Source of the DNA: Terriglobia bacterium
GTDB lineage: Bacteria > Acidobacteriota > Terriglobia > Bryobacterales > Bryobacteraceae
Length of the DNA: 64,000 nt
Direction: 5' to 3'
Assembly (NCBI GenBank): GCA_021325235.1
Contig: JAJPHN010000049.1
Coordinates: 1 to 64,000 of the forward strand
The notes below the pieces were generated by a model, which did not search any database, was not told where the DNA came from, and worked only from the letters and a program-made list of their open reading frames with translations. This document shows, one piece after another, positions 1 through 64,000 of the stretch (positions are counted from its first letter, which is position 1; each line of letters opens with the position of its first letter). The position numbers and the translations under genes were made by a program.

Positions 1-103
1 CGTCGTGTGAAAGTCGACTGACATGAACGGCGAAGGAAAGCTACGAACGAGCTAATGAGATCCGGAATTCCTAGCTATGAATGGCACAGTCTTGGCGGGC
101 AGG

Positions 104-241
104 TCAAACTCCCGGCTCCTGCACCTCGAAATCGATCGCATCTCCTTCGTGCAGCTCCGCTTCCTGCATAACGGATTTCGGAATCCTGATCGCGGGCGCG
201 TTGCCCCATTTGGCGACTGCGGTAACGGGGTGTGATCGCAT
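104..241 (-). pseudogene. Truncated MazE/AbrB-type antitoxin (SpoVT-AbrB fold)
   Basis: A 45-codon frame carrying the swapped-hairpin DNA-binding motif of MazE-like antitoxins: KWGNAPAIRIPKSVMQEA, then LHEGDAIDFEV. An AGGA ribosome site lies about 8 bases before the ATG at 241, and a palindrome sits just upstream, so transcription and translation signals look intact. A TGA at 104-106 ends the frame right after the DNA-binding fold. Family members usually continue for 25-40 residues that bind the toxin. The other frames downstream do not clearly restore a conserved tail, and no toxin gene is visible. It may be a decayed antitoxin or a tiny solitary AbrB-like regulator. Recognition of the fold is firm; whether it is functional is not known. 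Confidence 0.6.
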
Positions 242-259
242 CTTGATTTTTCCTGTTTG

Positions 260-279
260 GTATATACATTTGTATATAC
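260..279. promoter_or_regulatory. Perfect inverted repeat, probable autoregulatory operator of the antitoxin
   Basis: Arms GTATATACA and TGTATATAC are separated by two T bases, giving a perfect 9-bp inverted repeat. It lies 18 bases upstream of the antitoxin start at 241 and just before its ribosome site. MazE/Kis-type antitoxins bind AT-rich palindromes of this kind in their own promoters, so an operator is the natural reading. The surrounding DNA is GC-rich, which makes the AT palindrome conspicuous. Confidence 0.6.
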
Positions 280-442
280 TCTGTCGTAGCTGCGTAATGG
301 CAACGAGCATGCTCTCGATCCACCAACCGATCCTCACCAATCTTTGAGAGAGTCTCGCCGCCCGCCAGCGCTATGGTAGTCTGAAAATCGTCGCATTACA
401 CGCTCTATCCGCTCGCTGCGGATCGCCACGACCTTTTCGCTC
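280..442. other. Spacer before the csm operon, no gene seen
   Basis: No conserved reading frame, RNA gene or CRISPR-type repeat was found between the antitoxin operator and csm1. The csm1 frame is open back to a TAG at 377-379 but contains no ATG or GTG before 443. A promoter for csm1 would have to lie here; I could not recognise a convincing -35/-10 pair. Confidence 0.5.
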
Positions 443-1921
443 ATGTCGCTGCAGGTTTTTTTGCAAGCTCGATTGCTCGGCGCCGAAGATTTCCTCTCCG
501 GACAGACCGAGCAAACCGAAACTGTCGGCGATCTGATCGGACGCGGTGCGTGGCTCACCTTATTCGGCGAAGTTCTCCCGCGCGCTTTACTCGCTGAATT
601 GAAGCTTTCGCGCATGCTTCTCGGCTCGAGCAGCGCCGAACAATTTCTGCTGGTGCTGGCCGAAGAAGACATTCCGCGCGCCAACGATTTCCTCAATAAC
701 GCCGGCAGCAAAATCGCAGAGCTTTCTTCGGGCAAGCTCCAACTCGTGTGGGCGAGCACCGAAAATTTAGGTGCGTGGCCAGTGGTGCGCAAGCGCCTGG
801 AGGATGCGTTGGCCGCTCGCGTGTGCTGTCCCATAAGTCAAAGCAGCGCCGGGGAACGGTTCGAGCCTTTTCGAGTGCAAGCCAGCGAAGGGAATGGAGC
901 CGTCTTCGCAAATTTCGCGCAAGTCATCATTTCCGCCCAGACAATCGGCTGGTCGCCGGACGAACCACTGCTCCTCGCCTGGGACACCGGCCGGCACCAA
1001 TGGCGTTTAACAGAGCATGCCGCGCCGGACGAAGACAGTATTCTCTTCCCGCGTCGTTTCGCCATGAATGAGGAAGGCGGCGAACCGGCCAGCCTGCACG
1101 AGCTCGCCGAACGAGCCGAAGGCGCGGACCGCTGGGGTATTCTGCGCGGCGATGTGGATCATTTCGAAATTCAGCTGCGCCGTGCCGCTTCAATCGAAGA
1201 CCACCTGCAGCTCTCGGCGCTTTTTAAACAATTTTTCGCGGGCGAGCTGGCCGTACTCTGCGCGCTCCCCGAGTTCTGGCGCAAGGTGAGCGTAATCTAT
1301 CGCGGGGGTGACGATTTCGTCGTACTCGGCAGCTGGGACGCGCTGATTCTTTTTGCACGTGAATTGCAGCGCCTCTTTGAAAAATTCGCTGAGCAGCATC
1401 TGGCGAACCTTCCGGGCGTGGAGGCCAAGACCATCAGCATGGCGCTGGTGCTTGCGCCTGCGCTCGAGTCTTCTGCCGCGGCAGTGGCCGCCGAGGCATC
1501 CATCGAGCTACGCGCCAGCAAATCCAGTGAACTCGGCTCCATTCATCTCTTCGGACGCACCCTCGAGTGGAAGCGCCTCAACGATGCCGAGGAATTAAAA
1601 GCCGGACTGGTGCGGCTCGTCCGCGAATTTCGCTATCCACCCGGTTACTTAAACGATCTGGCTGCCGTCTATCGGGAAAGTAAAATCGTGCGGGAAACGA
1701 TCGCCGGCAGCTTGCGTCGGGGCAAAGCGCAGCGCATCGACAAGCCCTGGCGGACGTACCTGCGATTGAGCCGCGTCATCCCGCCTCCCCGCGGCAAGGA
1801 ACAAACCAGCGTGCGCAACGCCGTGATCACAAACCTGATCGGAAAGCGCGGCGCTGGTCTGAAATTGAGGCCCTCCGGACGCGTCGGACTCGAATGGGCG
1901 CGACTCGAGGCAAGCGCGTAA
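443..1921 (+). CDS. csm1: Csm1/Cas10, type III-A large subunit without HD nuclease domain
   Basis: Large subunit of the Csm RNA-targeting complex, 492 residues. Residues 1-115 look like the first, degenerate palm domain (RLLGAEDFLSG and QFLLVLAEED strands). The second palm keeps the metal-binding LRGDVDHF (D237, D239) and the cyclase motif YRGGDDFVVLG (GGDD at 288-291). About 200 residues follow as the C-terminal domain. These residues predict cyclic oligoadenylate synthesis from ATP on target RNA binding. Typical Csm1 proteins are about 750-850 residues and start with an HD DNase domain. That domain is missing here, and the upstream sequence is taken up by the antitoxin remnant. The zinc-ribbon cysteines between the palms are also not recognisable (only a CC pair near 130). 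The first ATG in the open frame is at 443. Confidence 0.88.
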   Translation: MSLQVFLQARLLGAEDFLSGQTEQTETVGDLIGRGAWLTLFGEVLPRALLAELKLSRMLLGSSSAEQFLLVLAEEDIPRANDFLNNAGSKIAELSSGKLQLVWASTENLGAWPVVRKRLEDALAARVCCPISQSSAGERFEPFRVQASEGNGAVFANFAQVIISAQTIGWSPDEPLLLAWDTGRHQWRLTEHAAPDEDSILFPRRFAMNEEGGEPASLHELAERAEGADRWGILRGDVDHFEIQLRRAASIEDHLQLSALFKQFFAGELAVLCALPEFWRKVSVIYRGGDDFVVLGSWDALILFARELQRLFEKFAEQHLANLPGVEAKTISMALVLAPALESSAAAVAAEASIELRASKSSELGSIHLFGRTLEWKRLNDAEELKAGLVRLVREFRYPPGYLNDLAAVYRESKIVRETIAGSLRRGKAQRIDKPWRTYLRLSRVIPPPRGKEQTSVRNAVITNLIGKRGAGLKLRPSGRVGLEWARLEASA

Positions 1922-1961
1922 CCGTAACCGCCGGCCCGGGCACATACAGTAAGGACGATCA

Positions 1962-2504
1962 ATGGCTGAAGTAGAAGAGAAAAAGACAGAAGAGCGCCGC
2001 TCAAATGAGAATCGCCCTCCCCGTGAAAATCGCGGTGGCGGCGGTCCGCGTCCGAACGAACGTGGTGAAGGTCGCGGGGACCGTGGTGGTGGTGATCGTG
2101 GTCCGCGCGAAGGCCGCGGCGGTCCCGGTGGACGCCCCGGTGGCGATCGCCGTCCCGAAGGCCCGCCCGAGATCGACCTGGAAAAGCTGATCAGCGACAG
2201 TCTGTATCTCGACAATCAGGCGCACGTCGTCGTCAGCCGCATGCGCGACATGGATTCGGGCACCAAGAGCCAGCTGCGACGCCTCTATAACGCCGTCCGC
2301 CGCGCCACCCGGGCTCCGGAAAACGAGCGCCAGCATGAGTTCGTGATGGTCCGAGCGCGGCTCGCCTACACCATCGCGCGTCACTCCCTGCGCAGCCTCG
2401 ATGCGCTCGAGCGTCTGCTCCTGCAGGTCACGCGCAAAAACGACACCCGCGGCTACGAGCGCTTTCGCGATCTCTTCGAAGCCATCATTGCTTACAACGA
2501 ATAA
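1962..2504 (+). CDS. csm2: Csm2 small subunit with an Arg/Gly-rich N-terminal extension
   Basis: The last 111 residues (70-180) form a helical Csm2 core, IDLEKLISDSLYLDNQ to the C-terminus, with the Arg-rich helices that line the crRNA-target channel in type III-A complexes (MVRARLAYTIARHS). Residues 17-68 are almost only Gly, Arg, Pro, Asp, Glu and Asn, with repeated RGG/GRGG units, and are surely disordered. Ordinary Csm2 proteins are about 120-150 residues and lack such a tail. AAGGA sits nine bases before the ATG, so the long start is well supported. The gene lies 40 bases after csm1 and 14 before csm3. The RG-rich part may bind RNA or other subunits; that is inference. Confidence 0.85.
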   Translation: MAEVEEKKTEERRSNENRPPRENRGGGGPRPNERGEGRGDRGGGDRGPREGRGGPGGRPGGDRRPEGPPEIDLEKLISDSLYLDNQAHVVVSRMRDMDSGTKSQLRRLYNAVRRATRAPENERQHEFVMVRARLAYTIARHSLRSLDALERLLLQVTRKNDTRGYERFRDLFEAIIAYNE

Positions 2505-2518
2505 GGCCCATCACACGC

Positions 2519-3352
2519 ATGAGTTCCCATACCGCAGAAACCGAACTGACGTTCTTAGGAAAGCTGGTGCTCGAAGGCGAAATCACCTGCCAGACCGGGC
2601 TGCACATCGGCGCTGGTAAAGGCTCGCTTGAAATTGGGGGCGCCGACAATCCCGTGGTCAAAGACGCCTTCGGCATCCCGTACATCCCCGGCAGCTCTCT
2701 GCGCGGCCGTCTGCGCTCGCTGCTGGAACAAACCATGGGTCTGGCCGTTCCGAGCGAGCTGGTCTATCTTTCCAAGCGCCGCGGCCAGGAAGTGCGCATT
2801 CACCAGAGCGAACGTCCCGACGACGAGATCTGCATCCTGTTCGGCCGCAACTCTGGCCGTATGGAGCGCGTTGCGGGCGAAAGCACCGAATCCTCCGCCG
2901 CCACTCCCGCCCGCCTCACCGTCTACGATGCGCCGCTGGTGGTCGATAGCATCACCTCGCAGATGCGCGAAAATCTCGATGACGAGCTGACCGAAGTCAA
3001 GAGCGAAAATGCGGTCGATCGCATCACCTCGCAGGCCAATCCGCGCACGCTCGAGCGTGTTCCGGCGGGCGCCCGGTTCCGCTTCCGGCTCGTTCTCGAC
3101 GTGCTCTGCAATGAAGACAAGCCGCTGCTGGCGCGCGTAGCTGAAGGTCTCCGACTGCTTGAAGACGATGCGCTCGGCGGCGGTGGCAGCCGCGGCAATG
3201 GGCGCGTCTCTTTCGGCAATCTGAATCTGATCTGGCGCGGCAAGGACTATTACGCCAAAGGTGCGCCCGAAACGTCCCTGCTCTCAGGCTCAGACCTCGC
3301 ACAGTTCCAGCAGTTCGCCAGCTCGGACGACCTCGCGGAAAAGCTCGCCTGA
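2519..3352 (+). CDS. csm3: Csm3, Cas7-type backbone RNase subunit
   Basis: RAMP backbone protein that wraps the crRNA and cuts target RNA at 6-nt steps. The first half contains TGLHIGAG, then IGGADNPVVKD, where D43 matches the catalytic Asp of Csm3, and YIPGSSLRGRLRSLL, the conserved first-helix motif. A Gly-rich loop, LGGGGSRGNGR, follows near residues 222-234. At 277 residues it is somewhat longer than the roughly 215-240 usual for the family. Retention of the Asp predicts active target-RNA cleavage. Its stop codon is immediately followed by the csm4 start, so the two are probably translationally coupled. Confidence 0.92.
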   Translation: MSSHTAETELTFLGKLVLEGEITCQTGLHIGAGKGSLEIGGADNPVVKDAFGIPYIPGSSLRGRLRSLLEQTMGLAVPSELVYLSKRRGQEVRIHQSERPDDEICILFGRNSGRMERVAGESTESSAATPARLTVYDAPLVVDSITSQMRENLDDELTEVKSENAVDRITSQANPRTLERVPAGARFRFRLVLDVLCNEDKPLLARVAEGLRLLEDDALGGGGSRGNGRVSFGNLNLIWRGKDYYAKGAPETSLLSGSDLAQFQQFASSDDLAEKLA

Positions 3353-4657
3353 ATGCCGTCTGCCCTGTTGATCCGGCTTCGGCCACGCGGACCCTGGCGC
3401 TATGGCCCGGCTGACGGCGCGCACGACGGAGTCGACCAACTCTATCGCAGCGACCGACTGTTTTCCGCCGTAACGCTCGCCATGCAGAAGCTCGGCTATC
3501 TGGAAGAGTGGCTGGACTCGACTGCCCGCGCCTCGCAGTCCGGCATCGCGTTCAGTTCGTTTTTTCCGTTTCAGGGCGACACGCTGTTCGCCATCCCTCC
3601 TGCGAGCATCTGGCCGCCTCCCACGGCTCAGGTGACAGCTCCGAATCCCGTATTCCTGGCCAAGATTCGCTGGAAATCGGTCTCCTTTGTGCCGCTATCG
3701 GTTATAGACACGCTGCTCACCGGCGGCTCCATTCTGGCCGAACACTGGCTGCCCGATTCCGAGAGCAGTTGCTTGTTGCGGCGCGACCGTCCGAGCGCGC
3801 CCCCAATGCGCGTAGCCATCCGGCAGACGGTGCGGGTTGACCGGTTAACCCGCAAAGCACACGCGCCCGCGGCCGCGGCCGCTGTCGAATTCGAACCCAA
3901 TGCCGGACTGTGGACGCTGGCTCGTTTCAAAAACGAAGCCATTGAGGATACCTGGGGCGAACGGCTGAAAGGCGCTTTCCGGCTGCTGGCCGATTCCGGA
4001 TTTGGCGGGCGCCGGTCGAGCGGCTGGGGCCAATCGCACGAACCCGAGTTCAGCCGGGGCGAATGGCCTGGCTTCGTTTTTCCAAAACTGGCTCGCGCGA
4101 TCCGGAGTTCGAATGGCAGTTCGCGCTACTGGCTGCTTTCGCTCTTTGTTCCCGGCGCGCAGGATAGCGTCGACTGGCGCGCAGGAAATTACCAGCTCGT
4201 CACCCGGGCCGGACGAATCGAGAATGGCGCAGGCAGTGGCGCGGAAAAGAAATCACTCCGCATGATCGCGGAAGGCTCCGTGCTCGCAGCAGCAGGCGAG
4301 CCGGCAGGAGCAGCCGTGGATGTCGCTCCCGATCACTTCGCCCATCCGGTCTATCGCGCTGGGATCGCGCTAGCCCTCGAATTGCCCGAGATCGCTGAGG
4401 CTGCCCCGGTCGAGGAACCGCAAACCGAAGAAGCCGTGATCGAGCCCTGCGAACCCGGAATCGAAACCAGCGAGCGTGAGCGAGCGAATCCGGATCAAAC
4501 CGCCATCGTCGCCGACGAACCCGGAACTCCCTCCCAACCCGAAGAATTTGGGAACGGAGCCAGGGAGCCTGAGCAACCCGGCTCGGACCCCGAGCCGCCT
4601 GGCGCTACCGAAGAGCAACCGGCCACAACGCACGAAGAGGGTGACGATGCAATATAA
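3353..4657 (+). CDS. csm4: Csm4, Cas5-type crRNA 5'-tag subunit with long acidic tail
   Basis: Cas5-like RAMP that caps the 5' end of the crRNA and contacts Csm1. Family signs are the N-terminal strand SALLIRLRPRGPWRYG, the DQLYRSDRLFSAV segment near residue 30, and the Gly-rich loop DSGFGGRRSSGWGQ at about 215-227. The folded part ends near residue 345. Residues 346-434 are a low-complexity tail rich in Glu, Asp and Pro (repeats such as EEPQTEE, PEQPGSDPEPPG). Csm4 is normally about 300 residues, so the tail is an addition. The start abuts the csm3 stop, and the last 11 bases overlap csm5. Confidence 0.88.
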   Translation: MPSALLIRLRPRGPWRYGPADGAHDGVDQLYRSDRLFSAVTLAMQKLGYLEEWLDSTARASQSGIAFSSFFPFQGDTLFAIPPASIWPPPTAQVTAPNPVFLAKIRWKSVSFVPLSVIDTLLTGGSILAEHWLPDSESSCLLRRDRPSAPPMRVAIRQTVRVDRLTRKAHAPAAAAAVEFEPNAGLWTLARFKNEAIEDTWGERLKGAFRLLADSGFGGRRSSGWGQSHEPEFSRGEWPGFVFPKLARAIRSSNGSSRYWLLSLFVPGAQDSVDWRAGNYQLVTRAGRIENGAGSGAEKKSLRMIAEGSVLAAAGEPAGAAVDVAPDHFAHPVYRAGIALALELPEIAEAAPVEEPQTEEAVIEPCEPGIETSERERANPDQTAIVADEPGTPSQPEEFGNGAREPEQPGSDPEPPGATEEQPATTHEEGDDAI

Positions 4658-5786
4658 CGTAACCGCCCTCACACCCCTGCTCGTCGGCGATGGCCGCGAA
4701 CTCTCGCCAATCGACTACATGGTCTGGAAAGACCAGGTCAACGTGCTCGATCAGGCCCGCATTTTTCGCCTGCTCGCCCGAGGCCCGCGTCTCGAAGGCT
4801 ATCTGACCCAGCTCCGTAAAGCCAGCAAGCTCGATTTTGCTTCCTGGGGCGGGTTCGCTCAGAATTTTTCGCAGCGGCGCATCCCATTCGAATCAGCCGA
4901 TCTAACCGCAATCTGGAACGCCGCAGCCTCCGAGTCGCTGTTTATCCCGACGTTCGCAGCCGAAACGCGGGGCAATTATCTACCCGGGTCCGCGCTCAAG
5001 GGCGCCTTGCGAACCGGTCTGGTTTTCAGCCGGTGGTCCCCTGCTATCGTCGAAAAACTCGCCTCCTCGATAGAGGAACGGGTTCCGCGCCGCGCCGCCG
5101 AACCGGCCGAATCGAATGCCGGGGCTTCGCAGGTCAGGATTTTCGGGATTAGCGATAGCCGGAGCATACCGCCGACAGCGTTCAAGGTGTTCCTGACGCG
5201 GACCGCCTCGCTCGATACGCGCCAGCCCGGAAAACCGCAGCTGGCCTGGAAAGTAGCCGGGCGCGGCAGCGTGGCCGGATCGCGCGCCTCCGACTCCACA
5301 CCGATTTTTGCGGAAATGGCCGCTCCCGGAACCACCTTCTCCGGCGAATGGCTGGAACGATCCTTTCTCGAAAATCCGGAGCTGACGCGCGCGCTCGGCT
5401 GGCGATCGGTGCCTGATCTTGCCGGAATTTTCAATGCGGCCAACGAGTTTGCAGCCGCGCAACTCAAACTTCATGCGCAGTTCGCCGAGATGGCGGGCCT
5501 GGAACGCGTGCAATCCGCCCTTGCACGCCTGGAAGCGGAACTAGCAGCCGCGCGCGAAAAACCGCTCAGCTGTCTGATCGCGCTGGGCTGGGGTGCCGGC
5601 TTTCTTTCGAAAGCGGCCGTTCTCGACACGGATAACGCCGCTTACCGGAAAATTCTCAGGGCAGTACCAGCGATTGGCAGGAGCCTGCGCGACAACGTTC
5701 CCTTTCCGAAGACCCGCCATGTCGTATTTCAAGGCGGCCAACCGGCAACGCTGCCAGGTTGGGTACGCCTCGAACTACAGCACTGA
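4647..5786 (+). CDS. csm5: Csm5, Cas7-type subunit at the crRNA 3' side
   Basis: RAMP protein of the Csm complex, 379 residues, needed for crRNA maturation and for closing the 3' end of the backbone. It begins MQYNVTALTPLLVGDG, the usual Csm5 first strand, and has YLPGSALKGALRTGLVF near residues 110-127, the conserved Csm5/RAMP helix. A Gly-rich segment, ALGWGAGFLSKAAV, lies toward the C-terminus. The frame is open further upstream, but ATG 4647 with GAGG close before it gives the natural N-terminus and an 11-base overlap with csm4. It is the last csm gene; 125 bases follow before the next ORF. Confidence 0.88.
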   Translation: MQYNVTALTPLLVGDGRELSPIDYMVWKDQVNVLDQARIFRLLARGPRLEGYLTQLRKASKLDFASWGGFAQNFSQRRIPFESADLTAIWNAAASESLFIPTFAAETRGNYLPGSALKGALRTGLVFSRWSPAIVEKLASSIEERVPRRAAEPAESNAGASQVRIFGISDSRSIPPTAFKVFLTRTASLDTRQPGKPQLAWKVAGRGSVAGSRASDSTPIFAEMAAPGTTFSGEWLERSFLENPELTRALGWRSVPDLAGIFNAANEFAAAQLKLHAQFAEMAGLERVQSALARLEAELAAAREKPLSCLIALGWGAGFLSKAAVLDTDNAAYRKILRAVPAIGRSLRDNVPFPKTRHVVFQGGQPATLPGWVRLELQH

Positions 5787-5911
5787 AACTTCTGGTACAA
5801 CCCGGCCACTAGTTTTTCATGAAGTTGGCGCCGGAATTGCCGATAAGGCTCAGTATGATGGGTATGTTGGGCCGTTTGTCAGCTCGAAGCTGGGGCGGAT
5901 TGGATTAATCG

Positions 5912-6826
5912 ATGCAAAACGCGATCTACAACGCTTACTTCGGCTTCAAAGAAAATCCGTTTAATATCAGCCCGGATCCGGAGTTTCTGTACCGCAGCCC
6001 GCAGCACGAAGAAGCGCTGGCGAATCTGACCTACGGCGTTCGAAGCCGCCGCGGGTTTATTGTGCTGACCGGCGAAGTCGGTACGGGCAAGACGACCATG
6101 CTCGAGTGCCTGCGCGACGTGCTCGATGCCCAGCGCACCGAATTCGCATTTATTTTCAATTCGCGCCTCACGCCCGACCAGTTTTTCGAAATGATGGCCT
6201 ACGATTTCGATCTGAAATGCGATCGGAAATCGAAAACGGACGTCCTTTTCGCGCTGAATAATCTGCTGCTGGAGCAGGCTCATCGGAACCGCACCTGCGT
6301 GCTGATCGTGGATGAGGCGCACAATCTCGAGTGGGAAGTGCTCGAAGAGATCCGCCTGCTCGGAAACCTGGAAAACCGGCAAGGCAAGCTGCTGCAGATC
6401 ATCCTTTCCGGCCAGCCGGAGCTCGACCGCAAACTGGACGCGCCCAATCTGCGCCAGCTCAAGCAGCGGGTCGTGCTGCGCTGCACGTTGAACCCGCTCA
6501 CCCCGGAAGAAACAGCCGCTTACGTGGGAACACGAATGGCACGGGCCGGCATGCCGAACCAGCGCGTTTTTTCTCCGGAGATGCTGGAGGAGATCCACCA
6601 CCGCGCCCGCGGTATCCCGCGGGTAATCAACCTGCTTTGCGACAACCTGCTCGTCACGGCCTTCGCCATGGAACAGCGCACGGCAACGGAAGAGATGCTG
6701 GACGAAGTCTGCCAGGATCTGCGCCTCGACTGGCCCGGTTCTGCTCGCGACCGGCGTGGACGCGGACGTTATGAGACGGCCGACGAGCCATACCCGCACG
6801 TTTCGCTGCCCGGCCGCGGCGATTAA
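5912..6826 (+). CDS. ExeA-like AAA+ ATPase
   Basis: 304-residue P-loop ATPase of the ExeA/general-secretion ATPase family. It opens with YFGFKENPFNISPDPEFLY, the family signature for a small N-terminal lobe. Walker A (GEVGTGKTT) is at 54-62, Walker B (VLIVDEAHNL) at 130-139, a sensor segment ILSGQPELDRK follows, and RGIPRVINLLCDNLL closes the lid. Members serve in secretin assembly, polysaccharide export or transposition-related roles. No peptidoglycan-binding domain is attached, and no secretion or transposase gene is nearby. It lies 125 bases after csm5 on the same strand, so co-transcription is possible, but nothing in the protein links it to CRISPR. It overlaps the sigma-factor gene tail to tail by four bases. 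Confidence 0.85.
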   Translation: MQNAIYNAYFGFKENPFNISPDPEFLYRSPQHEEALANLTYGVRSRRGFIVLTGEVGTGKTTMLECLRDVLDAQRTEFAFIFNSRLTPDQFFEMMAYDFDLKCDRKSKTDVLFALNNLLLEQAHRNRTCVLIVDEAHNLEWEVLEEIRLLGNLENRQGKLLQIILSGQPELDRKLDAPNLRQLKQRVVLRCTLNPLTPEETAAYVGTRMARAGMPNQRVFSPEMLEEIHHRARGIPRVINLLCDNLLVTAFAMEQRTATEEMLDEVCQDLRLDWPGSARDRRGRGRYETADEPYPHVSLPGRGD

Positions 6827-8055
6827 GCCGGTTCGCGCAGCCGCGCCGCTCTCGTCAATAAATAATCCCGCTCCGGAAGGCTGGTCGTCCCGCCCGCTGC
6901 CCGCTCATAATATTCGAGCGCCGCTCTTCGATCGCCCGCCATTTCCAACAAATGCGCGCGCACGGCATAAAGCCGGTGATGTTCTGTCAACCGATCATCT
7001 TTTTCGATCTGCTCCAGCATGTTGAGACCGGTACTCGGACCATCGACCATCGCGCGCGCAACCGCGTAATTCAACCGCACCATCGGATTATCGCCAATTC
7101 GCACCAGCAGCGAGTACAGGGCGACGATCTGCGGCCAGTCGGTTTGCTCCCACGTTTCGGCTTCGTCGTGAACGGCCGCTATGGCCGCCTGTAGCTGATA
7201 CGGTCCGACCCCGCCCTTGGGCAGAGTCTCGGAAAGCAGCGCAACCCCTTCTTCGATCAGCGCGCGATTCCATAATCGCCGGTCCTGCTCGGAAAGCGGA
7301 ATCAATTCGCCAGCGCTGCCGGTTCGAGCGCTGCGTCGCGCATCGGTGAGCAGCATGAGCGCAAGCAATCCAGCGGCCTCCGGCTCTGTCGGCAGACGTT
7401 CGCGTACAAGCCGTGCCAGGCGAATGGCCTCACCGGAAAGTTCGACCCGCGTAAGTTCGGGGCCTGTGCTGCTTGCGTATCCCTCGTTGAAAATGAGGTA
7501 CAGCACGTGCAGAACGCTGCGCAGCCGGTCGTTCCACTGGCTTCGTTCCGGCATTTCAAAGCGCATTCCGGAAGACTTGACCGTCTGCTTCGCCCGGCTG
7601 ATCCGCTGCGCCATGGTCGCTTCGGGCACGAAAAAGGCGTTCGCGATTTCCGCCGTGGTCAACCCGCCGACCGCGCGCAGCGTAAGCGCAATCGCCGAGG
7701 AAGGCGTCAGAGCAGGATGGCAGCATAGGAAAAGCAGCAGCAGCGTGTCATCTTCGGCCTCGATCAGCGGCAGTTTCTCACTGACCGTCTCGACCGCTGC
7801 CTCGCTTTCCCGCCGCTTTCTGGCCTCTTCACGGCGCAGCGCATCCGTCATTTTGTTGGACGCCACTCGAATCAGCCAGGCGCGCGGGTTATCCGGTATG
7901 CCATCGCGCGGCCACTGCGCTGTCGCTGCGACCAGCGCTTCCTGAACTGCATCTTCCGCATCCGCAAAATTGCGAAAGCGCCGCAGCAAAGCGCCGAGCA
8001 CTTCCGGCGCCTCCCGCCGCAGCAGCAGATCAAGACTTGCATCCGCCGCGTTCAT
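6823..8055 (-). CDS. ECF sigma factor, ECF42 type with C-terminal helical extension
   Basis: 410-residue extracytoplasmic-function sigma factor. The sigma-2 region (FADAEDAVQEALVAA, then NPRAWLIRVASNKMTDALRR) binds core polymerase and the -10 box. The sigma-4 region (LTTAEIANAFFVPEATMAQRIS) is the helix-turn-helix for -35. A long C-terminal part with FNEGYASSTG and TPR-like helices replaces an anti-sigma factor and typifies the ECF42/DUF6596 group. ECF42 genes sit next to YCII/DGPF genes, as here, where the start overlaps the upstream YCII stop by ATGA. No anti-sigma factor is visible. The signal and regulon are unknown. Confidence 0.9.
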   Translation of the reverse strand: MNAADASLDLLLRREAPEVLGALLRRFRNFADAEDAVQEALVAATAQWPRDGIPDNPRAWLIRVASNKMTDALRREEARKRRESEAAVETVSEKLPLIEAEDDTLLLLFLCCHPALTPSSAIALTLRAVGGLTTAEIANAFFVPEATMAQRISRAKQTVKSSGMRFEMPERSQWNDRLRSVLHVLYLIFNEGYASSTGPELTRVELSGEAIRLARLVRERLPTEPEAAGLLALMLLTDARRSARTGSAGELIPLSEQDRRLWNRALIEEGVALLSETLPKGGVGPYQLQAAIAAVHDEAETWEQTDWPQIVALYSLLVRIGDNPMVRLNYAVARAMVDGPSTGLNMLEQIEKDDRLTEHHRLYAVRAHLLEMAGDRRAALEYYERAAGGTTSLPERDYLLTRAARLREPA

Positions 8056-8450
8056 GCCACGTATTCATCGGGTGGCGTGCTCATCACCGGGCGTACTTCG
8101 ATCGGCATGTTGAGCGGCTGGCCATTGACACCGGGTGCAGCCGATGCGCGAGCCGCTATCGCGTATGCCCGCTCCGGCGCATCCACATCCACGATCCAGT
8201 AGCCGGCGAGGAACTCTTTCGCTTCCGGAAAAATGCCGTCGGTGACCGGCTCGCCATTTTTCCCCGCCCGCACCAGCTTCGCCTGATCGGGAAACGCAAG
8301 CCCCTCGCAGCTCACCAGCTCACCCGCCTGCCGCAGCTCGTCGTTCAGCATCTTCATGAAGGCGATATGGTTCTGAATGTCTTTCTTCGACCAGCCGGGA
8401 AAGCCCGGGCAATTCGCCCGCATCGTGTTCATCATCAGAATGTATTTCAT
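8052..8450 (-). CDS. YCII-related (DGPF) domain protein, copy 1
   Basis: 132-residue single-domain protein of the YCII/DGPF family, which share a dimeric ferredoxin-like alpha-beta fold. It begins MKYILMMNTM and has KEFLAGYWIVDVDAPERAY as the central helix-strand unit. The ATG at 8450 is preferred over an upstream TTG because AAAGGAG lies 11 bases before it. It is translationally coupled (ATGA) to the ECF42 sigma gene and 36 bases downstream of a paralogue with the same layout. The exact function of DGPF proteins with ECF42 factors is not settled; they are thought to be part of the sigma regulon or its signalling. Confidence 0.85.
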   Translation of the reverse strand: MKYILMMNTMRANCPGFPGWSKKDIQNHIAFMKMLNDELRQAGELVSCEGLAFPDQAKLVRAGKNGEPVTDGIFPEAKEFLAGYWIVDVDAPERAYAIAARASAAPGVNGQPLNMPIEVRPVMSTPPDEYVA

Positions 8451-8486
8451 TTTCAGGTCGACTCCTTTCGACAACTTGTGAAGCTT

Positions 8487-8876
8487 CTAAGAATGCGGAT
8501 CGTATGCAGCGAACTGCCGCACCTCGATTGGCATATTGGTTGGCGTTCCACCGGGCCCGGGCGCCGCGGAAATCCGGCCGGCAATTTCGCAGGCCCGCTC
8601 CGGCGTCCGGACGTCTACAATCCAGTAGCCCAACAAAAACTCCTTCGACTCGGGGAAAACGCCGTCTGTAACAGGCATCCCGTTCTTTAGACCGCGCACC
8701 AGCTTTGCTTCGTGCGGGGGCGACAAGGGTTGTGTGGCGACGAACTCACCCGATTCCACAAGCTCGCGGTTAATGCTTTTCAGAACTGCCATATGAGCAT
8801 CCATGTCCTGCTGACTCCAGGCGCGGTATGAGTCGACGCCCGATCTGGTTCCGGACATCAACAGAATGTATTTCAC
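8487..8876 (-). CDS. YCII-related (DGPF) domain protein, copy 2
   Basis: 129-residue paralogue of the next gene: MKYILLMSGTRSG at the start, KEFLLGYWIVDVRTPERAC in the middle and TNMPIEVRQF at the end, against LNMPIEVRPV in copy 1. Translation appears to start at a GTG at 8876 with AAAGGAG ten bases upstream. It is the first gene of the three-gene sigma operon on this strand. The tandem copies look like a local duplication that has diverged clearly at the N-terminal half. Function as for copy 1 is unproven. Confidence 0.85.
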   Translation of the reverse strand: MKYILLMSGTRSGVDSYRAWSQQDMDAHMAVLKSINRELVESGEFVATQPLSPPHEAKLVRGLKNGMPVTDGVFPESKEFLLGYWIVDVRTPERACEIAGRISAAPGPGGTPTNMPIEVRQFAAYDPHS

Positions 8877-9001
8877 GTGTTTTGGACTCCTTTCAATTTT
8901 GGCCGCCTGGTTTGAGGCGCTTTTTCGGTGGTACGTCGCAGCCCGTTGCTGTTTCTCGACACGACCGGCTTACAAAAATTTGCGGTACAGTAAGCAACGG
9001 C

Positions 9002-9853
9002 ATGCCCGAGCCGGACAACACTTTCGAGCTGGCCGCAGATGCGGTCGTCGCTGGCAACCTGCCAGCACTGGCGGCGCTCTTGAGCGCTCATCCCGAGTTG
9101 GTGAATGCACGCTCGCCACGGCCGCATCGCGCTACGCTGCTGCATTACGTGGCTGCAAACGGTGTTGAACAGGAACGGCAGAAGAGTCCGCCGAATGCGC
9201 CGGAAATCGCCCGGCTACTGCTGGAGAACGGCGCCGAGGTGGATGCCCTGGCCCAGATGTACGGTCCAGCCGACACCACTCTCAATCTACTGGTTTCGAG
9301 CGTGCATCCGTACAGGGCCGGCGTTCAGGTTGCGCTTATCGATGTGCTTGCGGATTTCGGAGCCGCGCTCGATGGGCTGCACGGGGATAGCTCGCCGCTC
9401 CGAACAGCCTTGAATTTCGGTTACTCCGGAGCCGCCGAAGCACTCGCTGAGCGCGGTGCCCGAGTCAGCTCTGCAGCTTTCGCTGCCGGGCTGGGGCGTA
9501 TGGATTTGCTGCACGCGTTCTGCGAAGGCGGCGCGGACCGAGAGGATCTCGAGCAAGGACTGCTCTGGGCTGCCATCCATAATCGCGCCGAAGCTGTCGA
9601 GTATCTTCTCTCGCACGGTGTGAATCCGGGCGCCTGCGATCGAAGGCGCTTCACGGCGCTCCACTGGGCTGCCCACTATGGCAATGCGGACATCGTTCGC
9701 ATTCTGCTTGCTGCCGGCGCGCCGCTTGACGTGCAGAACGAGTACGGCGGAACACCTCTCGGCCAGACCATCTGGACGGTTCATCACGAAGAGCCGCGTC
9801 CCGCTCACGGCGCGATCCTCGAAATGCTCAGAGAAGCGGGCGCGCGGGCATGA
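9002..9853 (+). CDS. Ankyrin-repeat protein
   Basis: 283-residue protein built of ankyrin repeats. Clear units are ATLLHYVAANG...EIARLLLENGAEVDA near 45-80, AVEYLLSHGVNPGACDRRRF, and TALHWAAHYGNADIVRILLAAGAPLDVQNEYGGTPLG (split) toward the C-terminus. There is no signal peptide or membrane segment, so it is probably a cytoplasmic protein-binding scaffold. I chose ATG 9002, where the homologous part begins (MPEPDNTFELAADAV); the frame is open upstream to 8828 but that part has no repeat character. Its last 26 bases overlap the oppositely oriented DUF4126 gene. The partner is unknown. Confidence 0.85.
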   Translation: MPEPDNTFELAADAVVAGNLPALAALLSAHPELVNARSPRPHRATLLHYVAANGVEQERQKSPPNAPEIARLLLENGAEVDALAQMYGPADTTLNLLVSSVHPYRAGVQVALIDVLADFGAALDGLHGDSSPLRTALNFGYSGAAEALAERGARVSSAAFAAGLGRMDLLHAFCEGGADREDLEQGLLWAAIHNRAEAVEYLLSHGVNPGACDRRRFTALHWAAHYGNADIVRILLAAGAPLDVQNEYGGTPLGQTIWTVHHEEPRPAHGAILEMLREAGARA

Positions 9854-10304
9854 GCCGGTAGGCGGCGAGTGCCAGCAGTATCGCGACGGCATCTTCGAGC
9901 AGCGCTGCGGGTAGGTCGCGGTTCAACGCGGTTGCCAGCCGAGCACGAAAGGCGAATCCACCGATCGTGCCGAGGATGGCGCCCACGACTCCGAGGGCGA
10001 TTCCAAGGGTCGGAGCTCCGGCCGAGGCGCCCACCGCGCCTCCGGCAATGGCACCGGACAGAATACGAACGGCGAAAGGAAAGACCTGCTTGCGGCTGGG
10101 CACAACAGGCAGTTTGTCGGCGATGAGTTCCCCTGCGGCGAAGATGCTGAAAATCCAGGCCGAAGCCGGGTAGCGCAGAAACGAGAAGGCCCCGTTAGCA
10201 AGCACCAGCCGCCCGGAATCCGCGGCCAGGCTGACCGCAGCGAGCTGCATCATCGAACGAAGCCCGGCGACCAGACCGAGGAGAAATGCAGCAGTCAGAA
10301 CCAC
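9828..10304 (-). CDS. DUF4126-like small membrane protein
   Basis: 158 residues with four or five hydrophobic segments. It opens with FLLGLVAGLRSMMQLAAVSLA and has a charged break ELIADKLPVVPSR that matches the DUF4126 signature (glycine-rich membrane protein with a conserved DK-P motif after the second segment). A Gly/Ala-rich stretch, GAIAGGAVGASAG, and a C-terminal helix follow. Function in the family is not known. It ends inside the 3' end of the ankyrin gene on the other strand and lies just downstream of the next membrane-protein gene on its own strand. Confidence 0.75.
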   Translation of the reverse strand: MVLTAAFLLGLVAGLRSMMQLAAVSLAADSGRLVLANGAFSFLRYPASAWIFSIFAAGELIADKLPVVPSRKQVFPFAVRILSGAIAGGAVGASAGAPTLGIALGVVGAILGTIGGFAFRARLATALNRDLPAALLEDAVAILLALAAYRLMPARPLL

Positions 10305-10313
10305 ACTCCAACT

Positions 10314-11411
10314 CTATCTGTTTGCGGTGCCGGGTTGATTACTCTGCGCTGATTTTGCGGGACTCGCCTTTTCGTCAAACGTGACAACTGCGATTTCGGC
10401 TCGCGGGTACAGTCTCAACTCTGATTCGCGCGACGTGTTGGGATGGTCCCAAAAACGAGCCATCTGCCGCGGATCGCAATCTGCAGCGTTTAGGCGAACG
10501 ACGAAATCTGATTTGGTCGATATGATCAAGCAGCCGTTTTGCAGCTTGTCTTGCTGCTTCAGACAAAAATGAACGGGCAAGTTGCCGCCAATGCGCATTT
10601 CATTGAGAAAGGTAGCACCCCAGAATGGCGATCCGAAGGAAAACCCGAGAAGAATCATCACCGCGGCAATCACACCGATAACGGTTCTGAGCGTCGGACC
10701 AAAGAGCAGAGGGCCCAGGGAAACTGCATTTACCAACACCCACACTCCCACGGCCGATAGCTCCAACTCTGTCTCGGACATCGAGGTCTTGCTGAGCAAC
10801 AGAACTCCAATCAAGGCCCAAAATAGACTCCACCACGTGAGCGCCAGCACAGAGAGCCCCGCGCTGGTTAGGAACATCCGGATTCGTACTAGAGGTTTCG
10901 CCGGCACAACTGCCCGCTCGTCAACTTGTTTGTTCAGAAGTGAAACAACTATCGTTGAAGCTCGCGCTCGAATGAAAATCAATGCCAGCAGGACGATGCC
11001 GAATATCCACAGCAACGGCCAAACAATATTCGGAAAACGGCGAAATGCAACAAGCCAAAGAACCGCCGAGATTACGGCACTGCAGCCCCAAACCCCGAGC
11101 GCCAACTTCCGATCCTTGCCGATATCGCTTTGCACAATCGGAGCGAGCCAATTTCCGGCGGCCGTTATCGCAATGCCGAACAGCGTGTAAAAGAATCGAG
11201 CAGCTGTAAACAGGAGCAGCGGAGTGGCCAAGTCCTCCGGAATCGGCGCATTTTCAGCTTTTAAGTATTCAAAGATCAGCCAGAACCCGACAAGAGAAAG
11301 CAAACCCACGATTAGTGGAACCAAAATGGCGACGTCTTTCGACACGGATATCAGCGGGTTCCAAAATTTGCACAACTTACGCTTCGTCAGCTGCTTGTTC
11401 TCAAAGAGCAC
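10314..11411 (-). CDS. Hypothetical multi-pass membrane protein
   Basis: 365 residues, not recognised as a named family. Hydrophobic segments lie near 28-50 (VAILVPLIVGLLSLVGFWLI), 65-90, 110-125, 130-150, 185-215, 225-245 and 250-275. A soluble C-terminal domain of about 90 residues follows (CLKQQDKLQNGCLIISTKSD). The N-terminal hairpin with a short charged loop looks like a sensor or scaffold. The likely start is the GTG at 11411; an internal start is possible. The base composition is somewhat lower in GC than in neighbouring genes. It is divergent from recA with 112 bases between. No function assigned. Confidence 0.65.
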   Translation of the reverse strand: MLFENKQLTKRKLCKFWNPLISVSKDVAILVPLIVGLLSLVGFWLIFEYLKAENAPIPEDLATPLLLFTAARFFYTLFGIAITAAGNWLAPIVQSDIGKDRKLALGVWGCSAVISAVLWLVAFRRFPNIVWPLLWIFGIVLLALIFIRARASTIVVSLLNKQVDERAVVPAKPLVRIRMFLTSAGLSVLALTWWSLFWALIGVLLLSKTSMSETELELSAVGVWVLVNAVSLGPLLFGPTLRTVIGVIAAVMILLGFSFGSPFWGATFLNEMRIGGNLPVHFCLKQQDKLQNGCLIISTKSDFVVRLNAADCDPRQMARFWDHPNTSRESELRLYPRAEIAVVTFDEKASPAKSAQSNQPGTANR

Positions 11412-11523
11412 GTGTTATTTGTCCATTCTCATCAACCCCGTTAGCGAACAAACTGCGAATCGGACTTTTCCCGCCCGCCTTCCCGGAGAGCCTTTCTGCG
11501 CATCCCTCACTTACTAAGCGATT

Positions 11524-12534
11524 ATGGAAGATCGCCGTCAACAGATTCTCGCCGCTCTCTCGCAGATGGACAAGCAGTTCGGAAAAGGCTCGGTCCTGAT
11601 GCTCGGCTCGCGTGCGACGCTGCCGGTTGAAGTGATCACAAGCGGCTCGGTCGCAGTGGATAACGCGCTCGGCTCCGGCGGCTTTCCGCGCGGGCGAGTG
11701 ATCGAAATCTTTGGCCCTGAATCTTCCGGCAAGACCACGCTTGCCCTGCACGTGATTGCGGAAGCACAAAAAGCGGGCGGCGCTGCGGCGTTCATCGATG
11801 CCGAACACGCGCTCGATCCGACCTACGCTTCCAAACTCGGCGTCGATACGCAGCATCTGGTCGTCTCGCAGCCCGATTACGGCGAACAGGCGCTCGAAAT
11901 CGCACAGGCACTCGTCAACACACAGGCGTTCGATGTGATCGTGGTCGATTCCGTCGCGGCGCTAACGCCCAAAGCTGAAGTCGAAGGCGAGATGGGCGAC
12001 AACCACATGGGCCTGCATGCGCGCATGATGTCGCAGGCACTTCGCAAACTGACAGCCTCTGTGTCGCGTGCCAATACCTGCTTCATCTTCATCAACCAGG
12101 TACGCGAAAAGATCGGCGTTATGTTCGGCAATCCGGAAACGACCACGGGCGGCCGCGCTCTGAAGTTTTTCGCCAGCGTACGTGCCGAAGTTCGCCGCAC
12201 GACCGCGCTCAAAGATGGCGAGACCGTGATCGGCAACCGCACCAAGATCAAAGTCGTCAAGAACAAAATCGCGCCGCCGTTTCGTGAAGCTGAAGTTGAT
12301 GTTCTGTACGGCGTCGGCATTTCGAAAGAAGGCGATCTGCTCGATCTGGGCGTCGACCAGAAGATTCTCGAAAAGAGCGGCTCCTGGTACAGCTACAAGG
12401 GCGAGCGCATCGGCCAGGGCCGCGAAAACGCGCGCCAGACACTAAAAGATCGTCCCGAACTGCGCAACGCACTCGATGCCGAACTCCGCGAAGCTCTCGG
12501 CCTCAGCAAGCCCGCGCTGCGCAAAGTATCCTAA
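11524..12534 (+). CDS. recA: RecA recombinase
   Basis: 336-residue RecA, the ATP-dependent strand-exchange and SOS co-protease protein. Walker A (GPESSGKT) is at 64-71. [24 protein letters not shown] and the L1/L2 region ([18 protein letters not shown], then [16 protein letters not shown]) are canonical, and the C-terminal domain ends [11 protein letters not shown]. Length and motifs match a complete protein. ATG 11524 gives the expected N-terminus ([16 protein letters not shown]), though no strong ribosome site precedes it. It is a single-gene unit between a divergent membrane-protein gene and a CYTH gene; no lexA or recX is adjacent, and I see no clear LexA box upstream. Confidence 0.97.
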
Positions 12535-12539
12535 CCGTG

Positions 12540-12555
12540 AAGCGGACATCCGCTT
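12540..12555 (+). terminator. Hairpin just after recA, possible weak terminator
   Basis: AAGCGG, loop ACAT, CCGCTT form a 6-bp stem beginning five bases after the recA stop codon. The T tract behind it is short (TTTACT), so intrinsic termination would be weak; it may act with Rho or only protect the mRNA end. Confidence 0.4.
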
Positions 12556-12654
12556 TACTCGGCGGCTGGAACCCCAATCACCGGACGTTCCGTAACAAAC
12601 AGCCTGGCCGCTACGCAGTCAGCGAGCGCCGTTCCGCGCTGGTAAAACGGTGAC

Positions 12655-13200
12655 GTGGAAATATCGCACAAATACGCCAGGATCGAGCGGGAGCGGCGAT
12701 TCCTCGTCGCCCAACTTCCCTGCCCAAAGACTGCGCACCCCACTCGCCGCATCATCGACCGCTACATCGAACAGACTCGTTTGCGCTTGCGGCGACAAGT
12801 CGACAGCGCGGGTGCGACCACGTTCAAACTCACGCAGAAGATCCCTGCGCAAGCGAGTGGAGCGCAGCAAGGGCTCATTACAACCATGTACCTTGATGCG
12901 GGCGAGTATCGCATCTTCGCTCGGCTTCCCGCCAAGGAGATACGAAAAACGCGCTATAGCGTCCCGCCGTTTGGAATTGATGTTTTCGAAGGCCCAATCG
13001 CCGGCCTGATCCTCGCTGAAGCTGAATTCGAATCGCCTGCGGAGGCGGAGTCTCTGGTTATTCCTCCGTTCATCGTTTGCGAAGTTTCCGATGACATCCG
13101 CTTTACCGGGGGTCGATTGGTGCACGCCTCGCCGCAGGACATCCGCAATTGGCTCGCCGACTACAACCTCGAGCTATCACAATCTTTTCATGTAGGCTGA
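12655..13200 (+). CDS. CYTH-domain protein (triphosphate tunnel enzyme family)
   Basis: 181 residues. The N-terminus has RIERERRFLV, with E11-x-E13-x-R15 in place of the ExExK signature of CYTH/adenylate-cyclase-like tunnel proteins. It then has RIIDRYIEQTRLRLRRQ, whose alternating basic residues line the tunnel, and LAEAEFESPAEAESL, with acidic residues that bind metal in the family. Known activities are thiamine triphosphatase, inorganic triphosphatase and, rarely, adenylate cyclase; the substrate cannot be told from sequence. Translation most likely starts at GTG 12655. It follows recA on the same strand and is convergent with the selenoprotein gene. Confidence 0.8.
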   Translation: MEISHKYARIERERRFLVAQLPCPKTAHPTRRIIDRYIEQTRLRLRRQVDSAGATTFKLTQKIPAQASGAQQGLITTMYLDAGEYRIFARLPAKEIRKTRYSVPPFGIDVFEGPIAGLILAEAEFESPAEAESLVIPPFIVCEVSDDIRFTGGRLVHASPQDIRNWLADYNLELSQSFHVG

Positions 13201-13220
13201 CTCTTGCGGGCCCTCCTTCC

Positions 13221-13856
13221 TCACTCCGTTTTCGGAACGCCCGCGCTGACCGGCTGCGAACTGCGCGAATAGCCATGCTGCGCGGAACGTTTCGCGCCGA
13301 TCCGATGCGCCTCATCGCTCATCGGATGCACCCCGCTCGCATCGATCCAGCGGTTGTAGTAATTGAACAGCGCGCAGACGGTAATCGCGTAATAGATTGC
13401 CTCGTCGGTGTAGCCGAACCCGTGCAGCTCTTCGATATCGGCCGGACCGATCGTGACCGATTCGAAGTTGACTTTGCGCACAAACTGGAACAGCGCCTTC
13501 TCGGGATCTGATAGAGGCGAAGTCTCCGGATCCTGCAGCACGGCATCCACTAATTCGGCACTGCCGAGCAATTCCGCCGCGACCGCGGCGTGCGATTTCG
13601 TTCAAAACGGACAGTGGTTCAGATGAGACGTATAGGCTGCAATCAGCTCACGTATGCCGGGCGAGAGCGGCGCTTCTTCGCGCATGATCTCCTGCGTGAA
13701 GCGCTCCAGATGCTGCGTCGCCTTGATCTTGAACGAGAACATGTGCAGGATCTGCGGATATTCCTGCTGCCCGGCGCCTTTCATCATGTCGATCGCGCGC
13801 GAATAGTTGTCCTCTCCGCGATGCTGCTCGACATCTTTCAAGAACATTGGTTCCAT
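13221..13856 (-). CDS. AhpD-like selenoprotein with CxxU active site (in-frame UGA read as Sec)
   Basis: Read straight through the TGA at 13602-13604, the frame gives one 211-residue carboxymuconolactone-decarboxylase/AhpD-like protein. Active site: E70, C82-P-F-U85, H89. The spacings 12, 3 and 4 equal those of the AhpD catalytic set (E118, C130, C133, H137). Homology continues in the same frame on both sides of the UGA (AAYTSHLNHCPF, then TKSHAAVAAELLGSAELV), so there is no frameshift. A hairpin suited to be a SECIS lies directly downstream. AGAGG precedes the ATG. The expected role is thiol/selenol peroxidase or disulfide reductase activity. It lies 16 bases after the Oar-like receptor stop, so probably forms an operon with it. 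Alternative reading: a nonsense mutation in a CxxC gene. Confidence 0.85.
13575..13604 (-). promoter_or_regulatory. Bacterial SECIS-like hairpin following the UGA codon
   Basis: On the minus strand the UGA (13604-13602) is followed by 11 bases, then CGCCGC (13590-13585), loop GGUC (13584-13581) and GCGGCG (13580-13575). The stem is perfect and all G/C. The loop starts 17 nt after the UGA and begins with G, which fits the bacterial SECIS model (loop 16-37 nt from UGA, G in the first loop positions); the E. coli fdhF loop also contains GGUC. It should recruit SelB for selenocysteine insertion. Confidence 0.75.
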
Positions 13857-13872
13857 ATCTGACCTCTGTAGG

Positions 13873-16800
13873 TTAAAACAGCACCTTCAGCGCAAGCTGC
13901 AGCAGCCGCGGAGGCGCAGCGTTCAGGATCTGACCGAATTCGGGCGACTGCAGATCCGGTTCCGGCAAGCCGAAATTTGCATGATTCAGCAGATTGAACG
14001 ACTCCGCGCGAAACTGCAGCCGCGCCCGCTCGCTCACGCTGAAATTCTTGAATACGGAAAGATCCACCGTTTCGATACCGGGTCCGCGCACCACGTTGCG
14101 GCCTTCGTTTCCAAATTGTCCGGCCTGCGTTGTAGGATTGAGCTGCAAAAACGCTGTGCGGGAAACCCACTCATTCGGCGTATGCGGCCCGGCATTCGGA
14201 TCGCTGATCAGATCCGGCTTGCTCGAATAGAAACCGGTGATCTCGGGTGCGCTCCCCTGCAGAGAGACGTTGGCGCTGTCGTAAACCGTAAACGGCGTGC
14301 CGGTAGCGAGATTGACAATCGTGTTGAGCTGCCAGCCGTTCACGAACACGCTCGCGAGCCGAGGTGCGCCGGACCATCTCGGCAGCACATAGGTTCCGCT
14401 GAAGACAAATCGATGGGTCGCATCGAACAACGACGGTCCGTGCTCGGCGCGCAGATCGAAGGGGTTCTGCGCCAGATCGTTTTCGCCGGTGACCAGCGTT
14501 GGAGCCGAGCCGGCCAGGTTTAACGACGAAACATAATCCAGACTTTTCGACCACCAGTAGGATGCCAGGAAAGACATGTTCTGGGTCAGCTGCTTTGAAA
14601 ATGCCGCCTGAAACGCGTGGTAGGTCGAAGTGTTGTTGTCCGCAATGAGCCCGACGGAACCGAATGCGCACGAACCGCTCGCATTGCAATCGGCGTAAGG
14701 CCGGCGCTGCTCGGAATTGTCGGGCGTCGCACCCGGCGTGTATAGCGAGGGATTCGCTTCGATAAACCGCGGCAGGTGCGTGCCTTTATTTCCCACGTAG
14801 CGAAGATCCAGCAGATATCCGTTTCCCAGACTCCGCTGCACCGAGAAATTCCAGTTCTGCGAATAGGGCGGCTTCATGCCCGATTGCACTGTCAGGATGG
14901 TCGCGGGCCTGACGTATGTGCCGGTCACAAACGGCGGCGGCGCACCGTTGTAGGGGTCGGCGAAGTTGAATCCGGGACCCGCGAGTTGGTATGCCTCCGT
15001 CCAGGGGAGCGCGCTTACGGCGGCCTGCAACGGACCGCCCTGTCCGTTGGTAAAGCCGTCGTAGAAAATCCCGTACCCCGCGCGAATCGAAGTCTTGCCG
15101 TCGCCCTCTGGATCCCAAGCAAAACCGATGCGCGGCATCAGCTCATGCCAGTCGACCGGCGCGATTCCCGCCGGCACGCCACGATCTCCGGGGAACAGCA
15201 GACCCGCGGGTGCATCCGGCATTTTGGTCGACTGCATGCCGGGAGCCCACGCATTCAGCCGGTCGCGAATCTCCGTGTACGGCGTGTTCACTTCATAGCG
15301 CAATCCGTACGAAAGCGTGAGCCGCGAAGTGACGCGCCATTCATCCTGCGCATATCCGGCGACAATCCACTTGCGCAGTCCGCGGCTGAAATCGCCGCCA
15401 CCCTGAAAGAACTGCACGGACGCGCCGGTCAGAAAACTCGCAAACGAATCATTGATCGGAAATGGCGCAAACACGAAGAAGCCGTTCGTCGCAATACCGA
15501 GCAGCGCATTGATCTGCTGGCGATCGAGTTCCGCGCCGAACTTGAGGTTATGACGGCCGCGGGTGGCGGCCAGCGAGTAATAGCCTTCGTAGTCGTTCTG
15601 ATACGTTTTCTGCGGGCCAGTGATCGGATTGCCAACGCTGGCATATCCGCTCACGATCAGATACGGGACACCCAGGTTGCTGTCGAGGGTAGGTTGATAA
15701 CCGAATCCGAGACCGCTCGCCGGCGTGTGGTTCTGCGCTTCGCCATAAAACAATACGTTGCGGAAGAAGGCTGCGCGAATGGTCTGCACTGTGCGGGGCG
15801 AGAAGAGATGAACATCCGAAATCGTGGCGGAATGCGTACGAATTTCATCGGCCACCGGAAAGCCCGGCACGCCCGCGCCATTAATCGGCAGCGGATCGAA
15901 TGCATTCAGAGAGGATGTCGCATATCGCGCGAAGAGCTGGTCGTTGTTATGGAAATAATGATCGAGCCGGAAGCCGCCCTGATCGTAGTTGTTGCTCATC
16001 ATCTCGGTCGCCGAATAGAGCGAGGGCGAAACGTTTCCGAGTGGGTACAACTTTTCAGCTTTGAGCGCGATGGGGCTGATCATCGAGGCGGGAATGCGGT
16101 TGCCGGGAATAATGTGGTTCGGAAAGAACATCCCGCGGTAATCGATCAGTTGCTCCGGTTTCCCCGTACTCGGATCGATCAGGCCGGAGAAATCTCCCGT
16201 GCGCTCGACTGCTGTAGGCACGATCGCGGCCTGCGTCTCGCCTTGCGAGTTGCGCTGCCCTTCGTAATAAACGAAAAAGAAATCGCGCCCCCGTCGGAGC
16301 GGGCCTCCGAGCGTCGCTCCGAACTGGTTCTGGTGCAGCGGTTCCGTGTCTGCCGCGAAAAAGTTGCGCGCATCGAAGGCATTGTTGCGCAGGAAGTCGT
16401 AGACCGAGCCGTGAAACGCGTCGCCGCCCGATTTAGTGATGACGCTGGTGGTTGCACCGCTGGTTTGCCCATATTCGGCCGGCGCATTCGACGTCAAAAT
16501 GCGAAATTCGTTCACGGCGTCGGGTGGCGTGCGCAGCGCGAATCCGCCGTTCACGCTGTCCACGTTCGAAACGCCATCGAGCAGATAGTTGTTCGATTCA
16601 GGAGGCTGGCCATTGACGGCATAGGCCTGTCCGCTGCGCAAAATCCCGCCGGCTTGGAGCAAGCCTGCTGTTAGTGGCGCCACTCCGGGTTGCAAGAGCC
16701 CGAGCTGTGTCAGATTGCGGCCGTTCAAAGGGAGGTCGGTGGCGTTGCGGGAGGAGACAACATCGCCGAGAGCCGAGCTCACATCGGCTGTGCCTTGCAC

Positions 16801-17160
16801 CTCGATAGCAACAGTATCCGCCCCTGCAACAGGAAGCGTCACGGGCAAGCTCACCGTCCGATCCACATCGATGCGAACATTGGTCAGATCCACTGGCGCG
16901 AAGCGATCCAGACGTACGCTCACGGCGTAATCGCCTACCGGAAGCGACGAAAAATAGAAGCTCCCGTCCGCCGTCGTAAGCTGGGTCAAGGCGCGCTGAG
17001 TCAACTGGTTCGTGGCGGTGACCTGAGCACCGCGCAGGCTTCCGCCGGTCTGATCGGTGACGCGCCCCTGCAGCTTGCCGGTGGGATCCTGCGCGAACAC
17101 AACCGATGCTGCGAGACCTGCAAACAAACACACTTGCGACAACTTGTGAACACTTCCCAT
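13873..17160 (-). CDS. Oar-like TonB-dependent receptor with carboxypeptidase-regulatory domain
   Basis: 1095-residue outer-membrane receptor of the type abundant in Acidobacteriota. A signal peptide (LFAGLAASVVFAQ) is followed by a carboxypeptidase-regulatory-like beta-sandwich (GKLQGRVTDQTGGSLRGA, residues 28-110). A plug domain with LPLNGRNLTQLGLLQPGV and NNYLLDGVSNVDSVNGG comes next, then a large beta barrel ending in the aromatic LQLALKVLF. The substrate is not predictable; peptides, oligosaccharides or oligomers are usual guesses. It is the first gene of an operon with the AhpD-like selenoprotein. It is divergent, with only 42 bases between annotated starts, from the sensor-kinase/GH3 operon, which suggests shared control. 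Confidence 0.92.
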   Translation of the reverse strand: MGSVHKLSQVCLFAGLAASVVFAQDPTGKLQGRVTDQTGGSLRGAQVTATNQLTQRALTQLTTADGSFYFSSLPVGDYAVSVRLDRFAPVDLTNVRIDVDRTVSLPVTLPVAGADTVAIEVQGTADVSSALGDVVSSRNATDLPLNGRNLTQLGLLQPGVAPLTAGLLQAGGILRSGQAYAVNGQPPESNNYLLDGVSNVDSVNGGFALRTPPDAVNEFRILTSNAPAEYGQTSGATTSVITKSGGDAFHGSVYDFLRNNAFDARNFFAADTEPLHQNQFGATLGGPLRRGRDFFFVYYEGQRNSQGETQAAIVPTAVERTGDFSGLIDPSTGKPEQLIDYRGMFFPNHIIPGNRIPASMISPIALKAEKLYPLGNVSPSLYSATEMMSNNYDQGGFRLDHYFHNNDQLFARYATSSLNAFDPLPINGAGVPGFPVADEIRTHSATISDVHLFSPRTVQTIRAAFFRNVLFYGEAQNHTPASGLGFGYQPTLDSNLGVPYLIVSGYASVGNPITGPQKTYQNDYEGYYSLAATRGRHNLKFGAELDRQQINALLGIATNGFFVFAPFPINDSFASFLTGASVQFFQGGGDFSRGLRKWIVAGYAQDEWRVTSRLTLSYGLRYEVNTPYTEIRDRLNAWAPGMQSTKMPDAPAGLLFPGDRGVPAGIAPVDWHELMPRIGFAWDPEGDGKTSIRAGYGIFYDGFTNGQGGPLQAAVSALPWTEAYQLAGPGFNFADPYNGAPPPFVTGTYVRPATILTVQSGMKPPYSQNWNFSVQRSLGNGYLLDLRYVGNKGTHLPRFIEANPSLYTPGATPDNSEQRRPYADCNASGSCAFGSVGLIADNNTSTYHAFQAAFSKQLTQNMSFLASYWWSKSLDYVSSLNLAGSAPTLVTGENDLAQNPFDLRAEHGPSLFDATHRFVFSGTYVLPRWSGAPRLASVFVNGWQLNTIVNLATGTPFTVYDSANVSLQGSAPEITGFYSSKPDLISDPNAGPHTPNEWVSRTAFLQLNPTTQAGQFGNEGRNVVRGPGIETVDLSVFKNFSVSERARLQFRAESFNLLNHANFGLPEPDLQSPEFGQILNAAPPRLLQLALKVLF

Positions 17161-17202
17161 GCGAGACTCACAGCAGCCTAACAGGATTCGGCTACTTGCG
17201 TC

Positions 17203-20200
17203 GTGGGCCGCGCGATTGAACTTACAATCAATCTAAGTGTGGATTTGCGCTTCTGGAAATCCTGCTATACCAGACAATTGCGTGCCGCCGCCCTCCTCTC
17301 GACCTGCTTTTGCCTGCTGACGTGCGCTCGCGGTTATGCGCTCGATCCGGCCCGCAGCCTCGATCAGTTCACGTATCAGAATTGGCAAACCGGCAGCGGA
17401 CTCCCGCAAAACAGCGCGCACGCTGTGCTGCAAACGCGCGACGGCTTTCTCTGGATTGCAACCGAAGGAGGGCTGGTGCGCTTTGATGGCTCGCAGTTCC
17501 GCACCTTCGACGCACGCGGCACACCTGCGCTCGGCAGCAACAGCATTCGCGCGCTGATCGAAGACCCCGAAGGAGCGCTCTGGATCGCAACGGACGCCGC
17601 ACTTTGCCGCCGCAAGGGAGAGCAGATCGAATCCATTCAGAAAACGGCCGGCATTCTCGCCTTGCATCAGGATCACACGGGTGGGCTTTGGGCCGTTATG
17701 CCGGACGGCCTGGAGCGCTGGACATCGGATCCGGCCAAATCTCCGGCCCGTTTCTCGCTTGCTGATAACAGCCCTCGGTTCACCGGAGCGATTGCCTCGG
17801 ACGCGAGCGGAAGACTTTGGCTCGGCACCGAAACCGGACTCGCTGTCTGGCGTAACGGAACTTTCGAGAACGTGACGGCCAATCTGCCGCAGCAGCCGGT
17901 GGAATCTCTGCTCCTGGATCACTCGTCGCGCCTGTGGGTTGGCAGCGAAAAGGGCTTGTATATCGCCGAGCCCGTTGCCGGACGTGTTTTCCACCCAATC
18001 TGTCGCGATGCAAATCTCGCATCGATATCCGCACTGTTCGAGGATTTCGAACGATCGATCTGGATCGGTACGGGTTCGGGCGCTTACCGTATAACGAACC
18101 CGGAGCAGGGTTGCGAAAAGGCCGCCAACATCGGTAGCGGACCCGTTCTTTCGTTTGCCGAAGATGCCGAGGGCGATCTCTGGATTGGCAGTGAGTCCGC
18201 AGGGCTCTCCATCGTCCGCAATCAGAAGTTCGTCACCTATACCTCGCGCAGCGGCCTTGCATCCGATACGGTGCGGTGCGTCTTCGAAACGCGGGATGGC
18301 CGGCTGTTCTTCGGCGGCAACGATGGCCTCACCGAGATGCGCGCTGGCCGCACCCAGCGCTTTACCACGGCCGACGGCTTGGCCAGCAACATTGTCTTAT
18401 CGCTTGGCGAGGACAACTCAGGTGATCTGCTGATCGGCACACCCGACGGATTGGATCGGCTTCATAACGGAGCGTTTTCACTGACTACTTCATCGGATGG
18501 CCTGCCCGATGATTTCGTCCGTTCGCTGTACACAGATAGCGATGGATCGCTCTGGATTGGGACGCGCCGAGGACTCGCGCATCAGGATCTCTCGCACCGC
18601 ATTACGACTTACACGCAGGCGAATGGCCTCGGCAGCGATCTGGTCGGAGCTGTTCTGCGCGACCGGCACGGGCGGCTTTGGGCGGCTACTCTGGACGGTC
18701 TCAGCGTGCTCGAAGACGGTCACTTTCAAAACTTCCGCACGCGCGACGGACTCTCGAGCGACGTCGTCACTGCACTCTACCAAGACGCTGACGGCGATCT
18801 CTGGATCGGGACACAGGACGCTGGCCTCAATCTGCGCACGCGCGAACGCTTCTTGCGCCTGCCGCGCACGATCGGGCTGCCGGAGGCCGTTTACGGCATT
18901 GTTGAAGATGCAAACGGCGAACTTTGGATCCCGTCGAAATCGGGAATTGCGCGCGTAAACCGAGCTGAACTGAAAGCGGCGGCCGAAAACGGGAATCGCA
19001 AGATCAATGTCGTCTGGTACAACACGAGCGATGGTTTGCTGGTCGATGAATGCAGCATTGGCGGCCATCCGGAAGTGTGGAAGGCAAACGACGGTACGCT
19101 GTGGTTTTCTACGCTGAAGGGTGCCGCCGCCCTCTCGCCTCGCGCTGCGCGTCTCAACCGCATTCTCCCGCCCGTGTCCATCGAATCGATCCAGGTCGAT
19201 ACTCAACTTCTCGCGCCGGCCGCAGTACGCGATCTGCGGCCGGGCACTGCGAGGCTAACTTTCAACTATGCCGCGCTGAGCTTCGCTGCTCCGCAGAAGA
19301 TCCGCTATCGCTACCGGCTCGAAGGCTTCGATGAAAACTGGATCGACGCCGGCTCTGATCGAAGCGCGTATTACACCAACATCCCTCCCGGCGAGTACAG
19401 TTTCCGCGTAATCGCACGCAATAACGACGGCTTCTGGAATGAAGCCGGGGCGCTTACGACATTCCGGCTGGAGCCCCGCTTCTATCAGACGCTGTGGTTT
19501 TATTTCGTCTGCGCGCTGGGGCTTGCGGCTGCTTCGTATGGAATCTATCGCTGGCGTCTGCTCGAAATCGAGGCACGTTTTCAGGCCGTTTTGCAGGAGC
19601 GCAATCGCATCGGACGCGAAATCCACGATACGCTGGCGCAGAGTTTTGTCGCGGTTTCGATGCAGCTCGAGATCGTCTCGCGTCTGCTGAATGTTTCCGT
19701 CGAAGCGGCCCGCGAACATCTCGATCAGGCACGCACGCAAGTTCGGGAAGGCCTGGCGGAAGCGCGCCGTGCTATCTGGCAGTTGCGGTCCGAGTCGGCC
19801 GGCAACGAAGATCTGGCCGCGCGTGTCTCCAAAACAGCGCAGCAGGCCATCGGCTTGAACCCCGTGAAACTGACCATGGAAGTGCACGGCACGTATCGGC
19901 CGCTGCGGCCCGAGGTCGAAGAAGAACTTCTACGCATCAGCCAGGAAGCGGTGAACAATTCGCTGCGCCACGCCAAACCGAATAAAATTGCAATCGAGCT
20001 CTCGTACGCCGCCAAACAACTGCGCATGACTATCGCCGACGACGGTATCGGCTTTACTCCGGGCACGGTCGATACCGGCCCGAACGGCCACTTCGGCCTG
20101 AAAGGAATGCGCGAACGGGCGGAACAGATCCATGCCAACCTGGTGGTCGACAGCGCCGCTGGCAGAGGAACCAAAGTGCTTGTGGAGGCACCCCTAAACT

Positions 20201-20205
20201 CATGA
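17203..20205 (+). CDS. Two-component sensor histidine kinase with periplasmic beta-propellers (Reg_prop, Y_Y_Y, HisKA_3)
   Basis: 1000 residues. After a signal segment (LRAAALLSTCFCLLTCARGYA) come about 14 propeller motifs of the form DGxLWIGTxxGL (for example DGFLWIATEGGL, EGDLWIGSESAGL, DGSLWIGTRRGL), enough for two seven-bladed propellers. A Y_Y_Y domain (RYRLEGFDENWIDAG) follows, then one membrane helix near 764-786, and a HisKA_3 box, RIGREIHDTLAQSF, with H808. The ATPase domain has QEAVNNSLRHA, ADDGIGF and GLKGMRERA. It probably senses a saccharide in the periplasm and phosphorylates the next gene product. The GTG start at 17203 is uncertain; TTG 17278 would fit the signal peptide better and leave room for a promoter. 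Confidence 0.93.
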   Translation: MGRAIELTINLSVDLRFWKSCYTRQLRAAALLSTCFCLLTCARGYALDPARSLDQFTYQNWQTGSGLPQNSAHAVLQTRDGFLWIATEGGLVRFDGSQFRTFDARGTPALGSNSIRALIEDPEGALWIATDAALCRRKGEQIESIQKTAGILALHQDHTGGLWAVMPDGLERWTSDPAKSPARFSLADNSPRFTGAIASDASGRLWLGTETGLAVWRNGTFENVTANLPQQPVESLLLDHSSRLWVGSEKGLYIAEPVAGRVFHPICRDANLASISALFEDFERSIWIGTGSGAYRITNPEQGCEKAANIGSGPVLSFAEDAEGDLWIGSESAGLSIVRNQKFVTYTSRSGLASDTVRCVFETRDGRLFFGGNDGLTEMRAGRTQRFTTADGLASNIVLSLGEDNSGDLLIGTPDGLDRLHNGAFSLTTSSDGLPDDFVRSLYTDSDGSLWIGTRRGLAHQDLSHRITTYTQANGLGSDLVGAVLRDRHGRLWAATLDGLSVLEDGHFQNFRTRDGLSSDVVTALYQDADGDLWIGTQDAGLNLRTRERFLRLPRTIGLPEAVYGIVEDANGELWIPSKSGIARVNRAELKAAAENGNRKINVVWYNTSDGLLVDECSIGGHPEVWKANDGTLWFSTLKGAAALSPRAARLNRILPPVSIESIQVDTQLLAPAAVRDLRPGTARLTFNYAALSFAAPQKIRYRYRLEGFDENWIDAGSDRSAYYTNIPPGEYSFRVIARNNDGFWNEAGALTTFRLEPRFYQTLWFYFVCALGLAAASYGIYRWRLLEIEARFQAVLQERNRIGREIHDTLAQSFVAVSMQLEIVSRLLNVSVEAAREHLDQARTQVREGLAEARRAIWQLRSESAGNEDLAARVSKTAQQAIGLNPVKLTMEVHGTYRPLRPEVEEELLRISQEAVNNSLRHAKPNKIAIELSYAAKQLRMTIADDGIGFTPGTVDTGPNGHFGLKGMRERAEQIHANLVVDSAAGRGTKVLVEAPLNS

Positions 20206-20843
20206 ATCCGATTCGTCTCATCGTCGCCGACGATCATCACGTCGTACGCCAGGGCTTGATCGCCCTGCTCAAGACTGTTCCCGATATGCAGGTGGTTGGC
20301 GAAGCCGCCGACGGCGAGCAGGCCGTCGCACTCTATCGCCAGCACCGGCCCGACGTCGCCATCATGGATCTGCGCATGCCGAAGAAGAGCGGCGTCGATG
20401 CGATTACGGAGATTCGCCGCGATGAGCCGAATGCGCGCGTGATCGTGTTGACCACATTCGACGGCGACGAAGATATTTATCGCGCTCTGCAGGCCGGCGC
20501 TCGCGGCTATCTGCTGAAGGATATGTTTGGCGAAGAGCTGATCGAGGCGATCCGCACCGTGCATGCAGGAAGGCAACGCATCCCTGCCGCGGTTGCGCAG
20601 CGTCTGGCCGAGCGCATGGTCGGACCGAGCCTGACGCCGCGCGAACTCGAAGTGCTCGAGTGCATAGTGGCGGGAAAGAGTAACCGCGACATCGGGCTTG
20701 ATCTCGCAATCTCGGAAGCAACGGTCAAAACGCACATCAACAATCTGCTCAGCAAACTGGGGGTCGCCGATCGCACGCAGGCCGCCACCACGGCTCTGCA
20801 GCGCGGCATTGTTCATTTGCCGGCCAAGGAAAATCGCGCATGA
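20202..20843 (+). CDS. NarL/LuxR-type response regulator
   Basis: 213 residues. The receiver domain holds the acidic pair D10-D11, the phosphoacceptor D56 (VAIMDLRMPKKSG) and the lysine in YLLKDM. A LuxR-type helix-turn-helix follows (LTPRELEVLECIVAGKSNRDIG, split: recognition part ISEATVKTHINNLLSKLG). It should be the partner of the propeller kinase, whose stop it overlaps by ATGA. Its own stop overlaps the next start in the same way. Its targets are likely the surrounding GH3 and receptor operons; that is inferred from position. Confidence 0.95.
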   Translation: MNPIRLIVADDHHVVRQGLIALLKTVPDMQVVGEAADGEQAVALYRQHRPDVAIMDLRMPKKSGVDAITEIRRDEPNARVIVLTTFDGDEDIYRALQAGARGYLLKDMFGEELIEAIRTVHAGRQRIPAAVAQRLAERMVGPSLTPRELEVLECIVAGKSNRDIGLDLAISEATVKTHINNLLSKLGVADRTQAATTALQRGIVHLPAKENRA

Positions 20844-21334
20844 TTCGATGCGCGGCGGCGCTAGTTCTGCTTTTTCTCTATGCGGGCGCGGCAAACTGGC
20901 GGCCTGCAAACGAAGCCGAGCTGAAAGAAGTGATTCCTGCGCGCGCACCGGTCGGCAGCGAGCGCATCGAGACCGAGTTCCGCACGGCCTCCGGCATTAC
21001 CGACGGCAAGGGTCGTTATATCGCGGGCGTGGTGCTCATCACCGCCGGCTATTCCGCCGATGGCAAATACTCGCACTTCTTGGTCGTGCAGGCGCCCATG
21101 AAAATCGCCGATTTCGTGCTCAAGCCGGGTAATTACGTCTTCGGCTGGCGCCACGAAGATGATGGCTTGCGCGTCATGTTTTACGAAGCGCAATCGGGTA
21201 AACTCCTCGGCACCGTCGATGCTGTGCGCAACAGCACGATCGGCAAAATCGAATCCTTTCATCTCTTCCCGCCGAATGAAAAATCTGTGATCCAGATCGG
21301 CCGCTTCGCCTTTCCGTATAAGATTGCGGAATAA
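20840..21334 (+). CDS. Small secreted protein of unknown function
   Basis: 164 residues with a short signal peptide (MIRCAAALVLLFLYAGAANW). The mature part is a predicted all-beta protein (ITDGKGRYIAGVVLITAG, FVLKPGNYVFGWRHEDDG, GKLLGTVDAVRNSTIGK), similar in style to secreted proteins common in Acidobacteriota. I recognise no catalytic motif. It is coupled by ATGA to the response regulator and lies eight bases before the GH3 gene, so belongs to the kinase-regulator-GH3 operon. A carbohydrate- or ligand-binding helper is possible but unproven. Confidence 0.75.
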   Translation: MIRCAAALVLLFLYAGAANWRPANEAELKEVIPARAPVGSERIETEFRTASGITDGKGRYIAGVVLITAGYSADGKYSHFLVVQAPMKIADFVLKPGNYVFGWRHEDDGLRVMFYEAQSGKLLGTVDAVRNSTIGKIESFHLFPPNEKSVIQIGRFAFPYKIAE

Positions 21335-21342
21335 GCCTGCTC

Positions 21343-23988
21343 ATGCCTGTACGAAACTGGTTCCTTCCGCTGCTGCTCTGCTCCTTTGCTCTACGCGCTC
21401 AGTCGCCCGACGAGGCCGCGCTTCGCAAGCGTGCGGCTGATCTCGTCAGCCGCATGACGCTCGAGGAAAAAGTTTCGCAGATGCAAAACCATTCCGCCGC
21501 CATCCCGCGTCTCAACATTCCCGAATACGACTGGTGGAATGAAGGGCTGCATGGCATTGCGCGTTCCGGCTACGCCACCGTATTTCCGCAGGCGATCGGT
21601 CTCGCGGCGACCTGGGATACCGATCTCATGCACCGTGTTTCCGACACGATTTCTACCGAAGCGCGAGCCAAATACAACGACGCCATTCGCCGGGGCATTC
21701 ACAGCATCTATTACGGCCTGACCATCTGGTCGCCAAACATCAACATCTTTCGCGATCCGCGCTGGGGCCGCGGCCAGGAGACTTACGGGGAGGACCCATA
21801 CCTGACCAGCCGGCTTGCCGTTGCGTTCATTCGCGGGCTGCAGGGCGACGATTCCCATTACCTGAAGACCGTCGCGACACCGAAACACTTCGTGGTTCAC
21901 AGCGGACCGGAATCCGAGCGCCACAAGTTCAATGTTTCGCCGTCGCCTTTCGATCTGGAAGACACCTATCTGTTCGCCTTTCGCGCTGCCATTACCGAAG
22001 CGCGCGCCGATTCGCTGATGTGCGCCTACAATGCCGTGAATGGCGTGCCCGCCTGCGCCAATCGCGATCTGCTCGATACCACGCTTCGCAAAGACTGGCA
22101 GTTTAACGGTTTCGTGACCTCCGACTGCGGCGCCATCTCCGATTTCTTCTCCAAAGATGGCCACCACTTCTCGCCCGATGCTCCGCATGCCGCAGCGGCC
22201 GCGCTGCTGGCCGGTACCGACACCAGTTGCGGTACCGAATATGCTGCGCTCACTGCAGCCGTCAAGCAGGGTCTGGTGAGCGAAGATGTGATCAATACGG
22301 CCGTCGAGCGGCTCATGCTGGCGCGCCTGCGGCTGGGGCTGTTCGATCCGCCCGCCCAGGTTCCATACGCGCAGATTCCGTTTTCAGAAAACGATTCGGC
22401 TTCTCACCGCGAGCTGTCGCTCGAGACGGCCCGCCGCTCGATGGTGCTCCTCAAGAATGACGAGAACACTCTGCCTCTCAGCGACAAGGTGAAAACGATC
22501 GCCGTGATCGGGCCCAATGCCGCCTCGCTCGCCTCGCTCGAAGGCAACTACAACGGCGTCCCCTCACAACCGGTACTGCCGGTCGATGGAATTGAGCAGG
22601 AATTTCGCGGACGTGCCAAAGTCCTCTACGCACAGGGTTCGTCTTACGCCGATAATGTCTCGCTGCCTGTGCCGCGTACGGCGCTTCATCCGCCGCACGG
22701 TCACGAGGAAGGTCTCAGAGGCGAGTACTTCGACAACACGGAGCTGCATGGCAAACCCGTGCTGACACGTATCGATCGTCAGATCGATTTCGACTGGAAC
22801 TCGGCCAGTCCGGCGCGCGGCATTCCCGCCAACGGTTTTGCCGTGCGCTGGTCGGGCACCATCACGCCTCCAAAAATCGGCGATTATTCCTTCGATCTCA
22901 CGTTTGCGCACTGCTATCCGTGCTACAGCCGCGAGTCGTTCGTGGTCTTTATCGATCACAAGCGCGTCGCCGCTTTTTCAACAGATGAATCGAAGAGTTC
23001 GCACGCCACCACTACCCCGCCTTTTCACATCCATTTTGCGAATACGCGCGCGCATCACATTCGCATTGATTATTCTCATCGCTCTCCTCTCTTCGCCGCC
23101 GGTCTCACTCTCAACTGGCAACCTCCTCCCGGCGCGCTCTTGCCCGAAGCCGCGGCGGTTGCAAAACAAGCCGATGCCGTGATCGCATTCGTCGGACTCT
23201 CGCCCGAGCTCGAAGGCGAGGAGATGCCGGTGCACGTGGAAGGTTTCGCAGGCGGCGACCGCACCAGCATCGATTTGCCCGCGGCCCAGAACAATCTTCT
23301 GACCGCCATCGAAGCAAGCGGCAAACCATTGATCGTTGTGCTGCTCAACGGGAGCGCCGTCGCAGTGAATTTCGCACGTGAGCACGCCAAGGCAATCCTC
23401 GAAGCCTGGTATCCGGGCGAAGCCGGAGGAAATGCAATCGCCGAAACGCTGAGCGGCAAAAATAATCCGGGCGGCCGCCTGCCCGTGACCTTTTACGCGT
23501 CCACCGATCAACTCCCGCCATTTACCGATTACTCGATGCGCCACCGCACGTATCGCTTCTTCACCGGGCAGCCGCTTTATCCGTTCGGTTACGGCCTCAG
23601 CTACACGCAATTCGCGTACTCGAATCTACGCGTCTCGCCCGAACAGGCCGATTCCTCCAATTCAGTTACTGTCGAAGCGGATGTACGCAACGCCGGCCCG
23701 CGTCGTGGCGACGAAGTAGTTGAGCTCTATCTCACCACTCCTCCCTTCCCGAATGCACCCCTGCGAGCTTTGCGAGGGTTCTCCCGGATCTCGCTCGATC
23801 CAGGCGAGAGCCGCCATGTCTCCTTCGAGCTCTCGCCCCGCCAGCTAAGTTCGGTTGCGGAAGACGGCTCGCGTAGCGTTCTCGCTGGCGAGTACAAGTT
23901 CACCCTCGGCGGCTCACAACCCGGTCCTGGCTTCAACGGCCTTCAGGGAAAATTCACGGTCGCTGCCGGAAGCAAGCTGCCAAAGTGA
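21343..23988 (+). CDS. Secreted GH3 glycosidase (beta-xylosidase/beta-glucosidase type) with PA14 insert
   Basis: 881 residues with a signal peptide (WFLPLLLCSFALRAQ). The GH3 N-terminal barrel has YDWWNEGLHGIARSGYATVFPQ (split), RDPRWGRGQETYGEDPYL, the KHFVVHSGPE segment and the nucleophile D261 in FVTSDCGAISDFF. This pattern resembles plant and fungal beta-xylosidase/arabinosidase GH3 enzymes. A PA14 carbohydrate-binding domain (EEGLRGEYFDNTELHG, about 465-600) is inserted into the second GH3 domain. A fibronectin-like C-terminal domain (VTVEADVRNAGPRRGDEVV) ends the protein. It is the last gene of the propeller-kinase operon, so it is the likely output of that sensor. Exact sugar specificity is not determined. 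Confidence 0.93.
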   Translation: MPVRNWFLPLLLCSFALRAQSPDEAALRKRAADLVSRMTLEEKVSQMQNHSAAIPRLNIPEYDWWNEGLHGIARSGYATVFPQAIGLAATWDTDLMHRVSDTISTEARAKYNDAIRRGIHSIYYGLTIWSPNINIFRDPRWGRGQETYGEDPYLTSRLAVAFIRGLQGDDSHYLKTVATPKHFVVHSGPESERHKFNVSPSPFDLEDTYLFAFRAAITEARADSLMCAYNAVNGVPACANRDLLDTTLRKDWQFNGFVTSDCGAISDFFSKDGHHFSPDAPHAAAAALLAGTDTSCGTEYAALTAAVKQGLVSEDVINTAVERLMLARLRLGLFDPPAQVPYAQIPFSENDSASHRELSLETARRSMVLLKNDENTLPLSDKVKTIAVIGPNAASLASLEGNYNGVPSQPVLPVDGIEQEFRGRAKVLYAQGSSYADNVSLPVPRTALHPPHGHEEGLRGEYFDNTELHGKPVLTRIDRQIDFDWNSASPARGIPANGFAVRWSGTITPPKIGDYSFDLTFAHCYPCYSRESFVVFIDHKRVAAFSTDESKSSHATTTPPFHIHFANTRAHHIRIDYSHRSPLFAAGLTLNWQPPPGALLPEAAAVAKQADAVIAFVGLSPELEGEEMPVHVEGFAGGDRTSIDLPAAQNNLLTAIEASGKPLIVVLLNGSAVAVNFAREHAKAILEAWYPGEAGGNAIAETLSGKNNPGGRLPVTFYASTDQLPPFTDYSMRHRTYRFFTGQPLYPFGYGLSYTQFAYSNLRVSPEQADSSNSVTVEADVRNAGPRRGDEVVELYLTTPPFPNAPLRALRGFSRISLDPGESRHVSFELSPRQLSSVAEDGSRSVLAGEYKFTLGGSQPGPGFNGLQGKFTVAAGSKLPK

Positions 23989-24008
23989 AATGCACGCTCT
24001 ATAAGGTC

Positions 24009-24474
24009 TCAGCTCGCGCTCCATCGCACGTCTAAGTCGGGCAGACCAGCGCTATTGAAGCGCGCGTAGCAGTACCGGTCGGCGATTCTTCCGCCTGGAA
24101 GTGGATTTGCCGCGCGTTGTATCCCCTCGAAAGCGAAACCCAGGTGCTCCGCGACCCGGCGGCTCGGCTCATTCCCGCTGGAATGCGTCAGTCCCACGCG
24201 CCGCATCTCGAGGGCGCCGAATGCATAACGCAGCAGCGCATTGGTAGCCTCGATCGCAATACCTTACCCTTGCGCACTCTTGCGAACCCAGTATCCGGTG
24301 GCGCTTAGCCGTGAAGTCATCGCGCTTCTCCGCCCACCGCATCCACCGGTGCAAATCATCCCACGTTTCGAGAACCGCCGCAGCCGTGATCGCTCCGTCG
24401 CCTGCCTGCTTCGGCCGAAGCAGCAACCGAGGTGTGCGGATGGGCATCGGAATTTCAATCAGAACCGGGTCCAT
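24009..24474 (-). pseudogene. Decayed GNAT (RimJ/RimL-type) acetyltransferase
   Basis: The start, MDPVLIEIPMPIRTPRLLLRP, then WDDLHRWMRWAEKRDDFTA, is a normal RimJ/RimL N-terminus. The sequence then jumps, in another frame, to TGYWVRKSAQG, which belongs about 40 residues further on, so an internal deletion that also shifts the frame has occurred. A TAA at 24264-24266 then interrupts the acetyl-CoA loop, although the same frame continues as AIEATNALLRYAFGALEMRR and VGLTHSSGNEPSRRVAEHLGF. Two independent lesions make this a clear pseudogene. Because the stop is TAA and not at a cysteine position, recoding does not explain it. Confidence 0.85.
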
Positions 24475-24545
24475 ACACGCATGGCGACTCATCTTAACGG
24501 CTATTCGCGCGCACGTTTCGAAACGGCCGTCCGATACTGAATGAG

Positions 24546-26684
24546 ATGCGTTTCTGCACGTTGCTCCTTGCGATCGGCTCGCTCGCTGTCGCCCAAACAC
24601 CGCCTAAGTCTTTCCCCGTTAGCGACCTGATCGCAAGCCACCACGCTCCCCCCATCACGCCCACCTGGGCTCCGGACGGCCAATCCTTTCTCTATGAGGC
24701 GGAGAACACAGTTCAGGTCTACCGGCTCGCCGATCGCAACCCGCACCCATGGTTTCGTCCGGATGATCTCGAAAAATCCGCTACGCCCGTTGTGCGGCCG
24801 CAGGAGTTTGGCTGGCAGAATCGACGCGTGAATTCGGCTTCTTATCAATGGTTCCCGAATAGCAAAGATCTGCTTGCCTCCGCTGGCGGCGATCTCTTTA
24901 TCGTTCATGGCAACGGCAAATTCGACCAGATCACCAAGACCGATATAGACGAAGAAGATCCGCACCTTTCACCGGATGGCAGCAAGATTCTGTATCGCTG
25001 GAAATCGAATCTCTACGTGCTCGATCTGGCCACGCGCGCAGCCAGGCAATTGACCAGGGATGGCACCGCCACGCTGCTCAACGGCGAGCTCGATTGGGTT
25101 TATCCCGAGGAGCTTGATCTCGGCACGGCTTCCTGGTGGGCGCCGGATTCGAAACACGTCGCATTTCTTCAGTTCGATGTGAGCCATGAGTTTGTCTACC
25201 CGCAGGTCGATCTCACACGCGAACGCGCCTTGAGCGAACCGGAGCGCTATCCGCAGGCCGGAACGCCCAACGCCGAGGTCAGGCTCGGTGTACTGTCGAT
25301 CGAAACCGGCGAGACAAAGTGGGTTCCGCTCGGCTCGACCGCCAACGCGCTGATCGCTCGCATCGCCTGGCTGCCCGATTCTTCGCGCGTTGCCATCGAA
25401 CGGCTCAATCGCGTGCAGGACAAGCTCGAACTGCTGCTGGCGAATGCCGCTACCGGCGAACTCAGCTCGATTTTGAAAGAGGAATCGAAGACCTGGATCA
25501 ACGTGGCGCAGGAGCCGCTATTCCTGAAATCGCGGGACGAATTTCTCTGGACCAGCGAGCGCAGCGGCTTCCGCCATATCTATCGCTACCGCAACAATGG
25601 CGAACTCCTCGGTCAGTTGACCAAAGGAGATTGGGAGGTGGTCGCCATCAGTGCCATCGACGAGAAATCCGGCCGCATCTACTACACCTCTTCGCAAGCC
25701 AGCCCGCTTGAGACACAGCTCTACAGTGTCTCCCTAACCGGCGGCGAACCAACGCGAGTCACGTCCGAAGAAGGATCGCATATGATCTCCATGAATGAGC
25801 AGGGCACCGCCTATGTCGACAGCCACTCGAGCTTGCATCAACCCGGCCAGACGGTGCTGGCACACACCGACGGCCAGCCTCCCACCGTTCTGCGAGCAGC
25901 CGAGAAGAAGAACGAAGCGCTGTTGCCGGAGGAAATCGTCACGCTCAAAACGAATGATGGCGCGACTCTGTATGGCCGTCTCATCAAACCGGCCAACTAT
26001 CAGCCCGGCACGCGCTATCCGCTGATCGTCTCGGTCTACGGCGGCCCCGGCGTGCAGACCGTGCGCAATCGCTGGTACGGCGCAAGCTGGGAGCAGGTAC
26101 TGGCCCACGCCGGCTATCTCGTCTGGCAGCTCGATAATCGCGGATCCAAGGGCCGCGGCCTGGCATTCGAAGCGCCGATCTATCGAAAGATGGGCGTGCA
26201 GGAAGTGGCCGACCAGCGCTTCGGTGTCGAATATCTGGTTTCGCAGGGTCTCGCCGATCCGAAACGCGTCGGCATCACCGGCTTCAGCTACGGCGGATAC
26301 ATGACCTTGCGTTCGCTCCTGTTCGCTCCCGACGTGTTTCAGGTCGGCGTGGCAGGCGCTCCGGTTACCGACTGGCACAACTACGACACCATCTATACAG
26401 AGCGCTACATGGGCATCCCGGATGAGAATCGCGCCGCCTACGACGCCAGTTCGAATGTCAAAAATGCCGAGCGCTTAGCCGGAAAACTGCTCATCATCCA
26501 CAATCTCGAGGATGACAACGTGCTGTTTCAAAACACTATGCAGATGGCGACCGCACTGGAACGCGCGGGCAAGCCATTCGTCATGCAGATCTATCCGCAG
26601 AAAACGCACGGCATCACCGGACCCTACCGCAAAGAGTTCTATCAGCAGATGCTCGCCTTCTTCGATGAGCATCTGAAGCCATAG
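24546..26684 (+). CDS. S9B dipeptidyl-peptidase IV-type serine peptidase
   Basis: 712 residues with a signal peptide (MRFCTLLLAIGSLAVAQ). An eight-bladed propeller (TPTWAPDGQSFLYE, LSPDGSKILYRWKSNLYV, GELDWVYPEELDLG with the Glu pair that binds the substrate N-terminus) is followed by the alpha/beta-hydrolase domain. The catalytic triad is S581 (GFSYGGYM), D656 (LEDDNVLF) and H688 (KTHGITG). It should cleave X-Pro or X-Ala dipeptides from peptide N-termini in the periplasm. Length is normal. No neighbour shows a clear functional link; it stands alone after the GNAT pseudogene. Confidence 0.94.
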   Translation: MRFCTLLLAIGSLAVAQTPPKSFPVSDLIASHHAPPITPTWAPDGQSFLYEAENTVQVYRLADRNPHPWFRPDDLEKSATPVVRPQEFGWQNRRVNSASYQWFPNSKDLLASAGGDLFIVHGNGKFDQITKTDIDEEDPHLSPDGSKILYRWKSNLYVLDLATRAARQLTRDGTATLLNGELDWVYPEELDLGTASWWAPDSKHVAFLQFDVSHEFVYPQVDLTRERALSEPERYPQAGTPNAEVRLGVLSIETGETKWVPLGSTANALIARIAWLPDSSRVAIERLNRVQDKLELLLANAATGELSSILKEESKTWINVAQEPLFLKSRDEFLWTSERSGFRHIYRYRNNGELLGQLTKGDWEVVAISAIDEKSGRIYYTSSQASPLETQLYSVSLTGGEPTRVTSEEGSHMISMNEQGTAYVDSHSSLHQPGQTVLAHTDGQPPTVLRAAEKKNEALLPEEIVTLKTNDGATLYGRLIKPANYQPGTRYPLIVSVYGGPGVQTVRNRWYGASWEQVLAHAGYLVWQLDNRGSKGRGLAFEAPIYRKMGVQEVADQRFGVEYLVSQGLADPKRVGITGFSYGGYMTLRSLLFAPDVFQVGVAGAPVTDWHNYDTIYTERYMGIPDENRAAYDASSNVKNAERLAGKLLIIHNLEDDNVLFQNTMQMATALERAGKPFVMQIYPQKTHGITGPYRKEFYQQMLAFFDEHLKP

Positions 26685-26697
26685 CAGCGGCTCAGCT

Positions 26698-27210
26698 CTA
26701 ATCTAAATACTTGAGCAGGATGACTGAGTTCCCGTGTTCGTTATAGAGGAGCTCGTCGGCGACCTTTTTCGCCAGCATGATGCCGAAGCCGCCCGGCCTC
26801 AGTCCAAGCTTCGAGCGCAGCTCGGTGTGTAACAGCGGATTGTCCGGGGGGTTGTTGATCGCCGCATGCCCGGCAGCGCCGACCGAAAATCCTTTCCCGT
26901 CATCGTGCACATACATGATGATCAGGCGTTCGGTGCGGATGAGGGAAACATCGACCCAGCGATTCGGATCGAGCCCGCAGCCATGTTCCATCGCATTCGC
27001 CACCAGCTCGTCAATTGCAAGCAGCAGATTCGCAACAAGATCCTCAGGAAGCCCGTTCAGATGGGGCCGGAAGCATTCCGCAATCGCATCCTTCGACTCG
27101 AGCGCCGGCGAAACGGCCAGCGTGACCCAGCCCGGCCGGTTGGATTTGATACGAAAATGCGGGTGTTTATGAATACTGTTCCGCGCGGCCACTCTTGGGT
27201 ATCCTCTCAT
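26698..27210 (-). CDS. RsbW-like ATP-binding protein (anti-sigma/serine kinase family)
   Basis: 170 residues, a single HATPase_c_2 domain. The N-box is LAIDELVANAMEHG, G1 is VHDDGKGFS and G2 is GGFGIMLAKKVADEL. Such proteins are RsbW/SpoIIAB-type serine kinases that bind a sigma factor or an anti-sigma antagonist in partner-switching circuits. No RsbV- or sigma-type partner is adjacent, so the partner lies elsewhere. The loop between G1 and G2 (AGHAAINNPPDNPLLHTELR) is longer than in RsbW, as in many stand-alone members. It is convergent with the DPP4 gene (13 bases apart) and divergent from the next gene. Confidence 0.85.
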   Translation of the reverse strand: MRGYPRVAARNSIHKHPHFRIKSNRPGWVTLAVSPALESKDAIAECFRPHLNGLPEDLVANLLLAIDELVANAMEHGCGLDPNRWVDVSLIRTERLIIMYVHDDGKGFSVGAAGHAAINNPPDNPLLHTELRSKLGLRPGGFGIMLAKKVADELLYNEHGNSVILLKYLD

Positions 27211-27259
27211 TCCCGCTTACCCGACGGAAATGATAGCTTCGAGTAAGAAGTGCTTTTCC

Positions 27260-27904
27260 ATGCGGGTTCCTATCACATTTGCATTGATGCTCGTCGCCGC
27301 CGGTACGCTGCTGGGCTCGAAAAAGGTAATTTCTCCAACAACCAGCGCCAGTAACGAACAGGTCGACATCGTCGCAACCATCGTCCTGGATGAAACCGAG
27401 ATCACTCAAAAGCTCGGCGCCGACCCCGGCAAGGGAATCGCGCTCCTGGAAGTCAGGGTAACTCCCAAAACCGACCAGCCCGTTCAGGTGAGCCCCGATG
27501 ATTTCATTCTGCTCGCGCACGACGATGGCGAGCGATCGAAGCCCTTCGAGCCGGAGCAGCTTGCGGGCAATGGCGCCATGGTTGTAACGAGCAAAGAAGA
27601 CACGGTAAAGCGGACCGGCTCGACCATCGGCATGGGCGGCATCATGATGGGCGGCGCAGGCGGGGGGAACGCATCGCCCGGCAATCCCACACCCAAGACG
27701 ATTCATACCAAAATGGACTCGAAAAACCAGGGGAATGCCGGTCTGCTCGAAGCGCTGAAAGCAAAGCAGTTCCCGACCACAGATGCCAAGGACGAAGTCA
27801 GCGGCTACTTGTATTTTCCGCTGGATGGCAAGCACAAGCTCAAGAATCTGGCCGTGCTGTATCGAGGTCCAGCCGGCAAACTGAACCTCGAATTCCAACA
27901 TTGA
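27260..27904 (+). CDS. Secreted protein of unknown function
   Basis: 214 residues beginning with a signal peptide (MRVPITFALMLVAAGTLLG). The mature part has a beta-rich segment (DIVATIVLDETEITQKLG, LLEVRVTPKTDQPVQVSPDD), then a Gly/Met-rich low-complexity loop (IGMGGIMMGGAGGGN) and a C-terminal beta segment (GYLYFPLDGKHKLKNLAVLY). The pattern resembles secreted DUF proteins that bind other envelope components, but I do not recognise the family. AGAAG lies before ATG 27260; an upstream ATG at 27230 is also possible. No functional call. Confidence 0.7.
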   Translation: MRVPITFALMLVAAGTLLGSKKVISPTTSASNEQVDIVATIVLDETEITQKLGADPGKGIALLEVRVTPKTDQPVQVSPDDFILLAHDDGERSKPFEPEQLAGNGAMVVTSKEDTVKRTGSTIGMGGIMMGGAGGGNASPGNPTPKTIHTKMDSKNQGNAGLLEALKAKQFPTTDAKDEVSGYLYFPLDGKHKLKNLAVLYRGPAGKLNLEFQH

Positions 27905-27933
27905 GAAGCGATCCGGACGATCGGGGTGCCGGC

Positions 27934-28254
27934 TTATTTCGCTTCGTCGATTGTGTTGACCTTCACGGTGTCGCCTTCGATCGAGCCGTCGATGGTGACA
28001 TTTTTCGCCGCAAAAGCCTTCGCTTTGTCCTTCGACGCGTCGTCGAACTTCAGCACTTTATCGCCGCTTACGAGTACCGGATCGGCGCCGCCGTTGATGC
28101 ACATGTCCTTCACGCACTTGGTGTTGGCTGCACTTACGGTGTGATGCTTGGCGCCGCAGTGCGCGTCCGAAACATAGCCGGTGATCTGATCAGCGGTTGC
28201 CGCGAACGAAAATGCGGAGACGGCCAGGAAACAGCCCAAAGCCATTTTCTTCAT
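27934..28254 (-). CDS. Small secreted cysteine-containing protein
   Basis: 106 residues: signal peptide MKKMALGCFLAVSAFSFAATA, then ITGYVSDAHCGAKH, KCVKDMCINGGADPVLVSG and a beta-rich end (VTIDGSIEGDTVKVNTID). Three cysteines in the mature part and the YVSDAHCG opening recur in small secreted proteins of Acidobacteriota; the function is unknown. A perfect AGGAGGG ribosome site precedes the ATG by about ten bases, suggesting high expression. It stands apart from its neighbours by 69 bases upstream and 30 downstream. Confidence 0.8.
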   Translation of the reverse strand: MKKMALGCFLAVSAFSFAATADQITGYVSDAHCGAKHHTVSAANTKCVKDMCINGGADPVLVSGDKVLKFDDASKDKAKAFAAKNVTIDGSIEGDTVKVNTIDEAK

Positions 28255-28323
28255 TGAGTAAAACCCTCCTGAGAGTTATTACGAGTTTCATTCTATAGCA
28301 GATGAGCCGGACAAGTGTTTCTA

Positions 28324-29172
28324 CTACTCAACCGATACCGATCCCGAGTTGACCCGGATCTCGACGCTGGGGCCGCCGCCGCGAATCTTGCCTTCGACAT
28401 GATGAGCCGAAAAGCTGCTGTGAACCGTCATCTCGGGCACCGAAATATGGCCGCTATCGGTTTGAATGCTGACGTCGTACCCGGCACCAGGCGCGAGCTT
28501 TACCGAGACTCCGCCGGAATCAGCTTTGGCGCGGATCGGCGCTGCCCGCGTCTGGCTCAGACGCACACTGCCTGAATCCGTTTGCGCATCGATGCTGCCC
28601 GCGATGTCGCTCGCTTCTACTCCGCCTGAATCGACTCGCGCATAAACGGCGCCTCCGATGTTCGAGAGATGAATTCCCCCCGAATCGGCCGCCGCGTGTA
28701 CTTCGCCTTTGACATTGTCCACGTGAACGCCGCCCGAATCCGTCTTTGCATCCACCGGTCCCCGAACGCCTTCCACCGTAACGCCGCCCGAATCCGCGCG
28801 CGCATGCACCTCGCTCTGTTCTGGCGTCTCAATCTCGAAACGCAGCGAGATGCCGCGCAGCAGATCGCGATCGTGCACAAAGCCCAGCCGGATCTGGTTC
28901 CCGTTTTGCTCAACCGGGGGATTCTTTTCGATGCGGCGAATGCGGTCGGCGGCATCGCCCGCGCCGAACCAGCTGTGCTCCGCTTTCAAATAGGCATGGA
29001 CACGTACTGTGGAACCCGACCCGCTGCGCACCTGAATGCCCCCGGAATCGGTTTTCACTTCGAGAGTCACCGGACCGGAAACCGAAAGCGAACGATCAAA
29101 CGAGCCTTCCTGCGCCGTAGCGCAAACCGCTGCAAACGCGATCGCCACAAGGGAGTACAACAAAGGCTTCAC
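28324..29172 (-). CDS. Secreted beta-strand-repeat protein (DUF4097-like)
   Basis: 282 residues. I start at GTG 29172 because AAAGGAGG lies five bases before it and a signal peptide follows (LLYSLVAIAFAAVCATA). The mature protein is a chain of about nine copies of a DSGG motif about 20 residues apart: KTDSGGIQV, RADSGGVTV, KTDSGGVHV, AADSGGIHL, RVDSGGVEA, QTDSGSVRL, KADSGGVSV, QTDSGHISV, VNSGSVSVE. This is the DUF4097 right-handed beta-helix arrangement, predicted to be exported. Some family members sit with anti-sigma systems; here none is adjacent. Function unknown. Confidence 0.85.
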   Translation of the reverse strand: MKPLLYSLVAIAFAAVCATAQEGSFDRSLSVSGPVTLEVKTDSGGIQVRSGSGSTVRVHAYLKAEHSWFGAGDAADRIRRIEKNPPVEQNGNQIRLGFVHDRDLLRGISLRFEIETPEQSEVHARADSGGVTVEGVRGPVDAKTDSGGVHVDNVKGEVHAAADSGGIHLSNIGGAVYARVDSGGVEASDIAGSIDAQTDSGSVRLSQTRAAPIRAKADSGGVSVKLAPGAGYDVSIQTDSGHISVPEMTVHSSFSAHHVEGKIRGGGPSVEIRVNSGSVSVE

Positions 29173-29257
29173 AAGCGCCTCCTTTCGAGAGCTTATGGAA
29201 ATACGCGAACAGCGGCGCAAATGTTCCGCGCAACAACCGCTCAAACCGGCGTCGCGC

Positions 29258-30970
29258 TCAGCCCGCCAGGCCTTTGCCTTCCGTAACCGTGATCACCTGG
29301 TTCGCCTTTACATTGGCGAGTTTATCGACAATTCCGCTGGGCCAGTGTATCTCGAGATCAGCCTTTGTGGCCGTTTTCAGGCCGAAGTGAACGCGCAGGT
29401 CGCTCTGCGAGATGTAACTCCCCCCGCTGCGCACTTCGTCCATCTGCCGGTGCTCGCCCTCGGGTGTGCAGTAAATACGCGCGCCGATACCCGATCGGTT
29501 CGACTTGGTTCCGATCGTCTTCACCTTGAGCCAGTTGTGCTTTAACGTCGAGTCGCAGCGCAGAAGCTGCGGCACGTCGTTCACGCAGTTCACCGCCACG
29601 TCCAGATCGCCGTCGTTGTCAAAATCGCCCAGCGCACAGCCCCGGCCGGCCACCGGCTCCAGAATACCCGGCCCCGCTTCCAGCGACACATCTTCAAACC
29701 GCCCATTTCCCAGGTTGTGATACAGCACCTTGCGCTCTTTGTATCCCGATTCGCTCGCTTTCTCGCGCACTTCCGGATACACGTGGCCGTTGCAGGTGAG
29801 AATGTCGGGCCAGCCGTCGTTGTCGAAATCGAGAAAACACGCGCCCCAACCCAGGAATCGTGTATTGCGTCCGAGTCCGGCCTGAAACGTCACGTCTTCG
29901 AAATTGCCGCCGCCTTGGTTGCGATAGAGACTCGAGGTGTCACCGGCAAAATTCGTCTTCACGATATCGAGGTGGCCTTTGCCATACAGGTCGATCGCGG
30001 AAACGCCCATGCCCGCCTGCGTCTTTCCGTCAGCGCCGAACGCGACGCCCCACTCGAGCGCCACATCGGTAAACGTCCCGTCGTGATTGTTGCGGAACAG
30101 TGCCGAGGGCGCGGAATCGTCGGCCACGTAAATATCCGGCCAGCCGTCATCGTCGAAATCGCCGACTAACACGCCCAGCCCATACGTCCCCTGCTTCTTG
30201 AGAATGCCCGCCTTTTCGGAGACATCGGTAAACGTGCCTTCGCCGTTGTTGTGGAAGAGAATGTCTTTACCGCCCTGTAGTCCCGGAGGGCCGCAGGCGA
30301 CGATCAGTCCTTCGTAAAGACAGGGTCCGCTCTCCGGCAGCGGCGCTGTTTTGGGATCGAAGTCTATGTAGTTTGCGACGTACAAATCGAGATGCCCGTC
30401 GCGATCGTAATCGAGAAACGCGCACCCGGTGTTCCAGCGCTTCAGCCCCGTCTTGGTCCGCGTCGTTACGCCCGCCTTTTCGGCCACATCGGTGAACGTG
30501 CCGTCGCCATTGTTGTGCCACAGCGCGCAATCGCCCCAGTACGTCACGAACAGATCGGTATGGCCGTCGTTGTCATAGTCGCCCGCGCATACGCCCTGTC
30601 CCCAGCCGGTGCGCGCCACGCCTGCCTTGAGCGTCACGTCCGTGAAAGTACCGTCGCGATTGTTCTTGTAGAGCCGGCTCACCGGTTCCGAGCCTTTCGG
30701 AAAATTCGATTCGAAGCGGGTCCCGTTAACGAAAAACAAATCGAGCCAGCCATCGTTGTCGTAATCGATGAAAGCGACGCCGCAGCCTGTGGTCTCGAGC
30801 AGATATTTGTTCCGCGCTTCAGCGCCAAAGATCGTTTTTTCGTGCAAGCCCGCTTCTCGAGCAACGTTGACAAACTGTACGCCTAGCGGAGCACCCGCCA
30901 GCAGCTGGTCAATCGAAAAAACCGGCAGCGCGGCGCAGAGCGACCGGACGAACGAGCGGCGCGAGTGCAT
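29258..30970 (-). CDS. FG-GAP/ASPIC-UnbV protein (CRTAC1-like), Tat-exported
   Basis: 570 residues. A twin-arginine-type leader (SRRSFVRSLCAALPVF) precedes about seven FG-GAP/VCBS units with calcium-binding DxDxDG loops (DYDNDGWLDLFFVNG, DYDNDGHTDLFVTYWG, DYDRDGHLDLYVANY, DFDNDGWPDILTCNG, DFDNDGDLDVAVNC). Together these build a beta-propeller. The ASPIC/UnbV domain ends it (RSGIGARIY, DEVRSGGSYISQSDLRVHFG). Exported, calcium-stabilised, probably a binding or adhesion protein. Its start overlaps the upstream TPR gene by TAATG; it is the last gene of the FecR-TPR-TPR unit. Confidence 0.9.
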   Translation of the reverse strand: MHSRRSFVRSLCAALPVFSIDQLLAGAPLGVQFVNVAREAGLHEKTIFGAEARNKYLLETTGCGVAFIDYDNDGWLDLFFVNGTRFESNFPKGSEPVSRLYKNNRDGTFTDVTLKAGVARTGWGQGVCAGDYDNDGHTDLFVTYWGDCALWHNNGDGTFTDVAEKAGVTTRTKTGLKRWNTGCAFLDYDRDGHLDLYVANYIDFDPKTAPLPESGPCLYEGLIVACGPPGLQGGKDILFHNNGEGTFTDVSEKAGILKKQGTYGLGVLVGDFDDDGWPDIYVADDSAPSALFRNNHDGTFTDVALEWGVAFGADGKTQAGMGVSAIDLYGKGHLDIVKTNFAGDTSSLYRNQGGGNFEDVTFQAGLGRNTRFLGWGACFLDFDNDGWPDILTCNGHVYPEVREKASESGYKERKVLYHNLGNGRFEDVSLEAGPGILEPVAGRGCALGDFDNDGDLDVAVNCVNDVPQLLRCDSTLKHNWLKVKTIGTKSNRSGIGARIYCTPEGEHRQMDEVRSGGSYISQSDLRVHFGLKTATKADLEIHWPSGIVDKLANVKANQVITVTEGKGLAG

Positions 30971-32256
30971 TACTGCGGCGACGGCTCCTGGCTCGGCATA
31001 TGCGCGATCGGCTTCATCACTTCGCCGCCCCGCATTCCCTGCTCGAGCGTGTTGGCCAGCTGCGATTCCTTCTCCTGTTTCAGCCGGGCTCCGGTAGCAA
31101 AAGCTTCCGCACTCCCGGCTTTATCGCCCTTTTGCCGCAAAATCTGGCCGATGGTGTTAAACGGGCCGGGCGAGCTCGGATCGAGCCGGATCGCTTCGCG
31201 CAGTTCCGCAAGCGCACCGTCGAGGTCGCCGTTCTGCTTGAGCGCAATACCAAGCATGTAGTGCGCCTCCGCATACTCGGGCGAAACCTTGATGGCCGCG
31301 CGCATCTCGTCAGTCAGACCCGCGAAATCACCCTCCTGCCAGTCCGCAATGCCGAGGGAATAATGCGCCTGCGCGAGCGTGGGATCCAGCCGGATCGCTT
31401 CTCGAAACTCGTTCTTGGCATCGTCGAGCTGATCTTTACTCTTCAACGCAATGCCCAGATCATAATGCCCCGCTGCGGAGTTGGGATCGATGGCGAGCAG
31501 CGCCCGATACGTCTTCTCGGCCGCATCGAAATCGCCCTTCTTCAAATCCGCATAACCGATGTTCATGAGTGCGCTGGTGTCCCGCGCATCGTGCGCGAGA
31601 ACGGTCTGAGATTCTTCAATCGCGCGGTCCGGCTGGCGTGTCTCGATAAGGAGATACGCATAGCTGTTGCGCAGCGCATTATTCGCCGGATCGAGGGCCA
31701 CCGCTTTGGCATAGGCGTCCACTGCATGCGCCAGATCGTTTTTCGTTTCGAACGCGCGCCCCAGATCAGCCCACGCCGGAGCAGCCGCACTGTTCAGATT
31801 CACCGCCTGCTGCAGCTCGCTCACGGCGCTATCGGCATCGTTGTTGCGCAGGAAAGCGGAGCCGAGGCGGTATCGATATTGGAAATTCTGCGGCTCGAGC
31901 GTCGCGGCAGACTGCAACTCGTTAATCGCGGCTGTATGCTCACCATCATTCCAAAGCGCAACGCCCAGGTGGAAATGCGCCTGCGCATAGCGCGAGTCGA
32001 GCGCGATCGATTTGCGGAAGTGCTCCAGGGCGTCCGCATTCTGCTGCAGCACCGCGTATAGAAAGCCGACGCGATCTTCCGATTCGGCCGTCGCCTCTGC
32101 AGCGGCAGCTTGCTTCAGCACTTCGCTCGCTTCCGATTTCTGGCCGGCCCGGATCAACTCTTCAGCCCGCGAAGCCAGATCCGACTGCGTATCGCTCCCG
32201 GCAGATAGCGCGCGCGAACACAACGAAATCAGGCAAAAGAGTGCTACTGCGCGCAA
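30970..32256 (-). CDS. Exported TPR-repeat protein
   Basis: 428 residues with a signal peptide (VALFCLISLCSRALSAG) and about ten tetratricopeptide repeats, such as YAQAHFHLGVALWNDGEHTAA, FQYRYRLGSAFLRNNDADSAV, AAGHYDLGIALKSKDQLDDA and PGPFNTIGQILRQKGDKAGSA. TPR superhelices bind peptides and hold complexes together; in Acidobacteriota such proteins often sit beside ASPIC/FG-GAP proteins, as here. Stop and next start overlap (TAATG), so production is coupled to the FG-GAP protein. The partner is inferred to be that protein or the second TPR protein upstream. Confidence 0.88.
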   Translation of the reverse strand: MRAVALFCLISLCSRALSAGSDTQSDLASRAEELIRAGQKSEASEVLKQAAAAEATAESEDRVGFLYAVLQQNADALEHFRKSIALDSRYAQAHFHLGVALWNDGEHTAAINELQSAATLEPQNFQYRYRLGSAFLRNNDADSAVSELQQAVNLNSAAAPAWADLGRAFETKNDLAHAVDAYAKAVALDPANNALRNSYAYLLIETRQPDRAIEESQTVLAHDARDTSALMNIGYADLKKGDFDAAEKTYRALLAIDPNSAAGHYDLGIALKSKDQLDDAKNEFREAIRLDPTLAQAHYSLGIADWQEGDFAGLTDEMRAAIKVSPEYAEAHYMLGIALKQNGDLDGALAELREAIRLDPSSPGPFNTIGQILRQKGDKAGSAEAFATGARLKQEKESQLANTLEQGMRGGEVMKPIAHMPSQEPSPQ

Positions 32257-32286
32257 TACATGCTCATTATAAGTGAGCCGCCGCGG

Positions 32287-32952
32287 TTACTTCTGCGGCC
32301 ACTTCGCCAGCAGTTCTTTGGCCTCCGGATGCCGTGCCGATGAATAACGCAGCGCCTGCTTTGCATCGTCGGTCCACTTGCCCTGATTCACCAGGGCCGC
32401 GCCGTACACATAAGCCGCTTTGTACGAAAACAGGTGCATCTTGTACGCCTGCTTGGCCACAGCTTCGGCTTCCGAATAGCGCTGGAGCCGGCATAGGATC
32501 AGCGCCAGATTATCGAACGCAAGGACGTGCTTAGAGTGGCTCTTAGTCAATTGTCGAAGCGTATCGACCGCCAGATCCGGATGCCCCGCCGCGAAATATT
32601 CCAGCCCCAGGTTGTTGGCGGCTTCATAATACTGCGGATCGATGGCCAGCGCGCGCTTGAATTCTTCGATCGCCTCCTCATGCCTGCCTTTTTTCGACAG
32701 CTTCTCGGCGCGTCCGGCCAGCTTCTTCGCGCCAGCAGGAGCTTCGTGGTCGAATACGTCAGCCGCCAACGTAGGGTCGTCATCCGGTCCGCCCCAGAGC
32801 GGAATCGCATTCGCCTGGGTATTGGCCTGGGCATTCGCCTCCTGCGCCTTCTCGGAGACTTCGCGGACCTGCCGCATTCGTTCCTGCGCGGCCTGATCCG
32901 ACTGGATCGATTGCGCCCAGAGCGCTATCCCAAAGGTCACCGCCAGCAGCAT
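32287..32952 (-). CDS. Exported TPR protein
   Basis: 221 residues from ATG 32952, chosen because GGAG lies ten bases before it and it begins right after the FecR-like stop; the frame is open further upstream into the FecR gene. A signal peptide (MLLAVTFGIALWAQ) is followed by a Gln/Ala-rich coiled-coil-like stretch (VREVSEKAQEANAQANTQ) and two or three TPR units (HEEAIEEFKRALAIDPQYYEAANNLG, split, and SEAEAVAKQAYKMHLF). Second gene of a four-gene operon. Its partner is not known. Confidence 0.8.
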   Translation of the reverse strand: MLLAVTFGIALWAQSIQSDQAAQERMRQVREVSEKAQEANAQANTQANAIPLWGGPDDDPTLAADVFDHEAPAGAKKLAGRAEKLSKKGRHEEAIEEFKRALAIDPQYYEAANNLGLEYFAAGHPDLAVDTLRQLTKSHSKHVLAFDNLALILCRLQRYSEAEAVAKQAYKMHLFSYKAAYVYGAALVNQGKWTDDAKQALRYSSARHPEAKELLAKWPQK

Positions 32953-32954
32953 CG

Positions 32955-33902
32955 CTACGGTGCTCCGGGAATCGGTGCGCCCACAGGTCCGGGGCCAGGG
33001 TTCCACGGCACCACAGCGTGCGGCGGATGAACTCTCCGCGCACGCGCGAGATCGACCGTTCCGCCCGGCGACGGCGTAGAGAGGATGCGGGGAGGATTAC
33101 GGCGATCGACCAGCGCCGGATACCCGATCCGCGGCCCATTCAGGATCAATGCCTTTCTGAGCTCGCGCGCGCTCGCGGCATACGACCAGCCAAGCGGGTC
33201 CGCTACAACGCCTTCCCTCGGAACATAGCCCCAGCAGTGCAAGACATCGTCCCAGCGCCACGAAGGCGCAGTATCGTTAGCAGCAAGCTTATACGCGCCG
33301 CCATAACTGGCAGCCGCTTCGTATTCGGCCACGCGCGAGCTCCAGACGTACAGGGCATCGGCCCGATTGCTGTCGAATTTCTGCACTCCGGTGTTGCAGC
33401 CGGCCTGCTCGCCTTTGTGCACGAAGTCCGTTCCCGTCGCATCGCGCACTTCCGCGGCGCCGGCGTAAATCTGCGCGCGGCACGCATTGCCATCAAGCTC
33501 ATACAAGCCCGGTATCGATGGCGCAATCTTCAAGCTGGAAAACTGAATCGAGATACGGCCGCCCGGCTCAGCCGCCGCATCGATCAACACTTCGCCGCGC
33601 TCGAGTTGCATGCTGATCTGATTCGGATGGATCGTCTCAAAACGTACAGCCGCATTTGGGCCCACGCGCAGAAAAACGCCCGGATCGAGCAGCACTTCGG
33701 CGTAACCTGCGGCCGTGACGAGCAGCCCGCCGTCGCCGATCAGCTCGCTGGACGCGCTCCCATCCGCCAGTTGCCTGCCGTTCAACAAGGCAAATCCTTC
33801 GATGTGGTTGATCTCGCCGGGACTGGTGCTTATCGCCGGAGCCGCGGCGAGAGGAACGCTCGCCACTAGCAGGATCAGGAACAGCGTGGTTCCGAGCCGC
33901 AT
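32955..33902 (-). CDS. FecR-like domain protein, secreted
   Basis: 315 residues with a signal peptide (LFLILLVASVPLAAAPA). The central part resembles a FecR-type beta-roll: GLLVTAAGYAEVLLDPGV, LRVGPNAAVRFETIHPN and ISMQLERGEVLIDAA, with repeated short strands. The C-terminal third has Trp-rich segments (WRWDDVLHCWGYVPREG, DPLGWSYAASA) and a Pro/Gly-rich end. Classical FecR couples an outer-membrane receptor to an ECF sigma factor, but neither is adjacent here and there is no N-terminal membrane anchor for signalling; a surface or periplasmic role is more likely. First gene of the operon ending with the FG-GAP protein. Confidence 0.8.
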   Translation of the reverse strand: MRLGTTLFLILLVASVPLAAAPAISTSPGEINHIEGFALLNGRQLADGSASSELIGDGGLLVTAAGYAEVLLDPGVFLRVGPNAAVRFETIHPNQISMQLERGEVLIDAAAEPGGRISIQFSSLKIAPSIPGLYELDGNACRAQIYAGAAEVRDATGTDFVHKGEQAGCNTGVQKFDSNRADALYVWSSRVAEYEAAASYGGAYKLAANDTAPSWRWDDVLHCWGYVPREGVVADPLGWSYAASARELRKALILNGPRIGYPALVDRRNPPRILSTPSPGGTVDLARARRVHPPHAVVPWNPGPGPVGAPIPGAP

Positions 33903-33924
33903 AGCCTCATTCTAAAGTAAGTTC

Positions 33925-35064
33925 ATGCAGCCGTATCTGCGTTACGCTAAGCAGTCCAAAGAGGCTCTCATCTCCGATATCGCCGCGCTGGTTCAATGTG
34001 AAAGCCCGAGCGATTCGCCCGCCGATGTAAACCGTTGCGTCGACCTGCTGATTGAGCAGTCAAGGGACATCGCTGCGCCTAAGATCGTCAAGTCCGCAAA
34101 ATTCGGCAATCATCTGCGCCTCGATTTTAAGCTGCCCGGACGCCCGCGGAAAGGCCGCATCCTCGGCATCGGTCATTCCGATACGGTCTGGCCGCTCGGA
34201 ACTTTGCGCTCTATGCCATATCGCCGCAAAAAAGGCCGCTTGTGGGGACCGGGCGTGCTCGATATGAAATCCGGCATTTTGTTCTTCGTCCATGCCGCCC
34301 GCATTCTGCGCGAGCTTGATGTGCCGGTCGAACGCAAAGTATCGATGCTCGTCGTTTCGGAGGAAGAGATCGGCTCCAAAGATTCGCGCGCACTCACCGA
34401 AAGCGAGGCGCGCGCCAGCGATTGCGTCCTCGTGCTCGAGCCCGGTTCAAATATGACCGGCGAACTGAAAACAGCGCGCAAAGGCATCGCCGGCTATCGC
34501 ATCACTGTAGAAGGCAAAGCCGCACATGCCGGCATCGATTTCGCCAACGGTGCGAACGCCATTGTAGAGCTCGCGCGCCAGATTGAACGAATCGCCGGAT
34601 TTACCGATCTCGGCCGCGGAATCACCGTGAACCTCGGCACCGTGAGCGGCGGGACGCGCAGCAATGTCGTGGCGGCCGAAGCGCGTGCCGCAGTCGATGT
34701 GCGCGTGGCACGTGCCAAAGACGCAGAGTTGATCGATCGCAAAATGCGTTCCCTCAAGCCCTTCGACAAACGCTGCAAAGTAAGCGTCGAAGGCGGCCTG
34801 AACCGGCCGCCGATGGAGCGCACGAAAGCCATCGCAAATCTATTCGAGCAGGCAAAGCAGATCGGCGCCGAAATGGGCATCGAGCTCGCCGAATCTTCCA
34901 CCGGCGGCGGCTCCGACGGCAATTTCACCGCAGCTCTCGGGGTGCCGACGCTCGACGGCCTGGGCGCCGTCGGCGAAGGCGCTCACGCCGTCAATGAAAG
35001 CATTCTGATCGATCGCATTCCCGATCGCGTCGCGTTGTTAGCCGGCCTTCTCAGCGGGCTCTAA
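33925..35064 (+). CDS. M20-family metallopeptidase (carboxypeptidase G2-like)
   Basis: 379 residues, no signal peptide. The di-zinc site is clear: H84-x-D86 (IGHSDTVWP), bridging D113 (GPGVLDMKSG), catalytic and binding Glu in VVSEEEIGS (146-148), and a C-terminal His in GEGAHAVNE. The insert dimerisation domain (GYRITVEGKAAHAG) lies between. Arrangement and GPGVLDMK match glutamate carboxypeptidase/CPG2-like members that remove C-terminal Glu or similar amino acids. The 3' end overlaps uvrC on the other strand by 27 bases. Substrate unassigned. Confidence 0.9.
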   Translation: MQPYLRYAKQSKEALISDIAALVQCESPSDSPADVNRCVDLLIEQSRDIAAPKIVKSAKFGNHLRLDFKLPGRPRKGRILGIGHSDTVWPLGTLRSMPYRRKKGRLWGPGVLDMKSGILFFVHAARILRELDVPVERKVSMLVVSEEEIGSKDSRALTESEARASDCVLVLEPGSNMTGELKTARKGIAGYRITVEGKAAHAGIDFANGANAIVELARQIERIAGFTDLGRGITVNLGTVSGGTRSNVVAAEARAAVDVRVARAKDAELIDRKMRSLKPFDKRCKVSVEGGLNRPPMERTKAIANLFEQAKQIGAEMGIELAESSTGGGSDGNFTAALGVPTLDGLGAVGEGAHAVNESILIDRIPDRVALLAGLLSGL

Positions 35065-36912
35065 GTTGCTGCTTTCAATCTGCACCAGCGGAGAACGCGT
35101 TTTGTCGCCGTCGAAATGCGCGAGCAATCGGTTCGCCGCCGCGGTCCCAACCACTTTCGCAAGCTCTTCTTTCGAGCTCTGCCGCACCCGCTCCAGGCTT
35201 CCGAACGAGCGCAGTAGCTTCTCTACCGTCTTCGCCCCGATTCCCGGCACCTCGTGCAATTCGCTCGTCAGCCGCTGCGCATTGCGCCGTGTACGGTGAA
35301 ACGTCACCGCAAAGCGGTGCGCTTCGTCGCGAATCGTCTGGACCAGATGCAGCATCGGCGAGAACTTATCCAGAATGATCGGCTCGTCTTCCTGACCGTA
35401 AACGTAAATCCATTCTTCGCGCTTGGCAATCGACGCCAGCGGCTGATACGTAATTCCGATCGCTTCGAGTGCCTGGGCGGCAGCGTGCAGTTGACCCAGG
35501 CCGCCATCCACCAGTACCAGCCCCGGAAATTTTTTCTTCTCTTCCTGCAGCCGGCTATATCGGCGAGTAATTACCTCGCGCATCGATGCGAAGTCGTCAT
35601 TCCCGACCACCGTGCGAATGATGAACTTGCGGTAATCGGACTTCTTCATCTGGCCGTCTTCCCAGACCACCATGCTCGCCACTTTGTCCGTCCCCTGAAT
35701 ATGCGAAATATCGAAGCATTCGATGCGATTCGGCGCTTCGGGCAGGTTGAGCGCCTCCTGCAGCGCCGTCTTGATCGCCTCCGACGACGGCTTCAGCACT
35801 CGGAAACGCTGATCGAAGCTGTGCTTCGCGTTCGTTTCCACCAGCGCCAGCATTGCTTTTTTCGTGCCCCGCTGCGGTGTCGCGATCTCGACTCTGCGGC
35901 CGCGCAGATCGGAGAGAAACTCTTCCAGCTCTTCGCGCTCTTCGAAATCGGCCGGCACGTGGATCGTGCGCGGAATGTACTTACTGTTCAGGTAAACCTG
36001 CTTCAGTAAGGCTGCAAAAAATTCCGAAGGCTGATACTCGTGCTGATCCTCCCAGAAAAATTCGCGCCGGTCGACGATTTTTCCGCTGCGCAGATGGAAC
36101 AGATTCACCGCCACCAGCGGGGGCTCGGCATAGTACGCAAAGATGTCGATGTCGTCGCCTTCTACCGCATCCATCTTCTGTTTCTGCTCGAGTTCGCGGA
36201 CGGTCGTCACCAGATTGCGCAGGCTTGCCGCTTCCTCGAAGCGCATTTCGTCCGCCGCCGTTTTCATCCGTGCTTCCAGCTGATCTGCCAGATCGCGATG
36301 GCGCCCTTCGAGGAACAACCGTACATCGCGCACGGCTTCCTGGAACGCTTTGTCAGTCACCAGCCCCGGCGTACACGGCCCCAGACAGCGGTGAATGTGG
36401 TACTGCAGGCAGGGATGTGAATACTTCTTATTCAGATCCAGCTTGCAGGACGGAATCTTGAAATGCCGGTGAATGAAATGAACGATCCGGTGCGCTAAAT
36501 TACCCGGGAAATATGGGCCATAATAACCCGCGCCATCCTTCAGAATGCGCCGCGTGACAAACACGCGCGGATACTTCTCGTTTGTGAGCTTCACATACGG
36601 GTACGTCTTGTCATCGCGCAGTAGTATGTTGAAGCGCGGCTTATACTGCTTGATCAGGTTGTTTTCCAGCGCCAGCGCTTCTTTGTTGTTATCGACTTGG
36701 ATGAAGTCGATCTCGCGCGCCTCCGCAATCAAACCGCCCGTCTTCGGATCCGCCAGCCGTTCGTCGCTGAAATAGTTGCGTACGCGGCTCCGCAGATTCT
36801 TGGCTTTGCCGACGTAAATCACCTTTCCGGCCGCATCCTTGTAGAGGTAAACGCCGGGCTCAGTAGGAAGCTGCGCCACCTGCTCGCGTAACTGGGCGTT
36901 TACTTCAGGCAT
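35038..36912 (-). CDS. uvrC: UvrC, excinuclease ABC subunit C
   Basis: 624 residues, the dual-incision nuclease of nucleotide excision repair. The GIY-YIG domain (PGVYLYKDAAGKVIYVGKA, RVRNYF) makes the 3' cut. Then come a cysteine segment (HPCLQYHIHRCLGPC), the UVR motif that binds UvrB (LEARMKTAADEMRFEEAASLR, split at residue level), the RNase-H-like nuclease (IECFDISHIQGTDKVASMVV) for the 5' cut, and two helix-hairpin-helix units at the end (EVPGIGAKTVEKLLRSFGS). ATG 36912 is used; an upstream TTG at 36930 is possible. Converges with the M20 gene. Confidence 0.96.
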   Translation of the reverse strand: MPEVNAQLREQVAQLPTEPGVYLYKDAAGKVIYVGKAKNLRSRVRNYFSDERLADPKTGGLIAEAREIDFIQVDNNKEALALENNLIKQYKPRFNILLRDDKTYPYVKLTNEKYPRVFVTRRILKDGAGYYGPYFPGNLAHRIVHFIHRHFKIPSCKLDLNKKYSHPCLQYHIHRCLGPCTPGLVTDKAFQEAVRDVRLFLEGRHRDLADQLEARMKTAADEMRFEEAASLRNLVTTVRELEQKQKMDAVEGDDIDIFAYYAEPPLVAVNLFHLRSGKIVDRREFFWEDQHEYQPSEFFAALLKQVYLNSKYIPRTIHVPADFEEREELEEFLSDLRGRRVEIATPQRGTKKAMLALVETNAKHSFDQRFRVLKPSSEAIKTALQEALNLPEAPNRIECFDISHIQGTDKVASMVVWEDGQMKKSDYRKFIIRTVVGNDDFASMREVITRRYSRLQEEKKKFPGLVLVDGGLGQLHAAAQALEAIGITYQPLASIAKREEWIYVYGQEDEPIILDKFSPMLHLVQTIRDEAHRFAVTFHRTRRNAQRLTSELHEVPGIGAKTVEKLLRSFGSLERVRQSSKEELAKVVGTAAANRLLAHFDGDKTRSPLVQIESSNLEPAEKAG

Positions 36913-36973
36913 TGCGGAGGGGAAAAACAATCTGACGCTCGCGGCCGGAGCGCACGTTTTTTACAATTCAATT

Positions 36974-37396
36974 GTGACACGCAGAGGGTTATTTGCCGCG
37001 TGCCTGATCGCCTGGAATGCTTTTGCGCAAACGGAGCAGACTCCGGCTCCGGGGCAGGCGCCTCCACCAGTTCATGTCCCCGATGATTCCAATCTGCCGG
37101 AGGAAGACGAGTCGGTCGCGCCGGAAAAGTTCGTCCTCAATCCGCTCGAATCGGAGCGCAATATCCGCATCGGCGATTACTACTGGCACAAATCGAACTA
37201 CCGCGCTGCGCTGCGCCGGTACGAGTGGGCAACGAAATACAATCCCAGCTCGGCCGAGGCATTCTACAAGGTCGGCGAAGCGGAAGTAAAGCTGAAGAAC
37301 AAGGATGCGGCCAAGCTGGCGTTTCAACGAGTCGTGACGCTCGCGCCGGATTCCAAGCTCGGGCACGAAGCGAAGAAGAAGATCAGCAAGTCTTAG
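36974..37396 (+). CDS. Small exported TPR-like protein
   Basis: 140 residues from a GTG start. A signal peptide (LFAACLIAWNAFAQ) is followed by a Pro-rich acidic linker (APGQAPPPVHVPDDS) and two TPR-like helices (GDYYWHKSNYRAALRRYEWA and AEAFYKVGEAEVKLKN). It resembles BamD/YfiO-like outer-membrane assembly proteins in the first repeats but is far shorter, so I do not assign that role. It lies divergent to uvrC (61 bases) and overlaps the 3' end of nfo by 14 bases. Confidence 0.75.
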   Translation: MTRRGLFAACLIAWNAFAQTEQTPAPGQAPPPVHVPDDSNLPEEDESVAPEKFVLNPLESERNIRIGDYYWHKSNYRAALRRYEWATKYNPSSAEAFYKVGEAEVKLKNKDAAKLAFQRVVTLAPDSKLGHEAKKKISKS

Positions 37397-38282
37397 TTCG
37401 CAGGCGGCCCGGCCGTTTCTGCGCAACCAGCTGCTGCAAAGCGCGCACGTTGCGCAGATCGTCTCCGGGCTTATCCACCGGCGTCTCCAGAATGAACGCC
37501 TTGTCCCGCAGCACCGGATGGTTCAGAATGCGCCGGAATCCCTCCAGTCCGATGTAGCCCTCGCCGATATTCGCGTGCCGGTCGCAGTGCGAAGCGAGCT
37601 TCATCTTCGCATCATTCGTGTGAATCACCGGCACGTTCTCCCAGCCGAGCGTTTCGCCGGCCTGCTCGATCAGCGTCTTGAGACCGCTCTCTTCGGCGAT
37701 ATCGAAGCCGCTGACATAGCAATGACACGTATCGATGCAATACCCGATCGGCAGATCGATGTAGGGCGAAACAATCTGCCGGATTGTAGCCAGCTCTTCC
37801 AGCGCGCCGCCTAGTTGCGCGCCCGCTCCCGCCGTATTCTCGAGCAGGATGGAGAGCTTCGCGCCGCTCGCCAGCGCCGGATCTACCGCTCGCCACGCAA
37901 GCGCCATCGCCTCCGCCACATTCAAAATCCCCTGCTCAACTGTCAGGCCCTTGTAATTGCCCGGATGCGCAACCAGGTAATCGGCGCCGATCAGCAGAGC
38001 GCGTTCAATTTCTCCGCGAAACGCATCGATCGAGCTCTCGCGCACCACCGATGGCGGCGCCGCCAGGTTAATCAGATAGCTATCATGAATCACCAGCGGC
38101 TTCAGATCGTGCTTTTCGCGATGCGCCTTCAACCGGCTGATCTGTACCGGATCGGGTTGCCGCGCCCGCCACATGCGCGGGCTCGACGAGAAAATCTGAA
38201 ACGTGTTCGCGCCCAGTTCAGCCGCCTTGATCGCTGCATTTTCGAGCGCGCCAGCAGTGGATGTGTGGATCCCGATGCGCAA
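37383..38282 (-). CDS. nfo: Deoxyribonuclease IV (AP endonuclease)
   Basis: Endonuclease IV, about 299 residues from a TTG start at 38282 (LRIGIHTS is the natural N-terminus; ATG or GTG starts further upstream would add 16 non-conserved residues). The trinuclear zinc ligands are in VIHDSYLINLA, VAHPGNYKG, LLENTAGAG, YCIDTCHCYVSGFD, VIHTNDAKMKLASH and FILETPVD. DRHANIGEGYIG is the family signature. It incises abasic sites in base-excision repair. Divergent from the DUF2203 gene with 50 bases between starts, and near uvrC, but the two repair genes are not in one operon. Confidence 0.92.
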   Translation of the reverse strand: MRIGIHTSTAGALENAAIKAAELGANTFQIFSSSPRMWRARQPDPVQISRLKAHREKHDLKPLVIHDSYLINLAAPPSVVRESSIDAFRGEIERALLIGADYLVAHPGNYKGLTVEQGILNVAEAMALAWRAVDPALASGAKLSILLENTAGAGAQLGGALEELATIRQIVSPYIDLPIGYCIDTCHCYVSGFDIAEESGLKTLIEQAGETLGWENVPVIHTNDAKMKLASHCDRHANIGEGYIGLEGFRRILNHPVLRDKAFILETPVDKPGDDLRNVRALQQLVAQKRPGRLRTKTC

Positions 38283-38332
38283 CTTACAGCATACGGATAT
38301 CGGTTGGTATACTCGCCCCTGGAGAGCCACTG

Positions 38333-38767
38333 ATGCCGCGCTTTTTCCACGTGCTCGAGGCGGAACGGCTGCTGCCGGAAGTCGAGCCGCTGCTACGCGA
38401 CATCATCGATTGCAAACGCCAGTTCGAGCACAGCGCCCGCGAGCTCAACCTGCAGCTTGAAAAGATTGCGGCCGCCGGCGGAATGATTCCTCCGCGCGAG
38501 CGCATTGCCGAGTTGCGGGAGCAGAAGGAAACCGCTGCTCAGCGTCTGCGCGCCGCCCTGGAGAAACTGGAAGAAACCGGCTGTCTCTTGAAGGATGCCG
38601 ATATCGGCCTCATCGATTTTCCTACTCGCTATCAGGGCCGCGAAGTCTATCTGTGCTGGAAACTCGGCGAGTCCGGTATCCGCTTCTGGCACCACATTGA
38701 GGACGGTTTTCGCGGCCGCAAACCTATCGATTCCGAGTTCCTCTCCAGCCACCAGGGCGATCGCTGA
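38333..38767 (+). CDS. DUF2203 protein
   Basis: 144 residues. The N-terminal half is a long charged coiled coil (EPLLRDIIDCKRQFEHSA, IAELREQKETAAQRLRAAL). The C-terminal half carries the conserved family block DADIGLIDFPTRYQGREVYL, CWKLGESGIRFWHHIEDGF. GGAG sits eight bases before ATG 38333. No enzymatic activity is known; the IDFP and CWxxGE motifs suggest a small-molecule or metal role. It is followed by the DUF507 gene with 41 bases between, on the same strand, so the two are probably co-transcribed. Confidence 0.85.
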   Translation: MPRFFHVLEAERLLPEVEPLLRDIIDCKRQFEHSARELNLQLEKIAAAGGMIPPRERIAELREQKETAAQRLRAALEKLEETGCLLKDADIGLIDFPTRYQGREVYLCWKLGESGIRFWHHIEDGFRGRKPIDSEFLSSHQGDR

Positions 38768-38808
38768 AAGGCGCACCTCTTTATTCCAGTTGTTAAACTA
38801 ACGCTCGG

Positions 38809-39396
38809 ATGCTATTGGCCCGGGAATTTATCGGCTATCTCTCGCGGCAGCTTGTCAACCGGTTAAGCCCGCTGTACTTTGAGACCTCTAATCCGGCAGT
38901 TGCGGCCGGTATCATTGCCGAGCTCATCGAGGAAGATCTCTCGGTCGAGGACAAGCTCAACGACGAGGTGCGCGATCTCCTTGATGACTACACCGAATAC
39001 ATGCGCCGCGAAAACGTCTCGTATCAGGAGATGTTTCGCAAGATCAAAAATCAGCTCCTCGCGCAGAAGAAGATTATCCGCGCTTCCGGCCGCGATACCG
39101 GCGATGGCATGAAGCTTTCGCGCGATAAAGTGAACGATCTCTCGCACAAGATTGTCGCCGCCCTCCGCCGCTCGCGCGATTTTCGCGTGCGCAAAGATGC
39201 CAACGAGCTCCGTCTCGCGCTCGTCAAGGAAATGACCGACGTTCTGCAGATTGAGGAACGCGTCGATCGTGCCGCCCGCGCCAAAATCAAAACCCAGAAA
39301 CGCGAAATCGCCGAGGGCGGTGAAGAGTACGACATTCTCCACAAGCGCTACTACGCCGAGGAACTCAAAAAGCTCGGCATCAACCTCAACGCCTGA
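38809..39396 (+). CDS. DUF507 protein
   Basis: 195 residues, all helical and strongly charged. It opens with MLLAREFIGYLSRQLVNRLSP and AGIIAELIEEDLSVEDKLND (split), the family N-terminus, and ends with EGGEEYDILHKRYYAEELKKLG. Members occur in deeply branching bacteria and have no known function. The charged helices suggest a structural or nucleic-acid-associated role, but I can see no specific motif. It follows the DUF2203 gene. It is followed by a convergent membrane-protein gene six bases on. Confidence 0.85.
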   Translation: MLLAREFIGYLSRQLVNRLSPLYFETSNPAVAAGIIAELIEEDLSVEDKLNDEVRDLLDDYTEYMRRENVSYQEMFRKIKNQLLAQKKIIRASGRDTGDGMKLSRDKVNDLSHKIVAALRRSRDFRVRKDANELRLALVKEMTDVLQIEERVDRAARAKIKTQKREIAEGGEEYDILHKRYYAEELKKLGINLNA

Positions 39397-39402
39397 GCAC
39401 CT

Positions 39403-40935
39403 TCAACGCCGGTCCACCACCAGCCTGCCGGGCACAATGCGCAATGTGCTCGCTTCGTAAACCGCGAAGTGGGCGTCTTCGAAAACTGGCTGAATCTGGC
39501 GCGTTTCATGGTTCGTGCGCGCCTCGATTTCCTTGTCTCGCCGCAAAACGAAGTAGTCGATCGGTAGCGCAAGCATCGATTGCAGATGCTCGGCGGTCAA
39601 CGGCTGCTCCATAGTCGATTGCCAGCGCCGGAACCACTCCGGGGCAAGCGCGGGATCGTGGCTGATCTCCGCCCCTCCCGACCAGTCCACCCACAGCGCA
39701 CGCAGCGACTCCGCCCGAAACCGCCCTGCCGTTCCCGATCGCCCTTCCTCCGGAAAGAGAAACATGGAGCTGCCCCACGTGTTGACTCGCGCCCACTCCG
39801 CCAGGGGTGCAATGTGCGGCCCGGATGATTCACGATACTGTTTGCCGGGGGACGGCAAGAAGATCAGCACCGCGGCTGCTGCCCAGCAACCCGCCTCCCG
39901 CCACCGTCTTCCATGGCCGGCGTGAACTGCTGCTGCCGCGCAAACGAGTAAGGTGAACAAAACCAAAATCGCGAGCTGGTGCATGATCTCGGCCGAAAGT
40001 ACAGCCTGCGAACGAAGCCGGTCGACGAGAATGGCGGATGCCGGAATCGTCAGCACGCCGATGCTGGCCAGTAGCAGAAACAGCCAGCGCATCTGCCGGT
40101 TAAGCGCAGGCCAAAGCCGGGTAAGTCCCCAGACGAAAATTGTAAATGCTGCCAGATAGAAATAGATCCACTTACTCGGCCAGAGGCTCACCCATAATTC
40201 CGGACTCCGATACTGATCGATGCGAGCGATTGCGGCGGGAAGCGCACTGAAGGAAATCGGCGCGTCCGGCGTGCCCTGCTGCAATTGCGAAAGATTGGCC
40301 AGTAACAGCACAAAAACAAGCAGCACCGGCACAAGCGGCCGGAGTTGTGTCCGAAACCTTCGGTCAGTTACGAATTCGATGATCAGAACGAGCCAGAACG
40401 GAGCAGCAAAAGCCGGGTCGAGCAGCAGTGCGCAGCCCGCCAGGAATCCCCCGAGCAGTATCTGTCCGCGCGCCAGCAGCCCGAAAGCCAGCACCAGCGG
40501 GCCGGTCGCTAACACACGCGGCACCGGTTCGGGACCGAATAACCAGATTTCCGCCCCGCCCAGATAGGTTCCCAGATTGAGAACACTCGCAACCGCCGCT
40601 GAGTGCCAGATCTTCAATCCCAGCGACCGCGCCAGCAGAAATAGACCAAACAGTCCAGCGGCTCGCGACAGAAAATGCTCGATCGCCAGTACCCGCTCAA
40701 TACCCAAATGAGTTACATGAGCCAGCAGCAGAGTAAGTTCGTCATACGCCGTCAGCCCGAAGTTAGGATGCGCCGCCGCTAAGTCGCGTGAAAGAAACCC
40801 CGGTTGCTGTAAGTGCTCGAGCGCCGCAATATATACCTGGCTCGCGGACCCAAGATAAGTATGCCCTGGAAAGTACGCAAACTCGAGCCATACGATCAGG
40901 CACAGCGCGAAGAAAACGACCAGGGCGCGCCGCAT
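39403..40935 (-). CDS. Multi-pass membrane protein of unknown function
   Basis: 510 residues with about ten or eleven hydrophobic segments in the first 370 (LVVFFALCLIVWLEFAYF, FGLFLLARSLGLKIW, PLVPVLLVFVLLLANL, FLLLASIGVLTIPASAIL). The last 140 residues form a soluble domain (LAEWARVNTWGSSMFLFPEE, LSIDYF-type end). This layout resembles GT-C glycosyltransferases of the type that use lipid-linked sugars, but the diagnostic acidic loop after the first segment is not clear, so I do not assign it. Starts directly at the stop of the TPR gene upstream (TAG-ATG), so translationally coupled. Function unknown. Confidence 0.7.
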   Translation of the reverse strand: MRRALVVFFALCLIVWLEFAYFPGHTYLGSASQVYIAALEHLQQPGFLSRDLAAAHPNFGLTAYDELTLLLAHVTHLGIERVLAIEHFLSRAAGLFGLFLLARSLGLKIWHSAAVASVLNLGTYLGGAEIWLFGPEPVPRVLATGPLVLAFGLLARGQILLGGFLAGCALLLDPAFAAPFWLVLIIEFVTDRRFRTQLRPLVPVLLVFVLLLANLSQLQQGTPDAPISFSALPAAIARIDQYRSPELWVSLWPSKWIYFYLAAFTIFVWGLTRLWPALNRQMRWLFLLLASIGVLTIPASAILVDRLRSQAVLSAEIMHQLAILVLFTLLVCAAAAVHAGHGRRWREAGCWAAAAVLIFLPSPGKQYRESSGPHIAPLAEWARVNTWGSSMFLFPEEGRSGTAGRFRAESLRALWVDWSGGAEISHDPALAPEWFRRWQSTMEQPLTAEHLQSMLALPIDYFVLRRDKEIEARTNHETRQIQPVFEDAHFAVYEASTLRIVPGRLVVDRR

Positions 40936-41661
40936 CTATTGCGCGGGCGTTTTGTCCAGTTGTTGTTTAGCCCAGATACGGTCCGGCTCCAGCTTCAGCG
41001 CCTCGGTGAACGCCTGCCGCGCCTCCGCATTTCGATTCGCCTTGTGCAGAACCACGCCTTTCCATAAGTAGGCATCCCCCAGCTTGGGATCGAGTGAAAT
41101 CGCTTTGTCCAGATCCTTCAGCGCCGGATCAACCCCGCCGCCCATCTGTGCCGGTAAGTAGTAATTCCCCACGCCGCGGCTCACGTAAGCCAGCGCATTC
41201 TTCGGATCGAGGCTTATCGCCTTATCGATCTCATCTCTCGCGCAGTTGCCATAACTCAAAGCGCCCAGCAGCGGATTCGCCGGAATCACTTGTCCGCACA
41301 TCGCGCCTAACAGCCGGTGATATTCGGCGTTCGATTCATTTCCCGCCACCGCCTTCTTCGCGATATCGAGCCCCGTCACCGCATACCCCTGCGACCGCTT
41401 CTTGTCCCGCAGCTCCATCGCTACCTCGGCCGCATACGAATAGGCAAGCGCTAACTTATACTGTCCATCCGGCGTGCTGGCCGCTTGCTTGTCGCGCGCG
41501 ATAATCGCATCGAGCGCCTGCAGATTTTGCTGATTCCGAGCTTTGATCAAAGCCGGGTCCGCGCCCGAAATGGCAGCTACCGCATACAAACTAGCCGCGG
41601 CTATTCCCGCCATCACGCGATAACTGAACGAATACTTCTTATAACGGAACGAGTGCCTCAT
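40936..41661 (-). CDS. Exported TPR protein
   Basis: 241 residues. A signal-like N-terminus (YRVMAGIAAASLYAVAAISGA) is followed by helical repeats: YKLALAYSYAAEVAMELRDK, AISLDPKNALAYVSRGVGNYY (split) and LGDAYLWKGVVLHKANRNAEAR, with two CG-type cysteines (MCGQVIP, YGNCARD). TPR scaffolds bind proteins; the partner is probably the membrane protein encoded immediately downstream. A second start at 41613 would shorten the N-terminus to the signal peptide. First gene of a two-gene unit. Confidence 0.78.
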   Translation of the reverse strand: MRHSFRYKKYSFSYRVMAGIAAASLYAVAAISGADPALIKARNQQNLQALDAIIARDKQAASTPDGQYKLALAYSYAAEVAMELRDKKRSQGYAVTGLDIAKKAVAGNESNAEYHRLLGAMCGQVIPANPLLGALSYGNCARDEIDKAISLDPKNALAYVSRGVGNYYLPAQMGGGVDPALKDLDKAISLDPKLGDAYLWKGVVLHKANRNAEARQAFTEALKLEPDRIWAKQQLDKTPAQ

Positions 41662-41700
41662 CCTTACACCACGATTCTACTGAGACGCACGCCGGCGCTC

Positions 41701-42975
41701 TCAAAGCTTCAAAACCTTGCGCCCCGCTATCAGAAAATAGATCGCCAGTAAGAAAACCAAAATGCCGTTTCCCGTCATAATCGCCGGCGCAGATGCCTGC
41801 TTGATCAGGAGGCCGGAGAACAAGCTGCCGAGCGGCATCCCGCCCCGGAACGCCACGTTGTAAACGCTCATCACACGCCCGCGCATCTCGTCGGTCACAT
41901 ACATCTGTACCAGCGAAGAATTCAGCGCGAATACAACCATCAGCGCCGCCCCGGCAGTAAACACCAGCACCGAGCTGATGCTCAAGCTTTTCGATAATCC
42001 GAACCCGGCAATAAACAAGCCCAGCAGCAGCATCACGAAAATGGACCGCCGCGCCAGCCCCGCTTGTTTGCTGCTGGCCGCCACCAGCAGCGCTCCCGTG
42101 ATCGATCCAGCGCCCGACAGGCATAAAAACAACGTGAACGTATTCGGGCCGCCATGAAACACATCGCGCGCCATCACTGGCAAAAATGTGATCAGCGGAT
42201 ACGAAAGCAGCGTTGTGAAAAACGCCAGCGCCACCAGGCTCGTCATGCCCTCCCGCCGCAGCAGAAACTGAATACCTTGCCGCATACTCGCGATCACTGA
42301 TTCCTGTGTCTTGCCCGGCACAAATCGCGGCCGTATCGCCAGCAGCGACGCAATTACCGCCAGAAACGAGAAGCCGTTCAGCAGAAAACACCATTTCGCC
42401 CCAAGCTTCACCAGCGCCATGCCTCCCAGGGCCGGCCCGACCACGCGCGCCAGGTTGAACTGAATCGAATTCAGCGCAATCGCGTTCTGCAGATCTTCTT
42501 TCTCCACCAGCGTCGGTATCAGCGCCGAATACGCCGGGCCGCCAAACGACTGCGCCACGCCTACCGTGAAGGAAAGGCACCAGATATGCCACACGCGCAC
42601 CACATGCGTCCACACCAGCGCCGAAAGAATAAACGCGCAGGCCAGCTGAATGAACTGTGACGCGAGCAGCAGGCTGCGCCGGCTCTTCCGATCCGCAAAA
42701 ACGCCGCCAAAAAGCGAGAGCAGGAAAATCGGTATTTGTCCGAAAAAAGCATCCAGCCCCAGATACAACGAAGAATTCGAAAGCTGATACACCAGCCAGC
42801 TCTGCGCCAGGATCTGCATCCAGGTGCCGATGCTCGAGGTACACGCCCCCAGCCACATCAGCCGGAAATCCGTGTATCGGAACGCGCGAAAAACCCGGTT
42901 CAGCACGCCGGTTCTGCCGTTCTTCGCCGGCGCGGCCGCGCTTAAAGCAGAGCCCGCTTCATTTTCGGTGTCCAT
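41701..42975 (-). CDS. MFS transporter (MFS_3, EntS-like exporter family)
   Basis: About 424 residues with twelve predicted membrane segments. The loop between segments 2 and 3, FADRKSRRSLLLAS, is the MFS signature. SFGGPAYSALIPTLVEKEDLQNAIALNS (cited in parts: FGGPAYSALIPTLV and LQNAIALNS) and FNLARVVGPALGGMAL are typical of the MFS_3 exporters such as EntS. Substrate not predictable. I chose ATG 42975; a GTG at 43005 would add ten residues. The start overlaps the VOC gene end by 17 bases, so the two are coupled. Confidence 0.9.
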   Translation of the reverse strand: MDTENEAGSALSAAAPAKNGRTGVLNRVFRAFRYTDFRLMWLGACTSSIGTWMQILAQSWLVYQLSNSSLYLGLDAFFGQIPIFLLSLFGGVFADRKSRRSLLLASQFIQLACAFILSALVWTHVVRVWHIWCLSFTVGVAQSFGGPAYSALIPTLVEKEDLQNAIALNSIQFNLARVVGPALGGMALVKLGAKWCFLLNGFSFLAVIASLLAIRPRFVPGKTQESVIASMRQGIQFLLRREGMTSLVALAFFTTLLSYPLITFLPVMARDVFHGGPNTFTLFLCLSGAGSITGALLVAASSKQAGLARRSIFVMLLLGLFIAGFGLSKSLSISSVLVFTAGAALMVVFALNSSLVQMYVTDEMRGRVMSVYNVAFRGGMPLGSLFSGLLIKQASAPAIMTGNGILVFLLAIYFLIAGRKVLKL

Positions 42976-43360
42976 TGCCGCGTGCGGAAGGGAGCGGTTT
43001 CTCACGTTGGATCAAATGCAGCAGGTTCCCGTCCGGGTCCTTAAAGAAGACGAGCCGGTTGCCTTCATTCGTATACGGCTCGCCTTCGAACTTTGTTCCC
43101 TGTCGCGCAAGCTCTTCGTATGCTTGGTCGAAATCGTCCACCGCAATCGCTATGTGCCGCATTCCGGGTGTCCGCATTCCTACAGCCGGCGCTTCACCCT
43201 CCGACGGAACAATTTCAATCAGCGCCCCGTTCTCCGCCTCGACAAAGTAATTGCCGGCGTACTCATAGGTGATCTCGAAACCAAGCGTCGCAACGTACCA
43301 CTCAGCCAGCCGCTTCGGATTCGGTGAAGCTATGGCGAAATGTTCGATACCTTGGAACAT
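42959..43360 (-). CDS. VOC-superfamily (glyoxalase/dioxygenase-like) protein
   Basis: 133 residues, one paired beta-alpha-beta-beta-beta unit. Metal-ligand positions are H8 (GIEHFAIASP), E49 in NGALIEIVPS, H69 (MRHIAIAVDD) and, in place of the final Glu, the H116 region LLHLIQRE after DPDGN. The first module, LAEWYVATLGFEITYEYAG, is standard. Reaction unknown: lyase, dioxygenase or resistance-type binding are all possible. Coupled with the MFS exporter downstream, which would fit an antibiotic- or metabolite-resistance pair, but that is inference. Confidence 0.85.
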   Translation of the reverse strand: MFQGIEHFAIASPNPKRLAEWYVATLGFEITYEYAGNYFVEAENGALIEIVPSEGEAPAVGMRTPGMRHIAIAVDDFDQAYEELARQGTKFEGEPYTNEGNRLVFFKDPDGNLLHLIQREKPLPSARGNGHRK

Positions 43361-43447
43361 CTGCCCGGATTGTAACAACCAGGACTCGCCGCACCTGCCC
43401 TGTAACCCCGCAGAAGCGGGTGTTCGGGCTATCCTCGTATCAGCACT

Positions 43448-44146
43448 ATGCGTGTTCTGGTCGTTGAAGACGAAAAGCGCATCGCCGACTTTCTCTCGCG
43501 CGGCTTGCAAAGCGCCGGCTACGCTGTCGACGTGGTCCATACCGGTAACGATGCCATCGATCGCGTCCATGCCACCGAGTACGATCTGATCGTGCTCGAT
43601 CTCGGTCTGCCCGATGTCGATGGCCTGCACGTTCTGCAAAAGATCAAAAATCGCAAGACCGTGCCCCCTGTGCTGATCCTGAGCGCCCGCGATTCGGTCG
43701 ACGATCGCGTCAAAGGACTCGAGCAGGGTGCCGACGATTATCTCGTCAAACCCTTCGCCTTCGTCGAGCTCCTCGCCCGCGCCCGCGTGCTCCTTCGCCG
43801 CGGCCAGCCCACTCCCGAGCGTCTCCAGGTCGGCGATCTCACGCTCGATTGCATCCGCCGCAAAGTCACGCGCAACAACGAAAATATCGAGCTCGCGCCC
43901 AAGGAATTCAGCATCCTCGAATACATGATGCGCAACCGCGGCCGCCCGCTCAGCCGTACCATGATCGTCGAACATGTTTGGGATATGGACTACGACGGCC
44001 TCACCAACATCGTCGACGTCTACATCCGCCACCTCCGCAGCAAAATTGACGACAAATTTCCGCAGAAAATGATTCACACCGTGCGCGGCATCGGCTACAT
44101 GCTCGACAGCCCCGAATCGCAAACCGCCGAAACCTTGCCCGCCTGA
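43448..44146 (+). CDS. OmpR/PhoB-type response regulator
   Basis: 232 residues. The receiver has E7-D8 acidic pair (VVEDEKR), phosphoacceptor D51 (LIVLDLGLPDVDG) and the lysine in DDYLVKPF. The C-terminal winged helix is of the OmpR type (LAPKEFSILEYMMRNRGRPLS split, TNIVDVYIRHLRSKID, IHTVRGIGYML). The gene is followed after nine bases by its kinase. It is divergent from the VOC-MFS pair; a 5-bp GC hairpin (43407-43420) lies in the gap. Target genes are not known. Confidence 0.95.
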   Translation: MRVLVVEDEKRIADFLSRGLQSAGYAVDVVHTGNDAIDRVHATEYDLIVLDLGLPDVDGLHVLQKIKNRKTVPPVLILSARDSVDDRVKGLEQGADDYLVKPFAFVELLARARVLLRRGQPTPERLQVGDLTLDCIRRKVTRNNENIELAPKEFSILEYMMRNRGRPLSRTMIVEHVWDMDYDGLTNIVDVYIRHLRSKIDDKFPQKMIHTVRGIGYMLDSPESQTAETLPA

Positions 44147-44155
44147 GCGTTATCC

Positions 44156-45664
44156 ATGATCTCCCTTCGCGAGCGTTCCTTCCGTTTCTTCCGAACGCTC
44201 CGCTTCCGCCTCGCCGCCACCTTCCTTCTTCTGCTCACCGCCGTCCTGATCATCATGAGCGTACTCGCCGCACGCAATCTCGACGAGATCCTCGAAACCC
44301 AGGGCGCAGCCAAACTACGCGATCAGATCGGTGCCCTGAAAGGCTGGTTCAGCTTCGACGAGCAAGGCCATCCCGTCTGGGACGAGGTCGATATGAGCGA
44401 TCCCGAAGAAGTCGCCGAGCTCTCTCGCCTGCAATCGGTCTATGTTGTCGCCGACGATACGGGCAAGCTCGAAAAGGCCACCACCGATCCGAAACTCAAA
44501 GAACTCTGGGACCGTTCCACGATCCGCTCCGAAGTGGCGCAGATTCAGCAGACCCATAAGGCCGTTCTGAAGACCATCCACTCAACCGACGGCACGCCCT
44601 ACCAGGTGCTGAGCAGCACCATGACCGACAACAAGCACAACAACAAGGTCTGGTACGTAGCCGAAGGGCGCAGCCTGGCCGAAGATCGCGACGTCGTGCG
44701 CCGCTTTCAGCGCCATCTGATTCTCTTCTTCCCCATCGCACTCGTCGCCTGCGCCATCATCAGCTGGTATTCGGCCGGCGGCGTGCTCACCGGGTTGCAG
44801 TCGGTCGAGCGCGCTGCCCAGGAGATCACCGGCTCCAACCTAGGACTGCAGATTCCCAAACGCGACGCCGACGACGAGCTCGATCGCCTCATCGATTCCT
44901 TCAACGCCATGAGCGGCCGCCTCAAGGAATCCTTCGAGCAGATTCGCCAGTTCTCGACCGACGTCTCGCACGAATTGCGCACGCCGCTCACCGCCATCCA
45001 GGGCCAGCTCGAAGTCGCGCTCTTCACCGCCACCCGCAAGGAGCAGCTCCAGGAAGCGATCGAAAACGCGCTGCAGGATGTCGAGCGTCTCTCCAATCTC
45101 GTGCGCGCCCTGCTGCTGCTCTCGCAATCCGAGTCCGGCCAGATTCCGATTCGCAAAACCCTGCTCGATCTCGGCCGCCTGACAGCCGATCTGGTCGAGC
45201 AGTTCCAGATTCCCGCCGAAGCCGAGGAGGTCTCGCTCTCCCACACGAGCACCGCCTCCATCCTGTGCGAAGCCGATCGCACCCAGATCGAGCGCGTCGT
45301 CACCAACCTGCTCTCCAACGCGATCAAATATACACCGCGCGGAGGCTGGATTCGCACCAGCGTCTCCGAGGCCGGCAATATGGTCCGCCTGACCGTGGCA
45401 GATTCGGGAGTCGGCATCCCCCGCGATCATCTCCCTCATATCTTCGACCGCTTCTATCGCGTGCCCGATCCCAATCCCGAGAAAGGCCTCGGTCTCGGCC
45501 TGAGCTTTGTCGCCTCCATCGTGAAGGCCCACGGCGGTCAGATCCGCGTCCACAGCGAAGTGGGCAAAGGTTCACGTTTCGACGTGCTCCTCCCCGCAGC
45601 GAGCGCCCACCGTGCACTAACGCAGCCCGCTCCTGCCATGACCCAGACCGAACCGCGAGCCTGA
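44156..45664 (+). CDS. Sensor histidine kinase (HAMP, HisKA, HATPase)
   Basis: 502 residues. Two membrane segments (about 17-38 and 184-205: LILFFPIALVACAIISWYSA) enclose a periplasmic domain of about 145 residues. A HAMP linker (ERAAQEITGSNLGLQIPKR), HisKA box FSTDVSHELRTPLTAIQ with H272, and ATPase motifs (RVVTNLLSNAIKYTP, VADSGVGIPRDHLPHIFDRF, GLGLGLSFV) follow. It pairs with the OmpR-type regulator upstream. No propeller or PAS domain is present, so the signal is read by an uncharacterised sensor. Next gene begins three bases on. Confidence 0.95.
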   Translation: MISLRERSFRFFRTLRFRLAATFLLLLTAVLIIMSVLAARNLDEILETQGAAKLRDQIGALKGWFSFDEQGHPVWDEVDMSDPEEVAELSRLQSVYVVADDTGKLEKATTDPKLKELWDRSTIRSEVAQIQQTHKAVLKTIHSTDGTPYQVLSSTMTDNKHNNKVWYVAEGRSLAEDRDVVRRFQRHLILFFPIALVACAIISWYSAGGVLTGLQSVERAAQEITGSNLGLQIPKRDADDELDRLIDSFNAMSGRLKESFEQIRQFSTDVSHELRTPLTAIQGQLEVALFTATRKEQLQEAIENALQDVERLSNLVRALLLLSQSESGQIPIRKTLLDLGRLTADLVEQFQIPAEAEEVSLSHTSTASILCEADRTQIERVVTNLLSNAIKYTPRGGWIRTSVSEAGNMVRLTVADSGVGIPRDHLPHIFDRFYRVPDPNPEKGLGLGLSFVASIVKAHGGQIRVHSEVGKGSRFDVLLPAASAHRALTQPAPAMTQTEPRA

Positions 45665-45667
45665 TCC

Positions 45668-46702
45668 TTGTTCAAACTCCTTCCTCTTGTTCTGATCGCT
45701 CTCTTCTCCACCGAAACTTCGGTCAACGATCGCCCGCTCAAAGCCACCACACCCGCCAAGGTCAGACTCATTCGCGCCGCGCTCATTCAGCGCATCTGGA
45801 GCAAGCCCTGGAGCGCAATCGCCCGAGAGCAGCCCCGCAGCGTCGACCAGCAGTACAAGCCGCAACCCGCCGACGCTCTCCCGACCCCGATCGAAAACCT
45901 TCGCTCGGTAGACCGCCTACAAACCGGCACCGAAGCCGTTCCGTCTGCCGTCTTCGTCTTCTATCCGGTGCACGATCTTCACAAAGCCGTCATCGTTCAT
46001 CAGGGCCACTCCTGCGATCTGAACAACAGCGGCAAGCGTCCCGATAACCCCGGCGTGCTCATTCAAAAGCTGGTCGCAAACGGCTATATCGCGGTGGGCA
46101 TGCGCATGCCGCTCTTTCAAAATCCGGCGACGTGTGCCGCCAGCACGAAAGTGCACGCCGCTTTGTTCGACCACCCTCCCGCGCATGGCTCCGCCGTTCA
46201 GTATTTCATGGACCCGGTCGCGCGCACCGTCAACTACCTCATCAAGACGCAGCACAATCTCGAGGAGATTGATATGGCCGGGCTCTCGGGCGGCGGCTGG
46301 ACCACCACTCTCTACGCCGCGCTCGATCCCCGGATCGTGAAAAGCTTCCCGGTGGCCGGCACCTTACCCTTATATATGCGCGGCCCGCACTACAATCACG
46401 ACCGCGAGCAGTTCGACCCTTCGATCTACAACATCGCCGGATACAAAGATCTCTATGTCTTAGGCTCAACCGGGCCTGGCCGCGAGCAGATCCAGATCCT
46501 CAATCGCTACGACGATTGCTGCTTTGGCGAAAAACAGCACACCGTCGCCGGTTCCTACCTGGACCTGATCCGCCAGTACGAAAGCGAAATTCAAAAGCTC
46601 GGCTTCGCCAATTTCCACGTCGATATCGACGAGACCGCCCGCACCCACCAGATACCCGAAAGCGCGATCGATGAAGTCATCCTCCCGGCGATAGCGAAAT
46701 AG
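45668..46702 (+). CDS. Secreted alpha/beta-hydrolase-like protein
   Basis: 344 residues from a TTG start (MFKLLPLVLIALFS). The nucleophile elbow is GLSGGGWTT with S207, inside an alpha/beta-hydrolase core (AVIVHQGHSCDLNN oxyanion side, NGYIAVGMRMPLF). The Asp and His of the triad cannot be assigned with certainty. Reaction unknown; an esterase, peptidase or lipase is possible. It follows the histidine-kinase gene by three bases, so is likely in that operon. The start codon TTG lacks a strong ribosome site, so the N-terminus is uncertain. Confidence 0.75.
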   Translation: MFKLLPLVLIALFSTETSVNDRPLKATTPAKVRLIRAALIQRIWSKPWSAIAREQPRSVDQQYKPQPADALPTPIENLRSVDRLQTGTEAVPSAVFVFYPVHDLHKAVIVHQGHSCDLNNSGKRPDNPGVLIQKLVANGYIAVGMRMPLFQNPATCAASTKVHAALFDHPPAHGSAVQYFMDPVARTVNYLIKTQHNLEEIDMAGLSGGGWTTTLYAALDPRIVKSFPVAGTLPLYMRGPHYNHDREQFDPSIYNIAGYKDLYVLGSTGPGREQIQILNRYDDCCFGEKQHTVAGSYLDLIRQYESEIQKLGFANFHVDIDETARTHQIPESAIDEVILPAIAK

Positions 46703-46822
46703 TCACCTTCCCCCCGGAATAGACCAGGGAGGGAGTTCCATAACCAGCCGCCCGCTTCGGCGACTTGATCTGGTACTCGTTAATTTGCTCATCTCTCACA
46801 CTTCGGCCGGAAAAGCCGATAT

Positions 46823-48139
46823 GTGGCATTGATGACAACACACCCGGAACGGGAATCCCGTCCCCTCGGCGCGGCAGATTCGGGCGCCGGATTCTATCCC
46901 AGGTTCACCCGCCTCGAACTTTCTCAATCGGAAATGCTCACCCCTCTGATACGCCGGGCTACTTCCGATGACCTCGATTACGATGCTCTGAATGTCTTCC
47001 TTCGTATCGGAACCTTCGTCGGTTCGGATACGCCGTTCCGCTACTTGAAAGCGGATCCCCCGGACTACGCCTGGGCAGCCTCTGTACCGCCCGTTCAAGG
47101 CTCGCGCGATCAGATCCTCGATTCCTACATCGACCTGTTTCGGCAGGCTGTGTCTCGTTGCTATGCGGAAGGAAGAAAAATCGGTCTAGGTCTGAGCGGC
47201 GGGCGCGATTCGCGGCACATCTTATTTGAGTTGCTTCGTGCCGGGCGTCCGCCCGCGCGCTGCTGGACCGTGGATTTTCCCGCCAAGCCATCCGATGCCA
47301 GGGTCGCCGCGGAAATCTGCCGCCGGGTGGGTGTTCCCCATCTCGTTTACCCCATCCAGGGCCGCTTCGCCACGCTCGAAAGAGTGAAAAACAAGATCAC
47401 TAACTACTCGTCCCTGCAGCACAACTGGATGACGGAAGCTGTGCTTTCCGGTCTGGCTGAAACACCGGTCCTGTTCGATGGCATCGGTGGTGACGTCCTT
47501 TCGGCCGGCCTTTTCCTTACAGCCCACCGTGTTCACCTGCTTGAGCAGCACCGAATTGACGAGTTGGTGGACGATATTGTCGGGAAAACTCTCCCCACTC
47601 TGCGGAACCCTTCCCTTTTTCCGCGCCAGCGCGCGCTTGAAAAGGTCAATGAAGAATTTCGCAAACATCTGGCTGCCCCCGATCCAATTTCTTCCTTTTA
47701 TTTCTGGAACCGCACGCGGCGGGATATCGGCTCCTCCGCCTTTGCGCTCTTGCGCCAGCGCGGCCAAACCGTATTTGCGCCCTATCTGGACCGCGATCTC
47801 AGCCGGTTCCTGGCCGGCCTGACACCCTCGCTCACGGTCGACCACCAGTTGCACACCGACGTGATTGCCCGCGCCTTCCCGCAGTGGGCCGACATCCCAT
47901 ACGCGTCCTCAAACGAGACTTCCAGGCGCGCCTTGACCTACTACCGTCGAACGGCCGCCGATATTCTCCGCTACGCCTTGCGCAATCCATCGCCGCTCGT
48001 GCGTCGTCGAAAACTGTGCGCCCAGCTTCTGCGGTCCATGACGGTCGAAACCCGCAGCGCCGATGTGCTCTGGCTCGCCCCGGCAACGGTCTACCTCACC
48101 GAACTCTTGAAAGAAATCCAGCTCCCCAAGGCCGCATGA
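46823..48139 (+). CDS. Asparagine-synthase-like ATP-pyrophosphatase without glutaminase domain
   Basis: 438 residues. The PP-loop, GLSGGRDS at 123-130, with LVYPIQGRF and DGIGGDVLSAGLF, marks the asparagine-synthetase C-terminal domain that adenylates a carboxylate. The N-terminal 90 residues only resemble the end of the class-II glutaminase domain (LNVFLRIGTFVGSDTPFR), and the catalytic Cys2 start is absent, so ammonia or an amine must come from elsewhere. Such proteins usually act in polysaccharide or secondary-metabolite clusters. It is coupled by ATGA to a flippase gene, which supports a cell-surface polymer role. Confidence 0.85.
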   Translation: MALMTTHPERESRPLGAADSGAGFYPRFTRLELSQSEMLTPLIRRATSDDLDYDALNVFLRIGTFVGSDTPFRYLKADPPDYAWAASVPPVQGSRDQILDSYIDLFRQAVSRCYAEGRKIGLGLSGGRDSRHILFELLRAGRPPARCWTVDFPAKPSDARVAAEICRRVGVPHLVYPIQGRFATLERVKNKITNYSSLQHNWMTEAVLSGLAETPVLFDGIGGDVLSAGLFLTAHRVHLLEQHRIDELVDDIVGKTLPTLRNPSLFPRQRALEKVNEEFRKHLAAPDPISSFYFWNRTRRDIGSSAFALLRQRGQTVFAPYLDRDLSRFLAGLTPSLTVDHQLHTDVIARAFPQWADIPYASSNETSRRALTYYRRTAADILRYALRNPSPLVRRRKLCAQLLRSMTVETRSADVLWLAPATVYLTELLKEIQLPKAA

Positions 48140-49614
48140 AAACTCTGCAGACAAGCGTGCGTGAGGCGTACCTTTGGACTTTCGGCGGCAATCTGGCGCG
48201 CCAACTGCTTTCGTTCGGCCTCTCCATGTTGTTGGCGCGCTTCCTCTCGCCTTCCGACTACGGAACGGTCGGCATGGTCGCCATCTTTACCACCATCCTC
48301 ACGGCGCTGCAGGACCTCGGTATCGGCCGGGCCGTGATCTATTTCGAGAACGCCGATTCCGCCTTTTCAACTTATTGCACCGTCAGCACTGCTGCGGGCG
48401 CCGTCCTCTCGCTCGGCATGTTTCTGTCCGCGCCTTTGATCGCTCGCTTCTACGCCATGCCAGGTCTGATACCCATCGTCCGCTGGCTGAGTCTTACTCT
48501 GTTCTTCGGCGGGCTGCGCTCGGCGTCACAGTCCATGCTCACCAAGCGCCTGCTGTTTCAGCGGCTGACCTTTATCGAAGCCGGCTCCGGAATCTTCGCG
48601 GCGCTCGTCGCTGTCGTCCTTGCCTGGCGCGGTTTCGGTGTATGGAGCCTCGTCTTCAACCTGATCCTCGGATCCGTGCTCAACACGTTTCTCGTGCTGC
48701 ATGCGTTTCGTCCATCCTTCACCGTGCGGCTGGATCTCGCGGCGGTGAAGCGCGCGCTCGCCTGGGGCACGCCGCTGGTCGGCAGTACACTGCTTTGGAG
48801 CGCCTACGACAACACCGACAATCTGGTCGTCGGGAAGCTCATGAACAACGCGCAGCTAGGATACTACTCGCTTGCCTTCCGCCTGGCCACCCTGGTAAAT
48901 GAACGCATTGGCGCTATCATCAGCCGCGTCAGCTTTCCTACCTTTGCCGCGCTGCAAAATGACAAGCCCGAAGTCGCTCGCCATTGGATGTCCGTGACGC
49001 AGAAAGCTGCTCTGATCAGTTTTCCGTTGCTGGCTCTGCTCGCCGTCTGCGCCTCCGATCTGATCTCGGTCGTGCTCGGCGCGAAATGGCTCCCCGCCGT
49101 TCTGCCGCTCCGCCTCCTGTGCGTGGTCGGAGCGATCCGCGTGCTCACGCCGATCATCGTCAACCTTCTCCCCGCTCTCGGCCGCCCCGGCTTGGCTTTC
49201 CAATACACGCTGGCAAACGCCATCATCATGCCGGTGGCTTTCTACATCGGCTGCAAGACAGGCGGCATCGTTGGCGTCGGCTGGTCCTGGGTCATCGTCT
49301 TCCCCTTCATCGCGGCCTATTTGACGGCTCGCGCCATCGCTCTGGTCGAAATCTCCTGGGGCGCTTATTTGAAAAATTTGACCGTGCCCGTGCTCTCGAG
49401 CGCCGCCGCCACTTCTGCCGCTGCTCCCCTGCTCTATGCTCTTCGCCCGGGCCTGTTGCGTCTGTTGCTCATGTCTTTCGCGGGAGTTTCCGCCGCTTCG
49501 CTTTGCACGCTGGCGTTTGAATCCGGCCGCCAACTACTGCCGGCCTCCATCGTTACGTTCCTGTCCGATCGACTCGCGCGCTGTATGCCCCTGCCTATGC
49601 GTTCGCGCTCCTGA
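48136..49614 (+). CDS. Polysaccharide flippase (Wzx/MATE-type, lipopolysaccharide export)
   Basis: 492 residues with about twelve to fourteen hydrophobic segments. It opens with AYLWTFGGNLARQLLSFGLS and MLLARFLSPSDYGTVGMVAI (N-terminal half of the Wzx/RfbX family). GYYSLAFRLATLVNERIGA and PTFAALQNDKPEVARHWM are typical of flippases of this subfamily. It moves lipid-linked saccharides across the membrane. The ATG at 48136 overlaps the stop of the asparagine-synthase-like gene. No glycosyltransferase is adjacent, so its polymer is not known. Length normal. Confidence 0.9.
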   Translation: MKTLQTSVREAYLWTFGGNLARQLLSFGLSMLLARFLSPSDYGTVGMVAIFTTILTALQDLGIGRAVIYFENADSAFSTYCTVSTAAGAVLSLGMFLSAPLIARFYAMPGLIPIVRWLSLTLFFGGLRSASQSMLTKRLLFQRLTFIEAGSGIFAALVAVVLAWRGFGVWSLVFNLILGSVLNTFLVLHAFRPSFTVRLDLAAVKRALAWGTPLVGSTLLWSAYDNTDNLVVGKLMNNAQLGYYSLAFRLATLVNERIGAIISRVSFPTFAALQNDKPEVARHWMSVTQKAALISFPLLALLAVCASDLISVVLGAKWLPAVLPLRLLCVVGAIRVLTPIIVNLLPALGRPGLAFQYTLANAIIMPVAFYIGCKTGGIVGVGWSWVIVFPFIAAYLTARAIALVEISWGAYLKNLTVPVLSSAAATSAAAPLLYALRPGLLRLLLMSFAGVSAASLCTLAFESGRQLLPASIVTFLSDRLARCMPLPMRSRS

Positions 49615-49635
49615 ACTCCTGCCCCGGCCAGATCC

Positions 49636-49998
49636 TCAGTCGCTCCTGAAACAAAGCGCATTCCCATCCGGATCATCCACTGCCAAGGTCTTACCCGGGT
49701 AATGAGCGGCACGAAGGAAGTCCTTCAACGCGGGCGCGCCGGGCACCGGGATTTTCCGCGATCCCTCAACTCGCATCCCCGAACCGCGCTCGCCCCGAAT
49801 CAGCAGCTGCGCCGCCAACTCGTCATAAGCGGCCAGCACAGTATTGCGTGAGACTCCCAAAACTTTCGCCAATATCCGGCTCGCCGGCAGCCGCGCGCCG
49901 CGCTGAATCGCTCCGCTTCGAATCTGACCCGCAATTGCCCGGCAAATTTGAATCTGCAGCGGAAGTGCCGAATTTCGATCCACTGCAACGGACGGCAT
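49636..49998 (-). CDS. Short GntR-family transcription regulator (winged-helix only)
   Basis: About 120 residues. The GntR winged helix occupies residues 5-75: LPLQIQICRAIAGQIRSGAI, RGARLPASRILAKVLGVSRN, TVLAAYDELAAQLLIRGE and GSGMRVEG. Then comes a 40-residue end (LKDFLRAAHYPGK) that looks like the start of the MocR/aminotransferase region, but the large PLP domain is missing. The protein is thus either a compact GntR repressor or a truncated MocR. An in-frame TTG at 50022 is a possible longer start. Divergent from the VOC gene at 50095, which it may control. Confidence 0.75.
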   Translation of the reverse strand: MPSVAVDRNSALPLQIQICRAIAGQIRSGAIQRGARLPASRILAKVLGVSRNTVLAAYDELAAQLLIRGERGSGMRVEGSRKIPVPGAPALKDFLRAAHYPGKTLAVDDPDGNALCFRSD

Positions 49999-50094
49999 CA
50001 CAGGCTCGGCGCGGTGTTTCAAGTGGCCCTCTCAGGTGGCTCTTTCCATTCTTCACAATTTGCGCGAGGATTGGAGCGAAAGGAGAATTCAGCC

Positions 50095-50499
50095 ATGATC
50101 AGCGGCGGCAATGCAACCGTTTTTGTCTCGAATATGGACGCTTCCGTACACTTCTACACCGAAGTCCTCGGATTGAAACTCACCAATCGCTTCGGTAATC
50201 ACTGGGCCACCGTCGAAGCCGGCGCCGGTCTTACCATCGGACTCCATCCGGCCTCTCCCAACTATCCGGCGCCTGGTACAAAAGGTTCCATCATGCTTGG
50301 ACTCGATCTCGATGAGCCGATCGAGCAGGTCGTGTCGAAACTTGTCAAACACGGAGTGCGCATGAAGGGCGAAATCGTGAATGATAAGCCGGGCCGCTTC
50401 GCTCATTTCGAAGATCCGGACGGCAACGAAATTTATATCTGGGAAGCAACCCACAACGGCGTCGGCGATACCGAACCGATTTACGCCAGCGCGCGCTGA
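50095..50499 (+). CDS. VOC-superfamily protein
   Basis: 134 residues, one VOC domain: ISGGNATVFVSNMDASVHFY, TEVLGLKLTNRFGNHWATV, then GLDLDEPIEQVVSKLVKHGV and AHFEDPDGNEIYIWEATHN with a terminal Glu. AAAGGAG lies nine bases before ATG 50095. Substrate unknown; members include dioxygenases, epimerases and resistance-type proteins. It is divergent from the GntR gene with 97 bases between, and converges with DUF1501 four bases later. A GntR-VOC pair suggests regulation of a small-molecule reaction, but no more can be said. Confidence 0.85.
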   Translation: MISGGNATVFVSNMDASVHFYTEVLGLKLTNRFGNHWATVEAGAGLTIGLHPASPNYPAPGTKGSIMLGLDLDEPIEQVVSKLVKHGVRMKGEIVNDKPGRFAHFEDPDGNEIYIWEATHNGVGDTEPIYASAR

Positions 50500-50502
50500 G
50501 AG

Positions 50503-51963
50503 CTACGAGATCAGCCGGTCCACCACATTCCCGGCCACATCCGTCAATCGAAAATCTCGCCCCTGAAAGCGATAGGTCAGCTTCGTATGCTCAATGCCCA
50601 TCTGGTGCAGAATCGTCGCGTGCAGATCGTGCACGTCCACCGGATCCTCGGCGATGTTGTACCCAAGCTCATCCGTCTTGCCAAACGTCAGCCCTGGCCG
50701 GAAGCCTCCGCCCGCCACCCACATCGTGAACGCCCGCGGATGATGATCGCGCCCCAGAAATTTCGAGTTATTCCGCGCCTCGTTCATCGGCGTGCGCCCG
50801 AATTCGCCGCCCCACACCACGATCGTGCTTTCCAGCAAGCCGCGCTGCTTCAAGTCCGCCACCAGCGCCGCCGCCGCGCGATCCGTCTCTTCACATAACG
50901 ACGGCAGCCGGTTCACAATATCGTCGTGGCTCGACGTCCCGTGATTGTCCCAGCCACGGTGATAAAGCTGCACAAACCGCACTCCGCGTTCCACCAGCCG
51001 CCGCGCCAGCAGGCAGTTATTCGCAAACGACTTCTTCCCCGGCTCCGTGCCGTACATCTCGTGTATCGAATCCGGCTCCTTCGAAATGTCCACCAGCTCC
51101 GGCACGCTCGACTGCATCTTGTACGCCATCTCGTACGAAGCAATGCGCGTCGCAATCTCCGGATCACCATTCGATGCCAGATGCATCTCGTTCAGCTGCC
51201 GGATCAGATCAAGCGACTCCCGCCGTGTCTTCGCCGAAACACCGTCCGGATTATTTAGAAACAAAACCGGATCGCCCTGCGACCGAAACTCCACGCCCTG
51301 ATACAAGGTCGGCAGAAATCCGCTGCCCCAGCACGCCTTCCCGCCATCCGGCTGATTCTCGCCCGAAATCAGCACCACAAACCCCGGCAGATCTTTGCAC
51401 TCGCTCCCCAGCCCGTACGTCATCCACGCGCCCATGCTCGGCCTCCCAATAATCTGGAAGCCCGTGTTCATGAAGATTTGCGCCGGCGCGTGATTAAACT
51501 GCGTCGTATGCAGCGAGCGAATAATCGTTACATCATCCGCTACGCCCTGCAAGTGCGGCAGCAGCTCCGAAATCTCCGCGCCCGATTTGCCGCAGCGCTT
51601 GAATTCATACGGTGAGCCGAGCAGCTTCGGGGTACCCTTGATGAACGCGAATCGCTCGCCTTTGGTCAGCTCCGCCGGCACATTCTGCCCGTCATATTTC
51701 TGCAGCAGCGGCTTCGGATCGAGCAGATCGACCTGCGACGGCGCACCCGCCATAAACAGGTAAATGATGCTCTTCGCCTTGGCCGGGAACATCGGTGTCT
51801 TGGCTGCCAGCGCGCTCGACGGATCGCTTGTTTCCGCGCCGAAAAGTGAGCTGTTCAGCATGCCCGTCAATGCCGCCGCGCCGATGCCGAATCCCGTCTG
51901 TTTGAAAAAGTGCCGCCGCGTCGAAGCTCGCAGCATCTCGCTCGAAAAAACGTCGTCCCGCAT
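50503..51963 (-). CDS. DUF1501 protein, Tat-exported
   Basis: 486 residues. The twin-arginine leader ([21 protein letters not shown]) directs export. The body is a DUF1501 protein of the alkaline-phosphatase/sulfatase-like fold: [42 protein letters not shown] and [12 protein letters not shown] 51963 is used: AAGGAG lies eight bases upstream, at the end of the PSD1 gene. In Planctomycetes and Acidobacteriota it is paired with a PSD1 gene, as here. The pair is thought to act in polymer breakdown or electron transfer; this is not proven. Confidence 0.9.
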
Positions 51964-51968
51964 CGCCT

Positions 51969-54900
51969 CTACTCCTTCGTGATCGCTTCGTCCGTGTTCA
52001 TCAACACGTTCGCCACCATCGTCCATGCCGCCAGCTCGTTGCCACCGTTTTCAGCGCGCTGCTTTTTGTAGAAATCTTCCACTCGTGCCTGCTCTTCCGC
52101 GCTCGGTTTCCGCGCCACCGTCAATTCGTATGCATAAGCGATGCGATCCCGCGCCGTCGTACCGCCTTCGCTCATCATGCGCTTCGCCATCGCCTGCGCC
52201 GCTTCAAAGAAAAATGGATCGTTCAGACTGGTCAGCGCCTGCAGCGGCGTATTCGTGCGCACCCGCCGCACCGTGCAGAATTCCCGGCTCGGCGCGTCAT
52301 AGGTCACCAGGCTCGGATACGGTGCGCTCCGTCGAATGAACGTGTAAACCGCGCGCCGGTGCCGCTCCTCGCCTTTGCTCTCCACCCATTTGTCGTTCGA
52401 GTACGGAATGTCCCAGACGCCCTCCGGCTGATACGGCATCACCGGCGGTCCATACATCTTCTCGCTCAGCAATCCGCCCTCCGCCAGCGCCAGATCGTGC
52501 ACCGCCTCGCCATCCACGCGAAAACGCGGACCGCGCGCATACAGCTTGTTATACGGATCGCGCGCCTCAAGCTCTTTGGAAACACGCGAGCTCTGCCGGT
52601 ACGTTGACGATGTCACCATCAGCCGCTGAATCTTCTTCATGCTCCAGCCGTCGCGCATAAACTCCGTCGCAAGCCAGTCAAGCAGCTCGGGATGCGATGG
52701 CGGATCGCCCTGTGTCCCAAAATCCTCCGCCGTTTCCACAATCCCGTGTCCGAAAATCGCCTCCCAGAAATGATTCACCGTCACGCGCGCGGTCAGCGGA
52801 TTGTCCTCGCTCACCAGCCATTCCGCCAGCGCCAGCCGATTCGGCTTCGTACCCGCCGGCAGCGGATTCAGCGCGCTCGGCACATCCGCATACACCAGTT
52901 CTCCCGGACTCGTAAACGTCCCCCGCTCGCGAATATACGCCGAAGGCCGCGCGCCGTCTTTCTCCTCGCGCATCACCATCGCCGTCGGAATTCCCAGCTT
53001 CTTCACGTCTTCTTCAAGCGCCGCCATCTGCTGGCGTGTTCCATCGAGCAGCGGCGTCACTTTCCGAAACGCCGCCGAAAGCTTCTGCTTCTGCTCCTCG
53101 CTGCGCTGTGGGACCGGCACATCCAGCACCGGCCGCAACTCTGCCGGCACTCGCACAACAAATTCCGGATCCGCCGCCGTTGTCACCGAAATCCGAAACC
53201 GCCCGATCCCGCGCGCCGCATGCCGCATCTGATGCTTCATCGTGATCATCAGCGCGCCGCCTCGCATCGCCTTCTCCGGCACGAACACCGCTTCTCGTGC
53301 CCGCGGCTCTTTCGCCGTCTCGTCGATCGCCCACCCGGCGAGCATCCCTTTTTTCTTGTGCAGCAGATTCTCAACCGCGTAACCTGATTGCGATTCATCC
53401 GCGCGCGCCGATTTCCAGCGAAGCGGCTTCCCTCCGATCTCCACTTCGAAATCGCTCAGAAAGAAATTCCCGCCCGCATCCCGTCCCGGACCGCCCTTCG
53501 GCAGAGTCGCGTCCGGCAGCACCTCCAGCCGCACACCCGTTATCGGGCGCCGGTCCGTCCGTGCCTCGAGTACATACAGATCCGCTTGCGGATTCACACC
53601 CGAAACCAGCACCGAGCCGTCGCTCTCCAGCGTCAACGTCGCTCCGCCCGCCGACTTGTATTCCGATGGCCTCACCACCGTCCATTGCTGCGGTGCCTCT
53701 TTCAACTCGCTCTCCCATTTCGTCTGTGCTTGCTCGAGCTCCGGTGTCTGCGTGTCCAGCTTCTTCTGCAATTCCGCGATCTGCGCCCGCAGCGCTCTGC
53801 TCTTCTGCTCCTGCTCCGCATTCGGCAGTTCTAATTCCGGCTCTGCCATCCACTGATCGCCCGTACCTTCCACCCAATGCTCCGCATGATTGAAAAACGC
53901 CAGAAACCGGTAATAATCCTTCTGCGGAAACGGATCGAATTTATGGTTGTGACATTGCGCGCAGCCAAGCGTCGAACCAAGCCACACCTGCGCCGTCGTG
54001 TTCACGCGGTCCACCTGGCTGTAGTAGTAGTATTCATTCACATCGATGCCGCCTTCCTGGTTCAGCATCGAATTGCGATTGAAGCCCGTCGCAATCAGCT
54101 GGTCGCGCGTCGGATCCGGCAGCATGTCGCCCGCAATCTGCTCGATGGTAAATTCGCGAAACGGCATGTCGGCATTGAGCGCGCGAATCACCCAGTCGCG
54201 ATACTCCCACGCCGTCCGTCGCCGGTCTTTTTCATAGCCGTTCGAATCTGCATAACGCGCCAGATCCAGCCACTGCCGCGCCCATTTCTCGCCATAATGC
54301 GGCGAAGCAAGCAGCCCGTCGACCACGCGCTCATATGCATCCGCGCGCCGATCTTTCAAGAACGCATCGATTTCCGCGGGCGAAGGCGGCAGCCCCACTA
54401 AATCGAGATACACACGTCGCAGCAACACCGCGCGATCCGCTTCCGGCGTCGGCTGCAAGCCTTCTTTCTCGAGCTTCGCCAGCACAAATCGGTCAATCGG
54501 ATTTCGGCACCACGTCGCGTTCCTCACCTCCGGCAGTTCCGGCCGCGCCGGCTTCACATACGCCCAGTGCTTCGGCGCAGGTCTCACGGCAATGGGCGTT
54601 GTGTCATCCGGCCCCGGCGCACCCGCATCGATCCAGCGCCGGATCGTATCGATTTCTTTTGCATCAAGCGGCGGCCCGCCGTACGGCATCTGCGGACGTT
54701 CTTTCGCCAGCAGCCTGCGCACGATCCGGCTCTCCTCGCTCTTATGCGGTACCACCACCGGCCCGTAATCGCTGCCTTTTCGAATCGCCGCCAGCGAATC
54801 CAGCCGCAATCCGTTCTGCGCCAGCTTCTCGCCGTGGCACGCGTAACAACGCTCGGCTAGAATCGGCCTCACCTCCTGCGCAAACATCGGCGACGACCCG

Positions 54901-55289
54901 CCCCCGGCCGGCTCAGTTCCCGCATTCGCGCTCTCAGCCTTCACGTTCGAAAAATCCGCCGTATCGATCCAGCGTTTGATCAACGCCACTTTCTCGGGCG
55001 CGAGCGGTTGTCCCCCGAGCGGCATCCTCGGCGCATCCGTCAGCCCCAGCACGCGTTTGATCAGCAGACTGTCCCCGCTATGCCCCGGCACAATCGCCGG
55101 ACCCGATACGCCGCCCCGCAGAATATCCGCTTCCGAATCCAGCTTCAGCTTGCCCGCCGAATTCTGGATATGACACGCCCCGCAGGCCTGCTCGAGCACC
55201 GGCTTCACAGCGCGCGCAAAGTCAGCCTTCTCCTGCGCCTGCGCCAACCCGCAAGCAGCCACACACATAATCACCCAAACCCGCCGCAT
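51969..55289 (-). CDS. PSD1/DUF1549-DUF1553 protein with cytochrome c motifs
   Basis: 1106 residues with a signal peptide ([19 protein letters not shown]). The planctomycete cytochrome c domains hold heme sites CGACH (C36-H40) and CYACH (C148-H152). A third Cxx[11 protein letters not shown], lies in the DUF1549 region. DUF1549 ([38 protein letters not shown]) and DUF1553 ([33 protein letters not shown]) flank a concanavalin-like middle part. Probably periplasmic, linked to carbohydrate or sulfated-polymer breakdown. Overlapping order with DUF1501 (six bases) shows an operon. The redox role is inferred from the heme motifs. Confidence 0.92.
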
Positions 55290-55388
55290 CGCTCGTCACG
55301 AAAAGTCTATCGAAACGCGAGCCCCGCCTGCGCGCCAAGAGCGAACTCGCATCGCAAAATCAACCGGCTGATATAACAAAAATCGCTC

Positions 55389-58358
55389 ATGCGATTTGTC
55401 TGCCTGTTTTGCCTCACGCTCTCGGCTTTCGCTGCTTCCGTCTTCCCCACACAGCCTGACGATCCCCGCGCCGTTGTCGTCTCCGGCAACGACGACGCTG
55501 CGCTGCAGGCCGCCATCGACAAAGCAGCCGCAGCTCCCGGTCGCGAGGGCATCGTCTTCGTCCCGTCCGGCCGCTACCATTTCACTCGCACCGTCTTCGT
55601 CTGGCCCGGCATCCGCCTGTTCGGCATCGGCGATACCCGCCCCGTCTTCGAGCTTCCCGAAAACACGCCCGGATTTCAGCAAGGCCTCGGAGTGATGGTC
55701 CTGTTCACTGGCGCCAAGCCCGGTCATGTCGCCGTTCCTCCGCAGGGCGCCGTGCCGCCCAACCCCAACATCCCCGACGCCAACTCCGCCACCTTCTACT
55801 CGGCCATGAGCAACGTCGATTTCGACATCGCCGACGGTAATCCGGCCGCCGTCGCCATTCGTTTCCACGTCGCGCAGCACGCCTTCCTCACGCACATGGA
55901 TTTCCACATCGGCTCTGGTCTCGCCGCTCTCTATCAGGTCGGCAACGAAGCCGAAGACCTGCACTTCTTCGGCGGCCGCTACGCCATCCTCACCGAAAAA
56001 ACCTCACCCGCCTGGCAGTTCACCCTGCTCGATTCCACCTTTGAAGCGCAGCGCGAAGCCGCCATCCGCGAACACGAAGCCGGGCTCACCCTCATCCGCG
56101 ATTCCTTCCGCAACGTCCCCACCGCCATCGACATCGATCCCCAATACTCCGATGAGCTCTGGGTGAAGGACTGCCGCTTTGAAAGCATTTCGCGCGCCGC
56201 CGTCGTCATCAGCAACGAGCAAAGTCCGCTCACCGAAATCGGCTTCCAGAACGCCGTCCTGCAGCGTGTGCCCGTCTTCGCCATCTTCCGCGAGAGCGGC
56301 AAAAAGATCGCCGGCCGCGGCGAAATCTACTCCGTGCGCGAATTCAACTACGGCCTCATCGTTCCCAACGTAGGTTCCATGGGCAAGATCGGCATGCGTT
56401 ACGAAGCCAGCGCACTCGCGAATCTGCCCGCGCCTCTGCCCCCCGCCATTCGTCCGCTGCCGCCAACCAATGAATGGGTCAACGTGCACACCCTCGGCGT
56501 CACTGGCGACGGCGCTACCGACGATACCGCGGCCATCCAGAAAGCCATCGACACCCAGCGCGTGCTCTATTTCCCGAGCGGTCATTACCTCGTCCGCAAC
56601 ACGCTCACCCTCAAACCGGACACCGTGCTCATCGGCCTCCATCCCACTCTCACCCAATTCGATCTTCCCGACGGCACGCCGGCCTTTCAGGGCGTCGGCA
56701 CTCCCAGGCCGCTCCTCTTCGCTCCACAAGGCGGAAGCAACATCCTCAGCGGATTCGGTGTCCTCACCGGCGGCATCAACCCGCGCGCCGTCGGCGTCTT
56801 ATGGTCAGCCGGCGAAAACTCTCTGATCGACGATGTCCGCTTCCTCGGGGGCCACGGCTCCGGCACCAATCCCTACAACAACAATCAGACCGCCGATCCC
56901 GATCTCCACAAGCGCTGGGACAGCCAGTATCCCAGCCTATGGGTCACCAACGGCGGTGCCGGCACCTTCGCCGACATCTGGACTCCCGACACCTTCGCCC
57001 AGGCCGGTCTCTACGTCTCCGATACCAACACGCCCGGCCACATCTACGAGCTATCCGCCGAGCACCACGTCCGCAATGAGATCAAGTTCGATCACGCTGA
57101 AAACTGGGATCTCAACGCGCCCCAGACCGAGGAAGAAGCCGGCGAAAGCGGCGAGTCTCTATCCATCGAACTCAGCTACGCCCGCAACATCACCATCGCC
57201 AACTACCACGGCTATCGCGTCACGCGCTCGCGCATGCCGTATCCCACCGCTGTCCGTCTTTATCAATCGAGCGGCATTCATTTCCGCAACGTCCACGTCA
57301 ATGCCGAGAGCGGTTTCTCCACCTGCGACGAGAACGGCTGTGGCACCTTCCTCCGCGTCAGCAAATACCCCTACGAAAATTCCATCCAGGACGTCACGCA
57401 CCACCTCGAGCTCCGCGAGCGCGAGTTCGCCGTGCTCGACATCGGCGAAAGTCGCCCGCCCGCTGCACCGGAGCATAGCCTGGCCTCGGCCAAACAGCTC
57501 GCCACCGGTTTTTTCTCCATCGCTGGAGCCGTCGCCGACGCCACTGGCAAGCTCTACTTCGTCGATCGCCACCAGCAGCGCATCTACGGCTGGTCCGAGC
57601 GCGAAGGGCTCACGGTCGAGCGCGATAGTCCGCTCGATCCGGTCAACCTCGGCATCGATCCCGCTGGCAATCTCATCGTCGTCTCTTCCGCTGGCGCAAG
57701 CGGCACCGTTTACTCCTTCCAGCCCGGATCGCCCAAAGGCGACCTCACCGTGCTCTCACCACAACCAGCCAAACCGCACCCCGGCGGCACCGCGCTTCTT
57801 CCCGTGAACTCCTGGAACAACGGCGAATTTCGCGATCAGCTCAATCTCGAAACGCTCCAGTTCAAGACTCTGCCCGAAATGTTCGCCGAAGATGTCTCGA
57901 CGCCCAAGTCCAACGAATATCTCTCGCCCGATGGAAACGTCTTTTTACCCGCCGTGCGCGTCTGGAAACAAGGTCCACCCGACACCACCGCCGGCTGGCG
58001 TTTCTCCGACAACCTCGACACCTATGGACTCATCCAGGCCCGCGTCGGCCAGCGTGTCTACGTCTGCAGCTCTTCCGAAGACGCCACCTACAGCGCCGAA
58101 GTCGCCCCCGACGGCACGCTCAAAGACCTGCATCTCTTCGCCCATCGCGGCGGCGAAAGCGTCGCCGTCGATGCCAATGGAAATGTCTATGTCGCCAACG
58201 GACAGATCTTCGTCTACAACTCACAGGGCCGCCAGATCGGCCTGATCGAGGTTCCCGAGCGCCCGCTGCAACTGATCTTCGGCGGTGCTCGCAACCAGAC
58301 GCTCTTCGCCCTCGCCCATCACAACCTGTACGCGATCTCCCTTTCCCGATCGCGCTGA
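55389..58358 (+). CDS. Secreted protein with two pectate-lyase-type beta-helix segments and C-terminal propeller
   Basis: 989 residues with a signal peptide (FVCLFCLTLSAFAASVF). The first beta-helix starts ALQAAIDKAAAAPGREGIVF (residues about 35-55). The second has the Pectate_lyase_3 signature VNVHTLGVTGDGATDDTAAI (about 360-380), then FPSGHYLVRNTLTLKPDTVL. The last 250 residues are a propeller with SMP-30/NHL-like turns (VDRHQQRIYGWSEREGL, VNLGIDPAGNLIVVSS, AVDANGNVYVANGQ). Likely a polysaccharide-binding or -degrading surface protein; catalytic residues could not be assigned. Its last 40 bases overlap the membrane gene on the other strand. Confidence 0.85.
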   Translation: MRFVCLFCLTLSAFAASVFPTQPDDPRAVVVSGNDDAALQAAIDKAAAAPGREGIVFVPSGRYHFTRTVFVWPGIRLFGIGDTRPVFELPENTPGFQQGLGVMVLFTGAKPGHVAVPPQGAVPPNPNIPDANSATFYSAMSNVDFDIADGNPAAVAIRFHVAQHAFLTHMDFHIGSGLAALYQVGNEAEDLHFFGGRYAILTEKTSPAWQFTLLDSTFEAQREAAIREHEAGLTLIRDSFRNVPTAIDIDPQYSDELWVKDCRFESISRAAVVISNEQSPLTEIGFQNAVLQRVPVFAIFRESGKKIAGRGEIYSVREFNYGLIVPNVGSMGKIGMRYEASALANLPAPLPPAIRPLPPTNEWVNVHTLGVTGDGATDDTAAIQKAIDTQRVLYFPSGHYLVRNTLTLKPDTVLIGLHPTLTQFDLPDGTPAFQGVGTPRPLLFAPQGGSNILSGFGVLTGGINPRAVGVLWSAGENSLIDDVRFLGGHGSGTNPYNNNQTADPDLHKRWDSQYPSLWVTNGGAGTFADIWTPDTFAQAGLYVSDTNTPGHIYELSAEHHVRNEIKFDHAENWDLNAPQTEEEAGESGESLSIELSYARNITIANYHGYRVTRSRMPYPTAVRLYQSSGIHFRNVHVNAESGFSTCDENGCGTFLRVSKYPYENSIQDVTHHLELREREFAVLDIGESRPPAAPEHSLASAKQLATGFFSIAGAVADATGKLYFVDRHQQRIYGWSEREGLTVERDSPLDPVNLGIDPAGNLIVVSSAGASGTVYSFQPGSPKGDLTVLSPQPAKPHPGGTALLPVNSWNNGEFRDQLNLETLQFKTLPEMFAEDVSTPKSNEYLSPDGNVFLPAVRVWKQGPPDTTAGWRFSDNLDTYGLIQARVGQRVYVCSSSEDATYSAEVAPDGTLKDLHLFAHRGGESVAVDANGNVYVANGQIFVYNSQGRQIGLIEVPERPLQLIFGGARNQTLFALAHHNLYAISLSRSR

Positions 58359-59296
58359 ACATCCCGTCGCCCGCGCGCTAGCCAGAGCAGCACGGCAGCT
58401 AGAAGAAACAGCGCGCATCCCACAAACGCCGGCAGCAAATGCAGCATCTCCACATAACCCACCACGAAATGCACGCCGATCGCGCATCCAAAACCCGCGC
58501 AGCCCATCAGCGCCACGATCTCGACCAGGCTTCGATTCAGCTCAGCGTTCAGCGCCGTGAAGAGCAGAAAAATTCCAATCGAACAAAGCCCTCCTCCAAA
58601 TCCCGCGCGATCGTGCGAGATCACCGGAATCAGCATGGGCGAAATACGACGCAGCATCGAAGGATCCAACCCGATGAACCGCAGGTCCGATGGCACGAAC
58701 ACCGTAGTCATGCCGAAGATCGCGATCGTCGCTCCCGCCAGCATCAGTCCCAGTGCCGTCAGGCTCAGCACTACCCGGCCCCATTTTTCGAATCGATTCC
58801 CGCCGCTCTGCCAGCGAGCTCGAGCCCAGGGCCGCTCCAGATGCGCCGGGCGTGATCGCCACACTCCCGCCACAAACACCGGCAGCAGAAACAACGTCGC
58901 CACTCCGTGCCAGGTGTCCAGATAACCTTGCCCGAGATATGTCAGAAAAGCGAGAAAGCCCACGCCGCCGGAAACAACCAGCGCCCACCAGGACCAGCTT
59001 TCCCGAGCCCGCAGCGGAAATCCCGCCGTCCAGAGATAGCCGAAGCCAATCGCCATCAGCGTGCCGCCATACGCAACGCGGTCGTGGAACATGAACCCGA
59101 GAAGATGACGGTTCCCTGCTCGTACCAGGGCCGCAGCATCCATCCCGATTGCGTGACTGTCATGCGGCAAGAGCTGGCCTGACATCGACTGCAGAACCGC
59201 GAATCCGCCGCTCAACACCAGCGATAGCCCGGTGATCGCAACTAGAAACAAACCGTCGGCCAGCAAAGCATCCAACAGGCCCCGGTCCGCGCGCAT
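58319..59296 (-). CDS. Membrane protein of unknown function
   Basis: 325 residues with about eight or nine hydrophobic segments (DGLFLVAITGLSLVLSGGFA, LMAIGFGYLWTAGFPL, ALVVSGGVGFLAFLTYL, FVVGYVEMLHLLPAFVGCAL). Two segments share similar loops, MDAAALVRAGNRHLLGFMFHDR and LDPSMLRRISPMLIPVISHDR (both ending HDR with a Gly-rich helix after), so the protein contains an internal duplication. I start at ATG 59296, where a conserved start and AGAGAA lie; the frame is open upstream in the receptor gene. It follows the receptor gene by 11 bases, so is likely co-transcribed. No family recognised. Confidence 0.7.
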   Translation of the reverse strand: MRADRGLLDALLADGLFLVAITGLSLVLSGGFAVLQSMSGQLLPHDSHAIGMDAAALVRAGNRHLLGFMFHDRVAYGGTLMAIGFGYLWTAGFPLRARESWSWWALVVSGGVGFLAFLTYLGQGYLDTWHGVATLFLLPVFVAGVWRSRPAHLERPWARARWQSGGNRFEKWGRVVLSLTALGLMLAGATIAIFGMTTVFVPSDLRFIGLDPSMLRRISPMLIPVISHDRAGFGGGLCSIGIFLLFTALNAELNRSLVEIVALMGCAGFGCAIGVHFVVGYVEMLHLLPAFVGCALFLLAAVLLWLARGRRDVQRDREREIAYRL

Positions 59297-59307
59297 TTCT
59301 CTGATCG

Positions 59308-62300
59308 TCAGAAGTAAAACTTCAGCGCCAGCTGCAGCTGCCGCGGCGTATTCAGCAGATCCGAGCTGCTCGTCAGCCTCCCGAAATTCTGATCCTGCAG
59401 ATTCACATCGCCCGTCCCGAATCGTACGCGATTGAACACATTGAATGCCTCCGCGCGAAACTCGAAGCGCATCTGCTCGCGAACCGGAAAACTGCGCGCC
59501 ACCGAAACATTCTCGTTCAGATTCGGAAACTGCCGCACTTTCGGATTGAATCGCGTCGCATTTCCGAAGCCGAGATTGCCATCCTGCGGATTCTTCAAAT
59601 CGCCCTGATGCGGAAACGGCCCCGAGCACGGCCCCGTCGCCGCGCAATACGGCACCAGGAACGAATCCACCGTGGGATCGAACGAGCCGCTCCAGTTCGG
59701 CTGCCATCCGGTGTACGAACTCACAAACGGAATACTGCGCCCGTTCGTCGCTCCATAAATCGGCAGCACATAGCTCGACGTAACCGCCACCGGCAATCCG
59801 CTGCTATACGTCAGCACGCCGTTTACGCCCCATCCGCCTACGATCCACGACGCCCAGCCATGCGTCAGAAATTGCCGTCCCTTGCCGAACGGCAAATCGT
59901 AAACAATCCCGGCCTTCGCGTTATGCGTCACATCGAACTCGCCGATCGATTTCTCGAGGCCACGATTGTACTGATCCGCCGCGAGGCAGCACCCGGCCCC
60001 GCCGCCCAGCGCATTTGTCGGAACATTGTTGCCCCAGTAGCTGTCGGCATTCGTCAGCAGCTTGGAGAAAACATACGATGCCTGAAATGTCAGCCCGCTT
60101 CCCGAACGCTTCTCAAAACGCAGCATCGCCGCATGATAGGTCGAGTGCCCGCTGTGATCGCCCTGCCCGCCAAACGTATCGATCAGCGTGTACTGCGGAT
60201 ACGGCCGCAGCGCCTGTTTCACCGTCCCCTTGAATCCCGGATACGGCGCTTTGATCCCGTACTGATTCGCCAGCGCTGAACCTACACTGCTCGTCAGCAC
60301 CTTCGTGCTCTGCACAATATTTCCGAAGGCCGTCAGCAGCGCCGGATTGTCCTGGTTGTAATCGAGCAGCTGCGCCTGCAGATGGGAACCCACCACGCCG
60401 TTGTACGAAGCCTCCATCAACATGCTCGGCGTCAACTGCCGCTGGATCGAAAAATTGAAATTATCCGTTGTCGGCGGATGCGTCGTCTCCGCTCCCTGCC
60501 ACCAGCTCACCGTCGTACCGTTCGAAACCGACGGGTTGATAAACGGCGGCACCTTATAAGGCGGGAAGCCGCCGCTCATGGTAAACGAGGGCTGCAGTCC
60601 ATTGGTCTGATTCGCCACCGTGTCCGTCAGCGTGAATCCCATGTTGTGCGCCGATCCCGTCACCGCCATCAGCGGCGCAAACGAGCGCGCGTACGATCCG
60701 CGGATTACGATCTTCTCCGTCGCCGAGTACGCAAAGCCGACGTGCGGCCCCCAGGCGCCGAAATACGAATCCGCCAGCGTGCGCGAACCCTGCCGCCCCG
60801 GTCCGCTGCCTGCAAAAATCACCGCCCCCAGCAATCCGCCCGCACCCGGATTCGGCGTCGTGGGCGAAAAATCGCTCCAGCGATCGTCCAGTCCCGTCGG
60901 CGGCAGGTTCGTCTCCCAGCGAATCCCGTAATTAAACGTAAACTTCGAACTGACCCGCCAGTCATCCTGCGCAAATCCGGCGAAATACGGAAACTGCTGT
61001 CCGATAAAACGCACCGTATCGATCTGCCCCGAATCCGCGTAGCCCAGCAGAAACGAAGCAAACGCGTTCCCGCCCACGTTCGGATCCGTGACGCCCGGTA
61101 CGCCCGTTTCCGTGTAGCTGAAGCCCACGCACCCGGCCTCGCACTGCCGTCCAAAGCCGTTGTAGTGGTTGATCTGCCACGCGCCGCCGAATTTAATCGT
61201 GTGATTGCTCTTTACCCACGTGAAATCGTCGTTGTACGAATAGATCGTGTTCTCCGAGCCGTTATCTGCCTGCCCGCCCCACGTCGTGTACGTATCGCCG
61301 TTTCCGCCTGAAAATAAATTCACCAGATTCTGATTGCAGTTCGGCACATTTCCTAAGCAGAACTTACTCTGCCAGTTCCCGATGTATTCCTGCGGCGGCT
61401 TATGATCCTGCCGCCAGTTGTTCCCGCCCGCATAAAAATGGTTGAACTTGGTCGGGCTCATCGTCCAGTCCCAGCTGAACCGCACCACGTCAGACGACTG
61501 ATGCAGATCGTTGTAATTCGAATACAAGCCGGGCAGCGTCGCCGGACCGTCCGGCCCCGGCACCGTCGACTCGCGATCGTACCCGTAATACCCCGAAATG
61601 CGGTGCTTCTCGTTGAAAACGTGGTCGCCCTTGATGCTCCACTTATTGATCGGCTGCACATTCGACCCGTTCGCGATGATGTAGTTGTTGTTCACGTAGC
61701 CAACCGTGCCCGGCGCCGCGCCTGTATTCGGCTGCAGCACCCCGCTCGTCTGAAACACCTTCAGCGCCTGAATCGAGGCCGGATCCCATTTGGCCATCGG
61801 AATCTTGTTCCCCGGAAACACCGTGCGCGTCACCGTCCCGTTCGCATTCGTCACCTGCGTCGTCGGATCATAGATCGGAATCTGTTTCCCGGTTGAAGTC
61901 ACCCAGTTGCTGAAGTCGCCGTTGTACATCTCCGGCGTCGGAATCGTCGCTGTCGCGTTCGTCGCGCCGTTGCGATTGCGAAATCCCTCGTACGAGAAGA
62001 AGAAGAAGGTCTTGTTCTTGCCGTTGTAAACCTTCGGGATCAGCACCGGACCGCCCACGGTCGCGCCAAAGTCATTCTGTTTGTAAATCTGCCGCGGCTT
62101 GCCCGCGCGATTGCTGAACCAGTCGTTCGCATCGAAGTCGTTGTTGCGCAAAAACTCGTACGCCGAGCCGTGAAACTGGTTCGTCCCCGATTTCGCCACG
62201 AACATCATCACGCCCCCGCCTGCATGCCCGTACTCCGCCTTGAAACCGTTCGTGTCCACCGTAAACTGCGTGATCGCCTCCACCGACGGAGCATTCGAGG

Positions 62301-62910
62301 CCACCCAGTTCTTCTGCAGCGCCCGCGACGTATTCACCGAAACGCCGTCAAGTGTCGCCTGATAGCTGTCCGCCTGCCCGCCGCCCAGCGCGAATCCCTG
62401 CGAGCTGCCGGTGTTTTTCGCTTCTGGCGTCAGCGCCGCAAGGTCGAACGGACTCCGCACCGTCCCGCCCACCACCAGCGGCAGCGTATTCACCAGCGTG
62501 TTGTTCACCGTCACCGACGTGCGCGCATCTTCCGAGTTGAGCTGCAGCGCCGTCGCCTGCACCTCCACTGTCTGCCGGGCCTGTCCAAGTTCGAGATTCA
62601 CATCCGCTCGCTCGGTGACGCCAGCATCCACATTCAGCGCCTTGATCTGCGAATCGCGAAAACCTTCCTTCGCCACGCTTACGTCATACACGCCCACCGG
62701 CACATCGGCCGCCGTGTATTCGCCCGCCTCGTTCGTCGTCAGATTGAAGCGTTGTCCGGTGGCTTCGTTCACCACCGTCACATGAGCGCCGGGCACAACC
62801 GCCCCGCTCGAATCCTTCACCGCCCCGGCGATATTCCCTCGCCCGGACTGTGCCATCAGCAGGCTGCTCCCCAGCAGCAGCGCAAAACAACCGAGTAGTG
62901 CACGCGCCAT
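59308..62910 (-). CDS. Oar-like TonB-dependent receptor
   Basis: 1200 residues. A signal peptide (MARALLGCFALLLGSSLLMAQ) precedes the carboxypeptidase-regulatory domain (NIAGAVKDSSGAVVPGAHVT, GEYTAADVPVGVYDVSV). A plug with ALGGGQADSYQATLDGVSVN and EAITQFTVDTNGFKAEYGHA follows, and a barrel with FRFEFRAEAFNVFNRVRFG-like end and terminal LQLALKFYF. It is longer than the first receptor and only loosely similar to it. A GTG at 62958 is an alternative start. Ligand unknown. Followed by a membrane-protein gene on the same strand; divergent from the next secreted-protein gene. Confidence 0.92.
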   Translation of the reverse strand: MARALLGCFALLLGSSLLMAQSGRGNIAGAVKDSSGAVVPGAHVTVVNEATGQRFNLTTNEAGEYTAADVPVGVYDVSVAKEGFRDSQIKALNVDAGVTERADVNLELGQARQTVEVQATALQLNSEDARTSVTVNNTLVNTLPLVVGGTVRSPFDLAALTPEAKNTGSSQGFALGGGQADSYQATLDGVSVNTSRALQKNWVASNAPSVEAITQFTVDTNGFKAEYGHAGGGVMMFVAKSGTNQFHGSAYEFLRNNDFDANDWFSNRAGKPRQIYKQNDFGATVGGPVLIPKVYNGKNKTFFFFSYEGFRNRNGATNATATIPTPEMYNGDFSNWVTSTGKQIPIYDPTTQVTNANGTVTRTVFPGNKIPMAKWDPASIQALKVFQTSGVLQPNTGAAPGTVGYVNNNYIIANGSNVQPINKWSIKGDHVFNEKHRISGYYGYDRESTVPGPDGPATLPGLYSNYNDLHQSSDVVRFSWDWTMSPTKFNHFYAGGNNWRQDHKPPQEYIGNWQSKFCLGNVPNCNQNLVNLFSGGNGDTYTTWGGQADNGSENTIYSYNDDFTWVKSNHTIKFGGAWQINHYNGFGRQCEAGCVGFSYTETGVPGVTDPNVGGNAFASFLLGYADSGQIDTVRFIGQQFPYFAGFAQDDWRVSSKFTFNYGIRWETNLPPTGLDDRWSDFSPTTPNPGAGGLLGAVIFAGSGPGRQGSRTLADSYFGAWGPHVGFAYSATEKIVIRGSYARSFAPLMAVTGSAHNMGFTLTDTVANQTNGLQPSFTMSGGFPPYKVPPFINPSVSNGTTVSWWQGAETTHPPTTDNFNFSIQRQLTPSMLMEASYNGVVGSHLQAQLLDYNQDNPALLTAFGNIVQSTKVLTSSVGSALANQYGIKAPYPGFKGTVKQALRPYPQYTLIDTFGGQGDHSGHSTYHAAMLRFEKRSGSGLTFQASYVFSKLLTNADSYWGNNVPTNALGGGAGCCLAADQYNRGLEKSIGEFDVTHNAKAGIVYDLPFGKGRQFLTHGWASWIVGGWGVNGVLTYSSGLPVAVTSSYVLPIYGATNGRSIPFVSSYTGWQPNWSGSFDPTVDSFLVPYCAATGPCSGPFPHQGDLKNPQDGNLGFGNATRFNPKVRQFPNLNENVSVARSFPVREQMRFEFRAEAFNVFNRVRFGTGDVNLQDQNFGRLTSSSDLLNTPRQLQLALKFYF

Positions 62911-62994
62911 AAAGTGTGTGCGCGATTGTATAACAAAACTTTTTTTGAGGGATTGCACCTCGCATTCCGGCGTTACAGAATGGAGCTACCCAAA

Positions 62995-63471
62995 ATGCCT
63001 TTCAACCTTCATTCGCTTCGCCGTACCCTCACGGTGCTCGCTTTTACAGGAGTCGTCGTATGCGTGATTCCGCCCGATGCTGCAGCCGGTCAATCCGGTC
63101 AGTACGCTCTCCCGCCGGTCGGCCGCTACACCTGCTACTCCGGAGGAATGTCCGTGCTCGCTAATGGTATGGGCTACAACCCCATGACCATCCACATCGC
63201 CGGCTTCACCGGATACCTGCACATCCTCGATAAGAGCCACTATGGCGGCAATGAATCGGGCCCGCCGAAAGATACCGGCACTTACGTCATGAACGGCAAC
63301 GACGTTGTCCCGCAGAGTGGGCCGTACAAGCGCAATCCCGCCGCTCTTCATTACGTCGCCGACGGCCAGTACCACCGGCCCACCATGTTCGTGCAGTGGC
63401 TCGACGATAACGGCAAGCCCATGGGCGCAGGCAGCATGATCTGCACCTGGGACGGCACCAACAGCAAATAG
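62995..63471 (+). CDS. Small secreted protein of unknown function
   Basis: 158 residues from ATG 62995, chosen because GGAG lies nine bases upstream; an ATG at 62980 is open too. A signal peptide (LTVLAFTGVVVCVIPPDAAA) precedes a beta-rich region with aromatic and Gly residues: YALPPVGRYTCYSGGMSVLA, GYNPMTIHIAGFTGYLHIL and MFVQWLDDNGKPMGAGSMIC, and two cysteines (C47-like and the final TCxSG..ICTW pair) that could form a disulfide. No family recognised. Divergent from the second receptor, so perhaps controlled with it. Confidence 0.7.
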   Translation: MPFNLHSLRRTLTVLAFTGVVVCVIPPDAAAGQSGQYALPPVGRYTCYSGGMSVLANGMGYNPMTIHIAGFTGYLHILDKSHYGGNESGPPKDTGTYVMNGNDVVPQSGPYKRNPAALHYVADGQYHRPTMFVQWLDDNGKPMGAGSMICTWDGTNSK

Positions 63472-63556
63472 CGCCGCCCGGTTGGCTCGAACTGCTTGCC
63501 GAGCCGCGACTGTAAGGAGCGGTCATCAGACCGGCGAGCCGTCGCCGCGAATCCCC

Positions 63557-64000
63557 TCAGCCCAGCTTCTTCTTGAGCGCTTCGTTCACCGCTGCCGGAT
63601 TCGCTTGCCCGCGGCTCGCCTTCATCACTTGCCCTACCAGGAATCCAAGCACCGCAGTTTTGCCGCCGCGATACTGCTCCACTTGCTTCGGATTCGCCGC
63701 GATCACTTCGTCCACAATCTTCTCAAGCGCTCCCGTATCGGAAATCTGCTTCAGCCCTTCGCGTTCCGCAATCACCGATGGCGCCTCGCCCGATTCGAAC
63801 ATCTTCGGCAGAATCTCTTTCGCCAGCTTGCCCGAAAGCTCGCCCTTATTGATCAGCGCCACCAGCTCCCCGATATGCTCCGCCCGAACCGGCGATTCCG
63901 CAATCGTTTTCCCGGCCGCTTTGAGCAAGCCCACTAGATCCCCAACTACCCAGTTCGCCGTCGCGCGTCCATCCCCGCTCGCCTTCGCCGCAACTTCGAA
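63557..64000 (-). CDS. gatB: GatB, Asp/Glu-tRNA amidotransferase subunit B, C-terminal part (cut by the window edge)
   Basis: The window holds only the C-terminal end (about 147 codons) of the gene; the start lies beyond 64000. The visible part is the GatB/YqeY tail: IGELVALINKGELSGKLAKE, ILPKMFESGEAPSVIAEREG, NPKQVEQYRGGKTAVLGFLV and GQVMKASRGQANPAAVNEAL. This helical domain binds the tRNA D-loop region in GatCAB, which converts Glu-tRNA(Gln) or Asp-tRNA(Asn) into the amidated form. The stop is at 63557. Reading continues in frame to the window end (WVVGDLVGLLKAAGKTI). Confidence 0.95.
   Translation of the reverse strand, partial: FEVAAKASGDGRATANWVVGDLVGLLKAAGKTIAESPVRAEHIGELVALINKGELSGKLAKEILPKMFESGEAPSVIAEREGLKQISDTGALEKIVDEVIAANPKQVEQYRGGKTAVLGFLVGQVMKASRGQANPAAVNEALKKKLG

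Follow-up and report, generated by a model that had tools for sequence, protein, structure and literature searches.

AhpD-like proteins of COG2128 were listed among selenoproteins in 2006 (in a section of PMC1794560), and a type named 'AhpD-like 1', with a CxxU motif and 299 sequences, followed in 2008 (in a section of PMC2398784). Passages of two further papers also describe CxxU AhpD-like (COG2128/TIGR01926) selenoproteins (PMC9312934, PMC13188914). A search of openly licensed full texts for AhpD selenoproteins in Acidobacteria returned only PMC1794560, and one for TIGR01926 as a selenoprotein only PMC13188914. The same texts, searched for Acidobacteriota together with selenoprotein, selenocysteine or UGA, returned only PMC12013277, a passage of which describes one acidobacterium with three selenoprotein genes. 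For M. tuberculosis AhpD, part of PMC3141380 gives a relay of E118, C130, H132, C133 and H137, and a passage of PMC6626918 reports that the second cysteine, Cys133, and not Cys130, is joined to AhpC. The same passage reports that in Burkholderia the first cysteine matters more. A D. radiodurans mutant lacking AhpD was reported to be sensitive to H2O2, and both cysteines of that protein matter (excerpt of PMC8945050).

The locus analysed here lies in a window of 64,000 nt (the whole stretch of DNA examined; G000:C60:1-64000), which belongs to a binned genome of 5.03 Mb in 60 contigs, 95.7% complete and with 4.77% contamination. Minus-strand positions 13856-13221 form a single frame whose sole internal stop is the TGA at codon 85. 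The frame holds two open reading frames, 13602-13856 (84 codons and the TGA) and 13221-13571 (116 amino acids from a TTG). The initial annotation had claimed that these halves share one frame and are split by one TGA only, and translation bore this out. When the TGA is read as a residue, the product is a 211-residue protein that ends at a terminal TGA (13223-13221). Two family models match across the UGA, so the frame is not a chance one: TIGR01926 ('peroxidase-related enzyme') at 103.7 bits against a cut-off of 81.8 (residues 34-178), and PF02627 at 33.8 bits against 23 (residues 48-108). The residues E70, C82, U85 and H89 also have the exact 12-3-4 spacing that had been proposed, and E70, C82, F84, residue 85 and H89 all stand in columns that are invariant or nearly so. 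This is the spacing of E118-C130-C133-H137 in M. tuberculosis AhpD as given in the cited part of PMC3141380; the place of His132 is taken by Phe84, and the five-residue relay is not complete in the window protein. Our best reading, to which we assign a probability of about 0.93, is that the two apparent fragments belong to a single intact gene encoding an AhpD-like protein with selenocysteine. The features of the locus are collected in Table 1.

Table 1. Positions of the features described at the AhpD-like locus
Feature	Position	Strand	Basis
Coding frame, 211 residues, predicted AhpD-like (TIGR01926) selenoprotein	13224..13856	-	translation and family models
In-frame UGA, codon 85, predicted selenocysteine, second position of C82-P-F-U85	13602..13604	-	
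E70 codon, relay glutamate; kept in 110/110 homologues read	13647..13649	-	
AGAGG, likely ribosome site, 6 nt 5' of the ATG	13863..13867	-	sequence only
SECIS-like hairpin, stem GCCGC/GCGGC with an outer C-G pair, loop GGUC (13584-13581)	13575..13590	-	
Outer-membrane beta-barrel protein (PF25183) with CarboxypepD_reg domain	13873..17160	-	

The window protein has the same family model and the same CxxU motif as the marine and other bacterial COG2128/TIGR01926 selenoproteins described in the passages cited above; its clade, which is mostly CPFU, is set beside them by family model and motif only. Because such selenoproteins have been published from 2006-2008 onward, we file the type as known: the window gene is a further member of the CxxU AhpD-like selenoprotein type already in print, in line with the precedent that had been claimed for it. 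Two (seleno)protein models with a related AhpD-like domain lie far off, and the protein is a member of neither NF041238 (AhpD_rel_CFYUT; 34.7 bits against a cut-off of 175) nor NF053654 (YciW-related; 20.5 against 310). An NCBIfam profile search with the read-through protein gave no selenoprotein model among the matches over cut-off, so the UGA is where such genes will probably be truncated. Gene-finding programs can easily break selenoprotein genes of this kind in two.

We found that the UGA is conserved. In 60 relatives, the 26 best loci (L017-L042) carry UGA at codon 85 in 25 cases and Cys in one (L042); matches there that were weaker or cut short, among them pieces of the 3' part only in G004 and G008, do not enter the count. 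A survey of 399 genomes of the class gave 96 matches at E <= 1e-30 in 89 genomes, the window gene and a second copy in its own genome included. Codon 85 is UGA in 77 of these places, Cys in 18 and Ser in one, a count that omits matches weaker than E 1e-30, and no other stop precedes residue 196 in any of the 96. The gene thus has an in-frame UGA where homologues carry Cys, the pattern looked for in bacterial selenoproteins. Fourteen further close homologues outside the 96 all have UGA, and C82 and H89, like E70, are kept in all 110 (the 96 survey places, with the window gene, and these 14). Of 297 genomes drawn from the phylum, 10 gave a match at E <= 1e-40. Its nine places outside the window's own genome (7 UGA, 2 Cys), in which G073 and G176 repeat class genomes, were kept apart from the 96, as was a plasmid homologue. 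No close match turned up in three genomes of the same genus (G005, G015 and G016). A quick tree requires 4 changes between U and Cys, at least three of them forced by well-supported branches, against a mean of 17.8 after shuffling. Such Sec/Cys switches inside one family are natural pairs for asking what Sec buys. With UGA genes in 72 of the 399 class genomes sampled, these sequences form a well-supported predicted selenoprotein clade in Acidobacteriota.

Two observations lie outside this count. The plasmid homologue, on Gemmatirosa kalamazoonensis plasmid 2 (L154, NZ_CP007130.1 453634-457269), has UGA, 57.5% identity and the same hairpin core. Other genomes of the order hold an AhpD-like group that is more remote (L045, L046), with CHYU at this position.

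By the Nei-Gojobori method, the window gene set against each of 12 close homologues gave dN/dS values of 0.034-0.111 upstream of the UGA and of 0.056-0.177 over residues 96-203; these are rough because dS exceeds 1 throughout, and 9 of the 12 comparisons were finite on each side, the rest being saturated. The ratios plainly point to purifying selection on both sides of the UGA, with a constrained downstream half. The gene, which had been described as otherwise intact and full length, agrees with that description in its 211 residues, its TIGR01926 match and this constraint, and a likely ribosome site precedes its ATG as proposed (Table 1). A search of relatives for a lone UGA or a degraded downstream half, which would have spoken against a selenoprotein, instead found the UGA conserved and the downstream half intact. 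Both halves are open frames, and termination competes with Sec insertion in general; the UGA might then be a true stop, the product being either an N-terminal protein of 84 residues or a C-terminal one with its own start at the TTG at 13571. We rejected this reading as very improbable, because the UGA falls within the active-site helix, which is conserved and spans residues 83-97 of the predicted model, between the C82 and H89 kept in all 110 homologues read, and because both halves are constrained. Codon 96, the TTG, comes late in the same helix.

Next to the UGA of the predicted selenoprotein gene we found a SECIS-like hairpin, 14 nt 3' of the UGA and with a UGA-to-loop gap of 17 nt. The legend to Fig. 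2 of PMC13188914 sets the limits of a bSECIS at a stem of 4-16 bp, a loop of 3-9 nt, a UGA-to-loop distance of 16-37 nt and an MFE <= -7.5, with a G in the first two loop positions; in the model described in that part of the paper, loop bases N1 and N2 pair. GCCGC(GGUC)GCGGC lies within these limits, and a 54-nt fold has an energy of -20.2 kcal/mol; for a 27-nt piece, the mean over 91 UGA genes was -12.1. The five-pair stem is present in 85 of the 91 UGA genes, the other 6 lacking the full stem, and in none of 19 Cys/Ser genes. Since synonymous recoding showed that codon usage alone, in this GC-rich Ala-Val run, gives the stem a mean probability of 0.41, we did not take its presence as proof and relied on covariation. 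Against the same recoding, the mean energy z was -1.16 in UGA genes and +0.63 in Cys/Ser genes. Third-base entropy was 0.35-0.98 at residues 90-94, compared with 0.96-1.83 at the other positions listed.

The third bases of A91 and V92 stand on either side of the two bases at the tip of the loop. Of the 91 UGA genes, 61 have GCG-GTC at these two codons, 16 have GCA-GTT and 14 have other codons. The mixed forms GCG-GTT and GCA-GTC occur in none of the 91, and mixed combinations such as these do occur in Cys/Ser genes. For A90 and A93 the codons are GCC-GCG in 79, GCT-GCA in 6, GCT-GCG in 1 and others in 5 (n=91). By mutual information, A91/V92 ranked first of 188 adjacent codon pairs and A90/A93 first of 185 pairs at distance three; the ranking is made within the same genes, so relatedness is the same for all pairs compared. 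On the tree, the loop pair gave 13 independent contrasts, 6 of them on well-supported branches. In 200 pairings of these 6 contrasts, the partner base changed the same way in a mean of 5.9 and never the opposite way (median sign-test p 0.031). The A90/A93 pair had 4 independent pairs on starred branches, too few for a test. These silent-base switches are evolutionary support for the N1-N2 pair proposed across the SECIS loop. An Rfam scan of the 64,000-nt window at gathering thresholds returned nothing.

These findings also bear on whether the gene is a pseudogene or a misread gene: an ordinary Cys AhpD-like gene in which TGC or TGT became TGA in the assembly, through a nonsense mutation or a sequencing error. 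Cys codons are one base from TGA, and the window comes from a binned assembly. The conservation of the UGA contradicts this explanation, which we rejected as highly unlikely: the codon recurs in 77 of the 96 places surveyed in the class, none of which has a further stop ahead of residue 196, and all 7 named contigs identified separately carry the same UGA. The low dN/dS downstream of the UGA and the absence of the hairpin stem from all 19 Cys/Ser genes also argue against it.

A selenoprotein calls for Sec-decoding genes, and the initial annotation had proposed a search for selA, selB, selC and selD. All four are present. The tRNA-Sec gene (selC) is at C46:34269-34359 (73.1 bits, UCA anticodon), and searches of the genome contigs placed selB on C22 (377 bits), selA on C42 (502 bits) and selD on C8 (362 bits). 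Furthermore, a formate dehydrogenase alpha-like gene at C42:47837-48580 (L157; 158.5 bits, short of the 666 set as family cut-off) has one in-frame TGA and reads through as ...NQARIUHSSTVPSLG..., its UGA presumably being the family's usual Sec site. UGA decoding in the genome thus has a second gene behind it besides the AhpD-like one. None of the sel genes is on the contig of the window, and with the contamination of the bin they could in principle come from a stranger; relatives show the same association of UGA and Sec decoding. A changed code or ordinary suppression that puts some other amino acid at codon 85 is most improbable and was rejected: UGA readthrough can occur, but we found no other support, UGA is also the terminal stop of the AhpD-like gene and the first stop past residue 85 in many homologues, the codon is Cys in 18 of the 19 non-UGA survey homologues, and the genome has a tRNA-Sec. 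The selenoprotein reading of the gene is strongly supported by the sel genes, the conserved UGA and the covarying hairpin.

The selD region is present in two diverged copies in this one binned genome (L014/L015, 70.6% nucleotide identity over 3 kb), and the selB region likewise (L009/L010, 73.5% over 2.3 kb). Maybe these paired copies reflect two related organisms in the bin.

Across the 399-genome survey, UGA genes occur in 72 genomes, Cys/Ser genes in 19 and both in 2. Under strict filters, 64 of the 72 UGA genomes have a tRNA-Sec. In 7 of the 8 that do not, selA was matched at E <= 1e-30; the selA match of G237 consists of two pieces only and is below the family cut-off. One of the 72, G199 (77% complete), has neither a tRNA-Sec over cut-off nor a selA match. 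The 17 Cys/Ser-only genomes include 7 with and 10 without a strict tRNA-Sec, and 9 of these 10 also have no selA match. Counted by place, tRNA-Sec was present or absent in 69 and 8 UGA cases versus 9 and 10 Cys/Ser cases (Fisher p 1.6e-4, with related genomes not independent). Lax filters gave a 41-50-bit signal in 16 of the 18 genomes without a strict match, 6 of them over the 47-bit cut-off: three with UGA (G222, G408 and G422) and three Cys/Ser-only genomes that were just over and had no selA match (G138, G277 and G322). In 14 control genomes, lax filters gave a signal in 11 (5 over cut-off) and strict filters in 3. Because 11 of 14 controls responded at the lax setting, we take most lax matches to be ordinary tRNAs; the 50.1-bit match in G222, at a contig end, may be a cut tRNA-Sec. 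The association with selA is unaffected by the choice of tRNA-Sec filter.

The predicted structure of the read-through protein (pLDDT 90.6) has the all-helical AhpD-like fold. Its best structural match is D. radiodurans AhpD (DR_1765, 6k40; Z 21.1, rmsd 3.1, 183 residues), followed by the 'peroxidase-related' or antioxidant structures 2prr, 2oyo, 3c1l and 2pfx (Z 19.8-20.7). The whole fold is common to this set over 183-185 residues, at 20-27% identity, and the D. radiodurans CxxC has Cys where the window protein has Sec. M. tuberculosis AhpD (1gu9) is a weaker match (Z 10.5, 136 residues).

From known biology, SelB with Sec-tRNA-Sec would bind the hairpin and decode the UGA as Sec. The U85 selenolate, amid C82, E70 and H89, would then attack either a peroxide or a partner's oxidised thiol, an Se-S bond between U85 and C82 would form next, and a dithiol reductant would reopen it. 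We lean towards such an all-helical thiol/selenol oxidoreductase. The enzyme might be a selenol peroxidase or a thiol-disulfide reductase with an Se-S intermediate, the peroxidase activity being suggested by the family only. The initial annotation had placed U85 at the 'resolving' position, a label that is not supported: as the second Cys of M. tuberculosis AhpD is the one reported to join AhpC (passage of PMC6626918), Sec would occupy the likely attacking position.

The adjoining outer-membrane protein gene, whose product we take to be 'TonB-dependent/Oar-like', ends 16 nt before the start of the AhpD-like gene, and with so short a gap the two are probably co-transcribed. The pair is kept in 4 of the 11 other same-genus genomes with flanks read (tblastn E 1e-8; contig names were tied to genomes by identical read-out sequence): it is present in G001, G003, G009 and G013 and absent from G002, G006, G007, G010, G011, G012 and G014. 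In the flanks read, we found no neighbour common to the whole family; the other neighbours tested were ADH, peptidase M24, a xylose-isomerase-like barrel and an aminotransferase, or gave no match. In part of the genus the AhpD-like gene forms an apparent two-gene unit with one conserved outer-membrane receptor, and a compound imported by this receptor could be its substrate. Such a role, in which the CPFU clade of Acidobacteriota would be selenol reductases for a dedicated substrate rather than general peroxidases, we consider unlikely. The debrominase Bmp8 (6ohi), an AhpD-fold enzyme of similarly narrow role, matches the predicted structure of the window protein at Z 15.8.

Another UGA copy lies in the window's own genome, at C37:133254-133850, with 65% identity. 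There, over C37:133254-135066 (L074:3255-5043), the UGA AhpD-like gene stands beside two Cys TIGR01926 genes in a tandem cluster of Sec and Cys forms, and a methionine-synthase-like gene also adjoins it. Elsewhere in the window, positions 443-5786 of the plus strand carry Type III-A CRISPR effector genes in the order cas10, csm2, csm3, csm4 and csm5. The cas10 product has 492 amino acids with a Pfam match to the second palm domain only, and the csm4 and csm5 frames overlap.
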